A stretch of 64,000 nt of DNA, taken from NCBI RefSeq assembly GCF_900167435.1, contig NZ_FUWS01000002.1:235924-299923 (forward strand), given 5' to 3'. Both the position numbers and the translations under genes were made by a program. Below, piece by piece: positions 1-64,000 of this stretch (positions within the stretch are counted from its first letter, which is position 1; each line of letters opens with the position of its first letter). The stretch comes from Marinactinospora thermotolerans DSM 45154 (GTDB lineage: Bacteria > Actinomycetota > Actinomycetes > Streptosporangiales > Streptosporangiaceae). The notes below the pieces were generated by a model that did no database searches, was not told the DNA's origin, and saw only the letters and a list, made by a program, of their open reading frames with translations.

Positions 1-177
1 GATCAGCTGGTCGTAGACCACGTCGGGGGTCATGCGGACCAGGGTGAGGTCGCGGCGGCCCTGCCGGATGATCTCGTGCCCCGCGGAGACGGGGATGAGG
101 TGGGTGAAGCCCTCCAGCGCGACCGTGTCCCCGTCCCGGACGAGCTCACGGATCCCCTCGTCCAACGACACGATCAT
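1..177 (-). CDS. CoA-transferase subunit A, N-terminal part (cut by window edge)
   Basis: The first 59 residues are present, starting at the ATG at 175-177. The protein begins MIVSLDEGIRELVRDGDTVA and carries the EGFTHLIPVSAGHEII and RMTPDVVYDQL segments. These are typical of the alpha subunit of the glutaconate/CatI-type class I CoA transferases, which in actinomycetes are often the 3-oxoadipate:succinyl-CoA transferase of the beta-ketoadipate pathway. The catalytic Glu lies in the beta subunit, which is outside the window. The gene lies downstream of a PcaR-like IclR gene on the same strand and has its own promoter region with two inverted repeats (195-229). A pcaI role is inferred from this context and is not proven by the fragment. 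Confidence 0.75.
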   Translation of the reverse strand, partial: MIVSLDEGIRELVRDGDTVALEGFTHLIPVSAGHEIIRQGRRDLTLVRMTPDVVYDQLI

Positions 178-194
178 AAGCGTCTCATCCTTTG

Positions 195-229
195 TTCGGA
201 TAGCGAATAAATGTTCATAAAGCGAACAT
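195..229 (-). promoter_or_regulatory. Paired inverted repeats upstream of the CoA transferase (probable IclR operator)
   Basis: Two palindromes lie just upstream of the CoA-transferase start: TTCG-N5-CGAA (195-207) and ATGTTC-N7-GAACAT (211-229). Their centres are 19 bp apart. The same two half-site types in the same order relative to the gene, with the same 19-bp centre spacing, recur at 1446-1482 upstream of the ABC-importer operon. IclR proteins of the PcaR/PobR type bind such multipartite sites, so the 326-1144 regulator is the obvious candidate. Confidence 0.7.
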
Positions 230-325
230 CGTTGGGGGTGAAGCTACCCCTCGCCTGTGATCCGGGTCAAGAGCCGCTGTGAGGGCGCCTACTCGGCAGG
301 GTGATCCGCGCTGCCCCGCGGGGAC

Positions 326-1144
326 CTAGCCGCCCGTCCCCCGGCTGCGCGCGGCGATCTCCAGATCGGCCTCGATCCGCGCCGTGGCCGCCAACAACGG
401 GGGCAGCAGGTCTCGTCGGATGTCCTCGATCGACGTGCGGCTGGCGTGCGTCGAGACGTTCGCCGCGGCGACCACCCGTCCCTCCCGGTCGCGGATCGGG
501 GCCGCCACCGAGCGCAGGCCCTCCTCCAGCTCCTGGTCCACGATCGCCCAGCCCTGCGCGCGCACCCGGTCCAGCTCGGCGCGCAGCCGGGCGGGTGAGG
601 AGAGGGTGTGCGCGGTAAGGCGGCGCATCTGGAGCCGTTCCAGGTAGGCGCCCAGTTCTTCGGGGGAGCGGCCGGCCAGCAGCACCCGGCCCATCGACGT
701 GGCGTAGGCGGGGAAGCGGGTGCCGACGTTGATCGACACCGCCATGATCCGCGACGTCGCCACGCGCGCCACGTACACGACGTCGTCGCCGTCGAGGACC
801 GAGACCGAGGAGGATTCCCGCACCTCGGCGACCAGGCGCTCCAGGTGGGGCTGGACCACCTCGGGCAGGCCGGCCGAGGAGAGGTAGGCGTAGCCGAGCT
901 CCAGCACCCGCGGCGTCAGCGAGAACAACCGGCCGTCGGTGCGCACGTAGCCCAGGTCGGCGAGGGTGAGCAGGAAGCGGCGGGCCGCGGCCCGGGTGAG
1001 CCCGGTCGCCCTGGCGACGTCGCTCAGCGTCATCGTCGGAGCCTCGGGGGTGAAGGCGCGGATCACCGCCAGCCCGCGCTCCAGGGACTGGACGTAGTGC
1101 TCGGCGCGTACGTGGCCGTCGGGGTCGTTGCGGGTCGCCGTCAT
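326..1144 (-). CDS. IclR-family transcriptional regulator, PcaR/PobR-like
   Basis: The protein has 272 residues, normal for IclR. The N-terminal winged helix-turn-helix reads VQSLERGLAVIRAF, then LSDVARATGLTRAAARRFLL, then YVRTDGRLFSLTPRVLELGY. The C-terminal effector domain includes SVSVLDGDDVVYVARV, FPAYATSMGRVLLAG and a region around VDQELEEGLRSVAAPI. The SLERGLAVIRAF and LGYAYLSS signatures are those of pca-regulon regulators, which respond to aromatic acids such as protocatechuate or beta-ketoadipate. The start at 1144 is preceded by AAGGA about 8 nt upstream; longer readings lack a ribosome site. It lies between two promoters with matching palindrome pairs and probably controls both. 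Confidence 0.88.
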   Translation of the reverse strand: MTATRNDPDGHVRAEHYVQSLERGLAVIRAFTPEAPTMTLSDVARATGLTRAAARRFLLTLADLGYVRTDGRLFSLTPRVLELGYAYLSSAGLPEVVQPHLERLVAEVRESSSVSVLDGDDVVYVARVATSRIMAVSINVGTRFPAYATSMGRVLLAGRSPEELGAYLERLQMRRLTAHTLSSPARLRAELDRVRAQGWAIVDQELEEGLRSVAAPIRDREGRVVAAANVSTHASRTSIEDIRRDLLPPLLAATARIEADLEIAARSRGTGG

Positions 1145-1615
1145 GGTGTTCCTTCCGCGTCGCGGGGCGCCGCCCGACCGGGCGGCGCCCTCTCGGGTGG
1201 CTGCGGCCGGATCCGTCCGGCCGTCCGCGTGTGCGGTCATTCTGGGTGATGTTCCCATACCGCACAGAGGTGGACGGGGGACTTTCCCCGGCCGGTGACC
1301 ACAGGTGGACATGGTGACGTTCCGGTTCTTCGACGGAACGGCCAGTTAGGTCCCATGACCTGATCTATTTCGTCTGCGCTGCGCCGTGGTGACGAAAAAA
1401 GTGGAACGTGACCGGTCTCCCTTGACGGCGTGAGCGCCATCACTTATGTTCGCGGAAAGAACATGCGTTCGTAAAACGAACGAAACACGTGTGTGCCGGT
1501 TTTGCCCGGACCCCGCGGTATCCGACCGCATCCCCGGCCCGCGGCCCCGACCGCCCCCTCCGGACAGGCGGTCCGGCACGCGGGATCCCCGCCCTTCCCC
1601 CACTTGGAGAGCCCG
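1145..1615. other. Divergent intergenic region between IclR gene and importer operon
   Basis: These 471 bases separate the minus-strand IclR gene from the plus-strand importer operon. I see no gene. The stretch 1330-1500 is noticeably AT-richer than its surroundings and holds the operator pair at 1446-1482. It is expected to hold the promoters of both divergent units. Confidence 0.7.
1446..1482 (+). promoter_or_regulatory. Paired inverted repeats upstream of the importer operon (probable IclR operator)
   Basis: ATGTTC-N7-GAACAT at 1446-1464 is followed after one base by CGTTCG-TAAAA-CGAACG at 1466-1482. The outer palindrome is identical in its arms to the one at 211-229, and the inner one shares TTCG-N5-CGAA with 195-207. 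Both pairs have centres 19 bp apart and run distal-to-proximal in the same order relative to the gene they precede. Confidence 0.72.
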
Positions 1616-2566
1616 ATGCGTCGTACGCCCCTCGCCCTGGCGGGCACACTGCTCCTGGCCGCCACCACCGCCTGCGGAGGCGGCGGGCCCACCGAGGAAG
1701 GAGGACTCACCCAGGTCACCGTGGGTGCGATCCCCATCATCGACGTCGCCCCCATCTACCTCGGCCAGGAACAGGGATTCTTCGAGGAACGCGGCATCGA
1801 ACTGACCATCGAGAGCACCAGCGGAGGCGCCGCCGCCGTCCCCGGTGTCGTCAGCGGCAACTTCCAGTTCGCCTTCGGCAACGTCACCTCGCTGATCATC
1901 GGACGCCAGGAGAACCTGCCCCTCAAGATCGTCACCAACGGTGTGACCAGCAGCGGCCAGGACGGTGCCGACTTCGGCGCCATCGTCGTGCCCGAGGGCA
2001 GCGACATCACCTCCCCCGAACAGCTGGAGGGGGCCACCGTCGCGGTGAACAACCTCAAGAACATCGGTGACACCACCGTGCGCAACTCCGTGGAGCTGGC
2101 CGGCGGCGACGGAAGCGGCATCGAGTTCGTCGAACTGGCCTTCCCCGACATGCCGGCCGCGCTCGACAACAACCAGGTCGACGCCGCCTGGGTGGTCGAA
2201 CCACACCTGACCACCGCGCTGCGCAACGGCGCCACCGAGATCGCCTCCAACTTCGTCGACGCCTCACCGGACCTGTCCGTCGCGGCCTACTTCACCTCCG
2301 AACAGACGATCGCCGAGAACCCCGAACTGGTCGACGCGTTCACCGAGGCCATGACCGAGTCCCTGGAGTACGCCGACGCCAACCCCGACGAGGTGCGCCG
2401 CATCCTGTCCACCTACACCGAGATCGCCCCCGAGGTCATCGAGGAACTGCGGCTGCCGCGCTTCCCGGCCGAGGTCGACCGCGCCTCGGTGCAGACCGTC
2501 GCCGACCTGATGGTCGAGCACGGCACCCTCGACGAGGCCCCCGACCTGGACGCCCTCTACCGATGA
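1616..2566 (+). CDS. ABC transporter substrate-binding lipoprotein, NMT1/SsuA/ThiY type
   Basis: The 316-residue protein starts with a lipoprotein signal (MRRTPLALAGTLLLAATTAC, Cys20 as the acylation site). The mature part begins QVTVGAIPIIDVAPIYLGQE, then FFEERGIELTI, the hallmark of periplasmic-binding proteins for nitrate, sulfonate, thiamine-precursor or aromatic-acid substrates. The ATG at 1616 follows a GGAG site. The operon continues with two permeases and an ATPase, then benzoylformate-decarboxylase-like and benzaldehyde-dehydrogenase genes. The ligand is therefore probably an aromatic acid such as benzoylformate, mandelate or a ring-substituted relative; this is inferred from context. 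Operators at 1446-1482 suggest control by the adjacent IclR protein. Confidence 0.88.
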   Translation: MRRTPLALAGTLLLAATTACGGGGPTEEGGLTQVTVGAIPIIDVAPIYLGQEQGFFEERGIELTIESTSGGAAAVPGVVSGNFQFAFGNVTSLIIGRQENLPLKIVTNGVTSSGQDGADFGAIVVPEGSDITSPEQLEGATVAVNNLKNIGDTTVRNSVELAGGDGSGIEFVELAFPDMPAALDNNQVDAAWVVEPHLTTALRNGATEIASNFVDASPDLSVAAYFTSEQTIAENPELVDAFTEAMTESLEYADANPDEVRRILSTYTEIAPEVIEELRLPRFPAEVDRASVQTVADLMVEHGTLDEAPDLDALYR

Positions 2567-3426
2567 CGGCCGCTATGACCGACAACGCCCCCGCCACCCC
2601 GGCCGCCGGACCGACGGCCGAGGCCGGTCCGTCCAGGGCCGCGCGCGCGACCTCCCGCCTCGGCACCACCGCCCTCGGCCTCACCGGCATCGCCGGTTTC
2701 CTCCTGCTGTGGGAGGTGGTGCCCCGGATCGGACTGGTCTCGGCCGACTACCTGCCCCCGGCCTCCCAGGTCCTCGTCGCGCTCGCCGAGCGCCTCACCC
2801 TGCCACGGCTGTGGGTCGCCCTGCTCGACACCGTGATCGGCTGGGGCCTGGGCCTGCTCATCGCCACCGTGGCCGCCGTCGTCCTCGGCTTCGCCGTGGG
2901 CTCGCTGCCACTGCTGCGCCGCCTCACCGCCTCCACCGTGGAGTTCCTGCGCCCGATCCCCTCGGTCGCGCTCATCCCGCTGGCGGTCCTGCTCTACGCC
3001 ACCGACATCCGCTCCACCCTGCTGCTCGTCGTCTACGCGGCCTTCTGGCAGATCTACATCCAGGTGCTCTACGGCGTCGCCGACGTCGACCCGGTCGCCG
3101 AACAGACCGCCCGCTCCTTCGGGCTGGGCCGGCTGGCCCGGATCCGCCACGTCGTGTGGCCCTCGGCGCTGCCCTACGTCCTCACCGGGTTCCGCCTGGG
3201 CGCCGCCGTCGCGCTGATCCTCGCCATCACCGCCCAGCTCATCATCGGCAGCCCGGGGCTGGGCAAGGAGATCGCCGTCGCCCAGTCCAGCGGCGCGGTC
3301 GCCGCGGTCTACGCCCTGGTCATCCTCACCGGCGCGCTCGGTGTCATCGTCAACATCGGGGTGCGCGCGCTGGAACGGCGTCTCCTCCACTGGCACACCT
3401 CCGTCCGAGGGGAGAACGTCGCATGA
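2563..3426 (+). CDS. ABC transporter permease (SsuC/TauC type), first
   Basis: The 287-residue integral membrane protein has about six predicted hydrophobic segments (near 30-50, 85-110, 125-150, 160-180, 215-240, 255-275). The BPD_transp_1 coupling loop lies around EQTARSFGLGRLARIRHVVWP. Its ATG overlaps the TGA of the binding protein (ATGA, 2563-2566), a sign of translational coupling; an ATG at 2575 is a possible alternative. It forms the membrane channel together with the second permease. The hydrophilic N-terminal 30 residues are Ala/Thr/Pro-rich. Confidence 0.88.
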   Translation: MTAAMTDNAPATPAAGPTAEAGPSRAARATSRLGTTALGLTGIAGFLLLWEVVPRIGLVSADYLPPASQVLVALAERLTLPRLWVALLDTVIGWGLGLLIATVAAVVLGFAVGSLPLLRRLTASTVEFLRPIPSVALIPLAVLLYATDIRSTLLLVVYAAFWQIYIQVLYGVADVDPVAEQTARSFGLGRLARIRHVVWPSALPYVLTGFRLGAAVALILAITAQLIIGSPGLGKEIAVAQSSGAVAAVYALVILTGALGVIVNIGVRALERRLLHWHTSVRGENVA

Positions 3427-4250
3427 GCGCCCCCGAAGTCACATCCGCGCGGCGCGCCCCGGCCCTGCGCCTCCTCACCGCGGCGGCCCTGCGCCTGTGG
3501 TACCTGCTCGCGCTGCCCGCCGCGCTCATCCTGCTGTGGTGGTGGGCCGGCGCCGTCAGCGGCATGTACTACCTGTCCTCACCCGATGTCATCGCCGCCA
3601 CCTTCGCCGAGGTCTGGTTCGGTGAGCGGTTCCTCGTCGACGCCCTGCCCAGCGTCGCCCGGCTGCTCGGCGGGTTCGCGCTGGCCGCCGTGCTGGGGGT
3701 CGCCCTGGGCGTCGGCCTGGGCCTGTCGCCTCGGCTGCGCGCCCTCACCGAGCCGGTCCTGGAGTTCCTGCGGGCCATCCCGCCGCCCGTCCTGGTCCCC
3801 CTGCTGATGCTGCTGGCCGGGGTCAGCACCGGGATGAAGCTCCTGGTCATCGTCTCCGGATGCATCTGGCCGATCCTGCTCAACACGATCGAGGGCGTGC
3901 GCGCGGTGGACCCGGTCCTGGCCGACACCTGCCGCTGCTACGGCATCGGGAGGCGACGCCGGCTGACCACCCTGATCCTGCGCTCGGCCAGCCCGCAGAT
4001 CATGGCGGGCCTGCGCCAGGCGCTGTCCATCGCGATCATCCTCATGGTCATCAGCGAGATGTTCGCCAGCTCCAGCGGCCTGGGCTTCACCATCGTGCAG
4101 TTCCAGCGCAGTTTCGCCATCCCGGAGATGTGGACCGGCATCGTGCTGCTGGGTCTCATCGGGTTCCTGCTGTCCGTGTTGTTCCAGCTCGTCGAGAAGC
4201 GCGTGCTGGCCTGGTACAACGGCGTCCGCGCCGCGACTCGGGGGGAATGA
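3423..4250 (+). CDS. ABC transporter permease (SsuC/TauC type), second
   Basis: A 275-residue permease starts at an ATG that overlaps the stop of the first permease by four bases. The transmembrane segments include LWYLLALPAALILLWWWAG near the N-terminus. The coupling loop is around ADTCRCYGIGRRRRLTTLILR, followed by the SASPQIMAGLRQAL segment typical of nitrate/taurine-type permeases. Two different permease genes in one operon imply a heterodimeric channel, whereas most SsuC/TauC systems use one permease as a homodimer. Confidence 0.88.
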   Translation: MSAPEVTSARRAPALRLLTAAALRLWYLLALPAALILLWWWAGAVSGMYYLSSPDVIAATFAEVWFGERFLVDALPSVARLLGGFALAAVLGVALGVGLGLSPRLRALTEPVLEFLRAIPPPVLVPLLMLLAGVSTGMKLLVIVSGCIWPILLNTIEGVRAVDPVLADTCRCYGIGRRRRLTTLILRSASPQIMAGLRQALSIAIILMVISEMFASSSGLGFTIVQFQRSFAIPEMWTGIVLLGLIGFLLSVLFQLVEKRVLAWYNGVRAATRGE

Positions 4251-4256
4251 GCCGAC

Positions 4257-5093
4257 ATGACGTCATCCGACACCGTCCACGGCGCGGCGGGCACGCCCAT
4301 GCTCGACGTGGCCGGGCTGCGCAAGGTCTACCAGGGGGAGGGGCGCGCCGTCGAAGCCGTGCGCGACCTCACCTTCGCCCTCGCCGACGGCGAGCTGGCC
4401 TGCCTTGTCGGCCCGTCCGGCTGTGGCAAGACCACGCTGCTCAAGTGCATCGCCGGACTGTTGCGCCCCACCTCCGGCACCGTGCGGCTGGCCGGGCGCG
4501 GGGTCACCTCCCCGCCCCCGGACATGGCGGTGGTGTTCCAGGAGTACGGGCGCAGCCTGTTCCCCTGGCTCACCGTCCACGCCAACGTCGAGCTGCCGCT
4601 CAAGGAGAAGGGGCTGCCCAAGGAGCGGCGCGCGGAGCTCGTCACCGGAGCCCTCGAAGCGGTCGGCCTGGCCGACTTCGCCGGCTCCCACCCCTGGCAG
4701 CTCTCCGGCGGCATGCAGCAGCGCGTCGCGATCGCCCGGGCCATCGCCTACGAGCCGCGCGTGCTGCTGATGGACGAGCCGTTCGCGGCCGTCGACGCCC
4801 AGACCCGCGCCGACCTGGAGGACCTCATCCGATCGCTGTGGAAGCGCTTCGGCATGACCGTCCTGTTCGTCACCCACGACATCGACGAGGCCGTCTACCT
4901 GGGACAGCGCGTCCTCGTCCTGTCCTCCTCGCCCACCGTCGTGCAGGACGACATCACCGTGGACCTGCCCGACGAACGCGACCAGCTGACGACCCGCTCC
5001 CTGCCCCGCTTCGCCGAGCTGCGCACCCGGGTCTACGCCGAGATCCAAAGCGCCAAGCGCGGCCCGGCGGTCGCGGGCACGGCCGGCGAATAG
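4257..5093 (+). CDS. ABC transporter ATP-binding protein (SsuB/TauB type)
   Basis: The 278-residue nucleotide-binding subunit has all core motifs: Walker A GPSGCGKTT, Q-loop in VVFQEYGRSLFPWL, signature LSGGMQQRVAIARA, Walker B VLLMDEPFAAVD and H-loop VTHDIDEA. The sequence around the Q-loop and DEPF is of the nitrate/sulfonate/taurine import class. It starts six bases after the upstream permease stop, with a GGGGGAA site overlapping that stop. It energises uptake through the two permeases upstream. Confidence 0.9.
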   Translation: MTSSDTVHGAAGTPMLDVAGLRKVYQGEGRAVEAVRDLTFALADGELACLVGPSGCGKTTLLKCIAGLLRPTSGTVRLAGRGVTSPPPDMAVVFQEYGRSLFPWLTVHANVELPLKEKGLPKERRAELVTGALEAVGLADFAGSHPWQLSGGMQQRVAIARAIAYEPRVLLMDEPFAAVDAQTRADLEDLIRSLWKRFGMTVLFVTHDIDEAVYLGQRVLVLSSSPTVVQDDITVDLPDERDQLTTRSLPRFAELRTRVYAEIQSAKRGPAVAGTAGE

Positions 5094-5114
5094 AAGATCG
5101 ACGAGGAGGACAGC

Positions 5115-6737
5115 GTGACCACAGGATCGCGGACCGTCCGCGACGCCACCTTGGAGATGCTGCGCGGGCTCGACCTGACCACCATCTTCGCCAACCCCGG
5201 ATCCACCGAGGTCGGCTTCCTCACCGACCTGCCCGAGGATCTGGACTTCGTCCTGGCGTTGCACGAGGGCTCGGTGGTCGGCATGGCCACCGGCTGGGCC
5301 ATCGCCCGCAGGCGCCCCGCGCTCGTCCAGCTGCACACCACCGCGGGACTGGGCAACGCGGTCGGGGCGCTGGCCACCGCCCGTGTCAACCGGGCCCCGC
5401 TGGTGGTGCTCGTGGGCCAGCAGGACCGCCGCCACCTCGCCCAGGAGCCCTTCCTCGCGGGGCGGCTGGAGGGCCTGGCCGGCGACTACCCCGTCTGGGT
5501 CAAACAGCCCGAGCGGGCCCAGGACGTGCCCGCCGCCATCGCCAGGGCCCACCACGAGGCGAGCACGCACGGCGGTCCCGCGCTGGTCATCGTCCCCATG
5601 GACGACTGGCACCAGCCCGCCGGCGACCCCGCCGTCCACGCCGCGCCCCGGCGCGTCCTGCGCCCCGCCCCGGCCCCGGCCGCCCTGGACCCGGCCCTGG
5701 AGGAGGTGGCCGCCCTGGTCGACGGCGCCCGATCCCCGGCGTTGGTCGCCGGGGCGGCCAACGACGACGAGGAGGGCTGGGCGGCCCTGGTCGCCCTCGC
5801 CGAGCGGCTCGGCTGCCCGGTGTGGCAGGAGAGCTTCGGGGCGCGTGCCGGGTTCCCGCAGGACCACGCGCTGTTCGCCGGGCACCTGCCCGCCGACCGG
5901 CCGCGGCTGCGCGCCCTCCTGGCCCCCCACGACGTCGTGGTCGCGGTCGGCGCGCCGGTCTTCCGCCAGTACCAGTACCACCCCGGGCCGCTCGTCGAGC
6001 CCGCGACCCGTACCGTCGTCGTCTCCGCCGACGCGGGGGAGATCGGCCACAGCCCCGCCGACGTCGCCGTGCACACCCCCGTGGCGCCCTTCGTCGCGGC
6101 GCTGGCCGAGCGCGTCCGGCGCCGCCCCGGCTCCGATGAGCCCCGACGCGAGGTGGCGCGCCCGCTCCCGCCCGAGCCCGGCCGTCCCCTCGCGCCCGGC
6201 CACGTCTTCGCCGCGCTGGCCGAGCGCGCCGCCGCCGACACGATCTTCGTGGAGGAGACCCCCTCCAGCCGGCCCGAGATGCACGCGCTGCTGCCGGCCC
6301 GGCGCCCCCTCGGCTTCCTGTCCGCGGCGATGGGCGGCCTGGGCTTCGCCCTGCCCGCGGCCACCGGGGCGCGCATGGCCGACCCCCGACGGCCGGTCGT
6401 CGCGGTCGTCGGCGACGGATCGGCGATGTACCAGGTACAGGCGCTGTGGAGCGCGGCCCGCTACGGCGCGGGCGTCCTGTTCGTCGTCTTGTCCAACGGC
6501 CGCTACGCGATCATGGACCGCCTCGCCGAGGGGCAGGGGGGCAAGCCCCCGTGGCCGGCGTTCGACGAGGTGTCGGTCGCGGAGGTGGCCCGCGGGTTGG
6601 GCTGTCCCGCCCGCAGGATCACCTCCTACGACGACCTCATCACCGTTTTGGACGAGGTCGTCCCCACCCTGACGGAGCGGACCGAACCACTCGTGCTCGA
6701 TGTCGAGGTGACGGTCGGGACGACGTTCGCCCCCTGA
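5115..6737 (+). CDS. mdlC: Thiamine-diphosphate decarboxylase, benzoylformate decarboxylase-like
   Basis: The 540-residue protein starts at GTG 5115 behind a strong GAGGAGGA site. Benzoylformate decarboxylase turns benzoylformate into benzaldehyde and CO2. Family landmarks are present: ANPGSTE with Ser30 (the BFD active-site Ser), LHEGSVVG with Glu51 (ThDP-activating Glu), QLHTTAGLGNA with His74, and the GDGSAMYQ...SNGRYA cofactor and magnesium motif near the C-terminus. The second catalytic His (His281 in the Pseudomonas putida enzyme, context FRYHQY) is not at the aligned place. Here the segment is FRQYQYHP, with Tyr286 at that position and a His three residues later. The next gene is a benzaldehyde dehydrogenase, which supports the reaction, though a related 2-oxo acid substrate is possible. 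Confidence 0.8.
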   Translation: MTTGSRTVRDATLEMLRGLDLTTIFANPGSTEVGFLTDLPEDLDFVLALHEGSVVGMATGWAIARRRPALVQLHTTAGLGNAVGALATARVNRAPLVVLVGQQDRRHLAQEPFLAGRLEGLAGDYPVWVKQPERAQDVPAAIARAHHEASTHGGPALVIVPMDDWHQPAGDPAVHAAPRRVLRPAPAPAALDPALEEVAALVDGARSPALVAGAANDDEEGWAALVALAERLGCPVWQESFGARAGFPQDHALFAGHLPADRPRLRALLAPHDVVVAVGAPVFRQYQYHPGPLVEPATRTVVVSADAGEIGHSPADVAVHTPVAPFVAALAERVRRRPGSDEPRREVARPLPPEPGRPLAPGHVFAALAERAAADTIFVEETPSSRPEMHALLPARRPLGFLSAAMGGLGFALPAATGARMADPRRPVVAVVGDGSAMYQVQALWSAARYGAGVLFVVLSNGRYAIMDRLAEGQGGKPPWPAFDEVSVAEVARGLGCPARRITSYDDLITVLDEVVPTLTERTEPLVLDVEVTVGTTFAP

Positions 6738-6773
6738 GGGCACCGTGTGGTCGAGAACGTGAGAAGGAGTGAC

Positions 6774-8234
6774 ATGAGTCTGTTCGACGGCGACGTGTGG
6801 ACGTCGAAGGTGTTCACCGGAACCTGGACGAGCGCGCGTGGCGGCGACGCCCCGGTCGTCTCCCCGGCGACCGGCGCCGAGATCGGCCGGATCGGCTCGG
6901 CCGACGCCACCGACGTGGCCGAGGCCGCCGCCGTGGCGGCCAAGGCCCAGCGCGCCTGGGCCGCCGCGCCTTTCGCGGAGCGCGCGGCGGTGCTGCGCCG
7001 GGCCGGAGCCCTGTTCGAGGAGTACGGCGACGAGGTCGCCGGCTGGCTGGGCCGCGAAGCGGGGTCGGCGCCCGGCAAGGCCGGCTTCGAGGCGCACCTG
7101 GCCGTCACCGAGGCCTACGAGTGCGCCGCCCTGGCCTCCCAGCCCGCCGGCGAGGTGCTGCGCTCGGCCAAGCCTCGGCTGAGCCTGGCCCGCCGGGTCC
7201 CGGTGGGGGTGGTCGGCGTCATCGCCCCGTTCAACTTCCCGCTCATCCTCGCCATGCGCTCGGTCGCGCCCGCGCTGGCCCTGGGCAACGCGGTCGTGCT
7301 CAAGCCCGACCCGCGCACCGCCGTGTCCGGGGGAGCGGTCATCGCCGAGGTCCTCCGCCGCGCCGGACTGCCCGAGGGCGTCTTGCACGTGCTCCCGGGC
7401 GGCGCCGCGGCCGGGGTGGCGTTGGTCGAGGCGCCCGAGGTCCGCGTCATCTCCTTCACCGGCTCCACCGCGGCCGGCCGCAAGGTCGGCGAGGCCGCCG
7501 GACGCCACCTCAAGCGCGCCCACCTGGAGCTGGGCGGGAACTCGCCCTTGATCGTGCTCGCCGACGCCGACGTCCAGCGCGCCGCGTCGGTGGGGGCGTG
7601 GGGGTCCTTCCTGCACCAGGGACAGATCTGCATGACGACCGGACGCCACCTCGTGCACGAGTCCATCGCCGACGCCTACGTCGAGGCGCTGGCGGCCAAG
7701 GCCGAGGCGCTGCGGGTCGGCGACCCCGAGAGCGGCGAGGTCGCGCTCGGACCGATCATCGACGCGGGGCAGCGCGACAAGATCCACTCCCTGGTCACCC
7801 GCAGCGTCGAGGCCGGGGCCCGGCTGGCCGCCGGCGGCACCTACGAGGGCCTGTTCTACCGGCCGACCGTCCTGGACGGTGTGACCGTCGACACCCCGGC
7901 CTTCGCCGAGGAGGTCTTCGGGCCGGTCGCCCCGGTGATCCGCTTCTCCACCCTGGAAGAGGCCGCCGAGATCGCGAGCAGCAGCGACTACGGGCTGTCG
8001 CTGGGCATCCTCACCGCCAACCCGATGCGCGGCTACGAGCTCGCCGAGCGCATCCCCTCGGGGATCGTGCACATCAACGACCAGACCGTCGACGACGAGT
8101 CGGTCGCGCCCTTCGGCGGGGTCGGCGACTCCGGCACCGGTTCGCGGTTCGGGGGGACCACCGCCAACATCGAGGCGTTCACCGAGACCCAGTGGGTCAC
8201 GATGCAGGCCGAGATCGAGCGTTACCCCTTCTGA
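6774..8234 (+). CDS. Benzaldehyde dehydrogenase (NAD(P)+), ALDH superfamily
   Basis: A 486-residue aldehyde dehydrogenase of the XylC/MdlD group. It would oxidise benzaldehyde, the product of the preceding decarboxylase, to benzoate. The cofactor-binding ISFTGSTAAGRKVG, the catalytic general base in LELGGNSPL and the nucleophile Cys in GQICMTTGRHLVHE are all present. The C-terminal segment around SVAPFGGVGDSGTGSRFG is typical of aromatic ALDHs. The start at ATG 6774 follows AAGGAG (6763-6768); the reading frame is open further upstream without a ribosome site. A strong terminator follows at 8245-8275. With the importer and the decarboxylase it makes a mandelate/benzoylformate-to-benzoate route feeding ring cleavage. 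Confidence 0.88.
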   Translation: MSLFDGDVWTSKVFTGTWTSARGGDAPVVSPATGAEIGRIGSADATDVAEAAAVAAKAQRAWAAAPFAERAAVLRRAGALFEEYGDEVAGWLGREAGSAPGKAGFEAHLAVTEAYECAALASQPAGEVLRSAKPRLSLARRVPVGVVGVIAPFNFPLILAMRSVAPALALGNAVVLKPDPRTAVSGGAVIAEVLRRAGLPEGVLHVLPGGAAAGVALVEAPEVRVISFTGSTAAGRKVGEAAGRHLKRAHLELGGNSPLIVLADADVQRAASVGAWGSFLHQGQICMTTGRHLVHESIADAYVEALAAKAEALRVGDPESGEVALGPIIDAGQRDKIHSLVTRSVEAGARLAAGGTYEGLFYRPTVLDGVTVDTPAFAEEVFGPVAPVIRFSTLEEAAEIASSSDYGLSLGILTANPMRGYELAERIPSGIVHINDQTVDDESVAPFGGVGDSGTGSRFGGTTANIEAFTETQWVTMQAEIERYPF

Positions 8235-8244
8235 TCGCGTCCGC

Positions 8245-8275
8245 GGTGGGGGAGGCCCGCGGGGCCTCCCCCACC
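8245..8275. terminator. Bidirectional hairpin terminator
   Basis: A perfect 14-bp stem (GGTGGGGGAGGCCC at 8245-8258 with its complement at 8262-8275) closes a 3-base loop. It sits between the ends of two convergent operons (stops at 8234 on plus and 8285 on minus). Confidence 0.85.
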
Positions 8276-8284
8276 GGGCGCCGT

Positions 8285-9172
8285 TCAGCCCTTCTCGGCG
8301 CCGGCGGTCAGCCCCGAGATCAGCAGCCGCTGCGCCGCGAGGAACCCCACCACCACCGGCACGGTGATCGCGATCGACCCGGCCATCAGCACCGGCGCGG
8401 GCACCGTGAAGTCGGTGAGCTGGGCGATGCCCAGCGACACCGTCCACCGCTCACGGTCGTCGACCAGGAACAGCAGCGCGAACAGGAACTCGTTCCAGGC
8501 GATCATGAACACATACAGCGCGGTGGCGGTGATGCCCGGCAGCGCCATGGGCAGCACGACCCGCGTGATCACCTGGACCCGGTTGCACCCGTCCACCTCG
8601 GCCGCCTCCTCCACGCTCGCCGGGACCGCGCGGAAGTAGTTGCGCAGCATGTACAGCGACACCGGCACCGTCTGCGCCAGGTAGATCAGCACCAGCCCCA
8701 GCAGCGACCGGGTCAGCCCCATCCGGCTGAACAGCACGAACAGCGGCACCGCCAGCACGATCCCGGGGAACAGGTAGACCGCCAGGAAGAACCCGTTGAC
8801 CGCGTCGCGGCCCAGGAAACGCAGCCGCGCCGCGGCGTAGGCGCCCAGGGTGCTGCACGCCACCGCGAGCACCGTCGTCCCCACCGCCACGACCAGCGAG
8901 TTGCGCATGAACCTGGCCAGCCCGTAGCCGTCGGCGGACTCGTCGCGCAACGCCTCGGAGTAGGCGCCGAAGTCCAGTTCGCCGGGTGCCGGAAGCGCCA
9001 ACGGGGCGGCGATCACATCGGGCAGCGAACGCAGCGACAGGACGATCCCGTACAGCAGCGGCCCGGCCGAGGCCAGCACCGCCGCGACGATCACCACCAC
9101 GCGCAGCACCGCCAGCACCCGCCGCTCCACGGCGTGCCGGTCCAGCGGCGGACGGTTTCGGGTCCGGGGCAT
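8285..9172 (-). CDS. Carbohydrate ABC transporter permease, MalG type
   Basis: The 295-residue permease has six hydrophobic stretches (around 25-45, 90-115, 125-150, 158-180, 205-230, 260-280). The coupling-loop consensus EEAAEVDGCNRVQVITRVVLPMALPG is that of sugar-importer inner-membrane subunits. Its ATG directly follows the TAG of the upstream permease. It is last in the operon GH15 enzyme, binding protein, MalF-like permease, MalG-like permease. No ATPase is encoded here, as in many actinomycete sugar importers that share a multitasking ATPase (MsiK) encoded elsewhere. Confidence 0.88.
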   Translation of the reverse strand: MPRTRNRPPLDRHAVERRVLAVLRVVVIVAAVLASAGPLLYGIVLSLRSLPDVIAAPLALPAPGELDFGAYSEALRDESADGYGLARFMRNSLVVAVGTTVLAVACSTLGAYAAARLRFLGRDAVNGFFLAVYLFPGIVLAVPLFVLFSRMGLTRSLLGLVLIYLAQTVPVSLYMLRNYFRAVPASVEEAAEVDGCNRVQVITRVVLPMALPGITATALYVFMIAWNEFLFALLFLVDDRERWTVSLGIAQLTDFTVPAPVLMAGSIAITVPVVVGFLAAQRLLISGLTAGAEKG

Positions 9173-10120
9173 CTAGGCACGCTCCTTCCGCGACGCCCAC
9201 ACATACAGCGCGAGCGGCACCGCCAGGGCCAGGGTCATCAGCACCCCCAGCGCGGAGGCCGCGCCGATGTCGGCGCGGGTCACCAGCTCCTCATAGACCC
9301 GCACCGCCACCACCTGGGTGCCGCCCGCGCCGTCGGTGAGCAGGTAGACGTCGGTGAAGTTCTGGAACGACCAGATGAAGCGCAGCAGGGCCAGCAGCGC
9401 GATCACCCCGGTCAGCTGCGGCAGCAGGACGTGGCGGAACCCCTGCAACGGGGAGGCGCCGTCGACCACGGCGGCCTCCTCCACGTCGCGCGGCACCACC
9501 TGGAGGCGCGCGGTGATGAACAGGAACGCCAAGGGGAAGGAGCGCCACACCTCGAAGGCGATGACCACGCTCAGCGCCACCGGAACCGGCAGCCCCCACA
9601 GGTCGATGTCGTAGGTGCTGAGGAAGTTGATCGGCGCCTCCCAGCCGAGGAACCGCCGCCCCACCTCGTTGACGGCCCCGTACTGCGGGTTGAGCAGCGT
9701 CGTCCAGATCGTGGTCGCCGCCACCACCGGCAGCACGTAGGGGATGAGCAGCAGCCCGCGCACCAGACCACGCCCGCGGAAGGGACGGCGCAGCGCCAAC
9801 GCCAGCACCAGGCCCACCAGGACCGAGCCGACCGTGCTCGCCGTGGCGTAGACCAGCGTGGTCCGCGCCGCCTTCCAGAATCCGGCGCTGGACAGCACGT
9901 CCGCGAAGTTGTCCAGGCTCACCCCGAGGTCGCCCAGCCCCAGGGAGCGGATCTCGATCAGCCGCAGGTCCTGGAAGGCCAGCACGAAACTGGCGACGAA
10001 GGGGGCCAACACCACCAGGCCGACGACCAGCAGGGTCGGCGCGACCAGCAGCCGCCCGTGCAACTCCTCCTGCGCGCGCCGGGTCCGGCGGGCACGGGCC
10101 CGCCGATCCGGCGATGTCAT
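9173..10120 (-). CDS. Carbohydrate ABC transporter permease, MalF type
   Basis: About 315 residues with a basic N-terminus (DRRARARRTRR), six hydrophobic segments and the sugar-permease coupling loop EEAAVVDGASPLQGFRHVLLPQL. The start is uncertain: ATG 10120 is chosen, but in-frame GTG codons 6 and 15 nt upstream fit the GGTGAGGTGGG ribosome site about as well, and the frame opens as far as a GTG at 10171. It pairs with the downstream MalG-like permease to form the sugar channel, and it lies downstream of the binding-protein gene. Confidence 0.85.
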   Translation of the reverse strand: MTSPDRRARARRTRRAQEELHGRLLVAPTLLVVGLVVLAPFVASFVLAFQDLRLIEIRSLGLGDLGVSLDNFADVLSSAGFWKAARTTLVYATASTVGSVLVGLVLALALRRPFRGRGLVRGLLLIPYVLPVVAATTIWTTLLNPQYGAVNEVGRRFLGWEAPINFLSTYDIDLWGLPVPVALSVVIAFEVWRSFPLAFLFITARLQVVPRDVEEAAVVDGASPLQGFRHVLLPQLTGVIALLALLRFIWSFQNFTDVYLLTDGAGGTQVVAVRVYEELVTRADIGAASALGVLMTLALAVPLALYVWASRKERA

Positions 10121-10178
10121 CACGCTCACGCCCACCTCACCGTTGTCGGGGCGGCGCACGGCGCCCGCCACTCGTCGC

Positions 10179-11585
10179 TCACTCGATGTCGGTACGCACT
10201 TCCTCGGCGATGCGCGTCATGTCCTCGGCGTACTCCCGCGCGTCGCCGCCGGACAGGAGCGTGCCCAGCTCCTGGACCAGCGCGTTCTGCGAGGCCAGCG
10301 ATCCCGCGAGCACCGCGTCGGGGCCGCCGTACCCCCAGCGTTGGAAGGAGCCGGCCCCGTCGAGGATCGCCGAGATCGTCGCCTCGTCGTAGACGCGCGA
10401 CAGTGGGGTCCGGGTCTCCTCGGACTCACCGGTGGGCAGATCGGCCCAGGCGTCGGTGAACGCGGAGGGCTCCTCGGGGGTTCCCGAGCGCATCGGCACC
10501 CGCCCCTCCGGGGAGACCCCCAACGTCTCCAGGTAGCCGTCGCCCAGCAGGAACTCGATGAAACGCCGTGCCTTCGCGGTGTCGGCGCCGTGGGGGACGC
10601 CCAGGTTGAGCGTGACCCCGTACTGGCCGCCACCCCCACGCGCACCGTCCGCCAGGAGGGCCACACCGGAGTTGTCGGCGAGGAAGCGTGGATCCCGCGC
10701 GCACTCGTCGCAGGTCGGCGGGAAGTCGGGGGCCAGCCCGGCCAACTCGTCGAAGATGTGGGTGCCCCAGAACAGCATCGCGCTCTCCCCGGCGAGATAG
10801 GCGGCCCGCGTGGACTCCACGTCCTGGTCGCCGGGGACCGACGCCGCGGCCAGCCGCGCGTACAGCTCCAGTCCCTCGACGCAGGCGGGAGAGCCCAGTG
10901 AGATCTCGCCCGCGCCGTCGGTGAGCCGGCACCCGTTGGCCAGCAGCAGGGCCTCCAGGGTCTGCGTGGTGAAGGGGTCCCCGGGCTTGGTGCCCAGCAC
11001 GATCCCGGCGACCCCGTCGGTGTCCAGCGCCTCGGCCGCCGCGGCGACGTCGTGCAGGGTCTCGGGGGGCTCCAGCCCCGCCGCCGCGAACAGGTCCTCA
11101 CGGTACAGCAGCACCTGGCCCCAGCCGTCGCTGGGGACCGCGGCGATCGTGCCGTCCACGGTCACCATCTCCAACGCCCGTTCGTTGAAGGTGGCGCGTC
11201 CCAGCCGTTCGACGGTGGCGGTGGCGACCTCGGTGTCCAACAGGCCCTGCCGGCTCCACGCCGCGGCCTGGTCGGGGGCGAGCATCACCACATCGGGCAC
11301 GTCGCCGGAGGCGGCCCCGGTGACCAGCGCCTGGTTCTGGTCGGCGGCGGCCATCGGCACGACGTTCACCGCGATCCCGGTCTCCTGGGTGAACCTGTGG
11401 GCCGTCGCCTCCTGCTGGGCGATCCGGTCGGGCGTGACGTGGGAGGTCCAAAACGTCAACGCGCCGTCCTCGTCATCCCCGCCTCCCGCGCAGGCCGTTG
11501 CCAGCAGCAGCGCGACGACGGCGGCCGGCGCGAGGGCCGCGCGGCGGGCGCGCGGTGGGCGCGCCCGCCTCCTCGGTACGGACAT
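10179..11585 (-). CDS. Carbohydrate ABC transporter substrate-binding lipoprotein
   Basis: The 468-residue extracytoplasmic protein begins MSVPRRRARPPRARRAALAP, with a long hydrophobic core and lipobox LLLATAC. The mature part reads LTFWTSHVTPDRIAQQE, then FTQETGIAVNVVPM, the standard opening of family-1 sugar-binding proteins. An AGGAGG site precedes the ATG at 11585. Two CxxC-like pairs (TCDEC, around 10690-10715) are unusual in this class. It delivers an oligosaccharide to the two permeases downstream. The GH15 gene upstream suggests a glucan-type or glucosylated substrate, but the ligand cannot be read from sequence. Confidence 0.87.
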   Translation of the reverse strand: MSVPRRRARPPRARRAALAPAAVVALLLATACAGGGDDEDGALTFWTSHVTPDRIAQQEATAHRFTQETGIAVNVVPMAAADQNQALVTGAASGDVPDVVMLAPDQAAAWSRQGLLDTEVATATVERLGRATFNERALEMVTVDGTIAAVPSDGWGQVLLYREDLFAAAGLEPPETLHDVAAAAEALDTDGVAGIVLGTKPGDPFTTQTLEALLLANGCRLTDGAGEISLGSPACVEGLELYARLAAASVPGDQDVESTRAAYLAGESAMLFWGTHIFDELAGLAPDFPPTCDECARDPRFLADNSGVALLADGARGGGGQYGVTLNLGVPHGADTAKARRFIEFLLGDGYLETLGVSPEGRVPMRSGTPEEPSAFTDAWADLPTGESEETRTPLSRVYDEATISAILDGAGSFQRWGYGGPDAVLAGSLASQNALVQELGTLLSGGDAREYAEDMTRIAEEVRTDIE

Positions 11586-11620
11586 GCAACCTCCTGAGCG
11601 GTCGGCGGGAGGAGACCGGG

Positions 11621-12943
11621 TCATCCCGGCGGTGTCGGCGGCGGGCGGCCCTCCAGCGAGGCCAGCGCGATGAGGACGCTCGCCCCGGTCAGGGCGAGCG
11701 GGGCGACGGCCGCCGGCCGGCCGTCCTCGGTGACCTTCTCCGGCAGCGCCCCCAGTCGGGTCCGGCGCTCCTCCAGCCAGGTCAACAACCCCTCGGCCAG
11801 GTGACGCTCGCCCGTCGCCGCCGCCGTCATCGCGAACAATGACACCTGGGGGGTCCAGGCGGTGCGGGTGTCGGCCCACTCCTCTCCCCCCCCCACCCCG
11901 CCGTTGGCCAGGCGCAACGCCGCCAGAGTGCGCCTCCAGGCGGCATGTGGGCCCGGCTCCATGGGAGAGAACGGCGGCAACAGGAACGCCACCGACGCGT
12001 CCCGGCCGCCGCCCCCCACGCGGCGGGGGAAGTCGAGGGGGGCGAAATGACGCCGGATCCCGTCGCGAAGCAGGTCCCGGACGCGTGCGCACCGCGCCGC
12101 AGCGGCGCCGTCGCCCGCCCGGCCGAGCAGGTCGGCGGCGGCCCGGGCACCGAGGAGCAAGGGCGCGGCCGTGCCCAGGGTCGCCTCGTCGACGTCGCGT
12201 TCCCAGTAGTCCTGGGAGGGCCGGGGCAGTCCCGTGCCCGGGTCCACGGCCGCGGACATCGCGTCGGCTGCGGCGCGGACCGTCGCCAGCATGTCGGCCA
12301 GCTCCGCCGCCACCGTCCTCGCGGGCGCGGTGGCCGCCCACACCCACAGCGCCCACAGGGTCCAGCCGATGCCGTCGAGCTGGGTGCCGCGCCGGTCCGG
12401 CACCCGCCCCGAACCGTCGGGCAGGTAGCGGGCCTGCCACGTGCCATCGGGCTCCTGTAGGCCACAGACGTAGCGGAGCGCCCGGAGCGCGTCACCGTGG
12501 CGACCGCCCAGGCACAGCGCCACCGCGCAGAACCCGGCGTCACGCGGCCAGACGTAGTGCCAGTAGGGGCTGGCCGCGGCGACCAGCGCCCCGTTGGGAT
12601 ACAGCAGCGCGCGGATGTCGACGAACGCGGTGCGGGCCATGGCCGCGTAACGGGTGCCGGCTCCCGGCAGCGTGGCCGCGGCCGTCTCGGCGGCGGCGCG
12701 CGCCACCTCGGCCGGCCCGGGCCGGGCGGCCCCGGGCAGCGTCCCGCTGGCGGGATCCAGGAACGGGGTGTCCGGTAGCCGGCGCAGCGCGCCGTGGGGC
12801 GGGACGACCAGCGGAGCCCCATCGGCGCCGGTGACGACCCCGTCGGCGTACAGACGGGTCTCGGGGTTCCACGCGGTGCCGCGCCGGCCCAGCACGGGTC
12901 CGTCCACGCGGCCGGAGGCGCCCGCGCCCGGGCCGTTCACCAC
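11621..12943 (-). CDS. Glycoside hydrolase family 15-like (glucoamylase/trehalase superfamily)
   Basis: About 440 residues of an (alpha/alpha)6-type glycosidase. The segment SPYWHYVWPRDAGF matches the GH15 W-x-R-D substrate-binding motif. The segment SQDYWERDVDE holds the likely general acid Glu, and GALPEKVTEDG holds the likely general base Glu. Shorter than fungal glucoamylases and without a starch-binding domain. No signal peptide is visible, so it probably acts in the cytoplasm on imported oligosaccharide. The start is uncertain: tandem GTGs at 12943 and 12940 are the first plausible codons, but the frame is open to 13186 (TTG). It is the first gene of the operon that continues with the importer. 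Confidence 0.72.
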   Translation of the reverse strand: MVNGPGAGASGRVDGPVLGRRGTAWNPETRLYADGVVTGADGAPLVVPPHGALRRLPDTPFLDPASGTLPGAARPGPAEVARAAAETAAATLPGAGTRYAAMARTAFVDIRALLYPNGALVAAASPYWHYVWPRDAGFCAVALCLGGRHGDALRALRYVCGLQEPDGTWQARYLPDGSGRVPDRRGTQLDGIGWTLWALWVWAATAPARTVAAELADMLATVRAAADAMSAAVDPGTGLPRPSQDYWERDVDEATLGTAAPLLLGARAAADLLGRAGDGAAAARCARVRDLLRDGIRRHFAPLDFPRRVGGGGRDASVAFLLPPFSPMEPGPHAAWRRTLAALRLANGGVGGGEEWADTRTAWTPQVSLFAMTAAATGERHLAEGLLTWLEERRTRLGALPEKVTEDGRPAAVAPLALTGASVLIALASLEGRPPPTPPG

Positions 12944-13230
12944 GGTCCCGGCCGCCGTCCGGACGAGCCGATCCCCATCCGCATCGCCCCTCCTCTCCGA
13001 CGGGCCGGCGGCCGCCCGTGCTGCCGTGGCGGCCGGATCACGCTCCGTCGTCCTTTCCTGCGAAGGTAGACCACGGCCGCGCCGAAGGGTAGGCCCGCGC
13101 GCCGGGGCGTGTCCGGCCGGAGGCGGACGGGCGCATAGCCGGGAAGATCGGGGGAAGCAGAGCCGCGGGCCCGGCCCCGCGTCCAAGGACGGCCCCTCCG
13201 TCCCGCGGCGGTCCGGCCGAAAGGGGATTC

Positions 13231-14460
13231 ATGCGGCAAGGCCCACGGCACCAGCGACGGCCCGCCACCGGATCCGCCCGGCGCCGGTGGCGCGTACTCG
13301 CGATGGCGGTGGCCGCGCTCTGCGCGGCGGCCCTCGCGGTGGTGGCGTTCACGATCCTGTCCCGGTGGCTGCCGCCCGCCCTGCTCCCGCTGTCCCCCCT
13401 GCTGACCCGCCACGACCTGCACGTCGTGCCGTTCGCCCTGGCCGGCGTCGGCGTGGGGGCGCTCGCCGTGCTGGCGGGGGCGCGGCGCACCGGCGGGCTG
13501 ACCATGGCGGTGGCCGCGTCCACCGCCGTCGTCGCGCTCCTCCCGGTCGCGGCGTCGTGGCGGACGGCCGAGGAGCAGGACGTCCCGCTCTCCCTGGCCG
13601 CCTACCTCGCCCCCGATCCGGAGAGGGGGCCCGACGAGTCCGACGTCGTCTACGGGCACGCCGACGGGCGGGAACTGCGGCTCGACGTCTACCGGCCACG
13701 GGGCGGCGGCCGGACCCCCGCGATCGTGCACGTCCACGGCGGGGCGTGGATCGGCGGGGACAAGGCGGAGTTCCCCGGCTGGCCGCGCCGCCTGGCCGAC
13801 CAGGGCTACACGGTCTTCTCCGTCGACTACCGGCTGGCCCCGCCCGAGCGCTGGCGTGACGCGCCCGGTGACGTGCGCTGTGCCCTGAACTGGGTCACGG
13901 AGCACGCCGCCGACTACGGGGCCGACCCCGGCCGCGTCGTCCTGTCCGGCAGCTCGGCCGGCGGCCACCTCGCGCTCATGGCCGCCTACGCCGACGACAC
14001 GATCCCGCCCACCTGCGGGGACGGGGACACCGCCGTCGCCGCGGTCCTCGCCCTGTACCCGGTCGCCGACATCGCCGCCTGGTGGCGCACCGACACCCTC
14101 GGGTACGGCGGCGCCGGACGGTCGCGCCCGGCCATGCGCGCCTACACCGGGGGCACCCCCGCCGAGGTCCCGAGCGCCTACGAGCTGGGCTCCCCCGGCC
14201 ACTACGTTCGCCCCGGGCTGCCCCCCACCCTGATCCTGCACGGGGGACGCGACCACACCGTCCCCCCGGAACCCTCGGAGCGTCTCGCCGGGCAACTGGC
14301 CGCGGCGGGCGTCCCGACCCGCTTCGTCCGGCTCCCCTTCGCCGAGCACGGCTTCGACGTCGCCCAGGGGTCGTGGGCCGACCAGATCGCCCACGGCGTC
14401 ACCACCCGCTTCCTGGCCGAGCACGCCCCGCCACGCGACACCGCCCACGGCGACCGGTGA
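13231..14460 (+). CDS. Membrane-anchored alpha/beta-hydrolase (HSL/carboxylesterase type)
   Basis: The 409-residue protein has three N-terminal hydrophobic segments (about 22-45, 60-82, 90-112) followed by an esterase domain. The oxyanion motif HVHGGAWIGG, the nucleophile elbow GSSAGGH, the Asp in HGGRDHTV and the His in FAEHGFD give a complete catalytic triad. It belongs to the hormone-sensitive-lipase/acetyl-esterase class and probably acts outside the cell or at the membrane. AAGGGG precedes the ATG. The stop is 33 nt before the reductase gene, and the three plus-strand genes look co-transcribed. The substrate is unknown. Confidence 0.82.
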   Translation: MRQGPRHQRRPATGSARRRWRVLAMAVAALCAAALAVVAFTILSRWLPPALLPLSPLLTRHDLHVVPFALAGVGVGALAVLAGARRTGGLTMAVAASTAVVALLPVAASWRTAEEQDVPLSLAAYLAPDPERGPDESDVVYGHADGRELRLDVYRPRGGGRTPAIVHVHGGAWIGGDKAEFPGWPRRLADQGYTVFSVDYRLAPPERWRDAPGDVRCALNWVTEHAADYGADPGRVVLSGSSAGGHLALMAAYADDTIPPTCGDGDTAVAAVLALYPVADIAAWWRTDTLGYGGAGRSRPAMRAYTGGTPAEVPSAYELGSPGHYVRPGLPPTLILHGGRDHTVPPEPSERLAGQLAAAGVPTRFVRLPFAEHGFDVAQGSWADQIAHGVTTRFLAEHAPPRDTAHGDR

Positions 14461-14492
14461 ACGCGCCCCCGCGCGCCGCTACCCTGGCAGGC

Positions 14493-15197
14493 ATGACCGC
14501 TCCGGCACCGAACGGACGCCCCCACACCATCCTGAGCTGCGCGATGTCCATCGACGGCCACATCGACGACACCTCCGCCGACCGTCTGCGGCTGTCCGAC
14601 GAGGCCGACTTCGACCGGGTGGACGAACTCCGGGCCGGCTGCGACGCGATCCTCATCGGCGCCGGCACCGTGCGCGCCGACGACCCGCGGCTGCTGGTGC
14701 GCTCGCCGCAGCGCCGCGCCCGCCGGATCGCCGAGGGCCGTGACGAACAGCTCCTCAAGGTCGTCTTGAGCGCCCGCGGCGACATCGACCCGCGCGCCCG
14801 CGTCCTGTCCACCGGCGCTCCCGGCGCGGTCGTCTACGTCGCCGACCCGGCCCACGCGGCCACCGCGCGACGCCTGGCGGACCTGCCCGACGTGGACGTG
14901 GTGGCCGTTGGGGACCCGCCCGATCCGGCCCGCGCCCTCGCCGACCTCGCCCGGCGTGGCGTGCGCCGCCTCATGGTCGAGGGCGGGGGCGCCGTGCACA
15001 CCGCCTTCCTGTCCGCGGGGCTGGCCGACGAGCTCCACCTCGCGGTCGCGCCCTTCCTCATCGGCGACCCGGAGGCCCCCCGCTTCGTGCACCCCGCGGA
15101 CTTCCCCAACGGTCCCGCCCGGCCGATGCGCCTGGCCGGCGTCGAACAGGTCGGCACCATGGCGGTGCTGCGCTACCTGCCGGGGGCGGCCACGTGA
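14493..15197 (+). CDS. RibD C-terminal-like pyrimidine reductase / DHFR-like domain protein
   Basis: The 234-residue stand-alone reductase matches the RibD C-terminal domain. Evidence includes TILSCAMSIDGHID at the start, CDAILIGAGTVRADDPRLLVR and RRLMVEGGGAVHTAFL. In RibD this domain reduces the ribosylamino-pyrimidine intermediate of riboflavin synthesis with NADPH. Here the partner deaminase is a separate gene that overlaps the end by four bases (GTGA). In fused RibD proteins the deaminase comes first; here the reductase does. A role in riboflavin, or in a deazaflavin or pyrimidine-derived metabolite, is possible. The context (an esterase upstream) does not decide it. Confidence 0.78.
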   Translation: MTAPAPNGRPHTILSCAMSIDGHIDDTSADRLRLSDEADFDRVDELRAGCDAILIGAGTVRADDPRLLVRSPQRRARRIAEGRDEQLLKVVLSARGDIDPRARVLSTGAPGAVVYVADPAHAATARRLADLPDVDVVAVGDPPDPARALADLARRGVRRLMVEGGGAVHTAFLSAGLADELHLAVAPFLIGDPEAPRFVHPADFPNGPARPMRLAGVEQVGTMAVLRYLPGAAT

Positions 15198-15652
15198 CCG
15201 CGGACGCCCCCACCGCCACCGACCGGCGCCTGCTGGAGGCCGCCGTCGAACTGTCGCGCCGCTGCCCGCCCTCGCCCACCGCCTTCTCCGTGGGCGCGGT
15301 CATCGCCGACGCCCGCGGCGCGGTCCTCGCCGACGGCTACTCGCGCCGCGACGACCCGCTCGACCACGCCGAGGAGGTCGCGCTCCGCGGACTGCCCGCC
15401 GCCGACCCCCGCCTGGCCGAGGCCACCCTGTACAGCAGCCTCGAACCGTGCAGCGCCCGCGCCTCACGCCCCTGCCCGTGCGCCCGGCTGATCCTGGCCA
15501 CCCCCATCCCCAGGGTGGTGTTCGCCTGGCGGGAACCGGCGATCTTCGTCGACTGCCAGGGCGCCGAGCTCCTCCGCGAGGCCGGCCGCAGCGTCATCGA
15601 GGTCCCCGACCTGGCGCCCCTGGTGCGCGAGGTCAACCGGCACCTGCTGTGA
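15194..15652 (+). CDS. RibD N-terminal-like cytidine/deoxycytidylate deaminase family protein
   Basis: The 152-residue zinc deaminase has the HAEE motif (zinc His and proton-shuttling Glu) and PC-x8-C (SSLEPCSARASRPCPC). The PC-x8-C spacing is that of RibD-type pyrimidine deaminases, longer than the PCxxC of cytidine deaminases. The GTG start overlaps the reductase stop. The pair could act as a two-subunit version of RibD. The gene ends 16 bp before the convergent phosphodiesterase-like gene. Confidence 0.78.
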   Translation: MTADAPTATDRRLLEAAVELSRRCPPSPTAFSVGAVIADARGAVLADGYSRRDDPLDHAEEVALRGLPAADPRLAEATLYSSLEPCSARASRPCPCARLILATPIPRVVFAWREPAIFVDCQGAELLREAGRSVIEVPDLAPLVREVNRHLL

Positions 15653-15668
15653 GCACCGCCGACCGCCC

Positions 15669-16958
15669 TCAGCCGTCGGTGAACGCCTCCTCCAACACCC
15701 GCCCCTGCGCGCCCGCGGGCGGTTCGGCGCCGAGCAGCCGGCTGATCGTGGGGGCCACGTCGATGACGCGCGCGTCGGCGGGGACGGCGCCCACCGCGAT
15801 CCCGGGCCCCGACAGGATCAGCGGGGCGCGCGCCTCGCGCATGCTGGAATGCCCGCCACGCTCCCGGCCGTCGATGATCGCCGGATCGACGAAGGCGTAG
15901 GGCGGTCGCGCCTCGATCGTCAGGTCGCCCTCCTCAGGGGAGGCGCCCAGCGCGTCGAGCTCGCCCCGGTCGCGGACCGCCTCCAGCTCGGGCAGGCCGC
16001 GCAGCAGCGACTCCACCCGCGCCCGCCCCTCGGGCTCGGCCGCGGCACCGCGCAGGTAGACGTTGGCGGTGCGCGGGCTCGCGGTGAGCACCACCTCGGT
16101 GTCGGGGCCCGGCGCCCGGCCGGAGTACAACCGCTCGGCCCCGAACCCGGCGTCGCGCAGCGCGCCGAGCACCTGCGGCTCCAACGACTCGGTGTAGCCG
16201 GTCATGCCGTGGTCGGAGACGAACACCATCACGGTCCGCTCGTACAGCCCCGTCTCGCGTAGCGTCTCGACCAGCCGTCCCAGCCCCGTGTCCATCTCGG
16301 CGAGCCGGGCCGGGATGCGCTCGGAGCCGGGCCCCTCCCCGTGCCCGATCGAGTCGATGTCGGCCGAGTACAGCGCCAGGAGGTCGGGGACGCGCGCGAC
16401 CGTCACCGGCTCGCCACCGGAGTCCACCGGCTCACCGCGCAGCACCCGCACCGCGGTGTCCACGTTCTCCTCCCACGTCGAGCCCTGCGTGTAGAGCCCA
16501 TCGGGGTCCCCGTAGGACACCCCCCGATCCTGGACGATGTACCACCCCGCGGACACGACCGTGCGGCCCTGGCGCCGCAGGCTCTGCACCATGTTCTCGA
16601 CCGCCAGCACACGGGTCTGGCCCCGGGCCCGGCCGGTGGCCGGATCCAGCACGTAGGCGGTGTTGCCGTGCGTCGCGGGCAGGGCGCCGGTGGCCAGGCT
16701 CGCCCGGTTGGGGTTGGACACGGCCTTGTAGGTGCACCCGGCCACCGTGCGCGTGCCGGAGGCGGCGAGCGCGTGCAGGTTCGGCAGCGAGGCGGCGTGC
16801 CGGTCCAGGTAGGAGGGGTCGACCCCGTCCCAGTCGACGAGGACCACGTGCCGCACCGTCCGGCCGGCCTCGGCGGAGGCCCGGGCCGCGGCGGGGCGCG
16901 CCGACAGGGCGAGGGAGGCGCCGACGGCGGTCGCGGCCAGGAACGTTCGTCTGCGCAT
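15669..16958 (-). CDS. Secreted alkaline-phosphatase superfamily protein (phosphodiesterase/nucleotide pyrophosphatase type)
   Basis: The 429-residue protein starts MRRRTFLAATAVGASLALSA, with a twin-arginine-like leader and an Ala-rich cleavage region (ARPAAARA). The metal-binding sequence of the superfamily is visible: VLVDWDGVDPSYL (metal Asp), KAVSNPNRASLATG in the nucleophile region, DIDSIGHGEG (metal Asp and His) and FVSDHGM (metal Asp-His). A final metal His lies in GGHSSMREARAPLILSG. The nucleophile position holds Ser/Asn rather than the usual Thr of NPPs, so activity should be tested. It probably acts outside the cytoplasm on phosphate esters or diesters. Confidence 0.82.
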   Translation of the reverse strand: MRRRTFLAATAVGASLALSARPAAARASAEAGRTVRHVVLVDWDGVDPSYLDRHAASLPNLHALAASGTRTVAGCTYKAVSNPNRASLATGALPATHGNTAYVLDPATGRARGQTRVLAVENMVQSLRRQGRTVVSAGWYIVQDRGVSYGDPDGLYTQGSTWEENVDTAVRVLRGEPVDSGGEPVTVARVPDLLALYSADIDSIGHGEGPGSERIPARLAEMDTGLGRLVETLRETGLYERTVMVFVSDHGMTGYTESLEPQVLGALRDAGFGAERLYSGRAPGPDTEVVLTASPRTANVYLRGAAAEPEGRARVESLLRGLPELEAVRDRGELDALGASPEEGDLTIEARPPYAFVDPAIIDGRERGGHSSMREARAPLILSGPGIAVGAVPADARVIDVAPTISRLLGAEPPAGAQGRVLEEAFTDG

Positions 16959-17097
16959 GGGCGTCCTTCGCCTTCTGGTGGGGCGGGGCCGACGGGGCGT
17001 CACTGGCGAGCGTAGGCAAACCGGGGCGGCCAGGGAAGCAGCATGGCGCGCATGTCGCCCCGGGGTAAGACGGCCCGCACGCGCCGGACGGTCCGGC

Positions 17098-19611
17098 TCA
17101 GCCCATGCGGTCGACCGCGGTCACGTGCACGACCGCGTGGCCCTCCTCGTCGGAGGCGGCGAGGTCGACCTCGGCGGTGATCCCCCAGTCGTGGTCCCCG
17201 GCCGGGTCGTCGAAGATCTGGCGGACCTCCCAAAGGCCCGGCCGTTCCTCGATGAGCAGGAGCTGGGGGCCACGCGCGTCGGGGCCGGTGCCGATCTCGT
17301 CGTGCTCCTCGTAGTAATCGGCGAGCGCGTCCTCCCAGGCCTCGGCGTCCCAGCCGTCCTCGCCGTCCAGCGCCCCCAGCTCGTCGTAGCGGCGCAGGGC
17401 GGCCAGCTCCACGCGGCGGAACAGCTCGTTGCGGACCAGCACCCGAAACGCCCGGGTGTTGGCGGTGACCGGCTTGGGGCGCTCCTCGACCTCGGCCTGC
17501 GCGCCCTCCTCCGTGGGGTTGGCCAGCTGTTCCCACTCGTCGAGCAGGCTGGAGTCGACCTGGCGCACCAGTTCGCCCAGCCACTCGATCAGGTCGCGCA
17601 GCTCCTCGGTCTTGGCGTCCTCGGGCACCGTCTGGCTGAGCGCCTTGTAGGCGCCGGCGAGGTAGCGCAGCACCAGCCCCTCGGACCGGGCGAGCTCGTA
17701 GAAGCCGACGTAGTCGGTGAACGTCATCGCCCGCTCGAACAGGTCGCGCGCCACCGACTTGGGCTGCAACGGGTGGTCGCCCACCCACGGGTGACCGCGC
17801 CGGTAGACGTCGTAGGCGTGGTCGAGCAGCTCCTCCAGCGGCTTGGGGTAGGAGATCTCCTCCAACCGCTCCATCCGCTCCTCGTACTCGATCCCGTCGG
17901 CCTTCATCTGCGCGACCGCCTCGCCCCGGGCCTTGTTCAGCTGCGCGGCGAGGATCTGGCGCGGGTCGTCCAGGGTGGACTCCACGACCGTCAAGACGTC
18001 CAGCGCGTACGTCGGCGAGGACCGGTCCAGCAGGTCGAAGGCCGCCAGCGCGAACGTCGACAGCGGCTGGTTCAGCGCGAAGTCGGGTTGCAGGTCCACG
18101 GTGAGCCGCGCCGTGCGCCCCTGCTCGTCGGGTTCGGGCAGCTGCTCGACGATCCCGCCGTCCAGCAGCGACCGGTAGATCGCGATGGCCTCGCGGATGT
18201 GGCGGCGCCGGCTGCGCGGGTCCTCGTGGTTGTCGGTGAGCAGGTGCCGCATCCCGGCGAAGCAGTCGCCGGGGCGGGCGATCACGCTCAACAGCATCGC
18301 GTTGCTGACCCGGAACCGCGAGGTCAACGGCTCCGGCTCGGCGCCGATCAGCTTCTCGAACGTGCTCTCGTCCCAGCCGACGAACCCCTCCGGCGCCTTC
18401 TTGCGCACCACCTTGCGCCGCTTCTTCGGGTCGTCGCCGGCCTTGGCCAGCGCCTTCTCGTTCTCCACGACGTGTTCGGGGGCCTGGGCCACGACGTTGC
18501 CGACCGTGTCGAACCCGGCCCGTCCGGCCCGTCCCGCGATCTGGTGGAACTCCCGGGCGCTGAGCCGGCGCACCCGGTTGCCGTCGTACTTGCTCAACGC
18601 GGTGAACAGCACGGTGCGGATCGGCACGTTCACCCCCACGCCCAGTGTGTCGGTGCCGCAGATGACCTTCAACAGCCCGGCCTGGGCCAGCCGCTCCACC
18701 AGGCGACGGTATTTGGGCAGCATGCCCGCGTGGTGCACGCCGATCCCGTGGCGCACGTACCGCGACAGGTTGCGGCCGAACTTCGTGGTGAACCGGAAGT
18801 TGCCGATGAGCTTGGCGATCGCGTCCTTCTCGGCGCGGCTGCACATGTTGATGCTCATCAGCGACTGCGCCCGCTCCACCGCCTGGGCCTGGGTGAAGTG
18901 GACGATGTAGACCGGCGCCTCGTGCGTGGAGAGCAGCTCCTCCAGCGTCTCGTGCAGCGGGGTGGTCCGGTAGGAGTAGAACAGGGGGACCGGCCGTTCG
19001 GCCGAGCTGACCACCGCCGTCGCCCGCCCCGTGCGCCGGGTCAGGTCCTCCTCGAACCGCGACACGTCGCCCAGCGTCGCCGACATCAGCAGGAACTGCA
19101 CCTGCGGCAGCTCCAGTAGCGGCACCTGCCAGGCCCAGCCGCGGTCGGGCTCGGCGTAGAAGTGGAACTCGTCCATGACCACGGTGCCGATGTCGGCGTC
19201 GGCGCCGTCGCGCAGCGCGATGTTGGCCAGCACCTCGGCGGTGCAGCACACGATCGGGGCGTCGGAGTTCACGCTGGCGTCGCCGGTCATCATGCCGACG
19301 TTGTCGGTGCCGAACACCTCGCACAGCTCGAAGAACTTCTCCGACACCAGGGCCTTGATCGGGGCGGTGTAGAAGGCGCACTCGTCCCTGGCCAGCGCGG
19401 CGAACAGGGCGCCGGCGGCCACCAGGCTCTTGCCCGAGCCCGTGGGGGTGCTCAGGATGACGTTGGACCCCGACACCACCTCGATGAGGGCCTCCTCCTG
19501 GTGGGGGTAGAGGCTGAGCCCTCGATCCGCGGCCCATGTCGCGAATGCCTCGAAGAGGGAATCGGGTTCTGCGCCGTCGGGAAGCTGATCGATGAGACTC
19601 ACACTTCCCAT
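17098..19611 (-). CDS. Superfamily II DEAD/DEAH helicase with C-terminal DUF3516
   Basis: The 837-residue helicase has Q-motif region YPHQEEALIEVV, Walker A STPTGSGKS, Walker B DEFHFYAEPDRG, motif III MSATLG and motif VI QIAGRAGRAGF. The remaining C-terminal half, rich in acidic and Arg residues, corresponds to DUF3516 as found in actinobacterial Ski2-like helicases. It is presumed to act on RNA or DNA; its specific partner is unknown. It lies downstream of mdh on the same strand but is separated from it by a terminator-like hairpin. Confidence 0.9.
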   Translation of the reverse strand: MGSVSLIDQLPDGAEPDSLFEAFATWAADRGLSLYPHQEEALIEVVSGSNVILSTPTGSGKSLVAAGALFAALARDECAFYTAPIKALVSEKFFELCEVFGTDNVGMMTGDASVNSDAPIVCCTAEVLANIALRDGADADIGTVVMDEFHFYAEPDRGWAWQVPLLELPQVQFLLMSATLGDVSRFEEDLTRRTGRATAVVSSAERPVPLFYSYRTTPLHETLEELLSTHEAPVYIVHFTQAQAVERAQSLMSINMCSRAEKDAIAKLIGNFRFTTKFGRNLSRYVRHGIGVHHAGMLPKYRRLVERLAQAGLLKVICGTDTLGVGVNVPIRTVLFTALSKYDGNRVRRLSAREFHQIAGRAGRAGFDTVGNVVAQAPEHVVENEKALAKAGDDPKKRRKVVRKKAPEGFVGWDESTFEKLIGAEPEPLTSRFRVSNAMLLSVIARPGDCFAGMRHLLTDNHEDPRSRRRHIREAIAIYRSLLDGGIVEQLPEPDEQGRTARLTVDLQPDFALNQPLSTFALAAFDLLDRSSPTYALDVLTVVESTLDDPRQILAAQLNKARGEAVAQMKADGIEYEERMERLEEISYPKPLEELLDHAYDVYRRGHPWVGDHPLQPKSVARDLFERAMTFTDYVGFYELARSEGLVLRYLAGAYKALSQTVPEDAKTEELRDLIEWLGELVRQVDSSLLDEWEQLANPTEEGAQAEVEERPKPVTANTRAFRVLVRNELFRRVELAALRRYDELGALDGEDGWDAEAWEDALADYYEEHDEIGTGPDARGPQLLLIEERPGLWEVRQIFDDPAGDHDWGITAEVDLAASDEEGHAVVHVTAVDRMG

Positions 19612-19689
19612 ACTGCCCGCTCCCAGAGACCTTCTCGTCCATCCCCCGTTCTCGGCGCCCCGCCCTCCGGCGCCGATGGGGCCGTGGAC

Positions 19690-19727
19690 GCCGTGGGGCG
19701 CGCCCCGCGCGGGACGCGCCCCACGGC
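19690..19727 (-). terminator. Hairpin terminator downstream of mdh
   Basis: A 13-bp stem (CCGTGGGGCGCG at 19691-19702 paired with 19715-19726, plus a flanking G-C pair) lies 14 bp after the mdh stop. There is no T-run, as is common in high-GC actinobacteria. Confidence 0.7.
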
Positions 19728-19740
19728 CGGAGGGAACGGG

Positions 19741-21222
<1,482 letters not shown>

Positions 21223-21863
21223 CCCCTTGTCCCGAACCCGATACGCCGCCGGCCTTCCATGGGACGGCGGCGTCGTGGTGTCCGGCCCGCTCCCCAGGAG
21301 CTCGCGGGTCGGCCGCGGCGGAGCACGCCGGGCTCCCCGCTCGGAGACCGCGCGTCCTCGCGCCGGTGACGGTTCCCACGCGCCGCCGGGGCGGCCGTCC
21401 CTCCTCGGCACGGCCGGCCGGATGGTCCTGGCCCGGCCGCCCGCCGCCGGCGGGCGCCTCCTGGGGGACCCCGTCGGGGAGCCCCGGCCGGACGTCCAAG
21501 CGGGGCCGGAAGCGAGCGGGCGACCCCGCCAGACGGTGGAAACGGCCGGACCGATCCGCGGGCTTGGGGAGAGCCCGATCCCCGTCTGGGAACGCTCCCG
21601 GTTCAAGGCGGGCGAATCCGAAAGTAGCCCGGTTCTTCTCTCATGTGCGTCTGTCTCCTGATGCGCCCAATGACCTGGAACTACCTGGTCACCAGGTCGG
21701 GGGAAACAGGTTTTCGGTTCTGGGGACACGGAGACGCTAGGGCGCGGAAGATGACGGTGGGTCACCAGAGTGCGCCGGTGCGTGATGTCGGCGTCGGTGG
21801 CACCCGCCGCGGTAGGCGCCGCGACCCGGCGTCCATCCCCCGACCGCGTACAAGGAGACATCC
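21223..21863. other. Intergenic region between tRNA and the A-T-TE gene
   Basis: About 640 bases with no convincing gene; short open frames on both strands lack ribosome sites and family resemblance. The last 250 bases hold the ACCTGGT-C-ACCAGGT palindrome (21683-21697) and probably the promoter of the biosynthetic operon. Confidence 0.6.
21683..21697. promoter_or_regulatory. Palindromic operator candidate upstream of the A-T-TE gene
   Basis: ACCTGGT and ACCAGGT are perfect 7-bp arms around a single C. Eleven bases of it (TGGTCACCAGG, 21686-21696) recur exactly at 24731-24741, overlapping the start codon of the next gene in the operon. The XRE-cupin regulator encoded at 26236-26865 is a candidate to bind it. 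Confidence 0.5.
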
Positions 21864-24641
21864 GTGAGTACGGCAGCCGACAACACCTCGACCCTGGACA
21901 CCGGCCGGACGACGCCCAGGGAAGCCCGGGCGGAACCGGGCGGACTGGCCGCGCTTCTCACCCGCGCCGCCGCCGAACACCCGGACAAGGGGATCCGCTA
22001 CGGCGACGACGATACCTTCCAGTCCTATCCCGCCCTCCTGCGCCACGCCGGGCGGATCCGCGCCGGCCTGAAGGAACACGGGCTGGACCCGGGCGCGCGG
22101 GTCGTCCTCATCCTCGACCGTCCCGGCGACGTCCTCCCGGCCTTCTGGGGGTGCGTGCTCGGCGGCTACGTCCCCTGCCCCATGGCCCCCTCGCGCGGCG
22201 ACGCCGACCGCTGGCTGCGGCGTCTCCGCCACGCCGCCGCCCTGCTGGAGGGGCCGCTGATCGTCACCACCGACGACGTGCGGCGCGAACTGTCCGAGGA
22301 GGACGGGTTGCGCGTCACCACCCCGCGCGACCTCGCCGCCGGCGAGGACGCCACCGCCCCGCCCCATCCGGCGGCCCCCGACGACCTCGCGCTGCTGATG
22401 CTCACCTCGGGCTCCTCGGGCAACGGCAAGGCGGTCGAGCTGACCCACGCCAACCTGCTGGCCGCGCTCGCCGGCAAGGCCGAGGCGCTGGGCTGCGGCC
22501 CCGGTGACACCATGCTGAACTGGATCGCCTTCGATCACGTGGCCGCCGTCGAGGGCCACCTGCTGCCGTTGTCCACCGGCGGCGCCCAGGTCCAGGTCTC
22601 CCCGCGGACCGTCCTCGGCGACGTGACGAACTTCCTGCGCCTCGTCGACACCCACCGCGTCACCCTGACCTTCGCCCCCAACTTCCTGTTCGGCGAGCTC
22701 AACAAGGTCACCGACGCCGCGTCCGACCTCGACCTGTCCTGCCTGCGTCATCTGATCTCCGGCGGTGAGGCGGTGGTGCGGGCGACCGCGCTGGAGTTCC
22801 TGGACCGGCTGGCCGGCCATGGGCTGCGCCGGAACGCGATCGTGCCGGCGTTCGGGATGACCGAGACCTGTGCGGGCAGCGTGTTCTCCCTCGGTTTCCC
22901 CGGGGACGACGACGGACGGGAGTTCGCCTCCCTCGGCCGGGGCGTGCGCGGCCTGCGCATGCGCATCGTCGACGAGCGCGGGATGCCGGTGCCCGACGGC
23001 CAGGAGGGCGAGCTGCAACTACGCGGCCCGATGGTGACCCGCGGCTATCTCAACGATCCCGGCTCCACCGCCGCCGCGTTCACCGACGACGGCTGGTTCC
23101 GTACCGGCGACCGCGGCAGCCTCACCGCCGAGGGCCTGCGGCTGGCCGGCCGCATCAAGGACAGCATCATCGTCAACGGCGTCAACCACTTCAGCCGCGA
23201 GGTCGAGGCCGCGCTGGAGGAGCTGCCGGAGGTCGCCGACGGCTCCGTCGCCGCCTTCCCCGTCCGGCCGCCGGGCAGCGACACCGAACAGCTCGTCATC
23301 GTGTTCACGCCGACCTTCCCCCCGGAGGACGAGGCGACGCTGCACCGCACCCTGGTCGCCATCCGGACCGGGGTGGTGCTGCTGTGGGGGTTCCGCCCCT
23401 CGCTGATCCTCCCGTTGGACGCCGCCGACATCCCCAAGACCAGCCTCGGCAAGATCCCCCGCGCCCTCCTGCGCGAGCGGCTGGAGTCCGGGGCGTTCGC
23501 CGCCCAGGAGAAGCGGGTCGCCCGGCTCACCGAGCGCATGCTCGGCGGCTACGAGCCCGCGCGCGGCACGACCGAACGCATGCTGGTCGGCATCTACGCG
23601 GAGCTGTTCGGCCTGCCCGCCGACCGCGTCAGCGTCACCGCGGGCTTCTTCGACCTGGGCGGCACCTCCATCGACATCCTCCGGCTCAAACAGCGGGTGC
23701 AACGGGCCTTCGGCATCGACGACCTGCCGGTCGCCGCCCTGCTGTCGGCTCCGAGCGTCCACGCGCTGGCCAGCGTCCTCGACGGGCACGGCGAGACCGG
23801 CGGGGAGTACGACCCCTTGGTGACCCTCCAGCACAGCGGCGAGCGCACCCCGTTGTTCTGCGTCCACCCCGGTGTGGGCGAGGTGCTGGTCTTCATCAAC
23901 CTCGCCTCCTACTTCACCGGTGAGCGTCCCTTCCACGCCCTGCGGGCGCGCGGCTTCGCGCCCGGCGAGTCCTACTTCACCGACTTCGCCGAGATGGTCG
24001 ACTGCTACGTGCGGGCGATCCGCCGCAAGCAGCCGCACGGGCCCTACGCGGTCGCCGGGTACTCCTACGGGGGCGCGGTGGCCTTTGAGGTCGCCAAGGC
24101 GTTGGAGGCCCTGGGGGAACGTGTCGACTTCGTCGGGATCTTCAACCTGCCGCCCTACATCGCCTCGCGCATGGCCGAGCTCAACTACACCGAGGGTGCC
24201 GTCCACCTGGCGCTCTTCCTCGACCTGATCCGGCAGGAGGAGGAGCACGACCTCATCGAACGCATCCGCGACCTCCCCCGGGGCGAGCAGGTCGACCACA
24301 TCATGCGGGCCGCCGCCCCGCTTCGCCTGGCCGAGCTCGGCATCGACCGTGACGGGTTCGCCTCCTGGGTGGACCTCGCCCAGTCCCTGGTGCGGGTGGG
24401 CCGCTCCTACGAGCCCAGCGGCAGCGTCGCGTCGGTCAGCGTGTTCTACGCGATCCCCCTGCGCGGCACCAAGCAGGAGTGGCTCGACAAGGAGCTGCGC
24501 AGGTGGGACGAGTTCACCCGTGGCGAGAACCGCTACATCGACGTGCCCGGACAGCACTACACGCTCATGAGCCCCGCCCACGTCGGGGCGTTCCAGGAGA
24601 TCCTGCGCGCCGAACTCGACCGGGCGCTGGGCGGCGCCTGA
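21864..24641 (+). CDS. NRPS-like A-T-TE synthetase, aryl-pyruvate quinone/furanone type
   Basis: The 925-residue enzyme has three domains and no condensation domain. An adenylation domain (about 30-545) has LTSGSSGNGKAVELTH, AFGMTET, WFRTGDRG and the catalytic Lys in PKTSLGKIPR. A carrier domain has DLGGTSIDIL (phosphopantetheine Ser602). A thioesterase domain (about 655-915) has Ser734 in GYSYGGA and His898 in PGQHYTL. The A-domain stretch LNWIAFDHVAAVEGH resembles the aryl-2-oxo-acid-activating enzymes that make polyporic acid, atromentin, terrequinone and ralfuranone precursors (EchA, AtrA, TdiA, RalA). These dimerise phenyl-, hydroxyphenyl- or indole-pyruvate on the TE. Where many TEs carry the triad Asp there is FNLPP, with Asn. 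The adjacent NTF2-methyltransferase fusion supports a terphenyl-like product. The exact substrate is not determined. Confidence 0.85.
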   Translation: MSTAADNTSTLDTGRTTPREARAEPGGLAALLTRAAAEHPDKGIRYGDDDTFQSYPALLRHAGRIRAGLKEHGLDPGARVVLILDRPGDVLPAFWGCVLGGYVPCPMAPSRGDADRWLRRLRHAAALLEGPLIVTTDDVRRELSEEDGLRVTTPRDLAAGEDATAPPHPAAPDDLALLMLTSGSSGNGKAVELTHANLLAALAGKAEALGCGPGDTMLNWIAFDHVAAVEGHLLPLSTGGAQVQVSPRTVLGDVTNFLRLVDTHRVTLTFAPNFLFGELNKVTDAASDLDLSCLRHLISGGEAVVRATALEFLDRLAGHGLRRNAIVPAFGMTETCAGSVFSLGFPGDDDGREFASLGRGVRGLRMRIVDERGMPVPDGQEGELQLRGPMVTRGYLNDPGSTAAAFTDDGWFRTGDRGSLTAEGLRLAGRIKDSIIVNGVNHFSREVEAALEELPEVADGSVAAFPVRPPGSDTEQLVIVFTPTFPPEDEATLHRTLVAIRTGVVLLWGFRPSLILPLDAADIPKTSLGKIPRALLRERLESGAFAAQEKRVARLTERMLGGYEPARGTTERMLVGIYAELFGLPADRVSVTAGFFDLGGTSIDILRLKQRVQRAFGIDDLPVAALLSAPSVHALASVLDGHGETGGEYDPLVTLQHSGERTPLFCVHPGVGEVLVFINLASYFTGERPFHALRARGFAPGESYFTDFAEMVDCYVRAIRRKQPHGPYAVAGYSYGGAVAFEVAKALEALGERVDFVGIFNLPPYIASRMAELNYTEGAVHLALFLDLIRQEEEHDLIERIRDLPRGEQVDHIMRAAAPLRLAELGIDRDGFASWVDLAQSLVRVGRSYEPSGSVASVSVFYAIPLRGTKQEWLDKELRRWDEFTRGENRYIDVPGQHYTLMSPAHVGAFQEILRAELDRALGGA

Positions 24642-24729
24642 GCACCGCACGCCGGACCACCACCGACCTCGCGGGCGCGGAAGGGACGACTGTCGTGCCT
24701 GCGACACCTTCACGACGAGGGGGCACCAC

Positions 24730-26115
24730 TTGGTCACCAGGGAAGCACTCATCCGCGGCCACTACGCCGCGCTGGAACGCGGCGACATCGACGCCGCGCT
24801 GTCCGTCCTCGACCCCGGGGTGCGGTGGAGCCGCCCCGCGGGGCCGGACGCCCACGGACCCGGCACGATCCTGACCGGGCACGACGAGGTCAGGGCCGCC
24901 CTGGAGCGGGGCCGGTCCCTGTTCGGCGAGGACAGGTTCGAGCCGCGCGAGTTCGTCGGCTCCGACGACCGGATCGTCGTCCTCGGCGTCCGCCGCCTGC
25001 GCGGGGCGCGTGGTGGCGGCGCCGAGGCGCCGTCCGCGCACTACTGGCACTTCGCCGGCGACCGCGCCATCCGCGTCGACGACGTCCACGACAGCGCGCC
25101 CGTCCGCGAGCTGTTCGCCCGTGACCGGGGCGACCACGTCTGGCCTCTCGGCATCGCCTACATGAAGTCCCGGACGCTGTACTCCGCGGTCGAGCTCGGC
25201 GTCTTCACCGCGCTCGCGAACGGTCCCGTGCAGGGTGAGGAGCTGCGGCAACGGCTGGGTCTGGACCCGCGTGGCGCCAGGGACTTCTTCGACGCCCTGG
25301 TGGCGCTGGGCCTGTTGGAACGGGGCGAGGACGGCTACGCCAACACGGTGGCCACCTCGACCCTTCTCGCCGACCCCGAGTCCGACACCTACATCGGCGG
25401 TCTGATGGAGTACACGGCGACCCAGTGGTACTGGTCGTGGGGCAGGCTCACCGACACCCTGCGCAGTGGCCGCTCGCACACCTACGGCGACACCGACCCC
25501 TTCGAGGCCATCTACGGTGACCCGGACCTCGCCGAACGGTTTCGGCGGGCCATGGCCGGAGGCGCGGTCCGCGCCGTCATGGCGCTTCCCGACGCCTTCC
25601 CGTGGAAGCGCTACCGGACGGTCGCCGACATCGGCTGTTCGGACGGCCCGGTGCTGGCGCGTCTGCTGCGCACCCATCCGCACCTGACCGGGGTCGGCTT
25701 CGACCTCCCCCCGGTCGAGGCCGCCTTCCAGCGCACCGTCGAACGGCACGGGCTCGGGGACCGCATGAGCTTCGCCGCGGGTGACTTCCGCACCGGGGGG
25801 CTTCCCCGGGTGGACGCCCTCATCTTCGGGCACGTCCTGCTCGACTGGGACGTCGAGACGCGGCGCATGCTCCTGGCCAAGGCCTATGAGGCGCTGCCCG
25901 ACGGAGGGGCGGTGCTCATCTACGACATGATGATCGACGAGGAGCGCACCGACCTCGCGGGGCTGCTGTTCAAGCTGCACATGCTGATCGACTATCCGGG
26001 CGGGGGCACCTACACGGCCCGGGAGTGCTTCGACTGGCTGGCCGAGGCCGGGTTCCGCGACCTCCGCTCGCAGTCGCTCGCCGGTCCCGACCGGCTCGTG
26101 ATCGCGATCAAGTGA
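24730..26115 (+). CDS. NTF2/SnoaL-like domain fused to an S-adenosylmethionine O-methyltransferase
   Basis: The 461-residue protein joins two folds. Residues 1-130 (REALIRGHYAALERGDIDAA, then HYWHFAGDRAIRVDDVHD) are a SnoaL/NTF2-like domain. Residues 135-235 are the dimerisation winged helix of plant-COMT-type methyltransferases (LYSAVELGVFTALANG). The rest is the catalytic domain, with SAM motif VADIGCSDGPVLARLL (near 298), VGFDLPPV and catalytic His368 in FGHVLLDWDVETRRMLL. Stand-alone NTF2-like proteins (TerC/EchC) act in bacterial terphenyl pathways as dehydratases after ketone reduction, and terphenyls are then O-methylated. Such a fusion could couple both steps. It starts at TTG 24730 after GAGGGGGC; the start lies within the shared operator-like element. 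A hairpin follows at 26121. Confidence 0.82.
   Translation: MVTREALIRGHYAALERGDIDAALSVLDPGVRWSRPAGPDAHGPGTILTGHDEVRAALERGRSLFGEDRFEPREFVGSDDRIVVLGVRRLRGARGGGAEAPSAHYWHFAGDRAIRVDDVHDSAPVRELFARDRGDHVWPLGIAYMKSRTLYSAVELGVFTALANGPVQGEELRQRLGLDPRGARDFFDALVALGLLERGEDGYANTVATSTLLADPESDTYIGGLMEYTATQWYWSWGRLTDTLRSGRSHTYGDTDPFEAIYGDPDLAERFRRAMAGGAVRAVMALPDAFPWKRYRTVADIGCSDGPVLARLLRTHPHLTGVGFDLPPVEAAFQRTVERHGLGDRMSFAAGDFRTGGLPRVDALIFGHVLLDWDVETRRMLLAKAYEALPDGGAVLIYDMMIDEERTDLAGLLFKLHMLIDYPGGGTYTARECFDWLAEAGFRDLRSQSLAGPDRLVIAIK
24731..24741. promoter_or_regulatory. Second copy of the TGGTCACCAGG element, on a start codon
   Basis: The 11-mer TGGTCACCAGG is identical to 21686-21696. It begins at the second base of the TTG start codon of the methyltransferase gene. 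The coding meaning (V-T-R) could be incidental. If it is an operator, binding here would act as a roadblock inside the operon. Confidence 0.35.
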
Positions 26116-26120
26116 GGACA

Positions 26121-26146
26121 CGGCTCCCCGCGCCCGAGGGGAGCCG
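26121..26146 (+). terminator. Hairpin terminator after the NTF2-methyltransferase gene
   Basis: CGGCTCCCC (26121-26129) pairs perfectly with GGGGAGCCG (26138-26146) around an 8-base loop, starting six bases after the stop codon. Confidence 0.65.
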
Positions 26147-26235
26147 CAGCCGGACGATCCGGTGCGACGGGGCGGTGACACCTTTCGCCGGTACGGCGGT
26201 CGGTGATGCGCAGGCGTGGGGGAGAGGGAGGGGCC

Positions 26236-26865
26236 GTGCGGTGTGAACGAGACGGTCGGAGGTTGGCGGCCAATCTCCGCATACTTCGCGGGGTGGCGGG
26301 GCTGTCCCTGTCGGAGCTCGCGCGCAGATCGGGGGTGGCCAAGGCGACGCTGTCCCGGTTGGAGTCCGGGGCCGGCAACCCCACCCTCGAAACGGTGTTC
26401 AGCCTGTCCGAGGCGTTGAACGTGCCGATCGCCTCGCTGCTCGCGGACCGGGCGGATCCCGAGATCGTCCTGGTCCGTTCCGCGGACGCCGAGGCCGTCG
26501 GCGACGACGGCGTGGACCTGCGGATCCTGCGCCGGATCGTCCTGCCCACGGGGAGCATCGAGGTCTATGACCAGCGCATCCGGCCGGGAACGAGGCAGTA
26601 CTCCCACGGTCACTCCGGGCGTGAGCACCACATCGTCACCCAGGGGGTGCTGCGCCTGGGCCCGCCCGATGCCCCCTACGAGCTCTACCCGGGCGACTAC
26701 GCCTGCTTCTCGGCCACCCACCCCCACTGCTACGAGGCGGTGGGACGGGAGGAGGTCGTCTCGGTCCTGCTCCTGGACCACACCGGCGAGGGGACGGCGA
26801 GGAACGGTCGCCGGTCGGCGAACGGTGTGGCCGGCCACCACACGTCCAGCGCCCGGCGCAGTTGA
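26236..26865 (+). CDS. XRE-family regulator with C-terminal cupin domain
   Basis: The 209-residue protein has an N-terminal helix-turn-helix (RLAANLRILRGVAGLSLSEL, then SGVAKATLSRLESGAGNPTL) and a C-terminal cupin (RPGTRQYSHGHSGREHHIVT, then YELYPGDYACFSATHPHCYEA). The cupin His residues could bind metal or a small effector. Proteins of this build repress small catabolic, efflux or biosynthetic operons. It lies at the end of the A-T-TE locus and is the natural candidate pathway regulator. The start at GTG 26236 follows GAGGGAGGGG; an ATG at 26206 is an alternative. A strong terminator follows at 26957-26984. Confidence 0.85.
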   Translation: MRCERDGRRLAANLRILRGVAGLSLSELARRSGVAKATLSRLESGAGNPTLETVFSLSEALNVPIASLLADRADPEIVLVRSADAEAVGDDGVDLRILRRIVLPTGSIEVYDQRIRPGTRQYSHGHSGREHHIVTQGVLRLGPPDAPYELYPGDYACFSATHPHCYEAVGREEVVSVLLLDHTGEGTARNGRRSANGVAGHHTSSARRS

Positions 26866-27324
26866 GGGGAGCCCTCGGCAGGGATCCCCCCACCACCGTG
26901 GTCTTCCCGCCCAGCGGAGGGGCGATCACGTCGGGGGACGTAGGGAGAGGGCGAGAGCGGGCCGCGCGCGTGCGCGCGGCCCGCGGGAGACCTCCCGCCC
27001 CGGGGAGCGGCCCGGTGCGGGGAACCGCACGCGGACGACGGGGCGTCCCCGCGGGCCGGGCCGGGGCCTGGTCTAGGATGTGTCGGTCCGGCCAGAGGCG
27101 CGGTGGTCGTCCCGGGCCGTCGGCGCCGCGGTGACCACCGGCCCCGGACGCCGCCCGGTGGAGGCCCGGGCGCGCGGGCGCCCGGCCGATGGCGGCGAGG
27201 CCGCCGTCCGCGCCGCGGACCGGCCCCTCCCCGTGGGGCCCGGCGTCCACCGCCGTTACCGTCCCCGGCTCGGGGGGCGGTGGCCGTGGCGCGGGACGTC
27301 CTCGATCTCCCAGAGGGGCACGCG
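26866..27324. other. Intergenic region upstream of galE
   Basis: About 460 bases with no gene I can support. It contains the terminator at 26957-26984. The second half is very GC-rich and presumably holds the galE promoter. Confidence 0.6.
26957..26984 (+). terminator. Strong GC hairpin terminator
   Basis: A perfect 13-bp stem (GCGGGCCGCGCGC, 26957-26969, with its complement at 26972-26984) closes a minimal GT loop; the true loop is probably one base pair larger. It lies about 90 bp after the XRE-cupin stop. Confidence 0.75.
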
Positions 27325-28338
27325 ATGAGAATTCTGTTGACCGGTGGTGCCGGCTACATCGGTTCGCACACCGCGGTGGAGCTGGTGGCGGCGGGGCACG
27401 AGGTGGTCGTGGCCGACAACCTGGTGAACTCCCACGTGGAGGCGGTGCGCCGGGTGGAGCGCATCACCGGGACGCGGGTGCCGTTGCACGTGGGGGACTG
27501 CGCGGATCCGGGGTTCATGGGCAAGGTGTTCGCGGAGCACTCCTTCGACGCGGTGGTGCACCTCGCCGGGCTCAAGGCGGTGGGGGAGTCGGTGGCCCAG
27601 CCGTTGCGGTACTACCGCAACAACCTGGACGTGTTGTTGACCGTGTGTGAGACCGCCCACGCGCACGGTGTCACCCGGCTGGTCTTCTCCTCCTCGGCGA
27701 CCGTCTACGGTGATCCGGCCGCTGTGCCGATCCCCGAGGGCGCGCCGCTGTCGGTGACCAACCCCTACGGTGCGACCAAGCTGTTCGGGGAGCGGATCCT
27801 CACCGATCTGGTCGCGGCGTCGCCGGAGTGGCGCGTGCTGGTGTTGCGCTACTTCAATCCGATCGGCGCGCACGAGAGCGGGCTGATCGGCGAGGACCCG
27901 GCCGAGGTCCCCAACAACCTGTTCCCCTACATCACCCAGGTCGCGGCCGGACGTCTGCCCCGGCTGGACGTCTACGGCGACGACTACGACACCCCTGACG
28001 GCACCGGCGTGCGGGATTACCTGCACGTGGTGGACCTGGCCCGTGGGCATCTGGCCGCGGTCGAGCGCGTCGCCGAGGGGACGGGCGTGGCGGTGTACAA
28101 CCTCGGCACGGGGGTGGGCACGTCGGTGTTCGAGGCGATCGCGGCCTTCGAACGGGCGACCGGGCGGAAGGTCCCCCACCGAGTGGTCGGCCGGCGTCCC
28201 GGTGACATCGCGTCCTGCTACGCCGACCCCTCCGCAGCCAACGCCGAGCTGGGCTGGGCCGCCACCCGGACGGTCGAGCAGGCCTGTGCCGATGCGTGGC
28301 GGTGGCAGTCCGCCAACCCGGACGGCTACCGGGGGTGA
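27325..28338 (+). CDS. galE: UDP-glucose 4-epimerase
   Basis: The 337-residue extended SDR begins [20 protein letters not shown]. It has [13 protein letters not shown], the [10 protein letters not shown] loop and the catalytic Tyr-x3-Lys in [11 protein letters not shown]. The substrate segment [13 protein letters not shown], then [12 protein letters not shown], and [19 protein letters not shown] is diagnostic of GalE. It interconverts UDP-glucose and UDP-galactose. The ATG at 27325 is preceded by GAGGGG. The position between two possible pathway genes leaves open a sugar-supply role for a glycosylated metabolite, but galE is equally common as a housekeeping gene. Confidence 0.93.
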
Positions 28339-28754
28339 GCCGGTACGGCCGTGGGACGCGGGGCCGAAACGGCCGGCGAGCCGCCGACGGCGGGGCCGCC
28401 CTCGGTACACGGGGCAACGGCACGGCGGCCCGGGGCGACAAGAGGCGGAGGGGAGAGGCGGGACGGGCGGCGTCGGACCCGACGACGCGCGGCGACGGGC
28501 CCCAGGAGCCCTTCTTTCCACGGCTCGGGGACGGATCGCCCTGCCTCCCTTCCGCGCGCCGGCCGCGCGGGCGGCCACAGCGCGCCACCGGCGACCGCGC
28601 CCGATCCCCGGGAAGGGTCCGGCGTGGCGAAGGCCGCGGGGAGGGCGGAAATAACGGGCGGCGCCATGCGGTTGGCCTGGACAGTGGCCGTCTCGGCGGC
28701 CCCGTCCGCGCTCCGTCGCGGCGCCCACGCACCCGTCACGAAAGGCCGTCGACC
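28339..28754. other. Intergenic region between galE and the LLM oxidoreductase
   Basis: About 415 GC-rich bases. The reading frame of the downstream oxidoreductase is open through most of it, but there is no family similarity before 28755 and no other gene is evident. Confidence 0.55.
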
Positions 28755-29759
28755 TTGTCCGCGTCAGCCTCCGGCACCGTCCCGCTCTCCATCCTCGACC
28801 TCGCGCACATCCCCGAGGGGAGCAGCGCGCGCGACAGCCTCGACGCCAGTCTCGCGCTGGCGCGTCTCGCGGACGGCCTCGGCTACCAGCGCATCTGGTA
28901 CGCGGAGCACCACAACATGGCGACCATCGCCTCGTCGGCCCCGAGCGTGATCATCGCCCACATGGCCGCGCACACCGAGCGGATCCGTCTGGGCGCGGGC
29001 GGTGTGATGCTGCCCAACCACGCCCCGCTGCCCATCGCCGAGCAGTTCGGCACCCTGGAGACGCTCCACCCCGGCCGTATCGACCTCGGGTTGGGGCGCG
29101 CGCCTGGAAGCGACCAGAACACCATGCGCGCGCTGCGCCGCGACCACACCTCGGCGGACGCCTTCCCCGAGGACGTGTTGGAGCTCCAGGGCTACCTGAC
29201 GGGCCGGTCGCGGGTCATCGGGGTCCAGGCGACGCCCGGCCACGGCACCAACGTCCCGCTGTACATCCTCGGTTCCTCCCTGTTCGGCGCAGGGCTCGCC
29301 GCGGCCCTGGGACTCCCCTACGCCTTCGCGTCGCACTTCGCGCCGGCCGCGCTGGAGGAGGCCGTGGCGCTGTACCGGCGTGAGTTCTCCCCCTCCGAGC
29401 AGCTTTCCGAGCCCTACGTCATCGCGGGGGTGAACGTCACGGCGGCCGACACCGCCGAGGAGGCGCGGCGCCAGGCCCATCTGGCCCGCCGTCGGATGGC
29501 GGCGCAGCTGCTGGGACGCGGGCGCGCCCTCTCCGCCGAGGAGGCCGACGCGGCCCTGGCCTCTCCGGCCGGCCGGCACGTCGAGCAGATGATGACCTAC
29601 TCCGCGGTCGGCGACCCCCGGGAGGTCACCGACTACCTGCGCGGCTTCGCCGAGAAGGCCGGGGCCGACGAGCTGATCATCGCCTTCCAGAGCGGCGACA
29701 CCGAGTCACGCCTGCGCTCGGCCGAACTCGTCGCCGAGGCTGCCGGTATCGCCGGCTGA
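28755..29759 (+). CDS. LLM-class flavin-dependent oxidoreductase, MsnO8 family
   Basis: The 334-residue luciferase-like TIM-barrel protein begins [20 protein letters not shown]. It continues with [57 protein letters not shown] and [20 protein letters not shown]. These are the signatures of the luciferase family oxidoreductase group 1 (MsnO8-like). Such enzymes use FMN or F420; MsnO8 members occur in antibiotic clusters as monooxygenases, but most are uncharacterised. The likely start is TTG 28755 after GAAAGG. Its last 54 bases overlap the convergent MerR gene. Confidence 0.85.
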
Positions 29760-30203
29760 GCGCGCACGCGCGGGGAGGGGGCTCCCCTCGCCGGTCGTCT
29801 CCTCCTCCCGCGTCCTCGTGGAGGCGGGAGGAGACGGGGCCTGGTGCCGGATCCGGGCGCGCATGTCGCCCAGGTGCTCCTCCAGACGGGCGTGGACGTC
29901 CGTCAGCTCGTCGAGCCGGCCGCGCACGTGCCGTAGTCGCTGTTCGAACAGGGCGATCGCCTCGGCGCACTCCGGTTCGTGGCCGAGATCGCGGTCGAGG
30001 CAGTCGGCGAGCTCGCGGATGTCCTCCGAGGTGAGTCCCGACGCCAGGAGGGAGCGGATGTTGCCGACCCGGAGCACCGCCGTGGAGTCGTACTCCCGGT
30101 AGCCGTTGGCCCGGCGTCGGGAGCGCAGCAGTCCCTGCTGCTCGTAGTAGCGCAGGGCCCGTGTCGACACCCCCGTCCTGGCGGCGAGCTCACCGATACG
30201 CAT
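29706..30203 (-). CDS. MerR-family transcriptional regulator
   Basis: The 165-residue protein begins [20 protein letters not shown], then [19 protein letters not shown], the MerR winged-helix signature. A coiled-coil dimerisation helix follows ([20 protein letters not shown]). There is no Cys cluster, so it is probably a drug- or small-molecule-sensing MerR rather than a metal sensor. The last ~40 residues ([14 protein letters not shown] onward) are low-complexity and overlap the 3' end of the oxidoreductase gene. It lies 51 bp downstream of the MFS gene on the same strand. A MerR-type palindrome sits in the MFS promoter (31529-31550), so it probably controls the MFS-merR operon. Confidence 0.88.
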
Positions 30204-30254
30204 GCCGACCGTCCTCTCCCGCGCTTCTGGAAGTCCAGCAACCCGGCCAGGGTC

Positions 30255-31514
30255 TCATCCCGCGGGCCGGGGCGGGGCGGAGGTGTCCTCAATGGGACGG
30301 GACGATCCCTGCGGTGTGGGGGAGGGGAAGCGGCGCACCGAGACCGCCATCAGCACGAGTGTCGCCGCGCCGATCCCCGCCGCCGCGACCGTCACCCCGA
30401 CGCCGCCTCCCCCTCCTGCCAGCACCATCCCGCCGATCGCGCCGGCGAATGCGATCCCCACGTACAGTCCGCTGGTGTTCAGGGCCACCGCTTCGGTGCC
30501 GGCGTCCGGGGCCAGCCGGAGCATCCGCATGTTCATCGGCGGGTTGAACCCCCAGCCGGCGAACCCCCATACGGCCAGGGCCCCCGCCAGCAGCCACACC
30601 GGTGCCGTTCCCCGGCCCACTACGCCGATGAGCGTCAGGGCCACGGTCGCCGCGACCAGCCCCGCGTAGGTGGCCAGCAGCGTCCGGTCGGCTCCCCAGC
30701 GGTCGGTGGCACGTCCGCACAGGAACGTGCCCGCGGCGCCCGACAACCCCACCACCGCGATCAGCAGCGCCAGGATCGGTCCGTCCCCACCGGTGAGGTC
30801 ACGGGTGATCGGCGCGATGTAGGTGTAGGTCATCAGTCCTGCACAGGCCCCCGCGGTGGTCCCCGCGACGCAGAGCAGTACCGCGGGCCGTGACAGCGTC
30901 CGCAGCTGCGCTCGCACCCCACTGGTGACACTCCCCGCCACAGCGGGCAGCAGCAGCGCGCCGGCCGCGGCCACCGCCAGAGAGAACAGGCCCACGGCCA
31001 CGAAGGTCGAACGCCACCCGAAGGTCGATCCCAGGAAGGCGCCGATCGGAACCCCCAGGAACAGCGACACCGTCAGCCCCGCGGCGACCACGCCTATGGC
31101 CCGGCCGGCGCGTTCGGGAGACGCCAGCCGCTCCGCCATGGCGAACGTCGCCGGTGTGATCGCCGCCGCGACCAGCGCGGACAGCACCCGCAAGGCCATC
31201 AGTACCGGATAGTTCGGTGCCAGCGCGCTCACCAGGTTCACCAGCGCGAACACCGACATGCCACCGATGACCAGCAGCCTGCGCGGTACCGTCGCCGTGG
31301 CCACCGCCAACGGTGGGGCCGCCACCGCGTAGGTGACCGAGAACGCCGTCACCAGCTGGCCGGCGGTCGCCTCGTTGACCCGCAGGTCGGCCGAGATGGC
31401 GGGTAGGACCCCCGCGATCACGAAGTCGTCGGTGCCGATCGCGAAGGACACCAGCATCAGGCACACCAGCCAGCCCCAATCCCGGGGGCGCATACCACGC
31501 TCATCCGTCGTCAT
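30255..31514 (-). CDS. MFS efflux transporter (DHA1, AraJ/Cml-like)
   Basis: The 419-residue protein has about 12 hydrophobic segments. The N-terminal half reads LVCLMLVSFAIGTDDFVIAG, then GQLVTAFSVTYAVAAPPLAV, with the motif-A region TVPRRLLVIGGMSVFALVN. The motif-C-like AERAGRAIGVVAAGLTVSLF, then GVPIGAFLG, marks drug:proton antiporters. It probably exports a drug-like molecule. The terminal position next to a secondary-metabolite locus would suit self-resistance or product export, which is inference. The promoter contains a 10+10 bp palindrome of MerR type. Confidence 0.87.
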   Translation of the reverse strand: MTTDERGMRPRDWGWLVCLMLVSFAIGTDDFVIAGVLPAISADLRVNEATAGQLVTAFSVTYAVAAPPLAVATATVPRRLLVIGGMSVFALVNLVSALAPNYPVLMALRVLSALVAAAITPATFAMAERLASPERAGRAIGVVAAGLTVSLFLGVPIGAFLGSTFGWRSTFVAVGLFSLAVAAAGALLLPAVAGSVTSGVRAQLRTLSRPAVLLCVAGTTAGACAGLMTYTYIAPITRDLTGGDGPILALLIAVVGLSGAAGTFLCGRATDRWGADRTLLATYAGLVAATVALTLIGVVGRGTAPVWLLAGALAVWGFAGWGFNPPMNMRMLRLAPDAGTEAVALNTSGLYVGIAFAGAIGGMVLAGGGGGVGVTVAAAGIGAATLVLMAVSVRRFPSPTPQGSSRPIEDTSAPPRPAG

Positions 31515-31528
31515 GCCGGCACGCTAGA

Positions 31529-31550
31529 ACCTTGACGCTCGCGTCAAGGT
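31529..31550 (-). promoter_or_regulatory. MerR-type operator in the MFS-merR promoter
   Basis: ACCTTGACGC (31529-31538) and GCGTCAAGGT (31541-31550) are perfect 10-bp arms with a 2-base spacer, 15 bp upstream of the MFS start. Dyads of about this size overlapping the promoter are typical MerR-family sites. Confidence 0.7.
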
Positions 31551-31631
31551 CAACCCGACGGCGGGACGCGGCCGCCTCGGCCACGTCGTCGGAACCGTCC
31601 GAGGCGGCGAGGATTCTGCCGGTGGGCAGGC

Positions 31632-32543
31632 TCACCGGTAGCCGGTGGGGTCGGCGGGCCTGCCCGGGTCCTGCACCTCGACGATGTAGCGCCAGGCGTC
31701 AGGACGGCTGCCGTCGAGGTCGGTGAACCCGTAGACCCGGGCCAGTTCGCCGCTGGACAGCGACGTACCGTTCCACCGCGCCACCGCGGGGTCGGCGGCC
31801 AGGGCCGCCACCGCGCGCCCGGTGAAGCGAGGTGTCTCGGAGATGCAGAAATGCGGCTCCCGGGCGAGCGCGTCCCGCCAGTTCTCCTCGGTTACTCCGT
31901 AGGTGTCCAGCATCAGCTCCGAACGCATCCATCCCGGTGTCAGCGCCACCGCGGTGGCGCCTCTGGGGCCCAGCTCGCGGCCGAGGGCGAAGGCCATGCG
32001 CAGCACGGCCGTCTTGACGAGGTCGTAGAAGAAGGAGAGCCGGTAGGTGCCGCTGTTGTAGTCGGCGGTTCCGTCGGTGACCTCCACGACCAGGCCGCCG
32101 GGGGTGCGTAGCAGGAGGGGCAGGGCGTGGTGGGAGGTGATGGCGTGGGTGTCCACGCCCAGGCGGAGTATCCGCAGCCCCTTGTCGAGGTCGTGTTCCC
32201 AGACCGGGACGTCCCACTCGGTGAGGAGTTCGCCGCCCCAGATGTCGTTGACCAGTAGGTCCAGCCGTCCCTGTTCGGCGTCGATGCGCTTCACCAGGGC
32301 GCGGACCTGCTCGGGGACAAGGTGGTCGGTGGGCACCGCGATGCCTTGGCCGCCCGCCGCGGTGACCAGTTCCGCGGTCTCCTCGATGGTCTCGGGCCGG
32401 TCATACTCGGAGCGCCGTTCCCGCGTGGTGCGCCCGGTCACGTAGACGGTCGCCCCCGCCGCGCCGAGTTCGACCGCGATGCCCCGGCCTGCCCCGCGCG
32501 TGGCCCCCGCGACCAGCGCGACCTTTCCATCCAATGCCACCAT
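31632..32543 (-). CDS. Short-chain dehydrogenase/reductase
   Basis: The 303-residue SDR has NAD(P)-binding ALVAGATRGAGRGIAVELG with VTGRTTRERRSEYDRPET following. The DLLVNDIWGGE segment stands in place of the classical NNAG. The Tyr of the YxxxK-like region YRLSFFYDLVKTAVLRMAF suggests an active-site YDLVK. The protein closely fits the DHRS1-like bacterial SDR group of unknown substrate. The start at 32543 follows GGAAGAG. It could in principle be the ketoreductase needed in terphenyl assembly, but it is 5.5 kb from the A-T-TE operon and faces the other way. It has its own operator-like palindrome at 32610-32630. Confidence 0.85.
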   Translation of the reverse strand: MVALDGKVALVAGATRGAGRGIAVELGAAGATVYVTGRTTRERRSEYDRPETIEETAELVTAAGGQGIAVPTDHLVPEQVRALVKRIDAEQGRLDLLVNDIWGGELLTEWDVPVWEHDLDKGLRILRLGVDTHAITSHHALPLLLRTPGGLVVEVTDGTADYNSGTYRLSFFYDLVKTAVLRMAFALGRELGPRGATAVALTPGWMRSELMLDTYGVTEENWRDALAREPHFCISETPRFTGRAVAALAADPAVARWNGTSLSSGELARVYGFTDLDGSRPDAWRYIVEVQDPGRPADPTGYR

Positions 32544-33419
32544 GAAGTCTCTTCCGTCGATGTTGTTGGCCGGCGTTCGGTGTGCCGGCGGAGTGATGCT
32601 GTCACCGATACCTGACATCTCTTGTCAGGTGTGGTCGACATGTCGGGCGCGGACGGCTCTCCGCCGAGTCGGGGGTCCTCTCTCGGGCGTGCCGGCCTCG
32701 GGTCCACGGGGTGGGAGTCATGCGCCTGGGCGGGCGGGAGGTGCCGCCGGCTGTGTCCATTCGCCCTTCCTGAGGGGGTCTTCGCGCTGTCACCCGGTCG
32801 CGGGTGAGGGGACGCGAGGGGCGGCGCACCGTTCTCGTCGTCCCCGGCCCGGCGTCGTGGGGAGGCGTGGGGCGGGGGCGTGTACCGGCGGACCGCCGGT
32901 GTGAGGGTGTCGCGGGGGAAGAGGGTCGGGGCGTCCGCGGCGCTCCACGTGTCCTTGGCCGGGCCTGCATTCCGGGGCGGCGATGGGGAGGCGGCAGGTG
33001 TGTGGGTGCTGTCCCAATCCCGTTTTCCGGCGTCCGTGTTTCACCGGTCGTCATGGGGGCAGAGGGAGTCGGCCTTCCGGGATTTTTTCGGGAGGGGCGA
33101 GCAGAGGAATTGGAATGTTGTTTTGTGGCGATGTGTCGTCCGCGTGTCCGAGTGCTCTGTCGCAATCTGCCCGCATATCCGGTTCTTTGATTTTTGATTT
33201 GCGAATGTATTTCCCGTGTGTCCGTTTGGCTGCCTGACGGGGGTTTGTTCGACAAAAGTGAATTCAATTCAATATCGTGCACATGGCTGATCAGCGCTAG
33301 AGTTACGCCCGGCCGAAAAGCGCGGCAGGCGTCTTTTTGCAATAGGGGTTCGGTGGGGGCGGAGCCCCTCCACCCCGCCTGCCCTTCGAACGCGATCCTC
33401 TAGTCGGCTCTGGGGAGAC
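32544..33419. other. Long intergenic region upstream of the NRPS-PKS operon
   Basis: About 880 bases without a credible gene. A 246-codon minus-strand frame is low-complexity (Thr/Arg/Pro) and unlike any protein. The stretch 33030-33340 is markedly AT-richer than its surroundings and probably contains the promoter of the plus-strand biosynthetic operon; TAGAGT (33298-33303) is a possible -10 box. A G/C-rich hairpin lies at 33352-33374, shortly before the first start codon. Confidence 0.6.
32610..32630. promoter_or_regulatory. Palindromic operator upstream of the SDR gene
   Basis: ACCTGACA (32610-32617) and TGTCAGGT (32623-32630) are perfect 8-bp arms around TCTCT, about 67 bp upstream of the SDR start. 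The form suits a TetR- or MarR-type repressor, but no such gene is adjacent. Confidence 0.55.
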
Positions 33420-34259
33420 ATGAAAAGCGCGTGGACCGATTCGTTCTCCTGGCAGGAGATCGAATCGACGTACGACCATCTCTCGGTACTCGTGGAAGAG
33501 ACCGCCGGACCCGACCGGCACTACGGGTACTGGGAAGGCGACGACGACAGCGCCTCCATCGAGGAGGCCACCGAACGGATGACCGACCTCGTCGCCTCCC
33601 GGCTGGGAATCCGGCACGGCTCCCGGGTCCTGGACGTGGGGTGCGGCAACGGCCGACCGGCCGTGCGCATCGCCAAGACGTTGGGCGCCGAGGTCGTGGC
33701 GGTCGATGTGGACCGGCGGGCCCTGCGCAACGGCACCGATCACGCCCGCGAACAGGGCGTCGCCGGCATGGTCCGGTTCGAATGGGCCGACGCCCTCGAC
33801 CTGCCCTACGCGCCGGCCTCCTTCGACGCCGTGCTGCTGTTCGAGACCACCCCCCACTTCCACATCCGCGACCTCTACCGCGAGGCCGCCCGGATGCTCC
33901 GCCCGGGGGGACGCCTCGTCGTCGAGACGCCCTACCCGCGTGTCCCGCTGACCGACGAGGTGCGCGACCGCATCGGTCCCTATCTGACCATGCTCAAGGC
34001 GGTCGCCTTCGACGCCCCCGACGAGCATGTCGCGGCCGCGGGGGAGGCGGGCCTGGCCGTCGAGGAGGTCACCGACATCACCGCCAACACCCGAGACTCC
34101 TTCCGTCGGCTCGTGCGCGGTCTGCGGGAGAACAGGGAGCGCCTCGAAACCGAATGGGGCTCCTCCGACGCCCGCCTCCTGCTGGACGGATTCGGCGCGT
34201 GGGCCGAGGCCGACGAGGTGGGCGCGGTCGTCATGGTCTTCACCCGAACGGAGGGCTGA
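33420..34259 (+). CDS. SAM-dependent methyltransferase (class I, natural-product type)
   Basis: The 279-residue methyltransferase has SAM motif I VLDVGCGNGRPAVRIAK, motif II VVAVDVDRRAL and post-motif ADALDLPYAPASFDAVLLFE. The N-terminal YDHLSVLVEETAGPDRHYGYW resembles gamma-tocopherol/sugar and polyketide O- or C-methyltransferases. It is first in the operon that continues with the A-PCP and PKS genes. It probably methylates the assembled product or a precursor; the acceptor atom is unknown. An AT-rich leader with a probable promoter precedes it. Confidence 0.87.
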   Translation: MKSAWTDSFSWQEIESTYDHLSVLVEETAGPDRHYGYWEGDDDSASIEEATERMTDLVASRLGIRHGSRVLDVGCGNGRPAVRIAKTLGAEVVAVDVDRRALRNGTDHAREQGVAGMVRFEWADALDLPYAPASFDAVLLFETTPHFHIRDLYREAARMLRPGGRLVVETPYPRVPLTDEVRDRIGPYLTMLKAVAFDAPDEHVAAAGEAGLAVEEVTDITANTRDSFRRLVRGLRENRERLETEWGSSDARLLLDGFGAWAEADEVGAVVMVFTRTEG

Positions 34260-34260
34260 C

Positions 34261-34566
34261 GTGACCGTCGACGCCGATGTGACAGTCCCCGGGATCGGCG
34301 CGCTCGGCCCCGGGAACGGGTCGGCCCGCGCGGAGGCGGGCCCGGGCCTGAAGGGGCGCGGCGGGCACACCCGCGATCAGGGCCCCCCGGCCACGCACCT
34401 TGGCGGCCTGGGTCTCCTGGACGAGGCCGCCGCCCGGGCCGGCACCGGCCGCTCGACGGCGCGGGGGCACGTTCAGCGGGAGGCGAGGGCCGGACACCGG
34501 CGCGAGCATGCCACGGTCCTCACCGGGCGGTCCGGCGAGCGACACGCGACCGGCCACGACCGCTGA
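34261..34566 (+). CDS. Possible small ORF in the NRPS-PKS operon (hypothetical)
   Basis: A 101-codon GTG-started frame begins one base after the methyltransferase stop. It has GGAGGG six bases upstream and ends nine bases before the A-PCP start. Third codon positions are strongly G/C, as in real genes here. The product (MTVDADVTVPGIGALGPGNG at the start) is Gly/Ala/Arg/His-rich with no recognisable domain. It could be a genuine small protein, or simply a 300-bp spacer. A minus-strand frame also passes through it. Confidence 0.4.
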   Translation: MTVDADVTVPGIGALGPGNGSARAEAGPGLKGRGGHTRDQGPPATHLGGLGLLDEAAARAGTGRSTARGHVQREARAGHRREHATVLTGRSGERHATGHDR

Positions 34567-34575
34567 GGGGGGAAC

Positions 34576-36444
34576 GTGTTCGCTTGTCAAGGAGAGGTGG
34601 CCACGGCGGAGAGGCTCTTCGGGGCGTGGGCCGCCGCCGTCCCCGAGCGTCTCGCCCTGGTGGACTCCCGGGGACGGATGTCCTACGCCGAACTCGACGC
34701 CCTGTCCACGGCCCTGGCCGGGGAGCTGGTCCTGGCCGGTGTCGTCCCAGGTGACCGGGTCGGCATCTTCATGGACCGGTCCTTCCTGCTGCCCGCCACC
34801 GTCCTGGCCGTGTGGAAGGCGGGAGCGGCCTACGTTCCGCTCCCCCCGGCACAGCCCACCGCCCGCACCGCGTTGGTGCTGGCCGACACGGCTCCACGGG
34901 TCGTGGCCGCCGACCGCGACCCGGCGGGCGGGCTGGGAGAGGGGGCCCCGCCCCTGCTGAGATTCGACGGCGTCGACGTCTGCGACGGGCCTGGCCCGGC
35001 CGGCCCGGCACCGGCCACGGGCGCGGGCGACCTCGCCTATGTGCTCTACACCTCCGGGTCGACCGGCACCCCTAAAGGGGTCATGGTGGAGCACGGCGGC
35101 GTGGTCAACCTCGCCGAGGGACTCCGGGAGCTGTTCGGTGACCTCGAAGGGGCCCGGGTCCTTCAGTTCGCCCCCTTCACCTTCGATGTGTGGGTCTGGG
35201 AGCTGGCGATGAGCCTGCTCAACGGCGGCACCCTGTGCATCCCCCCGGCAGGGGCGCAGCTCCACGGCCTCGAACTCGCCCGCTTCCTGCGTGAACTGCG
35301 TGTCAGCCATCTGTCGGCGGCCCCGTCGCTGTTGGCGACCCTGCCCATCGAGCCCGACCTCCCGCTCACCACGTTGACCTCGGGGGGCGAGCCCCTGCCC
35401 GGTTTCCTGGTCGAGAGATGGGCCCCCCGGTTACGGCTGTTCAACGCCTACGGCCCCACCGAGGCCACCGTGTCGGCCACCGCGGGACGCTGCCACCGAG
35501 GTCAGACGAGGCCCTCCATCGGCCGTCCGCTCACCGGTGTCGAGGTGCACCTGCTCGACGCGGCCGGACGGCCCGTGGAGCGGGGACGGACCGGGGAGCT
35601 GTGTATCGGGGGACGCGGAGTGGCGCGGGGTTACCTCAACCGCCCCGATCTGACCCGGGAGCGTTTCGTCCCCGACCCCTTCTCCGGACGCGCCGGAGCG
35701 CGCCTCTACCGGACCGGTGACCTCGCCCGGTACCTCCCCGAAGGCGACATCGAATTCGCCGGCCGTATCGACGACCAGCTCAACCTGCGGGGCTACCGGA
35801 TCGAGCCGGGAGAGGTCGAGGCGGCCCTGCTCCGCTACCCGGGAGTCACCGGTGCCGCGGTGACGGTGACCGGACTGCGGCCCGAGTCCCGGCGCCTGAC
35901 CGCCTATCTCCAGTTCGCCGAAGGGCGCAGGGAGCCGGTCGCCCGGGTGCGCGGCCACCTCTCGGCGCTGTTACCGGCCCACCTGGTCCCGTCGCTGTTC
36001 GTCGTCGTGGACCGGCTGCCGCTCAACGCCCACGGAAAGGTCGACCGGGCCGCCCTGCCGGATCCGGGCCGGGAACGGCCCGAGACCGGCACCCACTACA
36101 CGCCTCCCGAGGGCGAACGCGAACGCGAGGTGGCCGAGCTGCTGGAGCAGATCCTCGGCATCGACGGCATCGGGGCCGACGACGAGTTCTTCGCCCTGGG
36201 AGGGACGTCGGCCGACCTCATCGAACTCCAGGCGCGGGTCCAGGAACAGTGGGGGATCAGGGTCCCCGCCGCCGAGCTCGTCGCCGCACGCACCGTGCGG
36301 ATGCTGGCGGAGCTGCTGGACACGGCTCCTGGCGATCACGACCGGCCGCTCCCCAAGGCCGGCCCGGCGCCCGCGCACGCGGACGACCTGCTCGCCGGCA
36401 GCCGGACGCTACGGGAGCGCCTACGGAAAGGACGACAGGGGTGA
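34576..36444 (+). CDS. Stand-alone NRPS adenylation-PCP didomain protein
   Basis: The 622-residue protein has an adenylation domain with A3 YVLYTSGSTGTPKGVMVEHG, A5 NAYGPTEATV, A7 YRTGDLARYL, A8 GRIDDQLNLRGYRIEPGEVE and A10 NAHGKVDRAAL. A PCP follows (FFALGGTSADLIEL, Ser545). There is no condensation or TE domain. By manual alignment to GrsA the ten-residue specificity code reads D-V-W-S-T-G-A-V-S-K. The Asp235 equivalent is present, so an alpha-amino acid is expected, but I do not recognise the code. The GTG start at 34576 is near AGGGGGG. Its TGA overlaps the GTG of the PKS (GTGA), so the two are translationally coupled. It is the likely loading module for the PKS. Confidence 0.88.
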   Translation: MFACQGEVATAERLFGAWAAAVPERLALVDSRGRMSYAELDALSTALAGELVLAGVVPGDRVGIFMDRSFLLPATVLAVWKAGAAYVPLPPAQPTARTALVLADTAPRVVAADRDPAGGLGEGAPPLLRFDGVDVCDGPGPAGPAPATGAGDLAYVLYTSGSTGTPKGVMVEHGGVVNLAEGLRELFGDLEGARVLQFAPFTFDVWVWELAMSLLNGGTLCIPPAGAQLHGLELARFLRELRVSHLSAAPSLLATLPIEPDLPLTTLTSGGEPLPGFLVERWAPRLRLFNAYGPTEATVSATAGRCHRGQTRPSIGRPLTGVEVHLLDAAGRPVERGRTGELCIGGRGVARGYLNRPDLTRERFVPDPFSGRAGARLYRTGDLARYLPEGDIEFAGRIDDQLNLRGYRIEPGEVEAALLRYPGVTGAAVTVTGLRPESRRLTAYLQFAEGRREPVARVRGHLSALLPAHLVPSLFVVVDRLPLNAHGKVDRAALPDPGRERPETGTHYTPPEGEREREVAELLEQILGIDGIGADDEFFALGGTSADLIELQARVQEQWGIRVPAAELVAARTVRMLAELLDTAPGDHDRPLPKAGPAPAHADDLLAGSRTLRERLRKGRQG

Positions 36445-39400
36445 AGGTGGAGAACGTGGACACTACAGCGGACGCGCGTGGGCGCGAGGTCTCGGAGACC
36501 GACATCGCCGTTGTCGGCATCGCCTGCCGCTTCCCGGGTGCCCACGGCCCGCGACAGTACTGGGAGCTCATCTCCGAGGGGCGCCTGGGGATCGGCGAGC
36601 TCACCCCCGACGAGGTGCGGCGGGCGGGGGGAGGGGAGGAGCGGCTGGCCGACCCGGCCCTGGTACGCGCCGCCGGCGTCCTGCGCGACGCCGACCGGTT
36701 CGACTCCGCCTTCTTCGGCTACTCGGGGCGCGAAGCCGCTCTCATGGACCCGCAGCAGCGGATGTTCCTGGAGGAGGCCTGGCACGCGCTGGAGGACGCG
36801 GGACACGACCCCGGCCGTTTCGACGGCGCGATCGGGGTCTATGCGGGGCAGAGCCTGGGCACCCACCGGGAACGCGACTTCGGCTCCTTCCTCGGCACCT
36901 CGGGCGACCTCCTCTCGGCGGCGGACGACAAGGACTTCCTGCCCACCCGGGTCTCCTACAAGCTGGGACTGACCGGCCCCAGTGTCGCCGTCCAGGCGGC
37001 CTGTTCGACCGCGCTCGTGGCGATCCACCTGGCCTGCCGGGCGCTGATCACCTTCGACTGCGACATGGCGCTGGCCGGAGGGGTCTCCTGGACGCCGCTG
37101 CGCCGTCAGGGCTACCTCTACCAGGAGGGCGGGGTGTGGTCGGCCGACGGGCACGTCCGCGCCTTCGACGACCGCGCCTCGGGGTTCGTTCCCGCCGACG
37201 GCCTGGGGATCGTCGCGTTGCGCCGCCTGGGCGACGCGCTGGCCGACGGCGACCGCATCTACGCGGTCGTCAAGGGCAGCGCGGTCAACAACGACGGTTC
37301 CGACAAGCCCAGCTACACCGCCCCGGGCGCCGCGGGCCAGCGCGCCGCGGTCACGGCGGCGCTCGCGGTCGCCGACGTCCACCCCGACACCATCGGTTAC
37401 GTGGAGGCGCACGGGACCGCCACCGCGCTGGGCGACGCGGTCGAGGTCGCGGCGCTCACCCAGGCCTACCGGATGGCCGGTGCCTCGCGGACGGGGTACT
37501 GCCGGATCGGGTCGGTGAAGTCCAACATCGGTCACACCGACGCCGCGGCCGGGGTCGCCGGCTTCATCAAGGCCGCGCTCATGGTCCACCACGGCCGCAT
37601 CCCGCCCAGCCCGGTCCTGGAGACGCCCAACCCCCGGATCGACTTCGCCTCCAGCCCCTTCGTCCCGGCTCGGGAGGGCGAGGAGTGGCCGGTGTCGGGG
37701 GCGCCGCGCCGCGTGGCCGTCAGCTCCTTCGGGATCGGCGGCACCAACGCGCACGCGATCGTGGAGGAGCCTCCGCCGCCCCGTCCCACCGCGCCGGCAC
37801 CCCCATGGCAGCCGGTGCTGCTCTCGGCCCGCGACGAGAACGCCCTGACGGCGATGATCGGCGCGTGCGCCGAGGCCCTGGAGGAGACGCCCGACTCGGC
37901 CTTCGCCGATCTGGCCTGGACCCTGGCGACCGGCCGGCGCGAGTTCCCGGTGCGCTACGCCGGGGTGTTCCGGGACCGCCGACACGCCGCGCGGGTCCTC
38001 CGCGAGCACGCCGGGAGCGGGGCGCGCGAGGCGATCCGGCGCGCCTCCCGAGGGGAGCTGGCGTTCGTGTTCCCCGGCGGCGGGTCCCAGTACCCCGGCA
38101 TGGGGCGGGAGCTCTACGGGAGTGAACCGGTGTTCCGCGCGGCCGTGGACGAGTGCCTGCGGTTGCTGCCCGAAGGGGAGATGGCCGAACGGTTGCGCGC
38201 CGCCTGGGCGGGACCCGCTCCCGACCACGCCGACGAGGACCCCCGGTTCGCGCTGCCCGCGGTGTTCATCACCGAGATCGCGTTCACCCGGCTGCTCGCG
38301 TCGCACGGGGTCCGCCCCGACGTCCTTGCCGGTCACAGCCTCGGCGAGTACGCCGCGGCCTGCGCCGCGGGCGTCATGTCCCTGGCCGACGCCCTTTCCG
38401 TGGTGGTCAAGCGCGGGGAGCTGCTGGCCGGCCTGCGCGGCGGGGCGATGCTGGCGGTCACCGCGACGGAGGCCGAGCTGGCCGCCTACCTGGACGACGA
38501 GGTCTGCCTGTCGGCGGTCAACGCCCGGGCCGCCTGCGTGCTCGCCGGCCCGGCCGAACGCATCGCCGAGGTCCGGACCCTGCTGGAGGGCGACGGGCTG
38601 GCCTGCCGTTCCCTGCCGTTGGCGACCGCGGCCCACTCCTCCCTGGTGGACCCGCTGCTCGGCGAGTTCCGGGATTTCCTGCGCGGCGTCGAGCTGCGCC
38701 CACCTACGGTCCGGCTCGTCTCCATGGTGACCGGGGACGAGGACGCCGATGTCGCCGACCCCGAGTACTGGGTCACCCACCTCAGGGCGACGGTGCGCTT
38801 CGACGACGCGCTGTGCCACGTCCTGGCGCGGCAGCCGAGGGCCGTGGTCGAGGTCGGACCGGGAACCACGCTGACCGCGTTGGCCAGGACCCGCGCCGGA
38901 GCCGACGTCGAGCTGCTGTCCACCGGCCGGCACCGCAAGGAGGAGCGGACCGAGCGCGAGGCCCTGCTCCAGGCCCTGGCCGGCCTGTGGCGGGCCGGGG
39001 TGGCGGTGGACCCGGCCACCTTGTGGCCTCGACCGAGGTTGCGCACGCCCGCCGTCCCCTATCCCTTCGCGGGGACCGAGCACCCCCCGCCCGGTCCCGC
39101 CCGGACCGCGCCGGCCACCGTCGCGCGGGAGGCGGACCTGTACGGGGTGTCATGGGTCCGCGCCGTCGAGCCGCCTCCGCCGCCTTCTGCTCCCGGCGGG
39201 CACCGCTGGGTGGTCCTCTCCGATTCCTCCCCGCTCGCCCACGCGCTCGTCGCGGAGCTGGTCGCGCGCGGGGAGGAGCCCGTCGTGGCGGTGCCGGGGA
39301 CGGACTTCGCGCACGACGGTTCGGGCCGCGTGACCCTGGATCCGCGCCGGCGCGAGCACTACCGGATGCTGCGGGACGCTGCCGTCACCGGGACCACGCC

Positions 39401-40850
39401 GTTACGCCTGGTCAGCCTGTGGGCGGGCGCGATCCCGGCGGAGTACCACCGCCCCCTGGGGGAGATCAGCGGGTTGGCCGCGGCGCTCGGCGACGTCCCC
39501 CCGGGAACCGAGGTCTGCCTGGTCACCCGTGGCGCCTTAGAGGTCACCGGGACCGAACGGCTGATCCCCGAAGCGGCCCTCACGCTCGGAGCGTCCGGTC
39601 CACTGGCCTGTGAACTGCCCGACGTGGTGGTCCGCGTCGTCGACCTGGAGCCCGACGACGCCGTGGACCCGCGGCGGCGGGCCGGCGCCCTGCTCGCCGA
39701 GTTCTCCCGCCCGCCCCGCGCGGAACCGGTGGCCTACCGCGCGGACCATCGGTGGCTGCGCCGCTTCGAACCGGTCCCCCCGACCCCCTCCGCGGCCCCG
39801 GTGCTGCGGACCGGCGGGACCTACGTCATCACCGGCGCCACCGGCGGTGTCGGCCTGCGGTTGACCGCTCACCTGGCCACGGTCCACTCCGCGCGGCTGC
39901 TGCTCGTCGGCCGCGGCGCGGTCCGCGCCCTGGAGGAGTGCCGGGACGAGGAGGTCAGGGACGCGCTCGCCCGGCGCCCCGCCGACATCCTGGTCCGGGA
40001 CGCCGACGTCACCGACCACGCCCGGCTCAAAGAGGTTCTCACCGAGGCGCACGTGCGCTTCGGCGCGATCCACGGGGTGCTGCACACCGCGGGCGACCCG
40101 GGAGGGGGGATGGCGGCCCTGCTGTCCGAGGAGGAGATCGACGCCGCCCTCCAGGCGAAGACCGAGGGGACCTCCGTCCTGCTCGCCGCGCTGCGCGACG
40201 TCGGGGCCCACCCCGACTTCGTCCTGCTCTTCTCCTCGCTCGCCTCCTTCTCCGGGGTGCCCGGCCTGTCCTGTTACGCGGCGGCCAACGCCTTCATGGA
40301 CACCTATGCGGCGCGGGCGCGCCGTGAGGGCCTGCCGGTCCTGTCGGTCAACTGGGACCGCTGGAACGGCACCGGTATGGCGCGCACGATGGAGCGGCGG
40401 CACCAGGAGATCGCCGGGGAGGGGCTGGACGGGGGGATGAGCGTCCGGCAGGCGCTCGCGGCTTTCGAACGGTGTCTGGCGGCTCTTCCGCTGGGACAGG
40501 TCGTCGCCGCCACCCGCCTGCCGGAGGTCGGGACGCGGAGGGCCACGCGCGCCCCGCTCCCGGCGCCGGCCGCCGTCGACCCGGACCCTGGGGAGGAGGA
40601 TCTCACGGGGTGGGCGCCGCTGGAGCGGGAGCTCCTCCAGATCTGGCGGGAGGTTCTGGGGGCCGGCGCGCGGATCGACCGCGACGAGGACTTCTTCGAT
40701 TTGGGCGGCGACTCCCTGAGCGCCCTCCAGATCGTCCGATTGTGCCGGAACCGTTTCGGGGCGCAGATCTCGGTGGAGACGCTGTTCGCCGCGCCGACGA
40801 TCACGGATCTGGCCCGACTGCTCGCGGCCGAACAGGGGGCGGACACGTGA
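36441..40850 (+). CDS. Modular type I polyketide synthase, KS-AT-KR-ACP
   Basis: The 1469-residue protein is one extension module. KS: Cys188 in VQAACSTALVAIH, His324 in EAHGTATALGD, His365 in SNIGHTDAAAG. AT: Ser633 in GHSLGEYA and His732 in TAAHSS; the substrate motif is neither classical HAFH nor YASH, and malonyl-CoA is the likeliest extender. KR: GTYVITGATGGVGLRL, then LLFSSLASF and Tyr1279 in SCYAAANAF, complete and active-looking, with no LDD motif. ACP: DLGGDSLSALQ (Ser1425). There are no DH, ER or TE domains. It would extend the aminoacyl unit from the upstream A-PCP by two carbons and reduce the ketone, giving a beta-hydroxy-gamma-amino acyl chain. Starts at GTG 36441, coupled to the previous gene. 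Confidence 0.92.
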   Translation: MKVENVDTTADARGREVSETDIAVVGIACRFPGAHGPRQYWELISEGRLGIGELTPDEVRRAGGGEERLADPALVRAAGVLRDADRFDSAFFGYSGREAALMDPQQRMFLEEAWHALEDAGHDPGRFDGAIGVYAGQSLGTHRERDFGSFLGTSGDLLSAADDKDFLPTRVSYKLGLTGPSVAVQAACSTALVAIHLACRALITFDCDMALAGGVSWTPLRRQGYLYQEGGVWSADGHVRAFDDRASGFVPADGLGIVALRRLGDALADGDRIYAVVKGSAVNNDGSDKPSYTAPGAAGQRAAVTAALAVADVHPDTIGYVEAHGTATALGDAVEVAALTQAYRMAGASRTGYCRIGSVKSNIGHTDAAAGVAGFIKAALMVHHGRIPPSPVLETPNPRIDFASSPFVPAREGEEWPVSGAPRRVAVSSFGIGGTNAHAIVEEPPPPRPTAPAPPWQPVLLSARDENALTAMIGACAEALEETPDSAFADLAWTLATGRREFPVRYAGVFRDRRHAARVLREHAGSGAREAIRRASRGELAFVFPGGGSQYPGMGRELYGSEPVFRAAVDECLRLLPEGEMAERLRAAWAGPAPDHADEDPRFALPAVFITEIAFTRLLASHGVRPDVLAGHSLGEYAAACAAGVMSLADALSVVVKRGELLAGLRGGAMLAVTATEAELAAYLDDEVCLSAVNARAACVLAGPAERIAEVRTLLEGDGLACRSLPLATAAHSSLVDPLLGEFRDFLRGVELRPPTVRLVSMVTGDEDADVADPEYWVTHLRATVRFDDALCHVLARQPRAVVEVGPGTTLTALARTRAGADVELLSTGRHRKEERTEREALLQALAGLWRAGVAVDPATLWPRPRLRTPAVPYPFAGTEHPPPGPARTAPATVAREADLYGVSWVRAVEPPPPPSAPGGHRWVVLSDSSPLAHALVAELVARGEEPVVAVPGTDFAHDGSGRVTLDPRRREHYRMLRDAAVTGTTPLRLVSLWAGAIPAEYHRPLGEISGLAAALGDVPPGTEVCLVTRGALEVTGTERLIPEAALTLGASGPLACELPDVVVRVVDLEPDDAVDPRRRAGALLAEFSRPPRAEPVAYRADHRWLRRFEPVPPTPSAAPVLRTGGTYVITGATGGVGLRLTAHLATVHSARLLLVGRGAVRALEECRDEEVRDALARRPADILVRDADVTDHARLKEVLTEAHVRFGAIHGVLHTAGDPGGGMAALLSEEEIDAALQAKTEGTSVLLAALRDVGAHPDFVLLFSSLASFSGVPGLSCYAAANAFMDTYAARARREGLPVLSVNWDRWNGTGMARTMERRHQEIAGEGLDGGMSVRQALAAFERCLAALPLGQVVAATRLPEVGTRRATRAPLPAPAAVDPDPGEEDLTGWAPLERELLQIWREVLGAGARIDRDEDFFDLGGDSLSALQIVRLCRNRFGAQISVETLFAAPTITDLARLLAAEQGADT

Positions 40851-41608
40851 CCGGTCCAGTGGTGGAGGACACCCGGCGTTGGCTGCGCCGTAGACCTACC
40901 GGGACCCCGCCGCGGGTGCGCCTGGTGTGCTTCCCGCACGCCGGCGGCGTCCCCGGGTTCTACCGGGGGTGGCAGGCGCGGCTACCGGCCGACGTCGAGG
41001 TGGCGGCCGTGTGCTATCCGGGCCGTCAGAATCGGTTCGGGGAGCCCCCGATCGACCGGATGGAGCCGCTCGCCGACCGACTGTGCGCGGTGCTGGCCGA
41101 GTTCGCGGATCGGCCGTTGGCCCTGTTCGGCCACAGCATGGGGGCCGTGGTCGCCTACGAGGTGACGGTCCGTCTGGCCGAGCGGTACGGGATCCGTCCG
41201 CTGGCGCTCATGGTCTCCGCGCACGCCGGCCCGCACATGTGCGGGCTGCCGGGGGAACGGCCGAGGCTCGACGACACGGCGCTGGCCGCGCAGGCCGGCA
41301 GCCTCGATCCGATCGTGCCCCACTCGCCGGAACTCCTGGAGCTGGTGCTCCCCTCGATGCGGGCCGACCACGACCTGTTGCGGGCCTACCGGCCCCACGA
41401 CCCCCGACCTGTCGACACGCCGATCATCGGCTACCTGGGAGGTTCCGACCCGCAGGTGAGCGAGTCGGACATGCGTTCCTGGCGCCGGGTCGCCGGGGCG
41501 GGGTTCGACTTACGGGTCCTGCCAGGAGGCCACTTCTACCTGGTCGAGGGCGAGGCGGGGCTCGTCGCCGACATCACCGCGGCCCTGCGCGAGCGAACGC
41601 CTCGCTGA
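40847..41608 (+). CDS. Type II (external) thioesterase of NRPS/PKS systems
   Basis: A 253-residue alpha/beta hydrolase of the GrsT/RifR group. Landmarks are VRLVCFPHAGGVPGFYRGW, CYPGRQNRFGEPP, the nucleophile Ser97 in LFGHSMGAVVAYE, IGYLGGSDP (Asp region) and the His in LPGGHFYL. These enzymes clear stalled or misprimed carriers. Because no integrated TE is present in this operon, it may also release the finished chain. The GTG start overlaps the PKS stop by four bases. It is the last gene of the clearly coupled operon. Confidence 0.92.
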   Translation: MTGPVVEDTRRWLRRRPTGTPPRVRLVCFPHAGGVPGFYRGWQARLPADVEVAAVCYPGRQNRFGEPPIDRMEPLADRLCAVLAEFADRPLALFGHSMGAVVAYEVTVRLAERYGIRPLALMVSAHAGPHMCGLPGERPRLDDTALAAQAGSLDPIVPHSPELLELVLPSMRADHDLLRAYRPHDPRPVDTPIIGYLGGSDPQVSESDMRSWRRVAGAGFDLRVLPGGHFYLVEGEAGLVADITAALRERTPR

Positions 41609-41672
41609 GCTCCCCCGCGGGGTGGCCCGAAACGGACCGTTTCCGTGCTCCCAGCGGGGGCAGCCGACCGAC

Positions 41673-42368
41673 GTGGAGACGACGAACGGTACCCGCGTGT
41701 CGACCCTGTTCCGTGAGCTGGCACGGGCCCGTGGGGCGCGGGCCTTCCACCCCCGCGGCCGATGGTTCGCCGGGGAACTGACCACGCTCTCCCCCGGAGC
41801 GCTCCCGCTCCCCGAGGGGACTCGGCCGGTGACGGTGCGCATGTCCAAGGGAGCGGGGGTGCCCGGCGCGGGCGCCGACGTCCTCGGCCTGGCCGTGCGT
41901 GTCCCGGCCGGGGACGGCCGCGGCGGTCCCTGGGACCTCGCGTTGTCGGCCTCGGGCATCGGATGGCTGACCAGGATGGTGCCGCTGCCCGCCCGGGGAT
42001 GGGGCCGGGCCCGTTACGGAAGCATCGTCCCCTACCGGAGCGGGGGACGGCTGGTGTGGCTGCTCGCCGTCTGCGCGGGGGACGATCCGATCGCCCCAGC
42101 GTCCTTGGAGACGCTGTGCCGGCGGGTGGCGGAGCGGCCACCGCTCCTGGTCCTGCACGAGGGAACGGCGTGGGACGGTTGGCGTCCGGTCGCCCGGCTG
42201 GTCCTGACGGCCCGGACGCGGGGCCCGGACCCGCGTCCCTGCTTCGACCCGATGCGCAACCGGCCCGCGGAGGTGGAGATGGCACCACGGGGGTTCGCGG
42301 CGCTGCGCGAGCGCGCCTACCACGGCAGCCGGCTCGGCCGGTGGTCCGTGGACTCCCCCTCGGAGTGA
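41673..42368 (+). CDS. Conserved hypothetical protein, catalase-superfamily-like
   Basis: About 231 residues. The N-terminal FHPRGRWFAGEL, then TRPVTVRMSKGAGVPGAGAD, and VLGLAVRVPAGDGRGGPWDL loosely recall the FHPKG...RFSKG...RGFAVR layout of the heme-catalase fold. The catalytic His/Asn set of true catalases is not evident. I know this family only as a conserved actinobacterial protein of unknown activity. The start is uncertain (GTG 41673 chosen; GTGs at 41622 and 41697 are alternatives). It follows the NRPS-PKS operon by 64 bp on the same strand and could be co-transcribed. Confidence 0.6.
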   Translation: METTNGTRVSTLFRELARARGARAFHPRGRWFAGELTTLSPGALPLPEGTRPVTVRMSKGAGVPGAGADVLGLAVRVPAGDGRGGPWDLALSASGIGWLTRMVPLPARGWGRARYGSIVPYRSGGRLVWLLAVCAGDDPIAPASLETLCRRVAERPPLLVLHEGTAWDGWRPVARLVLTARTRGPDPRPCFDPMRNRPAEVEMAPRGFAALRERAYHGSRLGRWSVDSPSE

Positions 42369-42383
42369 CCGGTCCCGCGGGGG

Positions 42384-42935
42384 TCACCAGGCGCGGCGTC
42401 CCAGGAGCGCCAGTACCCGCGTCTGTTCGTCGGCGCCGGGTGGCGGGGTCAGCCCGGGGGCGAAGTGCTCCTTCGCGCTCGGTTCGGTGGCGAACCCGGC
42501 CGCGGCCTCGCCTATCCAGCGCAGGTCGGCGGGGGCTATCCGCTCGTCGAGTCCGGTGGCCCGGGCCAGGTCCCAGCGGTGGACGACCAGGTCGAAGGCG
42601 ATGAAGCGATCGACGGCCTCCTCGAACGCCGTCACCCCGAAATGCCCCTCGAAGGTGGTGGCGGCCTGGCGCGGGTCGTCCAGGACGGTCTGGACGCCGT
42701 GGGCGGCCCCCTTCCAGGCGGCGAGCGGATCCTCCTCGACGGAGGGGAGCGGCGCGGCCTCCCGGCCGATCAGCCCGAGGAACGCGCCCTGGGTGTCCAC
42801 GACGTGTCGCACCACGTCGAGCGCCGTCCAGCCGGCGCAGGGGGAGGCGGCGTCCCACCGCTCGGCGGGCACCCGCGCCACCGTCGCGGCGAACTCCGTT
42901 GCCAGCCGTTCGTAACGTGCCGAGATCTCGCTCAT
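42384..42935 (-). CDS. TIGR03086/DinB-like metal-binding protein (mycothiol-dependent maleylpyruvate isomerase fold)
   Basis: The 183-residue protein begins MSEISARYERLATEFAATVA, then SPCAGWTALDVVRHVVDTQG and FIAFDLVVHRWDLARATG. The three conserved His/Asp positions of the four-helix DinB-like fold are present in VRHVVD and VVHRWDL. Members are thiol- or metal-dependent enzymes of mostly unknown substrate in actinobacteria. It is divergent from the AraC-type regulator (105 bp apart). Nothing links it clearly to the biosynthetic operon. Confidence 0.82.
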   Translation of the reverse strand: MSEISARYERLATEFAATVARVPAERWDAASPCAGWTALDVVRHVVDTQGAFLGLIGREAAPLPSVEEDPLAAWKGAAHGVQTVLDDPRQAATTFEGHFGVTAFEEAVDRFIAFDLVVHRWDLARATGLDERIAPADLRWIGEAAAGFATEPSAKEHFAPGLTPPPGADEQTRVLALLGRRAW

Positions 42936-43039
42936 GACCGTCCTCGCTTCCGTGGGTCTTCCGTGGACCATCCGAGGGTGCCGCAGCGGCCCGGGGACCG
43001 TCTTGAACGAACGCGACACCGGCTGGCTAGCCTGGGCGT

Positions 43040-43858
43040 GTGGTCGAACCGGTGGAACGGGACGCGCGGGGCATCCTCGCCCCCGAGCGCGGGCTGAACC
43101 ACTTCCGTCTGCACCGCCACGCGCCCTCCAGAGAGGTCGCCCGTTTCGTCGACCGTTACTGGCTGGTCGACTGGGACCTGCGCGGGCGTGCCCCCTACGT
43201 CCAGCGCGTCTTCGCCCATCCGGTGGTCAACCTCGTCTTCGGACCGGTCGACGCCGGGCTGCACGGTCCCACCACCCGGGTGGGTGAACGGGAGCTGCGT
43301 GGTGCGGGACGCGCGCTGGGGGTCATGTTCCGCCCCGCCGGGTTCCGTCCCTTCCTGGGTGGGCCGATGACCGGGATCACCGACCGGACCGTCGATCCGG
43401 CCGAGGTGTTCGGCGCGCGGGTCCGGGAATTGGCGGTGCGGGTGGAGACGGCGGCCGATCCCGAGACGATGGTGGCCCACGTGGATCGCTTCCTGGCCGA
43501 ACGGCTCCCCACGGCGCGCGTGGCCTGTGAGGACACCGCCGACCTGGTCGAACGGATGGCCGCGGATCCGAGCGTGACCAGGGTGGAGGAGGTCGCCGCA
43601 CGGGAGGGGATCGGGGTGCGCCGCCTCCAGCGCCGTTTCGCCGACCACGTCGGGTTGGGGCCCAAGGCCGTGATCCGCCGTTACCGTCTCTACGAGGTGG
43701 CCGAGCGCGCGCGGTCGGCGGGCTCCGTCGACTGGGCCGCCCTGGCGGCGGAGCTGGGCTACAGCGACCAGTCGCACCTCGTCCGCGAGTTCACGAGGCT
43801 CGTTGGCACGCCCCCGGCGCGCTACAGCCGCGCGTCGCGAGCGGGTCGCGGGGCGTAG
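43040..43858 (+). CDS. AraC-family transcriptional regulator (DUF6597-type sensor domain)
   Basis: The 272-residue protein has an N-terminal sensory domain containing FVDRYWLVDWDLRG, PVVNLVFGP and GVMFRPAGFRPFLG. A C-terminal double helix-turn-helix follows (EVAAREGIGVRRLQRRFADH, then LAAELGYSDQSHLVREFTRL). The GTG at 43040 is the likely start. It may control itself and the divergent DinB-like gene. The effector is not known. Confidence 0.86.
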   Translation: MVEPVERDARGILAPERGLNHFRLHRHAPSREVARFVDRYWLVDWDLRGRAPYVQRVFAHPVVNLVFGPVDAGLHGPTTRVGERELRGAGRALGVMFRPAGFRPFLGGPMTGITDRTVDPAEVFGARVRELAVRVETAADPETMVAHVDRFLAERLPTARVACEDTADLVERMAADPSVTRVEEVAAREGIGVRRLQRRFADHVGLGPKAVIRRYRLYEVAERARSAGSVDWAALAAELGYSDQSHLVREFTRLVGTPPARYSRASRAGRGA

Positions 43859-44455
43859 GCCGGAGGGACGGCCGTGGCGCGGGCCCGGAGTGGTTTCGAG
43901 GGCGTCGGGGCGCCCTCCCACGGCTCTCCCGGGCGCGGGGAGGGGCGGCAGCGTGGGCCGGGAACGCGCGCCGCGCGGAGGCGGAGGGACGGCGGGGTGG
44001 GGAGCTCCGTTCCCTTGGCGCCTGGTCGGGGACGCGCCTCGGCGATCGGCCGGTCGGCGCCTTCGTCCCGCGCCGGGGAGGACGGCCCCCGCAGGGGGCG
44101 CCCAGACCGGTGGCCGGCGTGCCCTGCGTGAAACGGACCCCTCCGCCCCGAATCCCCGGCGCGCCTCGCGGTGGATGTCCACGGAGCCCACGGGAGGTGG
44201 TGCTCCCCGCTCTGTTCCGCGGCGCCGATCCCGCCATGTCACGGTCGGCCCCACCCGGTGGTGGGACGGCCACGGTGGCGCGGCCCCGGGGCCGCGGGCG
44301 CGTCCCTCGCGCTTCGCCTCCCCGTCCGCTACGGCACGCGCAACGTGCTCCCGCGTTCGCGGGGCGGGCTCGGTTAGGGTGGACGGCCGGTACCGGAGAC
44401 GGCTTTGCGCACGTCAGCGCGGTCGGAGGGGCGGGCAGGCGACGCGGGGGTGGCC
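43859..44455. other. Intergenic region upstream of the SpoIIE phosphatase gene
   Basis: About 600 GC-rich bases. Several open frames exist on both strands, but none has a ribosome site and family resemblance together. TAGGGT at 44375-44380 could be a -10 element for the phosphatase gene. Confidence 0.55.
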
Positions 44456-45685
44456 ATGGCGACGGAGAGGACTTCCGAGCGCGTCGGCGCCATGCTCGCC
44501 GGCCTGTTGAGCACGGCCCATCTGTGTCCATTGGATGAGCTGCCCGCCCTGATCGCCCGGCACGCGCCGTCGGCGGGCCTGCACGACGTCGTGCTCTACC
44601 TCGCCGATCTTCGCCAGGAGGTGCTGCGTCCCTTGACGGGGACGGAGATCGGGCTGCTGGGCAAGCGGGTGAACATCGACGCCACCCTGGCCGGTCGCGC
44701 CTACCGCACCTACGGGATCGTCGCGGTCACCGAGAACGGGGAGGGAGGGGAACAGGGGCCGCGTCGGCTGTGGGTGCCGTTGGTGGACGGGGTGGAACGG
44801 CTCGGGGTCCTGCGCGTGGGGGTGGAGGTCGACGATGCCGCCACGCGTGAGGCGGCCCGGGCCCTCGCCGATCTCGTCGCCCTGCTCGTGGCGAGTAAAC
44901 GTCCCCACAGCGACACCTATGCCGGACTGGTCCGCAGCCGTCCGATGAGCGTGTCGGCGGAGGTGCAGTGGACGCTGATGCCCCCCTCGACGTTCGCCAA
45001 CGACGACGTGGTGGTCAGCGCGGCCCTGGAGCCGGCGTACCACATCGGAGGGGACGCCTTCGACTACGCGCTGGCCGGCGACCTGCTCCGCCTGGCGATC
45101 TTCGACGCCACCGGCCACGATCTGGCCTCGGGGCTGGCCGCGACGATCGCCATGGGCTGCAACCGCAACCAGCGTCGCCAGGGGCGGGGGCTGGTCGAGA
45201 CCAGTGAGGCGATCGACGCCGAGGTCGGCGAGCAGTTCGGGGGGACGCGTTCGGTCACCGGTCTGCTGGCCGACCTCGACCTGCGCACCGGCGTGCTCAC
45301 CTGGGTCAACCGGGGGCACCACCCCCCATTGGTGATCCGGGGCGGACGGTGGGTCGCCGAGCTGTCCTGTCCGCCCGCCCTGCCGATGGGGATGCCCCTG
45401 CCGAGCGATCCCGAGGCGTGTCAGACCCAGTTGGAGCCGGGCGACCGGCTCGTCCTCTACACCGACGGCATCATCGAGGCTCGCAGCTCACGCGGTGACT
45501 TCTTCGGCCTGCACCGCTTCATCGATTTCATCATCCGCCGCATGGCGGACGGCCTGTCCACCCCGGAGACGCTGCGGCGACTGGTCGAGACGGTGCTGCG
45601 TCACCAGGACGGCCGGTTGGAGGACGACGCCACCGTGCTGTTGGTCGAGTGGGGCACCAAAGGCGGGCGGGACCTGCTGTTCTGA
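44456..45685 (+). CDS. PP2C-type serine phosphatase with GAF-like N-terminus (SpoIIE/RsbU family)
   Basis: About 409 residues. The N-terminal 170 residues (LARHAPSAGL-like ALIARHAPSAGLHDVVLYLA to LADLVALLVASK) look like a GAF sensor. The rest is a SpoIIE/PP2C domain: EVQWTLMPPSTF, HIGGDAFDYAL (metal Asp), IFDATGHDLASG (metal Asp), LTWVNRGHHPPLVI, LVLYTDGIIEARSS and a final Asp in LEDDATVLLVEWG. Such phosphatases dephosphorylate anti-anti-sigma factors and switch on SigB/SigF-type sigma factors, one of which is encoded 4 kb away. The ATG at 44456 is chosen; in-frame GTG 44450 and TTG 44405 (nearer a GGAG site) are alternatives. Confidence 0.87.
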   Translation: MATERTSERVGAMLAGLLSTAHLCPLDELPALIARHAPSAGLHDVVLYLADLRQEVLRPLTGTEIGLLGKRVNIDATLAGRAYRTYGIVAVTENGEGGEQGPRRLWVPLVDGVERLGVLRVGVEVDDAATREAARALADLVALLVASKRPHSDTYAGLVRSRPMSVSAEVQWTLMPPSTFANDDVVVSAALEPAYHIGGDAFDYALAGDLLRLAIFDATGHDLASGLAATIAMGCNRNQRRQGRGLVETSEAIDAEVGEQFGGTRSVTGLLADLDLRTGVLTWVNRGHHPPLVIRGGRWVAELSCPPALPMGMPLPSDPEACQTQLEPGDRLVLYTDGIIEARSSRGDFFGLHRFIDFIIRRMADGLSTPETLRRLVETVLRHQDGRLEDDATVLLVEWGTKGGRDLLF

Positions 45686-45736
45686 GTGGTGTGCCGGTGC
45701 TGGGAAACCGGCCGGGAAGGTTTCGACGACCCCCGC

Positions 45737-45748
45737 ATTACTCTGTGT
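45737..45748 (+). promoter_or_regulatory. ATTACTCTGTGT promoter-region motif (copy 1)
   Basis: A 12-mer fitting RTTACTYTGWGT, followed after four bases by GGGTAG, 85 bp upstream of the 45833 start. Related copies precede the 47157 gene and the sigma-factor gene. Confidence 0.35.
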
Positions 45749-45832
45749 ATTTGGGTAGAAGCGCGCGGTGAGCATCGGAGGTCGGGCGGCTGTGCCTCCC
45801 GGCCGTGCACATAGGAAACCAGGGGGAACACG

Positions 45833-46375
45833 ATGACGAGGATGGCAATCCTCACCGGTCTGGCGATCGCGGGCATCGCGGCGACGGCCCTGCCCGCCCA
45901 CGCGGAAACCGCCCCACAGGAGCAGTACGTTTCGATCCTCATCTCCCGAGAGGGGGTCGAAGTGGCGCCGGAGCTGTTCGAGGAGCGTTCCCTCGGCCCT
46001 TGGGGGATCACCGGTTACATCGAGGAGCTGCTGTGGGGACGCCCGGCCGGCCAGCAGCAGGAGGAGGCCGTCCAGACGGAGGCGCGCCCGAGCCAGACGG
46101 AGGAGAACGCGCCTCCCGCCGAGGCGATCGAGGTCTGGACGCCGCAGGGGCAGGTGCGTTGTGAGGTTCCACGCCCCGACCTGGAGCGACTGCGCGATCG
46201 GCTCGCCGCGGTCAAGGAGGGGGACTCCGACCGGTTGCAGATCTCGCTGAGGGAGGACTCCTGCGACCTGCGCGACCCTGGCCCGGTCGGTCCGACGGTG
46301 GGAGAGACGTCCGAGGACGCGCCGGCCTGGGAAGGGCCGACCATCCGGATCGGCCGACTCCAGATCGGGCCGTGA
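45833..46375 (+). CDS. Secreted protein of unknown function
   Basis: The 180-residue protein has a typical Sec signal peptide (MTRMAILTGLAIAGIAATAL, cleavage after PAHA). The mature part is acidic and Gln/Glu/Pro-rich in the middle (GQQQEEAVQTEARPS) and has two Cys (about residues 105 and 145) that could form a disulfide. No domain is recognised. A GGGGGAA site precedes the ATG. Its stop overlaps the GTG of the next gene, a CAP-domain protein, so the two exported proteins are translationally coupled. Confidence 0.75.
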   Translation: MTRMAILTGLAIAGIAATALPAHAETAPQEQYVSILISREGVEVAPELFEERSLGPWGITGYIEELLWGRPAGQQQEEAVQTEARPSQTEENAPPAEAIEVWTPQGQVRCEVPRPDLERLRDRLAAVKEGDSDRLQISLREDSCDLRDPGPVGPTVGETSEDAPAWEGPTIRIGRLQIGP

Positions 46376-46920
46376 CCATGGGCCGCGTCGACGCTCTGGG
46401 GCGTCGACGCGGCGCCCTGGTATCGACGGCGCTGCTGTTCGTGTGCGGATGCGGCCCGATCGGCGTGGAGGGGATCGCCGGACGAGAGGCCAAACCGCCC
46501 CTGTCGCGGCTCGATCCGCGTCCGCTGGAGGAATCGTCGCAGGGACCGTCGGAGAACGCGGTGCTCTCCGAGGTCAACCGGGCACGGGTACGGGCCGGAT
46601 GCCCTCGGCTGAGGGTCGATGAGCGACTGCGCGTGGTGGCCCTCGGCCACAGCCGGGACATGGCCGAACGGGGGTTCCTCGGCCATCTCGCGCCGGACGG
46701 TCGAGGGCCGAGGGAACGGGTGCGGGCTCGTGGATATCGGGGGCCGGTCGGCGAGGTCGTCGCGGGAGGGCGGTCCGACGCAACGGGAGTGGCCGGATCA
46801 TGGCTGCGCGATGGGCGGGATCGCGCGCTCCTGTTGGACTGCGCCATGACGGAGACGGGGGTCGGGATGGCGGGGGAGGGGGCGCGGACGCGCTGGACCC
46901 AGCTCCTCGGGGGCGGCTGA
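46372..46920 (+). CDS. Exported CAP/SCP-domain protein
   Basis: The 182-residue protein starts at a GTG that overlaps the preceding stop (GTGA). An N-terminal hydrophobic stretch ends in LLFVCGCG, which could be a lipobox. The CAP domain reads VLSEVNRARVRAGCPRLRVD, then VVALGHSRDMAERGFLGHLA, then GEVVAGG and TETGVGMAGEGAR. The first His and the Glu of the CAP cavity are there, but the second His (usually HR in the WxxSxxHRxxxL segment) is replaced by Asp-Arg (DGRDRALLLDCAM). Bacterial CAP proteins are secreted and of mostly unknown activity. Confidence 0.78.
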   Translation: MTMGRVDALGRRRGALVSTALLFVCGCGPIGVEGIAGREAKPPLSRLDPRPLEESSQGPSENAVLSEVNRARVRAGCPRLRVDERLRVVALGHSRDMAERGFLGHLAPDGRGPRERVRARGYRGPVGEVVAGGRSDATGVAGSWLRDGRDRALLLDCAMTETGVGMAGEGARTRWTQLLGGG

Positions 46921-46988
46921 CCGGATACGGCGACGGCGTACGGCGGATTCCGTCGTGCGCCGTTTCTGTACTCCCGCCCCCCTTTGTC

Positions 46989-47000
46989 GTTACTTTGTGT
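46989..47000 (+). promoter_or_regulatory. GTTACTTTGTGT promoter-region motif (copy 2)
   Basis: A 12-mer fitting RTTACTYTGWGT, directly followed by GGGCAA, in the 236-bp gap upstream of the 47157 gene. An ATGC-ATTAC-GCAT dyad follows immediately (47006-47018). Confidence 0.35.
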
Positions 47001-47156
47001 GGGCAATGCATTACGCATAGTTACGAAGGAATTCTTCGGGTAGCTGGATGCGCGACGGGTGCGGGCTCCCCGCCGCGGCGCGAAGCGCGACGGTGTCGAG
47101 CCGGCACACATCTCGGTCCGGTCGCGTACCGGATTCACCTGGGAAGGGAAACCCGA

Positions 47157-47474
47157 ATGAACAAGATGCTCAGCCGAGTCGCCGTGACCGCCGTCGTCGC
47201 CCCGACCGTCGCGCTGGCCGCTCCCGCCGCGGCCATGGCCGACACCCTGTTCGGTGCCGAGGCCAGCGCCGCCGGCCCGCAGGGCGCGGTCTCCCAGGAG
47301 GTCCTCGCCTTCGCCGGTGACGGCTTCGGCCACGGCAAGGACGGCAAGGGCAAGGACGACAAGGGCAAGGGCGGACACGGCGGCTTCGGCGGCGTCACCC
47401 TCTACAAGGAGTCGTTCGAGGCGGCCGGCCCGTACGGCGCGATCTCCGAGAACCTGGTCAGCGTCGCCGACTAG
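47157..47474 (+). CDS. Small secreted repeat protein (paralogue of 48080-48346)
   Basis: The 105-residue protein has a signal peptide (MNKMLSRVAVTAVVAPTVAL, cleavage near AMA-DT). The mature part consists of two copies of a short motif: FGAEASAAGPQGAVSQEVLA and YKESFEAAGPYGAISENLVS. They flank a Gly/Lys/Asp-rich linker (FGHGKDGKGKDDKGKGGHGG). There is no Cys. A second gene 600 bp away encodes the same two-motif layout. The GPxGAxS segment is faintly reminiscent of the first strand of chaplins (SPGxxSGN), but the rest of a chaplin domain is absent. A cell-surface or aerial-structure role would be a guess. The RBS is GGGAAGGG. Confidence 0.78.
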   Translation: MNKMLSRVAVTAVVAPTVALAAPAAAMADTLFGAEASAAGPQGAVSQEVLAFAGDGFGHGKDGKGKDDKGKGGHGGFGGVTLYKESFEAAGPYGAISENLVSVAD

Positions 47475-47636
47475 CGACCATCCCGGCCGGGGCGGCCGGC
47501 TCGCGCCGTCCGCCCCCGGCCACAACCCAGCCGAACCTAGGGGGCGTCCCGCATTCTCGTCCGACCGGACGGCGCCTCCGGTGTCCTTCCGGCTCTCTCG
47601 TGAGAGCGGCGGGATGTGGGACGGCCGGGGAGAGCA

Positions 47637-47903
47637 ATGGCAAGCAAGAGGAGAGTGGTGCGTCGCGCCGTTGTCGCTGGTGTCACGGCGACGATCGCCC
47701 TCCTGTCGCTGCAGTCCACCGCAGCGGCCGACACCGAGTTCGAAGAGAGCGACATGTGGGCCAGCCGTGACGGGGCGAGCCTGTGCGTCGTGAAGGCCGT
47801 CGCCCGCGACGGCAAACACGCAGGCGCCCGTTACGAGCAGGTCTGCTATCGGGTCGGACCGGGGGGAGCCAGCATCGAGGCGACCACGAGCGCAGCGCGT
47901 TAG
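47637..47903 (+). CDS. Small secreted protein of unknown function
   Basis: The 88-residue protein begins with basic MASKRRVVRRAVVAGVTATI followed by a hydrophobic core and an Ala-x-Ala cleavage site (STAAA-DT). The mature part is about 55 residues with two Cys (SLCVVKAVA and YEQVCYRVG), probably a disulfide. No family is recognised. The ATG follows GGGGAGA. A strong terminator lies five bases after the stop. Confidence 0.68.
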   Translation: MASKRRVVRRAVVAGVTATIALLSLQSTAAADTEFEESDMWASRDGASLCVVKAVARDGKHAGARYEQVCYRVGPGGASIEATTSAAR

Positions 47904-47908
47904 AGGAT

Positions 47909-47937
47909 GTCCGGGACGGCTCGGGGCCGTCCCGGAC
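47909..47937 (+). terminator. Hairpin terminator
   Basis: GTCCGGGACGGC (47909-47920) pairs perfectly with GCCGTCCCGGAC (47926-47937) around TCGGG, just after the small secreted-protein gene. Confidence 0.8.
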
Positions 47938-48016
47938 GGATGGAACACAGGGTGCCGATCCGTGATCCGGCCGGGAACCGTCCTCCCGCCCGGAGCGGAC
48001 GGCGGCCCGAGAAGAG

Positions 48017-48051
48017 GGGGACCCCGCGCGGCACCGCCGCGCGGGGTCCCC
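48017..48051. terminator. Very strong hairpin terminator between convergent genes
   Basis: A perfect 16-bp stem (48017-48032 with 48036-48051) closes an ACC loop. It lies between the plus-strand gene ending at 47903 and the minus-strand gene ending at 48080 and could serve both. Confidence 0.85.
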
Positions 48052-48079
48052 GGGTGATGGCCGGACCACCCGTATGCGA

Positions 48080-48346
48080 TCACCCGGTGCCGGCGACCAC
48101 CGTGTTGGAAGCGGCGCCGAACTCGCCGGCGAAGGACTCGTTGTCGTAGTAGATGGTGTTGCCGAAACCGTCCGCCGCGCTCAGGGTCTCCCAGGCGGCA
48201 GAGCCCTTGGGGCCGGCGAACGACCCCGACTCGTTGTAGAACGCGCCGTTACCGAAGAAGTCGCCGGCGAACGCGACGCCGCCGAGGCCGAGGGCCGCGG
48301 GAATGGACAGGGCGCCTACGGCGATGGCGCGTTGGATGTTGCGCAT
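48080..48346 (-). CDS. Small secreted repeat protein (paralogue of 47157-47474)
   Basis: The 88-residue protein has signal peptide MRNIQRAIAVGALSIPAALG ending VAFA-GD. The mature part again contains two copies of the motif: YNESGSFAGPKGSAAWETLS and YDNESFAGEFGAASNTVVAG, separated by AADGFGNTIY. The pattern aromatic-x-E-S-x-x-A-G-x-x-G-A-x-S-x-x-(V/L) is shared with the 105-residue protein nearby, although the two are on opposite strands and the linker differs. No Cys. Function unknown; surface localisation is likely. Confidence 0.75.
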   Translation of the reverse strand: MRNIQRAIAVGALSIPAALGLGGVAFAGDFFGNGAFYNESGSFAGPKGSAAWETLSAADGFGNTIYYDNESFAGEFGAASNTVVAGTG

Positions 48347-48590
48347 CTCGAATCCTCTCGAGTGTGTCGCCTTTTCGCTCCTGAGGCCTCGCGGATCCGC
48401 GTGTCCTCCGATCCCCGCCCTGTCGGGTCGAGGTCGTCGAGCGGGAGGCGTGGTGACCTCCAGGGACGCCTCTACCGGGACTCATGGTCATTAATCGATC
48501 ACGTCATGTGGTAAGCCTCATGGTGCGACAGGGCAACTTTTTTCGCCCCCGCGCGTCCGGGCGTCGGTTATCTACACCACCGGAGGCGGC

Positions 48591-49433
48591 TCATGAGGAG
48601 TCCAGCATCGTCGAGCGGAGGCGCTGGAGGGTCGCCGAGAGTACCCGTGACACCTGCATCTGCGAGATCCCCATCACCCCGGCGATCTCGCTCTGTGTCT
48701 TGTTGCCGAAGAAACGCAGCAGCAGTACACGGCGGTCGCGTGGGGGCAGGTGGGTGATCGCCGCGTACAGGGCGTGCCGGTCGACGACGCCCTCCAGGTC
48801 GGTGTCGGTGTCGCCGATCGTGTCGCCGAGCGTGGTGTCGGCCCCGGCCTCTCCGAAGGGCGCGTCCAGGGACAGGGCGCTGTAGGCGGCCGCCGCGTCG
48901 ATCAGTTCCATCGTGTCGGCGACATCGAGGTCCAGCGCCGCGGCGATCTCGGTGAGGGAGGGGGTGCGGCCGGCGCGCTGGGTGAGTTCGGCGACCACCC
49001 GGTTGAGCTCGCTGCGCCGCTCCTGATGGCGGCGGGGGACCCGGATCGCCCACGTACTGTCGCGGAAGTGGCGCTTGAGTTCGCCGGTGACCATCGGTAG
49101 CAGGTAGGAGACGAACCGCTTGCCGTAATTGGGGTCGAATCCCCTGATCGCCTTGAGCAGGCCGACCATGGCGACCTGGACCAGGTCCTCCATCGGCTCG
49201 CCCCGCTGGCGGTAGCGCCCCGCCTCACGGCGGACGATGTGGGCGTGCATCTCCACGATCCGGGCGCGTATCACCTCGCGTGCCGGATCTCCGGGGGGCA
49301 GCTCGGCCAGCGTCGCGAGGAGATCCTCGGCACTCGCCTCCTGCTGTGCCGCCGCGGGCGGGAGATGGTCCTCGCGGGTCGGCTCGGGCGAGGAGGGCGA
49401 GGGCGCCAAGGCGGGTGGTGTGGAGCTGGACAT
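48591..49433 (-). CDS. RNA polymerase sigma factor, SigB/SigF/SigG family
   Basis: The 280-residue sigma-70-type factor has region 2 (IVRREAGRYRQRGEPMEDLV, then QVAMVGLLKAIRGFDPNYGK and VTGELKRHFRDSTWAIRVPR), region 3 (LTQRAGRTPSLTEIAAALDL) and region 4 (LPPRDRRVLLLRFFGNKTQS, then EIAGVMGISQMQVSRVLSAT). This is the stress/developmental group whose activity is set by anti-sigma and anti-anti-sigma partners. No such partners are adjacent, but a SpoIIE-type phosphatase lies 3 kb away. The start at 49433 follows AAGGGAA. A promoter-region motif shared with two secreted-protein genes lies at 49632-49643. Confidence 0.92.
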   Translation of the reverse strand: MSSSTPPALAPSPSSPEPTREDHLPPAAAQQEASAEDLLATLAELPPGDPAREVIRARIVEMHAHIVRREAGRYRQRGEPMEDLVQVAMVGLLKAIRGFDPNYGKRFVSYLLPMVTGELKRHFRDSTWAIRVPRRHQERRSELNRVVAELTQRAGRTPSLTEIAAALDLDVADTMELIDAAAAYSALSLDAPFGEAGADTTLGDTIGDTDTDLEGVVDRHALYAAITHLPPRDRRVLLLRFFGNKTQSEIAGVMGISQMQVSRVLSATLQRLRSTMLDSS

Positions 49434-49750
49434 CGAGGTTCCCTTCACCGGACGGGAGGGCGTGCTGGAGCGGATCACGGGACGGCGGAGCGGACCCGTG
49501 GTACGAGCGCGGTGGCCGGCGGCGCGGACGCGACCGGTCCGGAACCGTGGCTGTGCGCCCCGGCTGTCCAGGCGGTGGACATCTGGACGGCCAAGGCTGA
49601 CTCGCAGACCCGAATAAAGCAGGTGCCCGCTACTCAAAGTAACAAATCGCGGGTAAGTAGTCACTTTGGGTGAAGGTCTGCGCGTGGCGGAGGGGTGAAG
49701 CGGCCGGAACCGGCGCACCTTCCCCGCTCCGCGCGTCCTAAGATCGGCGC
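49434..49750. other. Divergent intergenic region between the sigma factor and the DUF4429 gene
   Basis: About 317 bases with no gene. The stretch 49605-49680 is AT-richer and carries copy 3 of the RTTACTYTGWGT motif (minus strand). A related AGTCACTTTGGG faces the other way (49658-49669), so both promoters may lie here. Confidence 0.6.
49632..49643 (-). promoter_or_regulatory. GTTACTTTGAGT promoter-region motif (copy 3, minus strand)
   Basis: Reads GTTACTTTGAGT on the minus strand, followed after three bases by GGGCAC, about 200 bp upstream of the sigma-factor start. It shares nine contiguous bases (GTTACTTTG) with copy 2. Confidence 0.35.
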
Positions 49751-50653
49751 ATGGCCGAGCTCATGGGACAAGACGGGACGTGGACGTTCGACGGGGACAT
49801 CGTGCGCGTCGTACCCGGCCACGGTCGGGGGGTGCACCGGCTTCGCAAGGAGCTCGGCGAGATCGCGGTCCCCCTGCCGGCGTTGGCCGGCATCGCCTAC
49901 GAGCCCGGCCGTAAGGGCAAGGGCGGACGGATCCGGCTGCGGCTACGTGAGGGCGCCGACCCGCTCACCCAGATCGCCGCCGGACGGCTCAACGAGGCGG
50001 CCGACCCCTACCGGATGGCCGTGGACCCGGATCGTACCGGTGTCGCGGAGTACCTGGTCGACGAGGTCCGCGCCGCCCTGTCGCTGGAACAGGTGCCCGA
50101 CGGCCCCACCGACCGCTACCTGCTGCCCGGCCCCAACGCCCCGCTGACGGCCTCGGGCGAGGACGGCACCGCCCTGTTCGACGGTGAGCGGATCATCCTG
50201 GACTGGAACTGGATCACCGAGGAGAGCAAGCGCGCCGGCGGGCCCCGCCAGGTCACGCTGCGGGAACTGGTGCGGGTCGAATGGCTGCCCGCTGTCGGCT
50301 GGGAGAGCGGGTACCTGCGGTTCCGCCACCACGGGGACAGCGCGAACGTCCCGCCCAAGTACGACCCGTACTGCCTGAAGCTCGGCTGGGGAACCCAGAA
50401 GGAGTACACCACGACCGCCCTGCTGGCCGCCGCGGTGACGGCCAGGCTGCCGCACCCCTTCGGAACCGGCGCGTCCTCCCCCGAACCGCAACGGGAGGCG
50501 CTGACCGCGGCCCCCCAGGAGGAGGCCGCCTCCGGCGAGGACCATGACGTACTGCTGCGCAGACTCCGTGAACTCGCCGAACTGCACCGCGAGGGAGTGT
50601 TGACCGAGGCGGAGTTCGCCGCCGCCAAGCAGGCCCTGCTGCGCCGCTTCTGA
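49751..50653 (+). CDS. DUF4429-domain protein with C-terminal SHOCT motif
   Basis: The 300-residue protein begins MAELMGQDGTWTFDGDIVRV and has two copies of the DUF4429 (PH-like) fold: WTFDGDIVRVVPG onward and TALFDGERIILDWNWITEES onward. Each ends in a FRHHGD- or LRLREG-like strand. The end, LLRRLRELAELHREGVLTEA, then EFAAAKQALLRRF, is a SHOCT oligomerisation motif. Such proteins are common in Streptomyces and relatives and of unknown function. No signal peptide. Divergent from the sigma-factor gene. Confidence 0.85.
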   Translation: MAELMGQDGTWTFDGDIVRVVPGHGRGVHRLRKELGEIAVPLPALAGIAYEPGRKGKGGRIRLRLREGADPLTQIAAGRLNEAADPYRMAVDPDRTGVAEYLVDEVRAALSLEQVPDGPTDRYLLPGPNAPLTASGEDGTALFDGERIILDWNWITEESKRAGGPRQVTLRELVRVEWLPAVGWESGYLRFRHHGDSANVPPKYDPYCLKLGWGTQKEYTTTALLAAAVTARLPHPFGTGASSPEPQREALTAAPQEEAASGEDHDVLLRRLRELAELHREGVLTEAEFAAAKQALLRRF

Positions 50654-51019
50654 CCGCCTTGGCCGATCGGCCTTCGGGGTGATGGCCGAACCGGGCCTCC
50701 CCGGCACCCCGCCACCCGCCCCTCCCGGAGCGGGCGGGGGCGGGGTGATCGCGCGGGGATCCGGAAGGCGGGAGGGGTGTGCCCCGCCTGGCCGTGGACC
50801 GCCTTCCGCAAGCGCCGTGCCGGCCTCCTGGGGTCGCTGTCTCTGACGGCTCTCGCGTGTCGTAAAGGGCCCGGGGTGTCCGTTCCGCTGCCCGGGTCTC
50901 CTGGAGGGCGCCGTGATCGCGCCCTCCCGATCCGCCGGGTGCCATTGAGGGGGCGATGCCGCGGTGGATCACATTGGTTCAGGGTTTCCTGGATTCAGAA
51001 ATATATGTACTTTGGTGTC

Positions 51020-51355
51020 GTGCTCACGATCACCACTGACATCGATGCGCTTGCCCGTTTCGGACGCGCCCTGGCCGACCCGATCCGCTGCCGTATCCTG
51101 CTCTCCCTGCGCGAGGCCCCCGCTCACCCCGCCGACCTCGCCGACGCCCTCGGCGTCAGCCGCACCCGCCTGTCCAACCACCTGGCCTGTCTGCGCGACT
51201 GCGGCCTCGTGGTCGCGGTCCCGGTCGGGCGACGGGTCCGCTACGAACTCGCCGACCACAGACTCGGCCACGCCCTGGACGACCTGCGCGCCGCCGTCCT
51301 GGCGGTGGAGACCGACACGACCTGCGTCGATGCAGAGGAGAAGGGGTGCTGCTGA
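51020..51355 (+). CDS. cmtR: ArsR-family metal-sensing repressor, CmtR-like
   Basis: About 111 residues of a winged-helix repressor: DALARFGRALADPIRCRILL, then LADALGVSRTRLSNHLACLR and DCGLVVAVPVGRRVRYELAD. Cys residues in the recognition-helix region (HLACLRDC) and a Cys-containing tail (TTCVDAEEKGCC) are as in CmtR, which binds Cd(II)/Pb(II) with such cysteines. The gene overlaps the following cation-transporter gene (TGATG), which it probably represses until metal binds. The start is uncertain: GTG 51020 gives the family-standard N-terminus; an ATG at 51005 is the alternative. Neither has a good ribosome site. Confidence 0.85.
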   Translation: MLTITTDIDALARFGRALADPIRCRILLSLREAPAHPADLADALGVSRTRLSNHLACLRDCGLVVAVPVGRRVRYELADHRLGHALDDLRAAVLAVETDTTCVDAEEKGCC

Positions 51356-52110
51356 TGAGCGTGTCCCCCACTCTCCGGCTGAGCGACGAGCGCCGCGCGG
51401 CGCTCACCAACCGCGTGCGCCTGCTGGTCGCCATCACCATCGCCTACAACGTCATCGAGGCCGTGATCGCGATCACCGCGGGGACCCTGGCCTCCTCGAC
51501 GGCGCTGATCGGTTTCGGACTGGACTCCGCGGTCGAGGTGTCCTCCGCCGCCGCGGTGGCCTGGCAGTTCTCCGCCCGGGACGCTTCGACGCGCGAGGCC
51601 AGGGAGCGTCGGGCGCTGCGCGTCATCGCCGTCTCCTTCTTCGCCCTGGCCGCATATGTCACCTTCGAGGCGCTGAGGAGCCTGTTCGGCGGGGGCGAGG
51701 CCGATTCCTCGGTTCCCGGCATCGTGCTCGCCGCCCTCTCGGTCGTGGTCATGCCGTTCCTCTCCCACGCGCAACGCCGGGCGGGCCGCGAACTCGGCTC
51801 GGCGACGGCGGTCGCCGACTCCAAGCAGACCCTGCTGTGCACCTACCTCTCCGCGGCCCTGCTGGTGGGACTGCTCGCCAACGCCCTGTTCGGGTGGGCG
51901 TGGGCCGATCCCGTCGTCGCCCTGTTCATCGCCGTGGTCGCGGTCAAGGAAGGGCGTGAGGCCTGGCGCGGCGACGCCTGCTGCGCGCCGGGGCTCGCCC
52001 CCGCCGGCGCGCAGGCCGCCGGGGCCGGGACGTGCCACACCGCGGCGAAGGCGGCCGAGCCGGGATGTCACGACGGTTGCGCGGCGGCCGGCGACCGGGA
52101 CCGCCCCTGA
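51355..52110 (+). CDS. Cation-diffusion-facilitator-like heavy-metal transporter
   Basis: The 251-residue membrane protein has five to six hydrophobic segments. The N-terminal RVRLLVAITIAYNVIEAVIA, then ALIGFGLDSAVEVSSAAAVA, contains the GFGLDSxxE motif of CDF-type transporters. A second half follows (LGSATAVADSKQTLLCTYLS, then WADPVVALFIAVVAVKEGRE) with metal-binding Asp residues. The C-terminal tail is Cys/His-rich (CCAPG, TCHT, GCHDGC), suiting soft-metal binding. It is translationally coupled to the CmtR-like repressor, so Cd/Pb/Zn efflux is likely. Confidence 0.83.
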   Translation: MSVSPTLRLSDERRAALTNRVRLLVAITIAYNVIEAVIAITAGTLASSTALIGFGLDSAVEVSSAAAVAWQFSARDASTREARERRALRVIAVSFFALAAYVTFEALRSLFGGGEADSSVPGIVLAALSVVVMPFLSHAQRRAGRELGSATAVADSKQTLLCTYLSAALLVGLLANALFGWAWADPVVALFIAVVAVKEGREAWRGDACCAPGLAPAGAQAAGAGTCHTAAKAAEPGCHDGCAAAGDRDRP

Positions 52111-52619
52111 GTGACGCCGTGGCAGGCCGCCGGTCGCCGGGGCCGTTCCCCGACGACCGGCGCGGCCGGCCGGGCCGCCGCGCCTCGCGGATGCCCGAAG
52201 CGGCTTCCCTATGGGCGCCGGGGTCGAGCACGGCGGACCCCCACCGAAGTCGCCGCAGACCCGTCCGCCCGGGCGGGGAGGCCGGCGAGAACGCCGCTGC
52301 GGGCGGAACGCGGAGCAGACGCGCGGCGCACCACGGCGGCCTGCGGACGGGCCGGACGCGGGGACAGGCCGGCGCGCCGGGAGAAGCGCGAAATGGCGCG
52401 CTGCCGCGGCCATGGACGAGTGCCGGATGCGCCGCCGGAAGGCGCCCGGGCGGCGGCCGTCGAGCCAGCCCCGGCCGAGCGCTCGCGAAATGGCGCACCT
52501 CCCGGGCCGGACACCGGGTGCCCTCCCACCGGTTCGGGGGCGAGCGCGACCGTCTCGGGGAGTCCCCGCCCACCGGAGCGGCCGGGGACGCGCGGCGCAC
52601 CTCACCGCGCGCCGGAAGG
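52111..52619. other. Gene-free stretch between convergent genes
   Basis: About 510 very GC-rich bases. One plus-strand frame runs through but reads as Arg/Ala/Gly/Pro low-complexity. A 13-nt direct repeat (CGCGAAATGGCGC) occurs at 52387-52399 and 52484-52496. No clear terminator. Confidence 0.55.
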
Positions 52620-53807
52620 CTAGGCGCCCACCGCCGACAGCACGACGTCGACCAGACGCTCCGCCGCGTCGGGGCGGCCGTGCGCGCGGGCCCGCTCGGC
52701 CACACCGGCACGCAGCGCGGGGTCCGCCAGGAGCGGCCCCACCGCGTCGCGCAGGCTCTCCGGGGAGACCTCGCCGAGCAGGGCCACCGCGGCCCCGGCC
52801 TCCTGGAGGTGGCGGGCGTTGTGCGCCTGCTCGTTCCCCGCGGAGGACGCGAGGGGGATGAGGACCGACGCCTTGCCCAGCGCCGTCAACTCGGCGATCG
52901 TCCCCGCCCCGCTGCGCGAGATGACCACGTCGGCCAGGGCGAGGACGTCGGGAAGTTCGGGGCCCACGAAACCACGCAGGTGGTACCGGACCGCCAGGTT
53001 CACGGGAAGCCCCTCGGAGTGCCGGATCAACGCGGCCATGTTCGCCTCGCCGCACTGGTGGATGACGTTGGCGCGGGCCAGCAGCCACGGCAGGAGACCC
53101 CCGACCGTGCCGTTGATCTGGGCCGAGCCCTGGGCGCCACCGGTGACGTAGACGGTGGGCAGGTTCGGGTCGTAGCCGGTGAAGTTGAGCGCCTCGACGG
53201 CCTTCTCGCCCTGGCCCGACAGCACCTCCGGCCGGACCGGGTTCCCCGTCACCACGGCACCCGCCTGGGCCTGTTCGGGGAGGAGGGCGATGGTGGACTC
53301 CGACGAGACGGCGACCCGCGCCGCGGTGCGGGCGAGCACGCGGTTGGCCAGCCCCAGGCGGACCGTCTGCTCGTGGACCACCAGGGGGCGGTGGCAGAGC
53401 TTGGCGGCGAGGCCCACGGGAACCGCGACATAGCCCCCGGTGGCCAGCACCACGTCGGGGTGGAAGTCCGCGACGATCCGGCGGGCCTGGGCCACGCCGC
53501 GGGGAACGTTGGTCATGTCCCGGATGTTGGCGGGAGAGGCCAGCTTGAGGGGGTTCTTGGAGCGGCGGATCTTCCCGGTGGCCACCGAGGCGAACCGGAT
53601 CCCCTCGCCCTGCGCGACACGTGACTCCAGGCTGTTGGCCGCTCCCACCCACAGGACCTCCAACGCCCTGCCGGTGGACGCCAGCCGTGCGCGCAGCGCG
53701 CGCACGGCGGTGAGAGCGGGATAGGTGTGGCCGCCGGTCCCACCCCCGGTGACGATCAGCCGGAGGGGCCGGTCCTGCGGGAGGCGGTTGAGGTCGTCGC
53801 TGTTCAC
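52620..53807 (-). CDS. MurG-like UDP-GlcNAc glycosyltransferase (GT28), outside a division cluster
   Basis: The 395-residue two-domain glycosyltransferase has RLIVTGGGTGGHTYPALTAV (donor-loop G-motif), VVLATGGYVAVPVGLAAKL, VVHEQTVRLGLANRVLAR, VYVTGGAQGSAQIN and SRSGAGTIAELTALGKASVL. These match MurG, which adds GlcNAc to lipid I. Compared with canonical MurG the nucleotide-binding end reads NEQAHNARHL, and the protein is about 30 residues longer. The neighbours (metal transporter, gene-poor DNA) are not the dcw cluster, so this is probably a second MurG-type enzyme. It may be a paralogue acting in cell-wall remodelling or on another lipid-linked or small-molecule acceptor. Confidence 0.85.
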   Translation of the reverse strand: MNSDDLNRLPQDRPLRLIVTGGGTGGHTYPALTAVRALRARLASTGRALEVLWVGAANSLESRVAQGEGIRFASVATGKIRRSKNPLKLASPANIRDMTNVPRGVAQARRIVADFHPDVVLATGGYVAVPVGLAAKLCHRPLVVHEQTVRLGLANRVLARTAARVAVSSESTIALLPEQAQAGAVVTGNPVRPEVLSGQGEKAVEALNFTGYDPNLPTVYVTGGAQGSAQINGTVGGLLPWLLARANVIHQCGEANMAALIRHSEGLPVNLAVRYHLRGFVGPELPDVLALADVVISRSGAGTIAELTALGKASVLIPLASSAGNEQAHNARHLQEAGAAVALLGEVSPESLRDAVGPLLADPALRAGVAERARAHGRPDAAERLVDVVLSAVGA

Positions 53808-55383
53808 AAGATTCCAATCTGGCTACGCCCGGGCTCCTGCGGGCCGTAGGGATTTCCTGGCCGGTCATCGTCGCCAGGGGCCGATGACGCTGGAAAAGAC
53901 GAAGTGACGCTCCAGACCCTGCACCCGTCGGGAGGGTGGGCGTGCTCGGCCAGGCGTGGGGTGGCCTGGCGGGCGGACAAACGCCGCGCCCTACTTCACC
54001 CGTGATGGTAGACCCCGAATCGGGGGCGCGTCGTTGCCTCCCCGCGCTCCGCGCGGGACGTCCGCCGCGTCCTTCAGCGTTCGAAGGCGGCCGCGCGCCC
54101 TCTGACCTGGATGGGAAACGGCCCGCCGATGAGGGGAGGGGGATCGGGAGTACGGGAAATCGGTGGGGAAGTTCTCCGCCCCGAACGGAATCGAACGTGT
54201 GGCGGGCGGAGCGGCGCTGGATGGCGGGGATGGACCCGGCCGGGGACCATTGGTGCCCTCGGCCGTCCACATCGGGCGTGTGGAACCCCCTCCCGTGTCG
54301 CGGCCGACAGATGCGGTGGCGCCCGGGGGCGGTTCAGGGAAATGGAAGTCGCGTGGTTTTCGGTGCTCGCCGGCCCAATCGGCGGGTGCGGTGACGGTCT
54401 CGGCCCCTCCTCGCGCCACGCGGGCCGTTGCCCGGAGGGCCGGTGTTCTTCCCGATGGAGTCGTTTTTGTGGGTGAGGGGAAAGGGCATCGAGGCTCGAT
54501 CCGCTCGGGAGCGGGGATGAGGCGTTTCCGGAGCCCGTCGCTGGCGCCGGGGCGGCGTTTCCGCGGCGGTGCGCGATCCAGGGGCCTGTTACGGAACGCG
54601 CGGTTTGCCGGTGCGACCGTCACTCCGCGTCGAGAAGAACCGAATGGGGTCGATACCGATGTCCGCCCCGCCCTGGCCCATATCGGCCAGATCGGATACC
54701 GCGGTGGAGCTGGGACGCGCGTGAGTCGTGGGCGGCCGACGTGCGTTCTTCCGCTCGAATGGGCGAAATTCGCGAGGGGTGACCTTTCTTTTTCGCGTAT
54801 TCCCGAGGGGGTTCCCCTGTCCCGTTCGATGATCCGAGCGAGGGCATCCGTTTCCGGCCGCCTCCCCCGGGGGTCGGGGGTTGATGCCCGGGTGGTCGTG
54901 TCGGCCGTTTCGACGTGCGGATCCTCGCGGACAGGAGCGTGAAAAGGCGGGTAGGGCGGTGTGTGTGGAGGAGGGGCTCTGGCCCGTTCGCGCTCCCCGT
55001 CCCCTCGACACGTGGGGTGGGGCCGGGCGTGATGCGGGTGGGGATGAAGACCGCCTCCTCCCGAAATGCGACTTTAGGTAGAGGGGCGCTCGGGGTGGAG
55101 GGGGCGGGTCGGGTCTGCCGCCTGGAGGGGGCCAGCTAATTGCTGATCTTGGAGCGCGCGAAATTTCCTTATTGGGGTAACAAAAGGTGTAATGTGAGAC
55201 AGGTCACATTTAAATGCGAAGTGGGTCCCGGTAGTCTCATGCCGGTACAGCGCGCTGAGTGAATCCACGGCCACTTATCGCTGGATGACCGAGCCTTATC
55301 CAGCCATTCACGCTTTGCTTCCGGGAATGTTCTCCGATTCATCTCGTCCCCCCGAATGAATGACATATTTCAAGGGAGTAAAA
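53808..55383. other. 1.6-kb gene-poor region upstream of the catabolic operon
   Basis: No gene can be supported. Open frames of 140-260 codons exist on both strands but are Arg/Gly/Pro-rich shadows without ribosome sites or recognisable motifs. The stretch 54750-55383 has lower GC and codon-like periodicity is absent. The last 200 bases hold the CRP-type box (55191-55210) and the promoter of the next operon. Remnants of a deleted gene or a long leader are both possible. Confidence 0.5.
55191..55210 (+). promoter_or_regulatory. CRP/cAMP-receptor-type operator
   Basis: The core TGTGA-N6-TCACA (55193-55208) is a perfect match to the CRP consensus, and the flanks extend the symmetry to AATGTGA-N6-TCACATT. 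The centre lies at about 55200.5. A TAGTCT (55232-55237) downstream could be the -10 box, which would place the box near -43 to the start site, the position of class II CRP activation. Confidence 0.7.
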
Positions 55384-56643
55384 ATGCCTCTTTCCATGCC
55401 GGATGGGCACCAGCCCCGGTACACCGACTTTGAGATCGCCGGCATTTCGGACGAGACCATGCGTGAGGGAGGGGAACGTGCCCTCTACGGGGCCGAGGAC
55501 GGCCAGAAACTCCAGCTGATCGAGGCCCTGACCGAAGGCGGCCTGCGCGACATCGACTTAGGGTCCGGGCTCACCGAGCCGCGTTTCCTCCTCCGCTGCC
55601 TGCACGCGCAGCACATGCTGGGCCGCATCCCGGAGGACACCCAGTTCGTCTTCAACCTGACGCTGAAGACCTGGGAGCCCCTGAGTGAGGCGCTGAAGAT
55701 CATCCCGCGGGACTACCTGGCGAAGATCCAGGTCAGCCTGGGAATGGTGGAGCACCGCCAGGAGGAGAAACTCCTCGAACGCGCCCACGACCACCTGACC
55801 TCGCTGGGGGTCGGCTCCTTCCGCGCGAGCATCCTCAACGCCTTCTCGCACGAGATCGACGACAAGCAGTACGCCTTCATCAACGAGCAGGTGGCCCGGG
55901 TGCGCGCGCTCGGCATCGACCTGGTGCGGGTGAACGACTCCATCGGGACCCTGTTCCCCGAGGCCACCGCGGTCCTCGCCGCGAACCTCGTCCGCGACAA
56001 CCCCGACATCACCTTCTACCTCCACTCCCACGACGACCGTGGGCTCGGCCTCGCCAACTCCCTCGCCTCGATCTTCCACGGCTTCCAAATGGTCGAGGGC
56101 GGGGTGGCGGGGTTCGGCAACCGGGCCGGACTGGCCAACCTCGAGGTCATGAGCCAGATCTTCACCGAGCGGGGCATCTCCGTCGCGGGCACCGAACTGG
56201 ACACCGAGAAGCTGTCCCGCGCCGCGTCGCTGGCCGAAGAGGTCTTCATGGTGCTGCCGAACGTCTACCGTCCGGTCAGTGGCATGCTGGTGCGCAATGA
56301 GAACGCCGGGATCGTCAACGTCCCCGACTACCTCGGTGTCAGCCGACCGGTCGACTACTTCCTCAACCCCATCGGCACCTTCCCCACCACCGTCGCCCAG
56401 GCGCTGGACAACGCCGGATTCCCCGAACGGCTCACGGGGGACCGCGAGTTCATCACGGCGGTGGCCGACCGCCTCACCGACCACATGGAGAACGTGCTCT
56501 ACCCGGCCAAGCGGGAACGTTTCGAGGAGCTCCTGCGCCAGGTGCACGAGTTCTACACCGACATCGTCCGCCTCGACGCGGTGCAGGACGCCGCGCTGGA
56601 CGTCCTCCAGGAGCGGGCCTCCGACCAGGTGCCCGCGACCTGA
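55384..56643 (+). CDS. HMGL-like (DRE-TIM metallolyase) family protein
   Basis: The 419-residue TIM-barrel protein contains GISDETMREGGERALYGAED (the D-x-T-x-R-x-G metal and substrate motif). HSHDDRGLGLANS holds the H-x-H metal pair, and GFGNRAGLANLEVMS corresponds to the GxGERxGN motif with Asn in place of Glu. The family comprises HMG-CoA lyase, isopropylmalate, homocitrate and citramalate synthases and related aldolases. The sequence is not a close match to any of these and lacks the C-terminal regulatory domain of isopropylmalate synthase. AGGGAG supports ATG 55384 over the ATG at 55360. It is first in a CRP-box operon with a carrier and an FAH-family enzyme, suggesting catabolism of an organic acid. 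Confidence 0.78.
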   Translation: MPLSMPDGHQPRYTDFEIAGISDETMREGGERALYGAEDGQKLQLIEALTEGGLRDIDLGSGLTEPRFLLRCLHAQHMLGRIPEDTQFVFNLTLKTWEPLSEALKIIPRDYLAKIQVSLGMVEHRQEEKLLERAHDHLTSLGVGSFRASILNAFSHEIDDKQYAFINEQVARVRALGIDLVRVNDSIGTLFPEATAVLAANLVRDNPDITFYLHSHDDRGLGLANSLASIFHGFQMVEGGVAGFGNRAGLANLEVMSQIFTERGISVAGTELDTEKLSRAASLAEEVFMVLPNVYRPVSGMLVRNENAGIVNVPDYLGVSRPVDYFLNPIGTFPTTVAQALDNAGFPERLTGDREFITAVADRLTDHMENVLYPAKRERFEELLRQVHEFYTDIVRLDAVQDAALDVLQERASDQVPAT

Positions 56644-56760
56644 TCCCCGCCGGTGGCGCGCGACCGGCACACCACCGGCCACTCTCACGCCCTGGTGCCC
56701 GCCCGACCGGCGGGCACCAGCCACGCCCACGTTCCGACGATTTCGAGAGGTCCGCCCGCA

Positions 56761-57777
56761 ATGGGATTCGCCCCACTGCTGTCGACGATGGTCCCGCTCT
56801 TCGCCATCGTCCTGATCGGATACCTCGCCAGCTACTCCGCCCCCTTCAAGGGGAACGCGCAGAAGGCCGTCAACGACTTCGTCTTCTTCATCGCGCTTCC
56901 CGCCCTCCTCTTCTCCTCGGTCGCCGAATCCGGCCTGTCCGAGGGGATCTCCTGGTCCTTCATCGCCGCGAACCTCACCATGCTGGTCCTGGGCGCGGGC
57001 TTGGGGCTGGCCATCGGGCGGCTCCTGTTCCGCCACCCGATGCCCCGGGCGCTGACGACGGCGATGTTGTCCGGGTACGGAAACGTCGCCTATCTCGGGG
57101 TGCCGCTCCTGGTCACCGCGGTGGGGACGCAGGCCGCGCTACCGGTGGCGCTGGGGCAGCTGCTGCACAACATGTTCTTCATGGTGCTCTACCCCATGTG
57201 CGTGACCGTGGCGGTCCAGCGCGCGCGGGTGAAGGAGCCCGTCGCTTCGGGGAAGGGCGGGATCACCGCCGAGGGCGATGGCCCGTCGGCGCCCTCCACG
57301 GGGAGCACCGGACGGGCGGTGCTGCGCAGCGTCGTCCTCAACCCGGTCAGCCTCTCCGTCGTCGCCGGACTGCTCTTCGCCCTCACCGGGCTCGGCCTTC
57401 CCGGGCCCGTCGAGGACACCATCACGATGCTCGCCGGGGCGGCGGCGCCCGGTGCCCTGTTCGCCGTGGGCCTCACCCTCCGCCGGGCGATGTCGGCGCT
57501 GCGCGAGGGCAGCGTGGCCATCCCCGAGCTGTCCTGCTCGATCGTCGTGAAGCTCGCGATCATGCCGCTCGTCGCCGTCGCCCTGGTCACGTGGGTCTTC
57601 CCGATGCCCACGGTGTGGGCGTTCACCACGGTGGTGATGTGCGGGCTGCCCAACGCCGCGACCGCCTATGTCCTGGCCCAGCAGAAGGAGTCCGGCGCCC
57701 AGCAGGCCGCGGCCTCCATCGTCGTCACCAGCGCCCTGTCACTGATCACCCTGCCGCTGGCGGCCCTGATCGCGTGA
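56761..57777 (+). CDS. AEC-family (auxin efflux carrier-type) membrane transporter
   Basis: The 338-residue protein has about ten hydrophobic segments in two repeats. It opens [20 protein letters not shown], with [38 protein letters not shown] and, in the second half, [37 protein letters not shown] and [15 protein letters not shown]. Bacterial AEC carriers move malonate, malate or other organic acids. A central hydrophilic loop (about 160-185) separates the halves. The start at 56761 is chosen because the upstream frame is not membrane-like. It probably imports the substrate of the neighbouring lyase and hydrolase. Confidence 0.86.
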
Positions 57778-57814
57778 CGCAACCGACCAACCATCCAAAG
57801 GAACCGGAACGACC

Positions 57815-58111
57815 ATGCTCGTCGCCTTCTCAGTCAGTCCGCTCGGCACCGGCGAATCCGTGGGAGAGGCCGTCGCCAGGGCCGTGGCGGTGGTCCGCGA
57901 CAGCGGGCTGCCCAACCGCACCGACGCGATGTTCACCACGATCGAGGGCGAGTGGGACGAGGTGATGGACGTCGTCAAGCGCGCCGTGGCGGCGGCCGGC
58001 GAGGGGGCGGGACGGACCACGCTGATCCTCAAGGCCGACATCCGCCCGGGGACCACCGGGGCGCTCGACGGCAAGGTCGCCTCCGTCGAGGCCCATCTCC
58101 GCGACATGTGA
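57815..58111 (+). CDS. MTH1187/YkoF family (DUF77) small thiamine-binding-type protein
   Basis: The 98-residue ferredoxin-like protein contains [20 protein letters not shown], then [19 protein letters not shown] and [12 protein letters not shown]. This is the MTH1187/YqgV family, whose members form tetramers and have been reported to bind thiamine-like or small-molecule ligands. Its presence between a carrier and an FAH-family enzyme is unusual and may mark a ligand or sensor role in this pathway. AAGGAA precedes the ATG. Confidence 0.82.
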
Positions 58112-58133
58112 CCCACCCCGACTAGGAGCCCCC

Positions 58134-59018
58134 ATGTACCTCATGCGTATCGGCCCGGCCGGGGCGGAGGTCCCCGCCGTACGTGTCGGCACCGACCGTT
58201 ACATCGACGTGTCCGACGTCGTCGGGGACGTCGACGCCGCCTTCCTCGCCTCGGACCCGGCGGCCTCCCTCGCCCCGCTGATCGCGGAACGGGTGGCCGC
58301 GGGCGCCGCCCGGCCCCTGGAGGGGATCAGGATCGGTCCGCCGATCGCCCGGCCGCATCAGATCCTGTGCGTCGGGCTGAACTACACCGACCACGCCGCG
58401 GCCACCGGTCAGACGCTCCCCGACGAACCGGTCATCACGACGAAGGCCCCGAACACGCTGAGCGGCCCCACGGATCCGCTCGTGCTCCCGCCGGGGTCGG
58501 ACAGGACGGACTGGGAGGTGGAACTCGGCGTCGTCGTCGGCCGGCGCGTGTACCGGCTCTCCGACGAGGGGGAGGCCGAGGAGGCGATCGCCGGCTACAC
58601 GCTCGTCAACGACGTGTCCGAGCGGGCCCTGCAGTTCGATCGCGGCGGGCAGTGGATGAAGGGCAAGTCGGCGCCCACGTTCACCCCGTGCGGTCCGTTC
58701 CTGGCCACCCGGGACGAGATCCCCGACGTCGGCGGTCTCGACCTGTGGCTGGACGTCAACGGGGCGGCGCGCCAGCGGGGCAGCACCAAGGACATGGCGT
58801 TCGGCCCCGCCCGGCTCGTCCACTACCTCAGCCACTTCATGGTCTTGGAGCCGGGGGACCTGATCTGCACCGGGACACCGGCGGGCACCGGAATGACCTC
58901 CTCCCCGCCCGGCTATCTCGCCTCCGGTGACGTGGTGGAGCTGGGCTGCGGGCCCTTGGGGACGCAGCGGTACGAGGTGACGGAGTCGGGCCAGCCTCCC
59001 GCCGCCGGGCCGCGCTGA
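58134..59018 (+). CDS. Fumarylacetoacetate hydrolase (FAH) family protein
   Basis: The 294-residue protein contains LCVGLNYTDHAAATGQTLPD, then the metal site DWEVELGVVVGRRVYRLSDE (two Glu) and NDVSERALQFDRGGQWMKGK (Asp and active-site Lys). FTPCGPFLATRDE and GDLICTGTPAGTGM follow. Members cleave C-C bonds in acylpyruvates, decarboxylate oxaloacetate or hydrate dienoates. AGGAG precedes the ATG 22 bp after the MTH1187 gene. It is the last gene of the CRP-box operon. Tandem terminators lie at 59291-59366. Confidence 0.88.
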   Translation: MYLMRIGPAGAEVPAVRVGTDRYIDVSDVVGDVDAAFLASDPAASLAPLIAERVAAGAARPLEGIRIGPPIARPHQILCVGLNYTDHAAATGQTLPDEPVITTKAPNTLSGPTDPLVLPPGSDRTDWEVELGVVVGRRVYRLSDEGEAEEAIAGYTLVNDVSERALQFDRGGQWMKGKSAPTFTPCGPFLATRDEIPDVGGLDLWLDVNGAARQRGSTKDMAFGPARLVHYLSHFMVLEPGDLICTGTPAGTGMTSSPPGYLASGDVVELGCGPLGTQRYEVTESGQPPAAGPR

Positions 59019-59290
59019 GACGCGGGCGTTCGCCATCCGGGACGAGGGGCGCGCGGCCCTCATGGGGGCCTCCCCGTGGGGTTCCTCCGCCGGCGGCCAC
59101 GGCGCCATGCCGGTTCCTCCCGGAGCGCTCACGGCGCCTCCCGTGGCGGCGTCATGCCGCTGCCACGGGTTCGCCGCCCAGCGGTGCCATGGTGGGTGAA
59201 GGCTGACGACGCGCAACCCCGTTCCGGGCACACCGTGAGCCGGGAAGAGGACGGCGCCGCGACGCGGGGGCCCCTACGTCACCCCCGCCG

Positions 59291-59326
59291 CGGCGCCCCC
59301 GCTCGGATCACCGACCGGGGGCGCCG
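59291..59326 (+). terminator. Hairpin terminator (first of two) after the FAH operon
   Basis: CGGCGCCCCCG (59291-59301) pairs perfectly with CGGGGGCGCCG (59316-59326) around a 14-base loop. Confidence 0.7.
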
Positions 59327-59339
59327 CGCGCTCTCGACG

Positions 59340-59366
59340 CCGGGGCCGCCGTCTACGCGGCCCCGG
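59340..59366 (+). terminator. Hairpin terminator (second of two)
   Basis: CCGGGGCCGC (59340-59349) pairs perfectly with GCGGCCCCGG (59357-59366) around a 7-base loop, 13 bases after the first hairpin. Confidence 0.7.
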
Positions 59367-59536
59367 TCCTTACACCGGTGCCCGGGGCGAGGAGGACGGT
59401 GGGATGCGTGCCCGTGGTCCCTCGTCCCATCCGACGGTTTGCGAGCACGGCCGGAAGAGAGCCGAAGGCCGTATCCCGATTCGTCGTGCGCGGAACACCG
59501 TCAGTGGTTTCGCGCACTCTCGGGCGGTCCGTCGTC

Positions 59537-59617
59537 GCCGATCCGATCATGGATCTCACCAACGCCCAGCAGGCGCACGGCTACGCCAACAACAACCCCG
59601 TAGCCTCCACAGAACCC
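59537..59617 (+). pseudogene. Remnant of an RHS-repeat core C-terminus
   Basis: Twenty-seven codons read ADPIMDLTNAQQAHGY followed by ANNNPVASTEP. This closely matches the conserved end of actinobacterial RHS cores (DPxLDLTNPQQxHGYAYANNNPVTYSDP), with a two-residue AY loss and a degraded last part. Sequence on both sides in this frame does not resemble RHS, so only a fragment survives. Intact RHS proteins deliver a C-terminal toxin encoded just after this point, with an immunity gene next to it. Confidence 0.72.
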
Positions 59618-60315
59618 CGGACCTTTATGTGCCGGGTATGCACCCGTGCGCGCCGGGCGGTGGCGGAAAACGCGGGAAACCGAGCGAGCAGTCCCGGAAT
59701 GGATCAACGAGCACCGGGATGCGATGGGGACCCGGCAGGGCCGCGATCTCGCCAAGATCCGCTAGGGGAACGGAATGCACCGGGGATCCTCCTCGTGCTG
59801 CGGCCACTCCGGTTATCCGGGCCGCGATGGTTCCGGTGGGGATCGTCCTCCTCTTACGCCGCCGTACAGGTCGACTTTTTCGCCGGTCCTTCGCCCGATC
59901 CGACCGCTGAGGCGCTGAAACGCGGAAAGAACGGCCGGAGCAGCCGGCTGAACACCGCTGCCAGCCGAGGAAGATCGATTTCGGGTCTCATTGGAGCCTC
60001 ATTTTGGCGGCCGGGATGCAATCGTTCGCCAATCGGCTGGAAGTGCGGCAAGGTTCTGGGGAGACGACGCTTGTGAGGCTGTCGCAGTACCGGAGGAGAC
60101 CGGCGGGTCGCGGCGCTGGAGGTGGGGGCGTTGGTAGCGGTGTGTTCGTGGCCGGGTCTAACGCCGCGATGGTTTCTCGGTTCTTCGGGTCGATGGAGAG
60201 GGAGATGCTGGGCTTGGCCTGACAGCGGTTGATTCGGTGGAGTTCCCGGCGTCCCGTCAGGGGCGCCGGGATATCGTTTTTGTTCTTGTGGGATTCGCGC
60301 CCGGGAGCGTGTTGG

Positions 60316-60858
60316 ATGGTGTTGAGAAACTATTGGACGGCGTCGGCCGGAGTGGCGGCTTCCGTGTTCATTTCCCTGTTGTATCTTATGGGCTTTCTGG
60401 TTATGGGGGAGGAGAACGGTGGGTTGACGTGGGGTGATATGTTCGTTGGCTCCGCACTTCCGTCGATTTTTGTATGGTTCTTTTTTAAAGTCGCATTTTT
60501 TGCTCACATTGAGACCGTGGGGAATTCCGTTGTGGTCAAGAACCTCTTCTCCAAGACGGTTATTCCGGCGAGGATGATCAACCGGGTCACCTATGAGGGT
60601 GGTGTGGAGATATTCACTCGTCCTGGTCGGTCGTACGGGAGCCTCAACCTGGGGGGATCTGTCCTGGGTGCCCTGGCCGGGTATCCGACGAACCGGCGCT
60701 GTGCGGAGAAGTTGATAGCCTTCCTGGAAAGTAGAGATGCCGGGGACGGGGTGGAGGGTGTGACGGTCACCCATAAGCCGCATTTCAATATTCTTTTCCT
60801 TTGTTCGGTTTTCTGTGTGTTCTTCGTGATCCACCTGCTTCTTAGGGCTGCTCAGTGA
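60316..60858 (+). CDS. Low-GC membrane protein of unknown function (PH-like; possible orphan immunity protein)
   Basis: The 180-residue protein has two N-terminal hydrophobic segments (SAGVAASVFISLLYLMGFLV and SALPSIFVWFFFKVAFFA) and one at the C-terminus (ILFLCSVFCVFFVIHLLL). The segment between them (VVVKNLFSKTVIPARMINRV, then PGRSYGSLNLGG) reads like a bacterial PH domain. GC content and codon choice (many T-ending codons) differ sharply from neighbouring genes, pointing to acquired DNA. It lies 0.7 kb after an RHS-core fragment, where immunity genes are usually found. ATG 60316 is chosen as the first Met before the first membrane segment. Confidence 0.68.
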   Translation: MVLRNYWTASAGVAASVFISLLYLMGFLVMGEENGGLTWGDMFVGSALPSIFVWFFFKVAFFAHIETVGNSVVVKNLFSKTVIPARMINRVTYEGGVEIFTRPGRSYGSLNLGGSVLGALAGYPTNRRCAEKLIAFLESRDAGDGVEGVTVTHKPHFNILFLCSVFCVFFVIHLLLRAAQ

Positions 60859-60864
60859 TGTCTG

Positions 60865-61221
60865 CTATCTCGAATGCTCCGGAATCGGGTGATCTGCCTC
60901 GGTGGCGTAATGGCGGGCTGCGGTGTGCTGGGCGCGCAAGGTGGACGGGGCGAGGGAATTTCGCTCGGTAGCGCGACGACGGATCACCCTCCGAGCGTCT
61001 GTGGTAACAGATCCGTCCGATGCGCTAGAGGGAGCGGTCTCGCGGGGATCAGGCGGACAGCCGATGCGTGCTCGGCTGTCCGGCACCATGGGGAGGCGGG
61101 GGCCTTCGGGAGGCAGGTGAGGGATCGAGTCGGTGGGTTCTGGAGCCTTCGGGGCGGGTGCCGGCTCCGGCCATTCCCGGTCGGCCTCGTCAACAGGCTC
61201 GATGTGCCTGGACGGCATCAC
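60865..61221 (-). CDS. Possible small hypothetical gene
   Basis: A 118-codon frame starts MMPSRHIEPVDEADREWPEP and is Pro/Ala/Arg-rich with no recognisable domain or ribosome site. Base composition is intermediate between the low-GC gene to the left and normal DNA to the right. It may be a small accessory gene of the same acquired segment, or noncoding. Confidence 0.25.
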   Translation of the reverse strand: MMPSRHIEPVDEADREWPEPAPAPKAPEPTDSIPHLPPEGPRLPMVPDSRARIGCPPDPRETAPSSASDGSVTTDARRVIRRRATERNSLAPSTLRAQHTAARHYATEADHPIPEHSR

Positions 61222-61868
61222 CCGGGCAGGCTGCTGTGGCCGTTACGTGACTCCGGCATGTCCGAGGCTGCCGGCCACGCGGCCGGCGCCGCTCACCAGG
61301 ATCCCCTGTCTTCGCCTGACCTCGTGACCTTGCGCCGGGCCTGGCGTGCCCGGCTCGGGGCGCTGGGCGAAGACGACGCCCGGTTCCCGGCGGGACGGGG
61401 AGCCGAGGCCGGACCGCCCGCCGGGAGAGACGGCCGCCGGGGCTCATGTCCGGCCGCGAAGTCCGCCGGCGGGGACTGGGCGGGCAGGCCACTGGAGCGG
61501 AAGAAGGGCGGCCCGCGGGGCCGGCCGCGTCGTTCATTCGGGGTGCGGGCCGGGGTCCGTGGTTCGAAAGGCAGGCCGGATCGGCCGGGGCGCGGCATCC
61601 ACCGGCCTTCGGCCGGGCCGGGGCCGATCCCATCGAGGTCACCACGGCCGGCCCCTCCCTGTGGGTGGAGCGCGCCTGCCGCCCAGAACGGCCTGTGCGC
61701 CGGAGGATCGACAGGGAGCGCGCCGGGCTCGGCGGGGAGGACGTGCTCTGGGGAACGCCGGTGCGGCTCGGAACGCAGGGGGACGTAGGGGTCCCGAAGC
61801 CGGCTTTGGGACCCCTGTTCCACGGCTCGCCGCGGGGGCGGGACCGGCCGCCGAGCGGGGAGAACGCC
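61222..61868. other. Gene-free stretch upstream of the acyl-CoA dehydrogenase terminus
   Basis: About 650 GC-rich bases; frames on both strands are Arg/Gly/Pro-rich and overlap one another without ribosome sites. I see no gene or clear repeat. Confidence 0.5.
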
Positions 61869-63023
61869 CTACTTGAGGAGCTGGCGGGCCATCACCACGC
61901 GCTGGATCTGGTTGGTGCCCTCGTAGATCTGGGTGATCTTGGCGTCACGCATCATCCGCTCGACCGGGTAGTCGCGGGTGTAGCCGTAGCCGCCCAGGAG
62001 CTGGACGGCCTCGGTCGTGATCTCCATGGCGACGTCGGAGGCGAAGCACTTGGCCGCGGCGCCGAAGAAGGAGAGGTCGTCGTCGCCGCGCTCGGACTTG
62101 GCCGCGGCGGTGTAGACCATCTGGCGGGCCGCCTCCAGCTTCATCGCCATGTCGGCCAGCATGAACTGGATGCCCTGGAAGTCGGCGATGGCCGTGCCGA
62201 ACTGCTTGCGCTCCTTGACGTAGCCCACCGCGTAGTCCAGCGCGCCCTGGGCGATGCCCACCGCCTGGGCGCCGATGGTCACCCGGGTGTGGTCGAGCGT
62301 GCGCAGCGCGATGCGCAGCCCCTCGCCGACGGCGCCGACGAGGCGGTCGCCGGGGATGCGCACGTTGTCGAAGAGCAGTTCCCGGGTCGGTGACCCCTTG
62401 ATGCCCAGCTTCCGTTCGGGCTCGCCCAGGGAGAAGCCGGGGTCGTCGGCGTGGACGACGAACGCGCTGACGTTGCGGCCGCGCGGCCCGTCGGGGTCGG
62501 TCACGGCCATCACCGTGTAGTAGGCCGACTCGCCGGCGTTGGTGATCCACGACTTCTGTCCCGACAGGATCCAGTCGTCGCCGTCGGCGACCGCGCGCGT
62601 CTTCATGCTCGCGGTGTCGGAACCGGCCTCACGCTCCGACAGACCGTAGGAGAACATCGCCTCACCCCGCGCCACGGGGGCGAGGTAGCGCTGCTTGACC
62701 TCCTCGGAACCGGCCAGGATCAGCGGCATCGTCCCGAGCTTGTTGACCGCCGGGATCAGGGAGGAGGAAGCGCAGACCCGGGCGACCTCCTCGATGACGA
62801 TGCAGGTGGCGAGCGCGTCGGCCCCGACCCCGCCGTAGGACTCGGGGATGTGCGGGGCGTGGAAGTCGCCGGCGCGCAGCGCGTCGTAGGAGGCGCGGGG
62901 GAAGGTCGCGGTCTCGTCGGTCTCGGCCGCGTGCGGGGCGATCTTGTCCTCGGCGATCTCGCGGACGGCCTCGCGGATCGCCTCGTGCTCCTCGGTGGGT
63001 CGGTACAGGTCGAAGTCGCTCAT
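61869..63023 (-). CDS. Acyl-CoA dehydrogenase
   Basis: The 384-residue flavoenzyme introduces the alpha-beta double bond in beta-oxidation or branched-chain acyl-CoA breakdown. The FAD/substrate motifs [14 protein letters not shown] and [13 protein letters not shown], the [20 protein letters not shown] strand and [20 protein letters not shown] are present. [20 protein letters not shown] and the catalytic Glu region [16 protein letters not shown] complete it. ATG 63023 is chosen over an upstream in-frame ATG because homology starts there. It is divergent from a TetR gene, with a shared palindrome at 63079-63093 between them. Confidence 0.93.
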
Positions 63024-63078
63024 CGGTTCTCTCCTCGGCGGCGGCGATGGAACCAGTATGACACTGGGTATCAATTTG

Positions 63079-63093
63079 TGGAACTGAGTTCCA
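63079..63093. promoter_or_regulatory. TetR-type palindrome between the acyl-CoA dehydrogenase and TetR genes
   Basis: TGGAACT (63079-63085) and AGTTCCA (63087-63093) are perfect 7-bp arms around one G in the 137-bp divergent intergenic region. It lies in the most AT-rich part of that gap and is well placed to control both genes. Confidence 0.6.
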
Positions 63094-63160
63094 TGGTGTT
63101 CGCCGTTTCGCCGCCGCTCGGGAGAATGGGGCGACGCGCATGGAAAGGGGAACGGAGCAC

Positions 63161-63889
63161 ATGGGCGATCCGGACGGGCGCAGGGGCCGCAGGGCCGCCA
63201 ACCGCGACGGGCGCGACACGGCCCGGCCGGCCCGGGCGCGCGCCGTCGCCGTCGCCGCGCTACGCCTGTTCGCCGAGCGGGGATACGAGACGACGACGAT
63301 GGACGACATCGCGGTGGCGGCAGGTGTCAGCCGCAGCACCGTGTTCCGCTACTTCGGGTCCAAGGACGACGTGCTGTTCGCCGAGCACGAGGGCGTGCTG
63401 GAGTCGGTCCGCCGCCAGTTGGACTCCGACACGCGCGGCGAACCGGTGGCCGCGGTCTGCGCCGCCGCCCGCATGGTCTTCCAGGCCTACGTCGGCGACC
63501 CCGAGATCTCGGTGCCCCGCTACCGGTTGGTCCGCGCCAACGCCGTGCTGCGCGACCGGGAGATCGCGATGACCGCGCGCTACCAGCGCGCCTTCAGCCG
63601 CCACCTGGCGCGCGGCAGGAACGGCGAACGGGCGCACCTGGAGGCGGAGACGCTGGCCGCCGCGATCATCGCCGCCCACAACCATGTGCTGCGCTCGTGG
63701 TTGAAGGACCCGGCCCGAGCGGTTCCGTGGGCGCGGCTGGACGACGCGCTGGCCTACGCGGTCCGCCTGGCCGGACGGGAGAAGGAGCAGGGGACCGAGC
63801 GGGAGAGCGGCGTCCTGGTCGCGGTCTACCCGGCCGGCGCCTCTCGGGATGATGTCTTGGCCCGGGTCCGCGACGCGCTGGAACCCTAG
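63161..63889 (+). CDS. TetR-family transcriptional regulator
   Basis: The 242-residue protein has a TetR helix-turn-helix ([20 protein letters not shown], then [20 protein letters not shown] and [14 protein letters not shown]) and a C-terminal ligand domain with an MftR-like layout ([20 protein letters not shown]). Such regulators commonly control fatty-acid or branched-chain catabolic genes. It is divergent from the acyl-CoA dehydrogenase and probably represses it via the 63079-63093 palindrome. ATG 63161 follows GGAACGGAG; an in-frame ATG at 63140 is weaker. Confidence 0.9.
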
Positions 63890-63897
63890 TCGGGGAC

Positions 63898-63929
63898 GCG
63901 GGGGCGCCGCGCGGACGCGCCGCCCCCGC
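63898..63929. terminator. Bidirectional hairpin terminator
   Basis: GCGGGGGCG (63898-63906) pairs with CGCCCCCGC (63921-63929), with further GC-rich pairing possible in the loop. It lies between the convergent TetR gene and the MDR-family gene. Confidence 0.7.
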
Positions 63930-63937
63930 GCGGCCGG

Positions 63938-64000
63938 TCAGGACACGCGGACCAGCATCTTGCCGACGTTGCCGCCGCGCATCATGGAGAGGAACGCCTC
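63938..64000 (-). CDS. C-terminus of an MDR-family NADPH:quinone reductase / zinc-type alcohol dehydrogenase-like protein (cut by window edge)
   Basis: Only the last 20 residues are present: EAFLSMMRGGNVGKMLVRVS followed by TGA. The GGNVGKxLVRV ending is characteristic of NADP-dependent MDR oxidoreductases (quinone reductase-like). Nothing more can be said from the fragment. Confidence 0.65.
   Translation of the reverse strand, partial: EAFLSMMRGGNVGKMLVRVS

Follow-up and report, generated by a model that had tools for sequence, protein, structure and literature searches.

The window, a stretch of 64,000 nucleotides from Marinactinospora thermotolerans DSM 45154, carries at 24730–26115 (+ strand) a gene with a TTG start that encodes a 461 aa protein, in which an NTF2/SnoaL-like domain is fused to a COMT-type methyltransferase (OMT). 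Pfam places SnoaL_2 at residues 8–115 (E = 1.6e-13), Dimerisation at residues 138–214 and Methyltransf_2 at residues 237–443 (E = 8.7e-29), all above the curated cut-offs. The protein is identical over residues 2–461 to PDB chain 22ow_A, which is named only "Methyltransferase"; the exact protein therefore already has a solved structure, and others have expressed the fused frame and worked on it. Among the matches listed we found no paper on this fusion or locus, most subscription journals lying outside the literature searched. As originally predicted, the fusion is thus real and its C-terminal part is of the COMT type: this is a two-part enzyme that joins a domain like an aromatising dehydratase to a methyltransferase.

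The fusion gene starts 88 bp downstream of the gene for a 925 aa NRPS-like aryl-quinone synthetase of the TerA/EchA kind (21864–24641, +), on the same strand and with similar GC3. The Pfam domains of this synthetase are AMP-binding, PP-binding and Thioesterase with no C domain (A-T-TE), in line with the expected A-T-TE gene directly upstream. Polyporic acid is the in vitro product of DatA and EchA (PMC9379647). A promoter and terminator scan gave no promoter-like site and a single terminator-like site, inside the A-T-TE gene on the opposite strand, a yield equal to that of shuffled sequences. Downstream of the fusion by 87 bp lies an XRE/cupin gene (26203–26865, +; HTH_3 and Cupin_2 by Pfam), which we infer is possibly the pathway regulator. 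On the other side, a tRNA-Met gene (21149–21224) separates malate dehydrogenase from the two-gene operon and may indicate where an insertion took place. A methyltransferase, an A-T protein and a KS-AT-KR-ACP PKS module stand in a row at 33420–40850 (+) and form a small NRPS/PKS locus of their own. Elsewhere in the genome a prenyltransferase matches PDB 4yl7/4yla (849.5 bits over 373 residues), which PMC4786772 assigns to MpnD of M. thermotolerans, as expected for that species.

Searching named genomes with an alignment of A-T-TE sequences gave 59 loci, of which one weak match (L096, 24% identity, E = 3e-10) was dropped; among the remaining 58 bacterial loci, L061 spans only 4 kb, and L081 and L082 belong to the same genome. 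The window A-T-TE has 41–67% identity to these 58. A tree was built from the window sequence, 30 of the 58 loci and two further genomes (33 rows in all, with L084 and L077 left out for stops in the stretch used), and in it the window A-T-TE falls inside a clade of loci lacking TerB (support 100/99), together with Microtetraspora, two Nonomuraea, Thermomonospora and Actinomadura craniellae. No NTF2 or OMT of the fusion kind was found in the loci of these clade mates. The thioesterase segment has Asn (xNLPP) in 26 of the 33 rows, among them the window (GIFNLPP) and all 17 TerB-bearing rows; the seven rows with Asp include three Xenorhabdus and a close Enterobacteriaceae MAG. X. szentirmaii is a furanone producer, and the residue pattern speaks against a furanone-type reading of the window A-T-TE.

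TerB and candidate reductases

The absence of a TerB-like gene from the operon had been pointed out before, and it extends further: a search of the whole genome, which is in 37 contigs and rated 100% complete, gave no TerB ortholog, the best match having 30% identity (E = 5e-13), and the TerBs of A-T-TE loci share 58–85% identity among themselves. Nor did the genome give a second NTF2 match at E 0.01. TerB is present in 37 of the 58 A-T-TE loci (the neighbour called TerB was checked on G021, where it matches the PDB TerB with E = 1e-124). A TerC-type NTF2 domain accompanies 15 of these 37 loci versus none of the 21 TerB-less loci (Fisher p = 4e-4). TerC thus seems dependent on TerB, while the link is one-sided, as the other 22 TerB-bearing loci have no TerC-type NTF2.

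An SDR gene at 31632–32543 had also been put forward as a candidate reductase of the pathway. The gene encodes a PRK08303-type protein that occurs in 32 of 60 relatives' genomes, the window genome included (elsewhere at 55–80% identity), and only three of these 32 also have an A-T-TE of the window kind. In G021 some 89 kb separate the SDR from the A-T-TE, and in G080 the A-T-TE occurs where this SDR is missing. Being widespread and mostly away from A-T-TE genes, this SDR is unlikely to be part of the pathway, and we rejected it as a substitute for TerB. The GalE gene at 27103 was also discarded as a candidate reductase, since it scores as UDP-glucose 4-epimerase above the cut-off. A reductase unlike TerB could exist in the strain.

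Related fusions in other genomes

The TerC-type NTF2 domain is fused to an OMT in seven of the 15 NTF2 loci (L040, L042, L043, L048, L081, L082 and L094); seven others end soon after the domain and L088 looks broken. With further TerB-bearing fusions in G021 and G525, and L081/L082 counted once, eight non-redundant A-T-TE loci carry the fusion directly after TerB. The operons of Allosalinactinospora lopnorensis (L040 = G048), G021 and G525 hold the same fusion as the window next to an A-T-TE (identity to the window protein 50% for G021 and 49% for G048), but TerB stands between A-T-TE and fusion, a second OMT follows, and both the WxHPxG motif of the NTF2 domain and the catalytic His of the OMT are intact. 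In Actinomadura rupiterrae the A-T-TE/TerB/fusion operon occurs twice (L081/L140 and L082/L139, with equal scores), near contig ends and facing opposite ways, a layout like that of terminal inverted repeats. The fusion of Frankia sp. CIT1 (L094 = L109) likewise lies behind A-T-TE and TerB and has a TerC-type domain with an intact motif; its OMT resembles the second OMT in the G021 operon (53% identity) more than it does the window OMT (26%, over a part only), and another OMT of that family lies nearby. Since a different OMT family was joined here, the fusion arose at least twice.

Of 341 genomes of the family that were searched, 23 matched at E 1e-70, and an NTF2 domain fused to an OMT of the window type is present in at least nine of the 23: the window genome, G021, G048, G525, A. 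rupiterrae (G638), G396, G607, G622 and G635. The stretches fetched for the last four (14 kb for G635, whose contig measures 14.5 kb, and 74–98 kb for the others) contain no A-T-TE or TerB ortholog, with adenylation-domain matches of 29–32% and one TerB match of 25%. There the fusion adjoins type I PKS-like, Acetyltransf_2 (amide synthase kind), FAD_binding_3 and FMN_red genes, as called by Pfam for G396 and for FMN_red of G622 and by eye for the others; the G607 fusion gene is near the contig start. A DegT gene of G396 is an AHBA synthase (1b9h, E = 1e-179), and inspection by eye showed similar genes in G607 and G622, the G635 contig being too short to show AHBA genes. These loci (L135/L150 in G396, L138/L154 in G607, L134/L157 in G622 and L136 in G635) look like short PKS clusters of the AHBA type that comprise an adenylation-type loading region, an amide synthase, an FAD monooxygenase, an FMN reductase and the NTF2–OMT fusion. 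Wide occurrence outside aryl-quinone loci, named beforehand as an argument against the original reading, is thus partly borne out: four of 13 non-redundant fusions adjoin PKS-like genes and the rest lie beside an A-T-TE. Action in an AHBA pathway was rejected for the window strain, whose genome has no AHBA synthase ortholog (best match 40%).

It is these four PKS-locus fusions that are nearest to the window in both domains, with support of 96/96 for the NTF2 domain (24 rows, the window row being long) and 100/99 for the OMT (34 rows). Like the window protein, they have lost the His of the NTF2 motif and that of the OMT; unlike it, they have no A-T-TE ortholog in the fetched stretches, have Tyr at the position of RedM Tyr140 and, in two cases, have a shortened NTF2 domain. 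With the A-T-TE in the TerB-less clade and the fusion in the PKS-locus group, the two genes of the window operon would come from different lines.

Conserved positions in the NTF2 and methyltransferase domains

The N-terminal domain (residues 1–128, 24730–25113) matches the NTF2-like protein 3ebt (E = 4.8e-21) and TerC of terfestatin biosynthesis (6d34, E = 1.3e-16) by phmmer. The model of all 461 residues has a mean pLDDT of 73.6 and its fold comparison is dominated by the methyltransferase; for this reason the NTF2 domain was predicted alone, with a mean pLDDT of 89.6. Two solved structures tie as the best match to this separate model, 3ebt (Z 19.0, rmsd 2.3, 130 aligned) and TerC (6wf4, by its title crystallised with polyporic acid; Z 19.0, rmsd 1.9, 128 aligned, 30% identity). 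The NTF2 fold and the TerC kinship of the domain, both anticipated earlier, are borne out by these matches. The window protein differs from TerC in being fused to a methyltransferase and in having Arg for the motif His, with no TerB ortholog found in its genome.

In place of the WxHPxG motif the window has WSRPAG (residues 33–38, 24826–24843), where Arg35 replaces the His. This His is present in all 19 TerB-partnered or TerC-type sequences (17 from the loci, TerC and 3ebt) versus none of the five fusions without TerB, which have Arg in the window, Ala in two and a gap of about 30 residues there in the other two; judged from the alignment, the change counts as the loss of a conserved position. 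Leu44 and Gly46, both invariant in the TerB-bearing set, are Pro and Thr in the window, and the likewise invariant His104, Asp118 and Asp121 are kept. The NTF2 domains share more identity than the OMTs in 15 of 21 TerB-bearing pairs versus none of 10 pairs without TerB (13 of 21 versus none of 10 when only ungapped columns are used). The NTF2 part of the TerB-less fusions thus looks to be under relaxed constraint. Still, a domain that folds well and has been retained must have some use, and that of the window is most likely a non-dehydratase remnant or a binding module.

The methyltransferase part (residues 138–461, 25141–26115) is about 50% identical to RedM (8tji, E = 3e-100), the reductasporine N,N-dimethyltransferase, which is its closest PDB entry after 22ow. 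Both are COMT-type enzymes without the catalytic His; RedM, however, is free of an NTF2 domain, retains Tyr140 and has a pyrrolinium nitrogen as its target (PMC10784701). The catalytic His is present in 26 of the 34 OMT rows and is absent from all five TerB-less fusions. Its place is taken by Leu371 (25840–25842) in the window, Ile in the four PKS-locus relatives, Ser in RedM (Ser253) and one relative, and Cys in L081, which lacks the His even though it has TerB. This His is usual and not obligatory for COMT-type enzymes: according to PMC10784701, several members including DnrK work without it, a Tyr such as Tyr140 of RedM often supplements enzymes that lack it, and the S253A variant of RedM still yields product. 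The four PKS-locus fusions have the substitute Tyr; the window (Phe258, 25501–25503) and L081 have Phe at this position. At the position of RedM Glu310 the window has Thr427 (26008–26010), and six of the seven TerB-bearing fusions of the window OMT type have Asp. The SAM-binding region is kept, with D300-x-G-x-x-x-G, D325 and H368. Taken from these alignments, the window OMT probably still binds SAM and lacks both known bases.

Substrate and role of the fused enzyme

The original prediction saw in the fusion a coupling of aromatisation with trapping by methylation. This fits the eight TerB-bearing relatives, in which TerB directly precedes the fusion and a dehydrate-then-methylate sequence is probably right, but it is not supported for the window protein, with no TerB ortholog found in the genome, Arg35 in place of His and an NTF2 domain that evolves faster than its OMT. 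The phenol that such a sequence presents to the OMT would need a base for methylation. A 2,5-dihydroxybenzoquinone is a strong vinylogous acid and would need none. We propose, as an evenly balanced proposition, that the window OMT methylates the unreduced acidic dihydroxyquinone made by the A-T-TE, the NTF2 domain being a non-dehydratase module. The A-T-TE would join two aryl-pyruvates to a 2,5-diaryl-3,6-dihydroxy-1,4-benzoquinone of the polyporic-acid type, and the fused enzyme would transfer the SAM methyl to the acidic ring hydroxyl or hydroxyls without prior reduction and dehydration. Since the dihydroxyquinone would already be ionised, neither His nor Tyr would be required as a base, and an OMT without a base would fit a pathway without TerB in which the quinone is never reduced. 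The NTF2 domain, descended from a TerC-type dehydratase and probably one no longer, may have been kept as a quinone-binding or structural module. As the window lacks the Tyr that its four relatives have, base-free methyl transfer is an extrapolation.

The same architecture with TerB and both His residues in Allosalinactinospora, G021 and G525, and without all three in the window, makes a natural matched pair. If the window enzyme indeed methylates the unreduced quinone, it would show how a pathway can change its products, with methylated quinones in place of aromatic terphenyls, and how a once catalytic domain turns into a passive module. More broadly and more tentatively, the TerC–methyltransferase fusion may, in one lineage common to a terphenyl-quinone locus and PKS-type loci, have passed from dehydrating and then methylating to a base-free methyltransferase of acidic hydroxyquinones with a dead quinone-binding NTF2 domain or, more remotely, to a SAM-dependent, non-methylating quinone-tailoring enzyme.

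For the window protein itself we consider the non-methylating option unlikely. Here the OMT fold would bind SAM and, without methylating, steer a rearrangement, ring contraction, hydroxylation or pericyclic step on the quinone or an A-T-TE intermediate, like RdmB or LepI/PdxI-type members of the superfamily. Such a role would suit the loss of both known bases, with Leu371 and Phe258 in their places, and of the acidic neighbour, which is Thr427 here; RdmB (aclacinomycin-10-hydroxylase) is among the structural matches, and pericyclases exist in the superfamily (PMC10784701). The retained SAM motif and His368 argue for methyl transfer, as does the activity of DnrK and others without the His and of RedM S253A.

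Distinctly improbable, in our estimate, is a reductase acting in trans, either the 31632 SDR or another, after which the NTF2 domain would dehydrate the product to a terphenyl and the OMT would trap it by methylation. The intact TerC-like fold, the eight non-redundant relatives with TerB followed by the fusion and the independent fusion in Frankia agree with this course; the missing TerB ortholog, the occurrence of the SDR in 32 of 60 genomes with an A-T-TE in only three of those, the lost motif His in a relaxed NTF2 domain and the loss of the OMT base, although a phenol needs deprotonation, all point away from it.

That the fusion acts on a substrate not made by the A-T-TE, as its four closest relatives must, and lies beside that gene by chance is highly doubtful: the neighbours of the nearest fusions are indeed genes of the PKS, amide-synthase, FAD-monooxygenase and FMN-reductase kinds, neither an A-T-TE nor a TerB ortholog lies in the fetched stretches, and the nearest relatives of the window A-T-TE do lack such a partner, but the gap of 88 bp on one strand with similar GC3, the absence of an AHBA synthase ortholog from the genome (best 40%) and the co-occurrence of A-T-TE and fusion in eight other non-redundant loci count against this reading.

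In four of five loci of the TerB-less clade, a sulfotransferase-like gene was seen by eye directly upstream of the A-T-TE (L038:8983–9789, L039:9204–9884, L080:5155–5889 and L092:9277–9990; Sulfotransfer_4 by Pfam in L038 only), which suggests sulfated quinones. Among the 22 TerB-bearing loci with no TerC-type NTF2, the gene after TerB was inspected in two (L060:13774–15741 and L066:13561–15672); it encodes a protein of 655–703 aa with a C-terminal Aminotran_1_2 domain and an N-terminal part that has no Pfam match, and through it the terphenyl pathway may branch towards amines.
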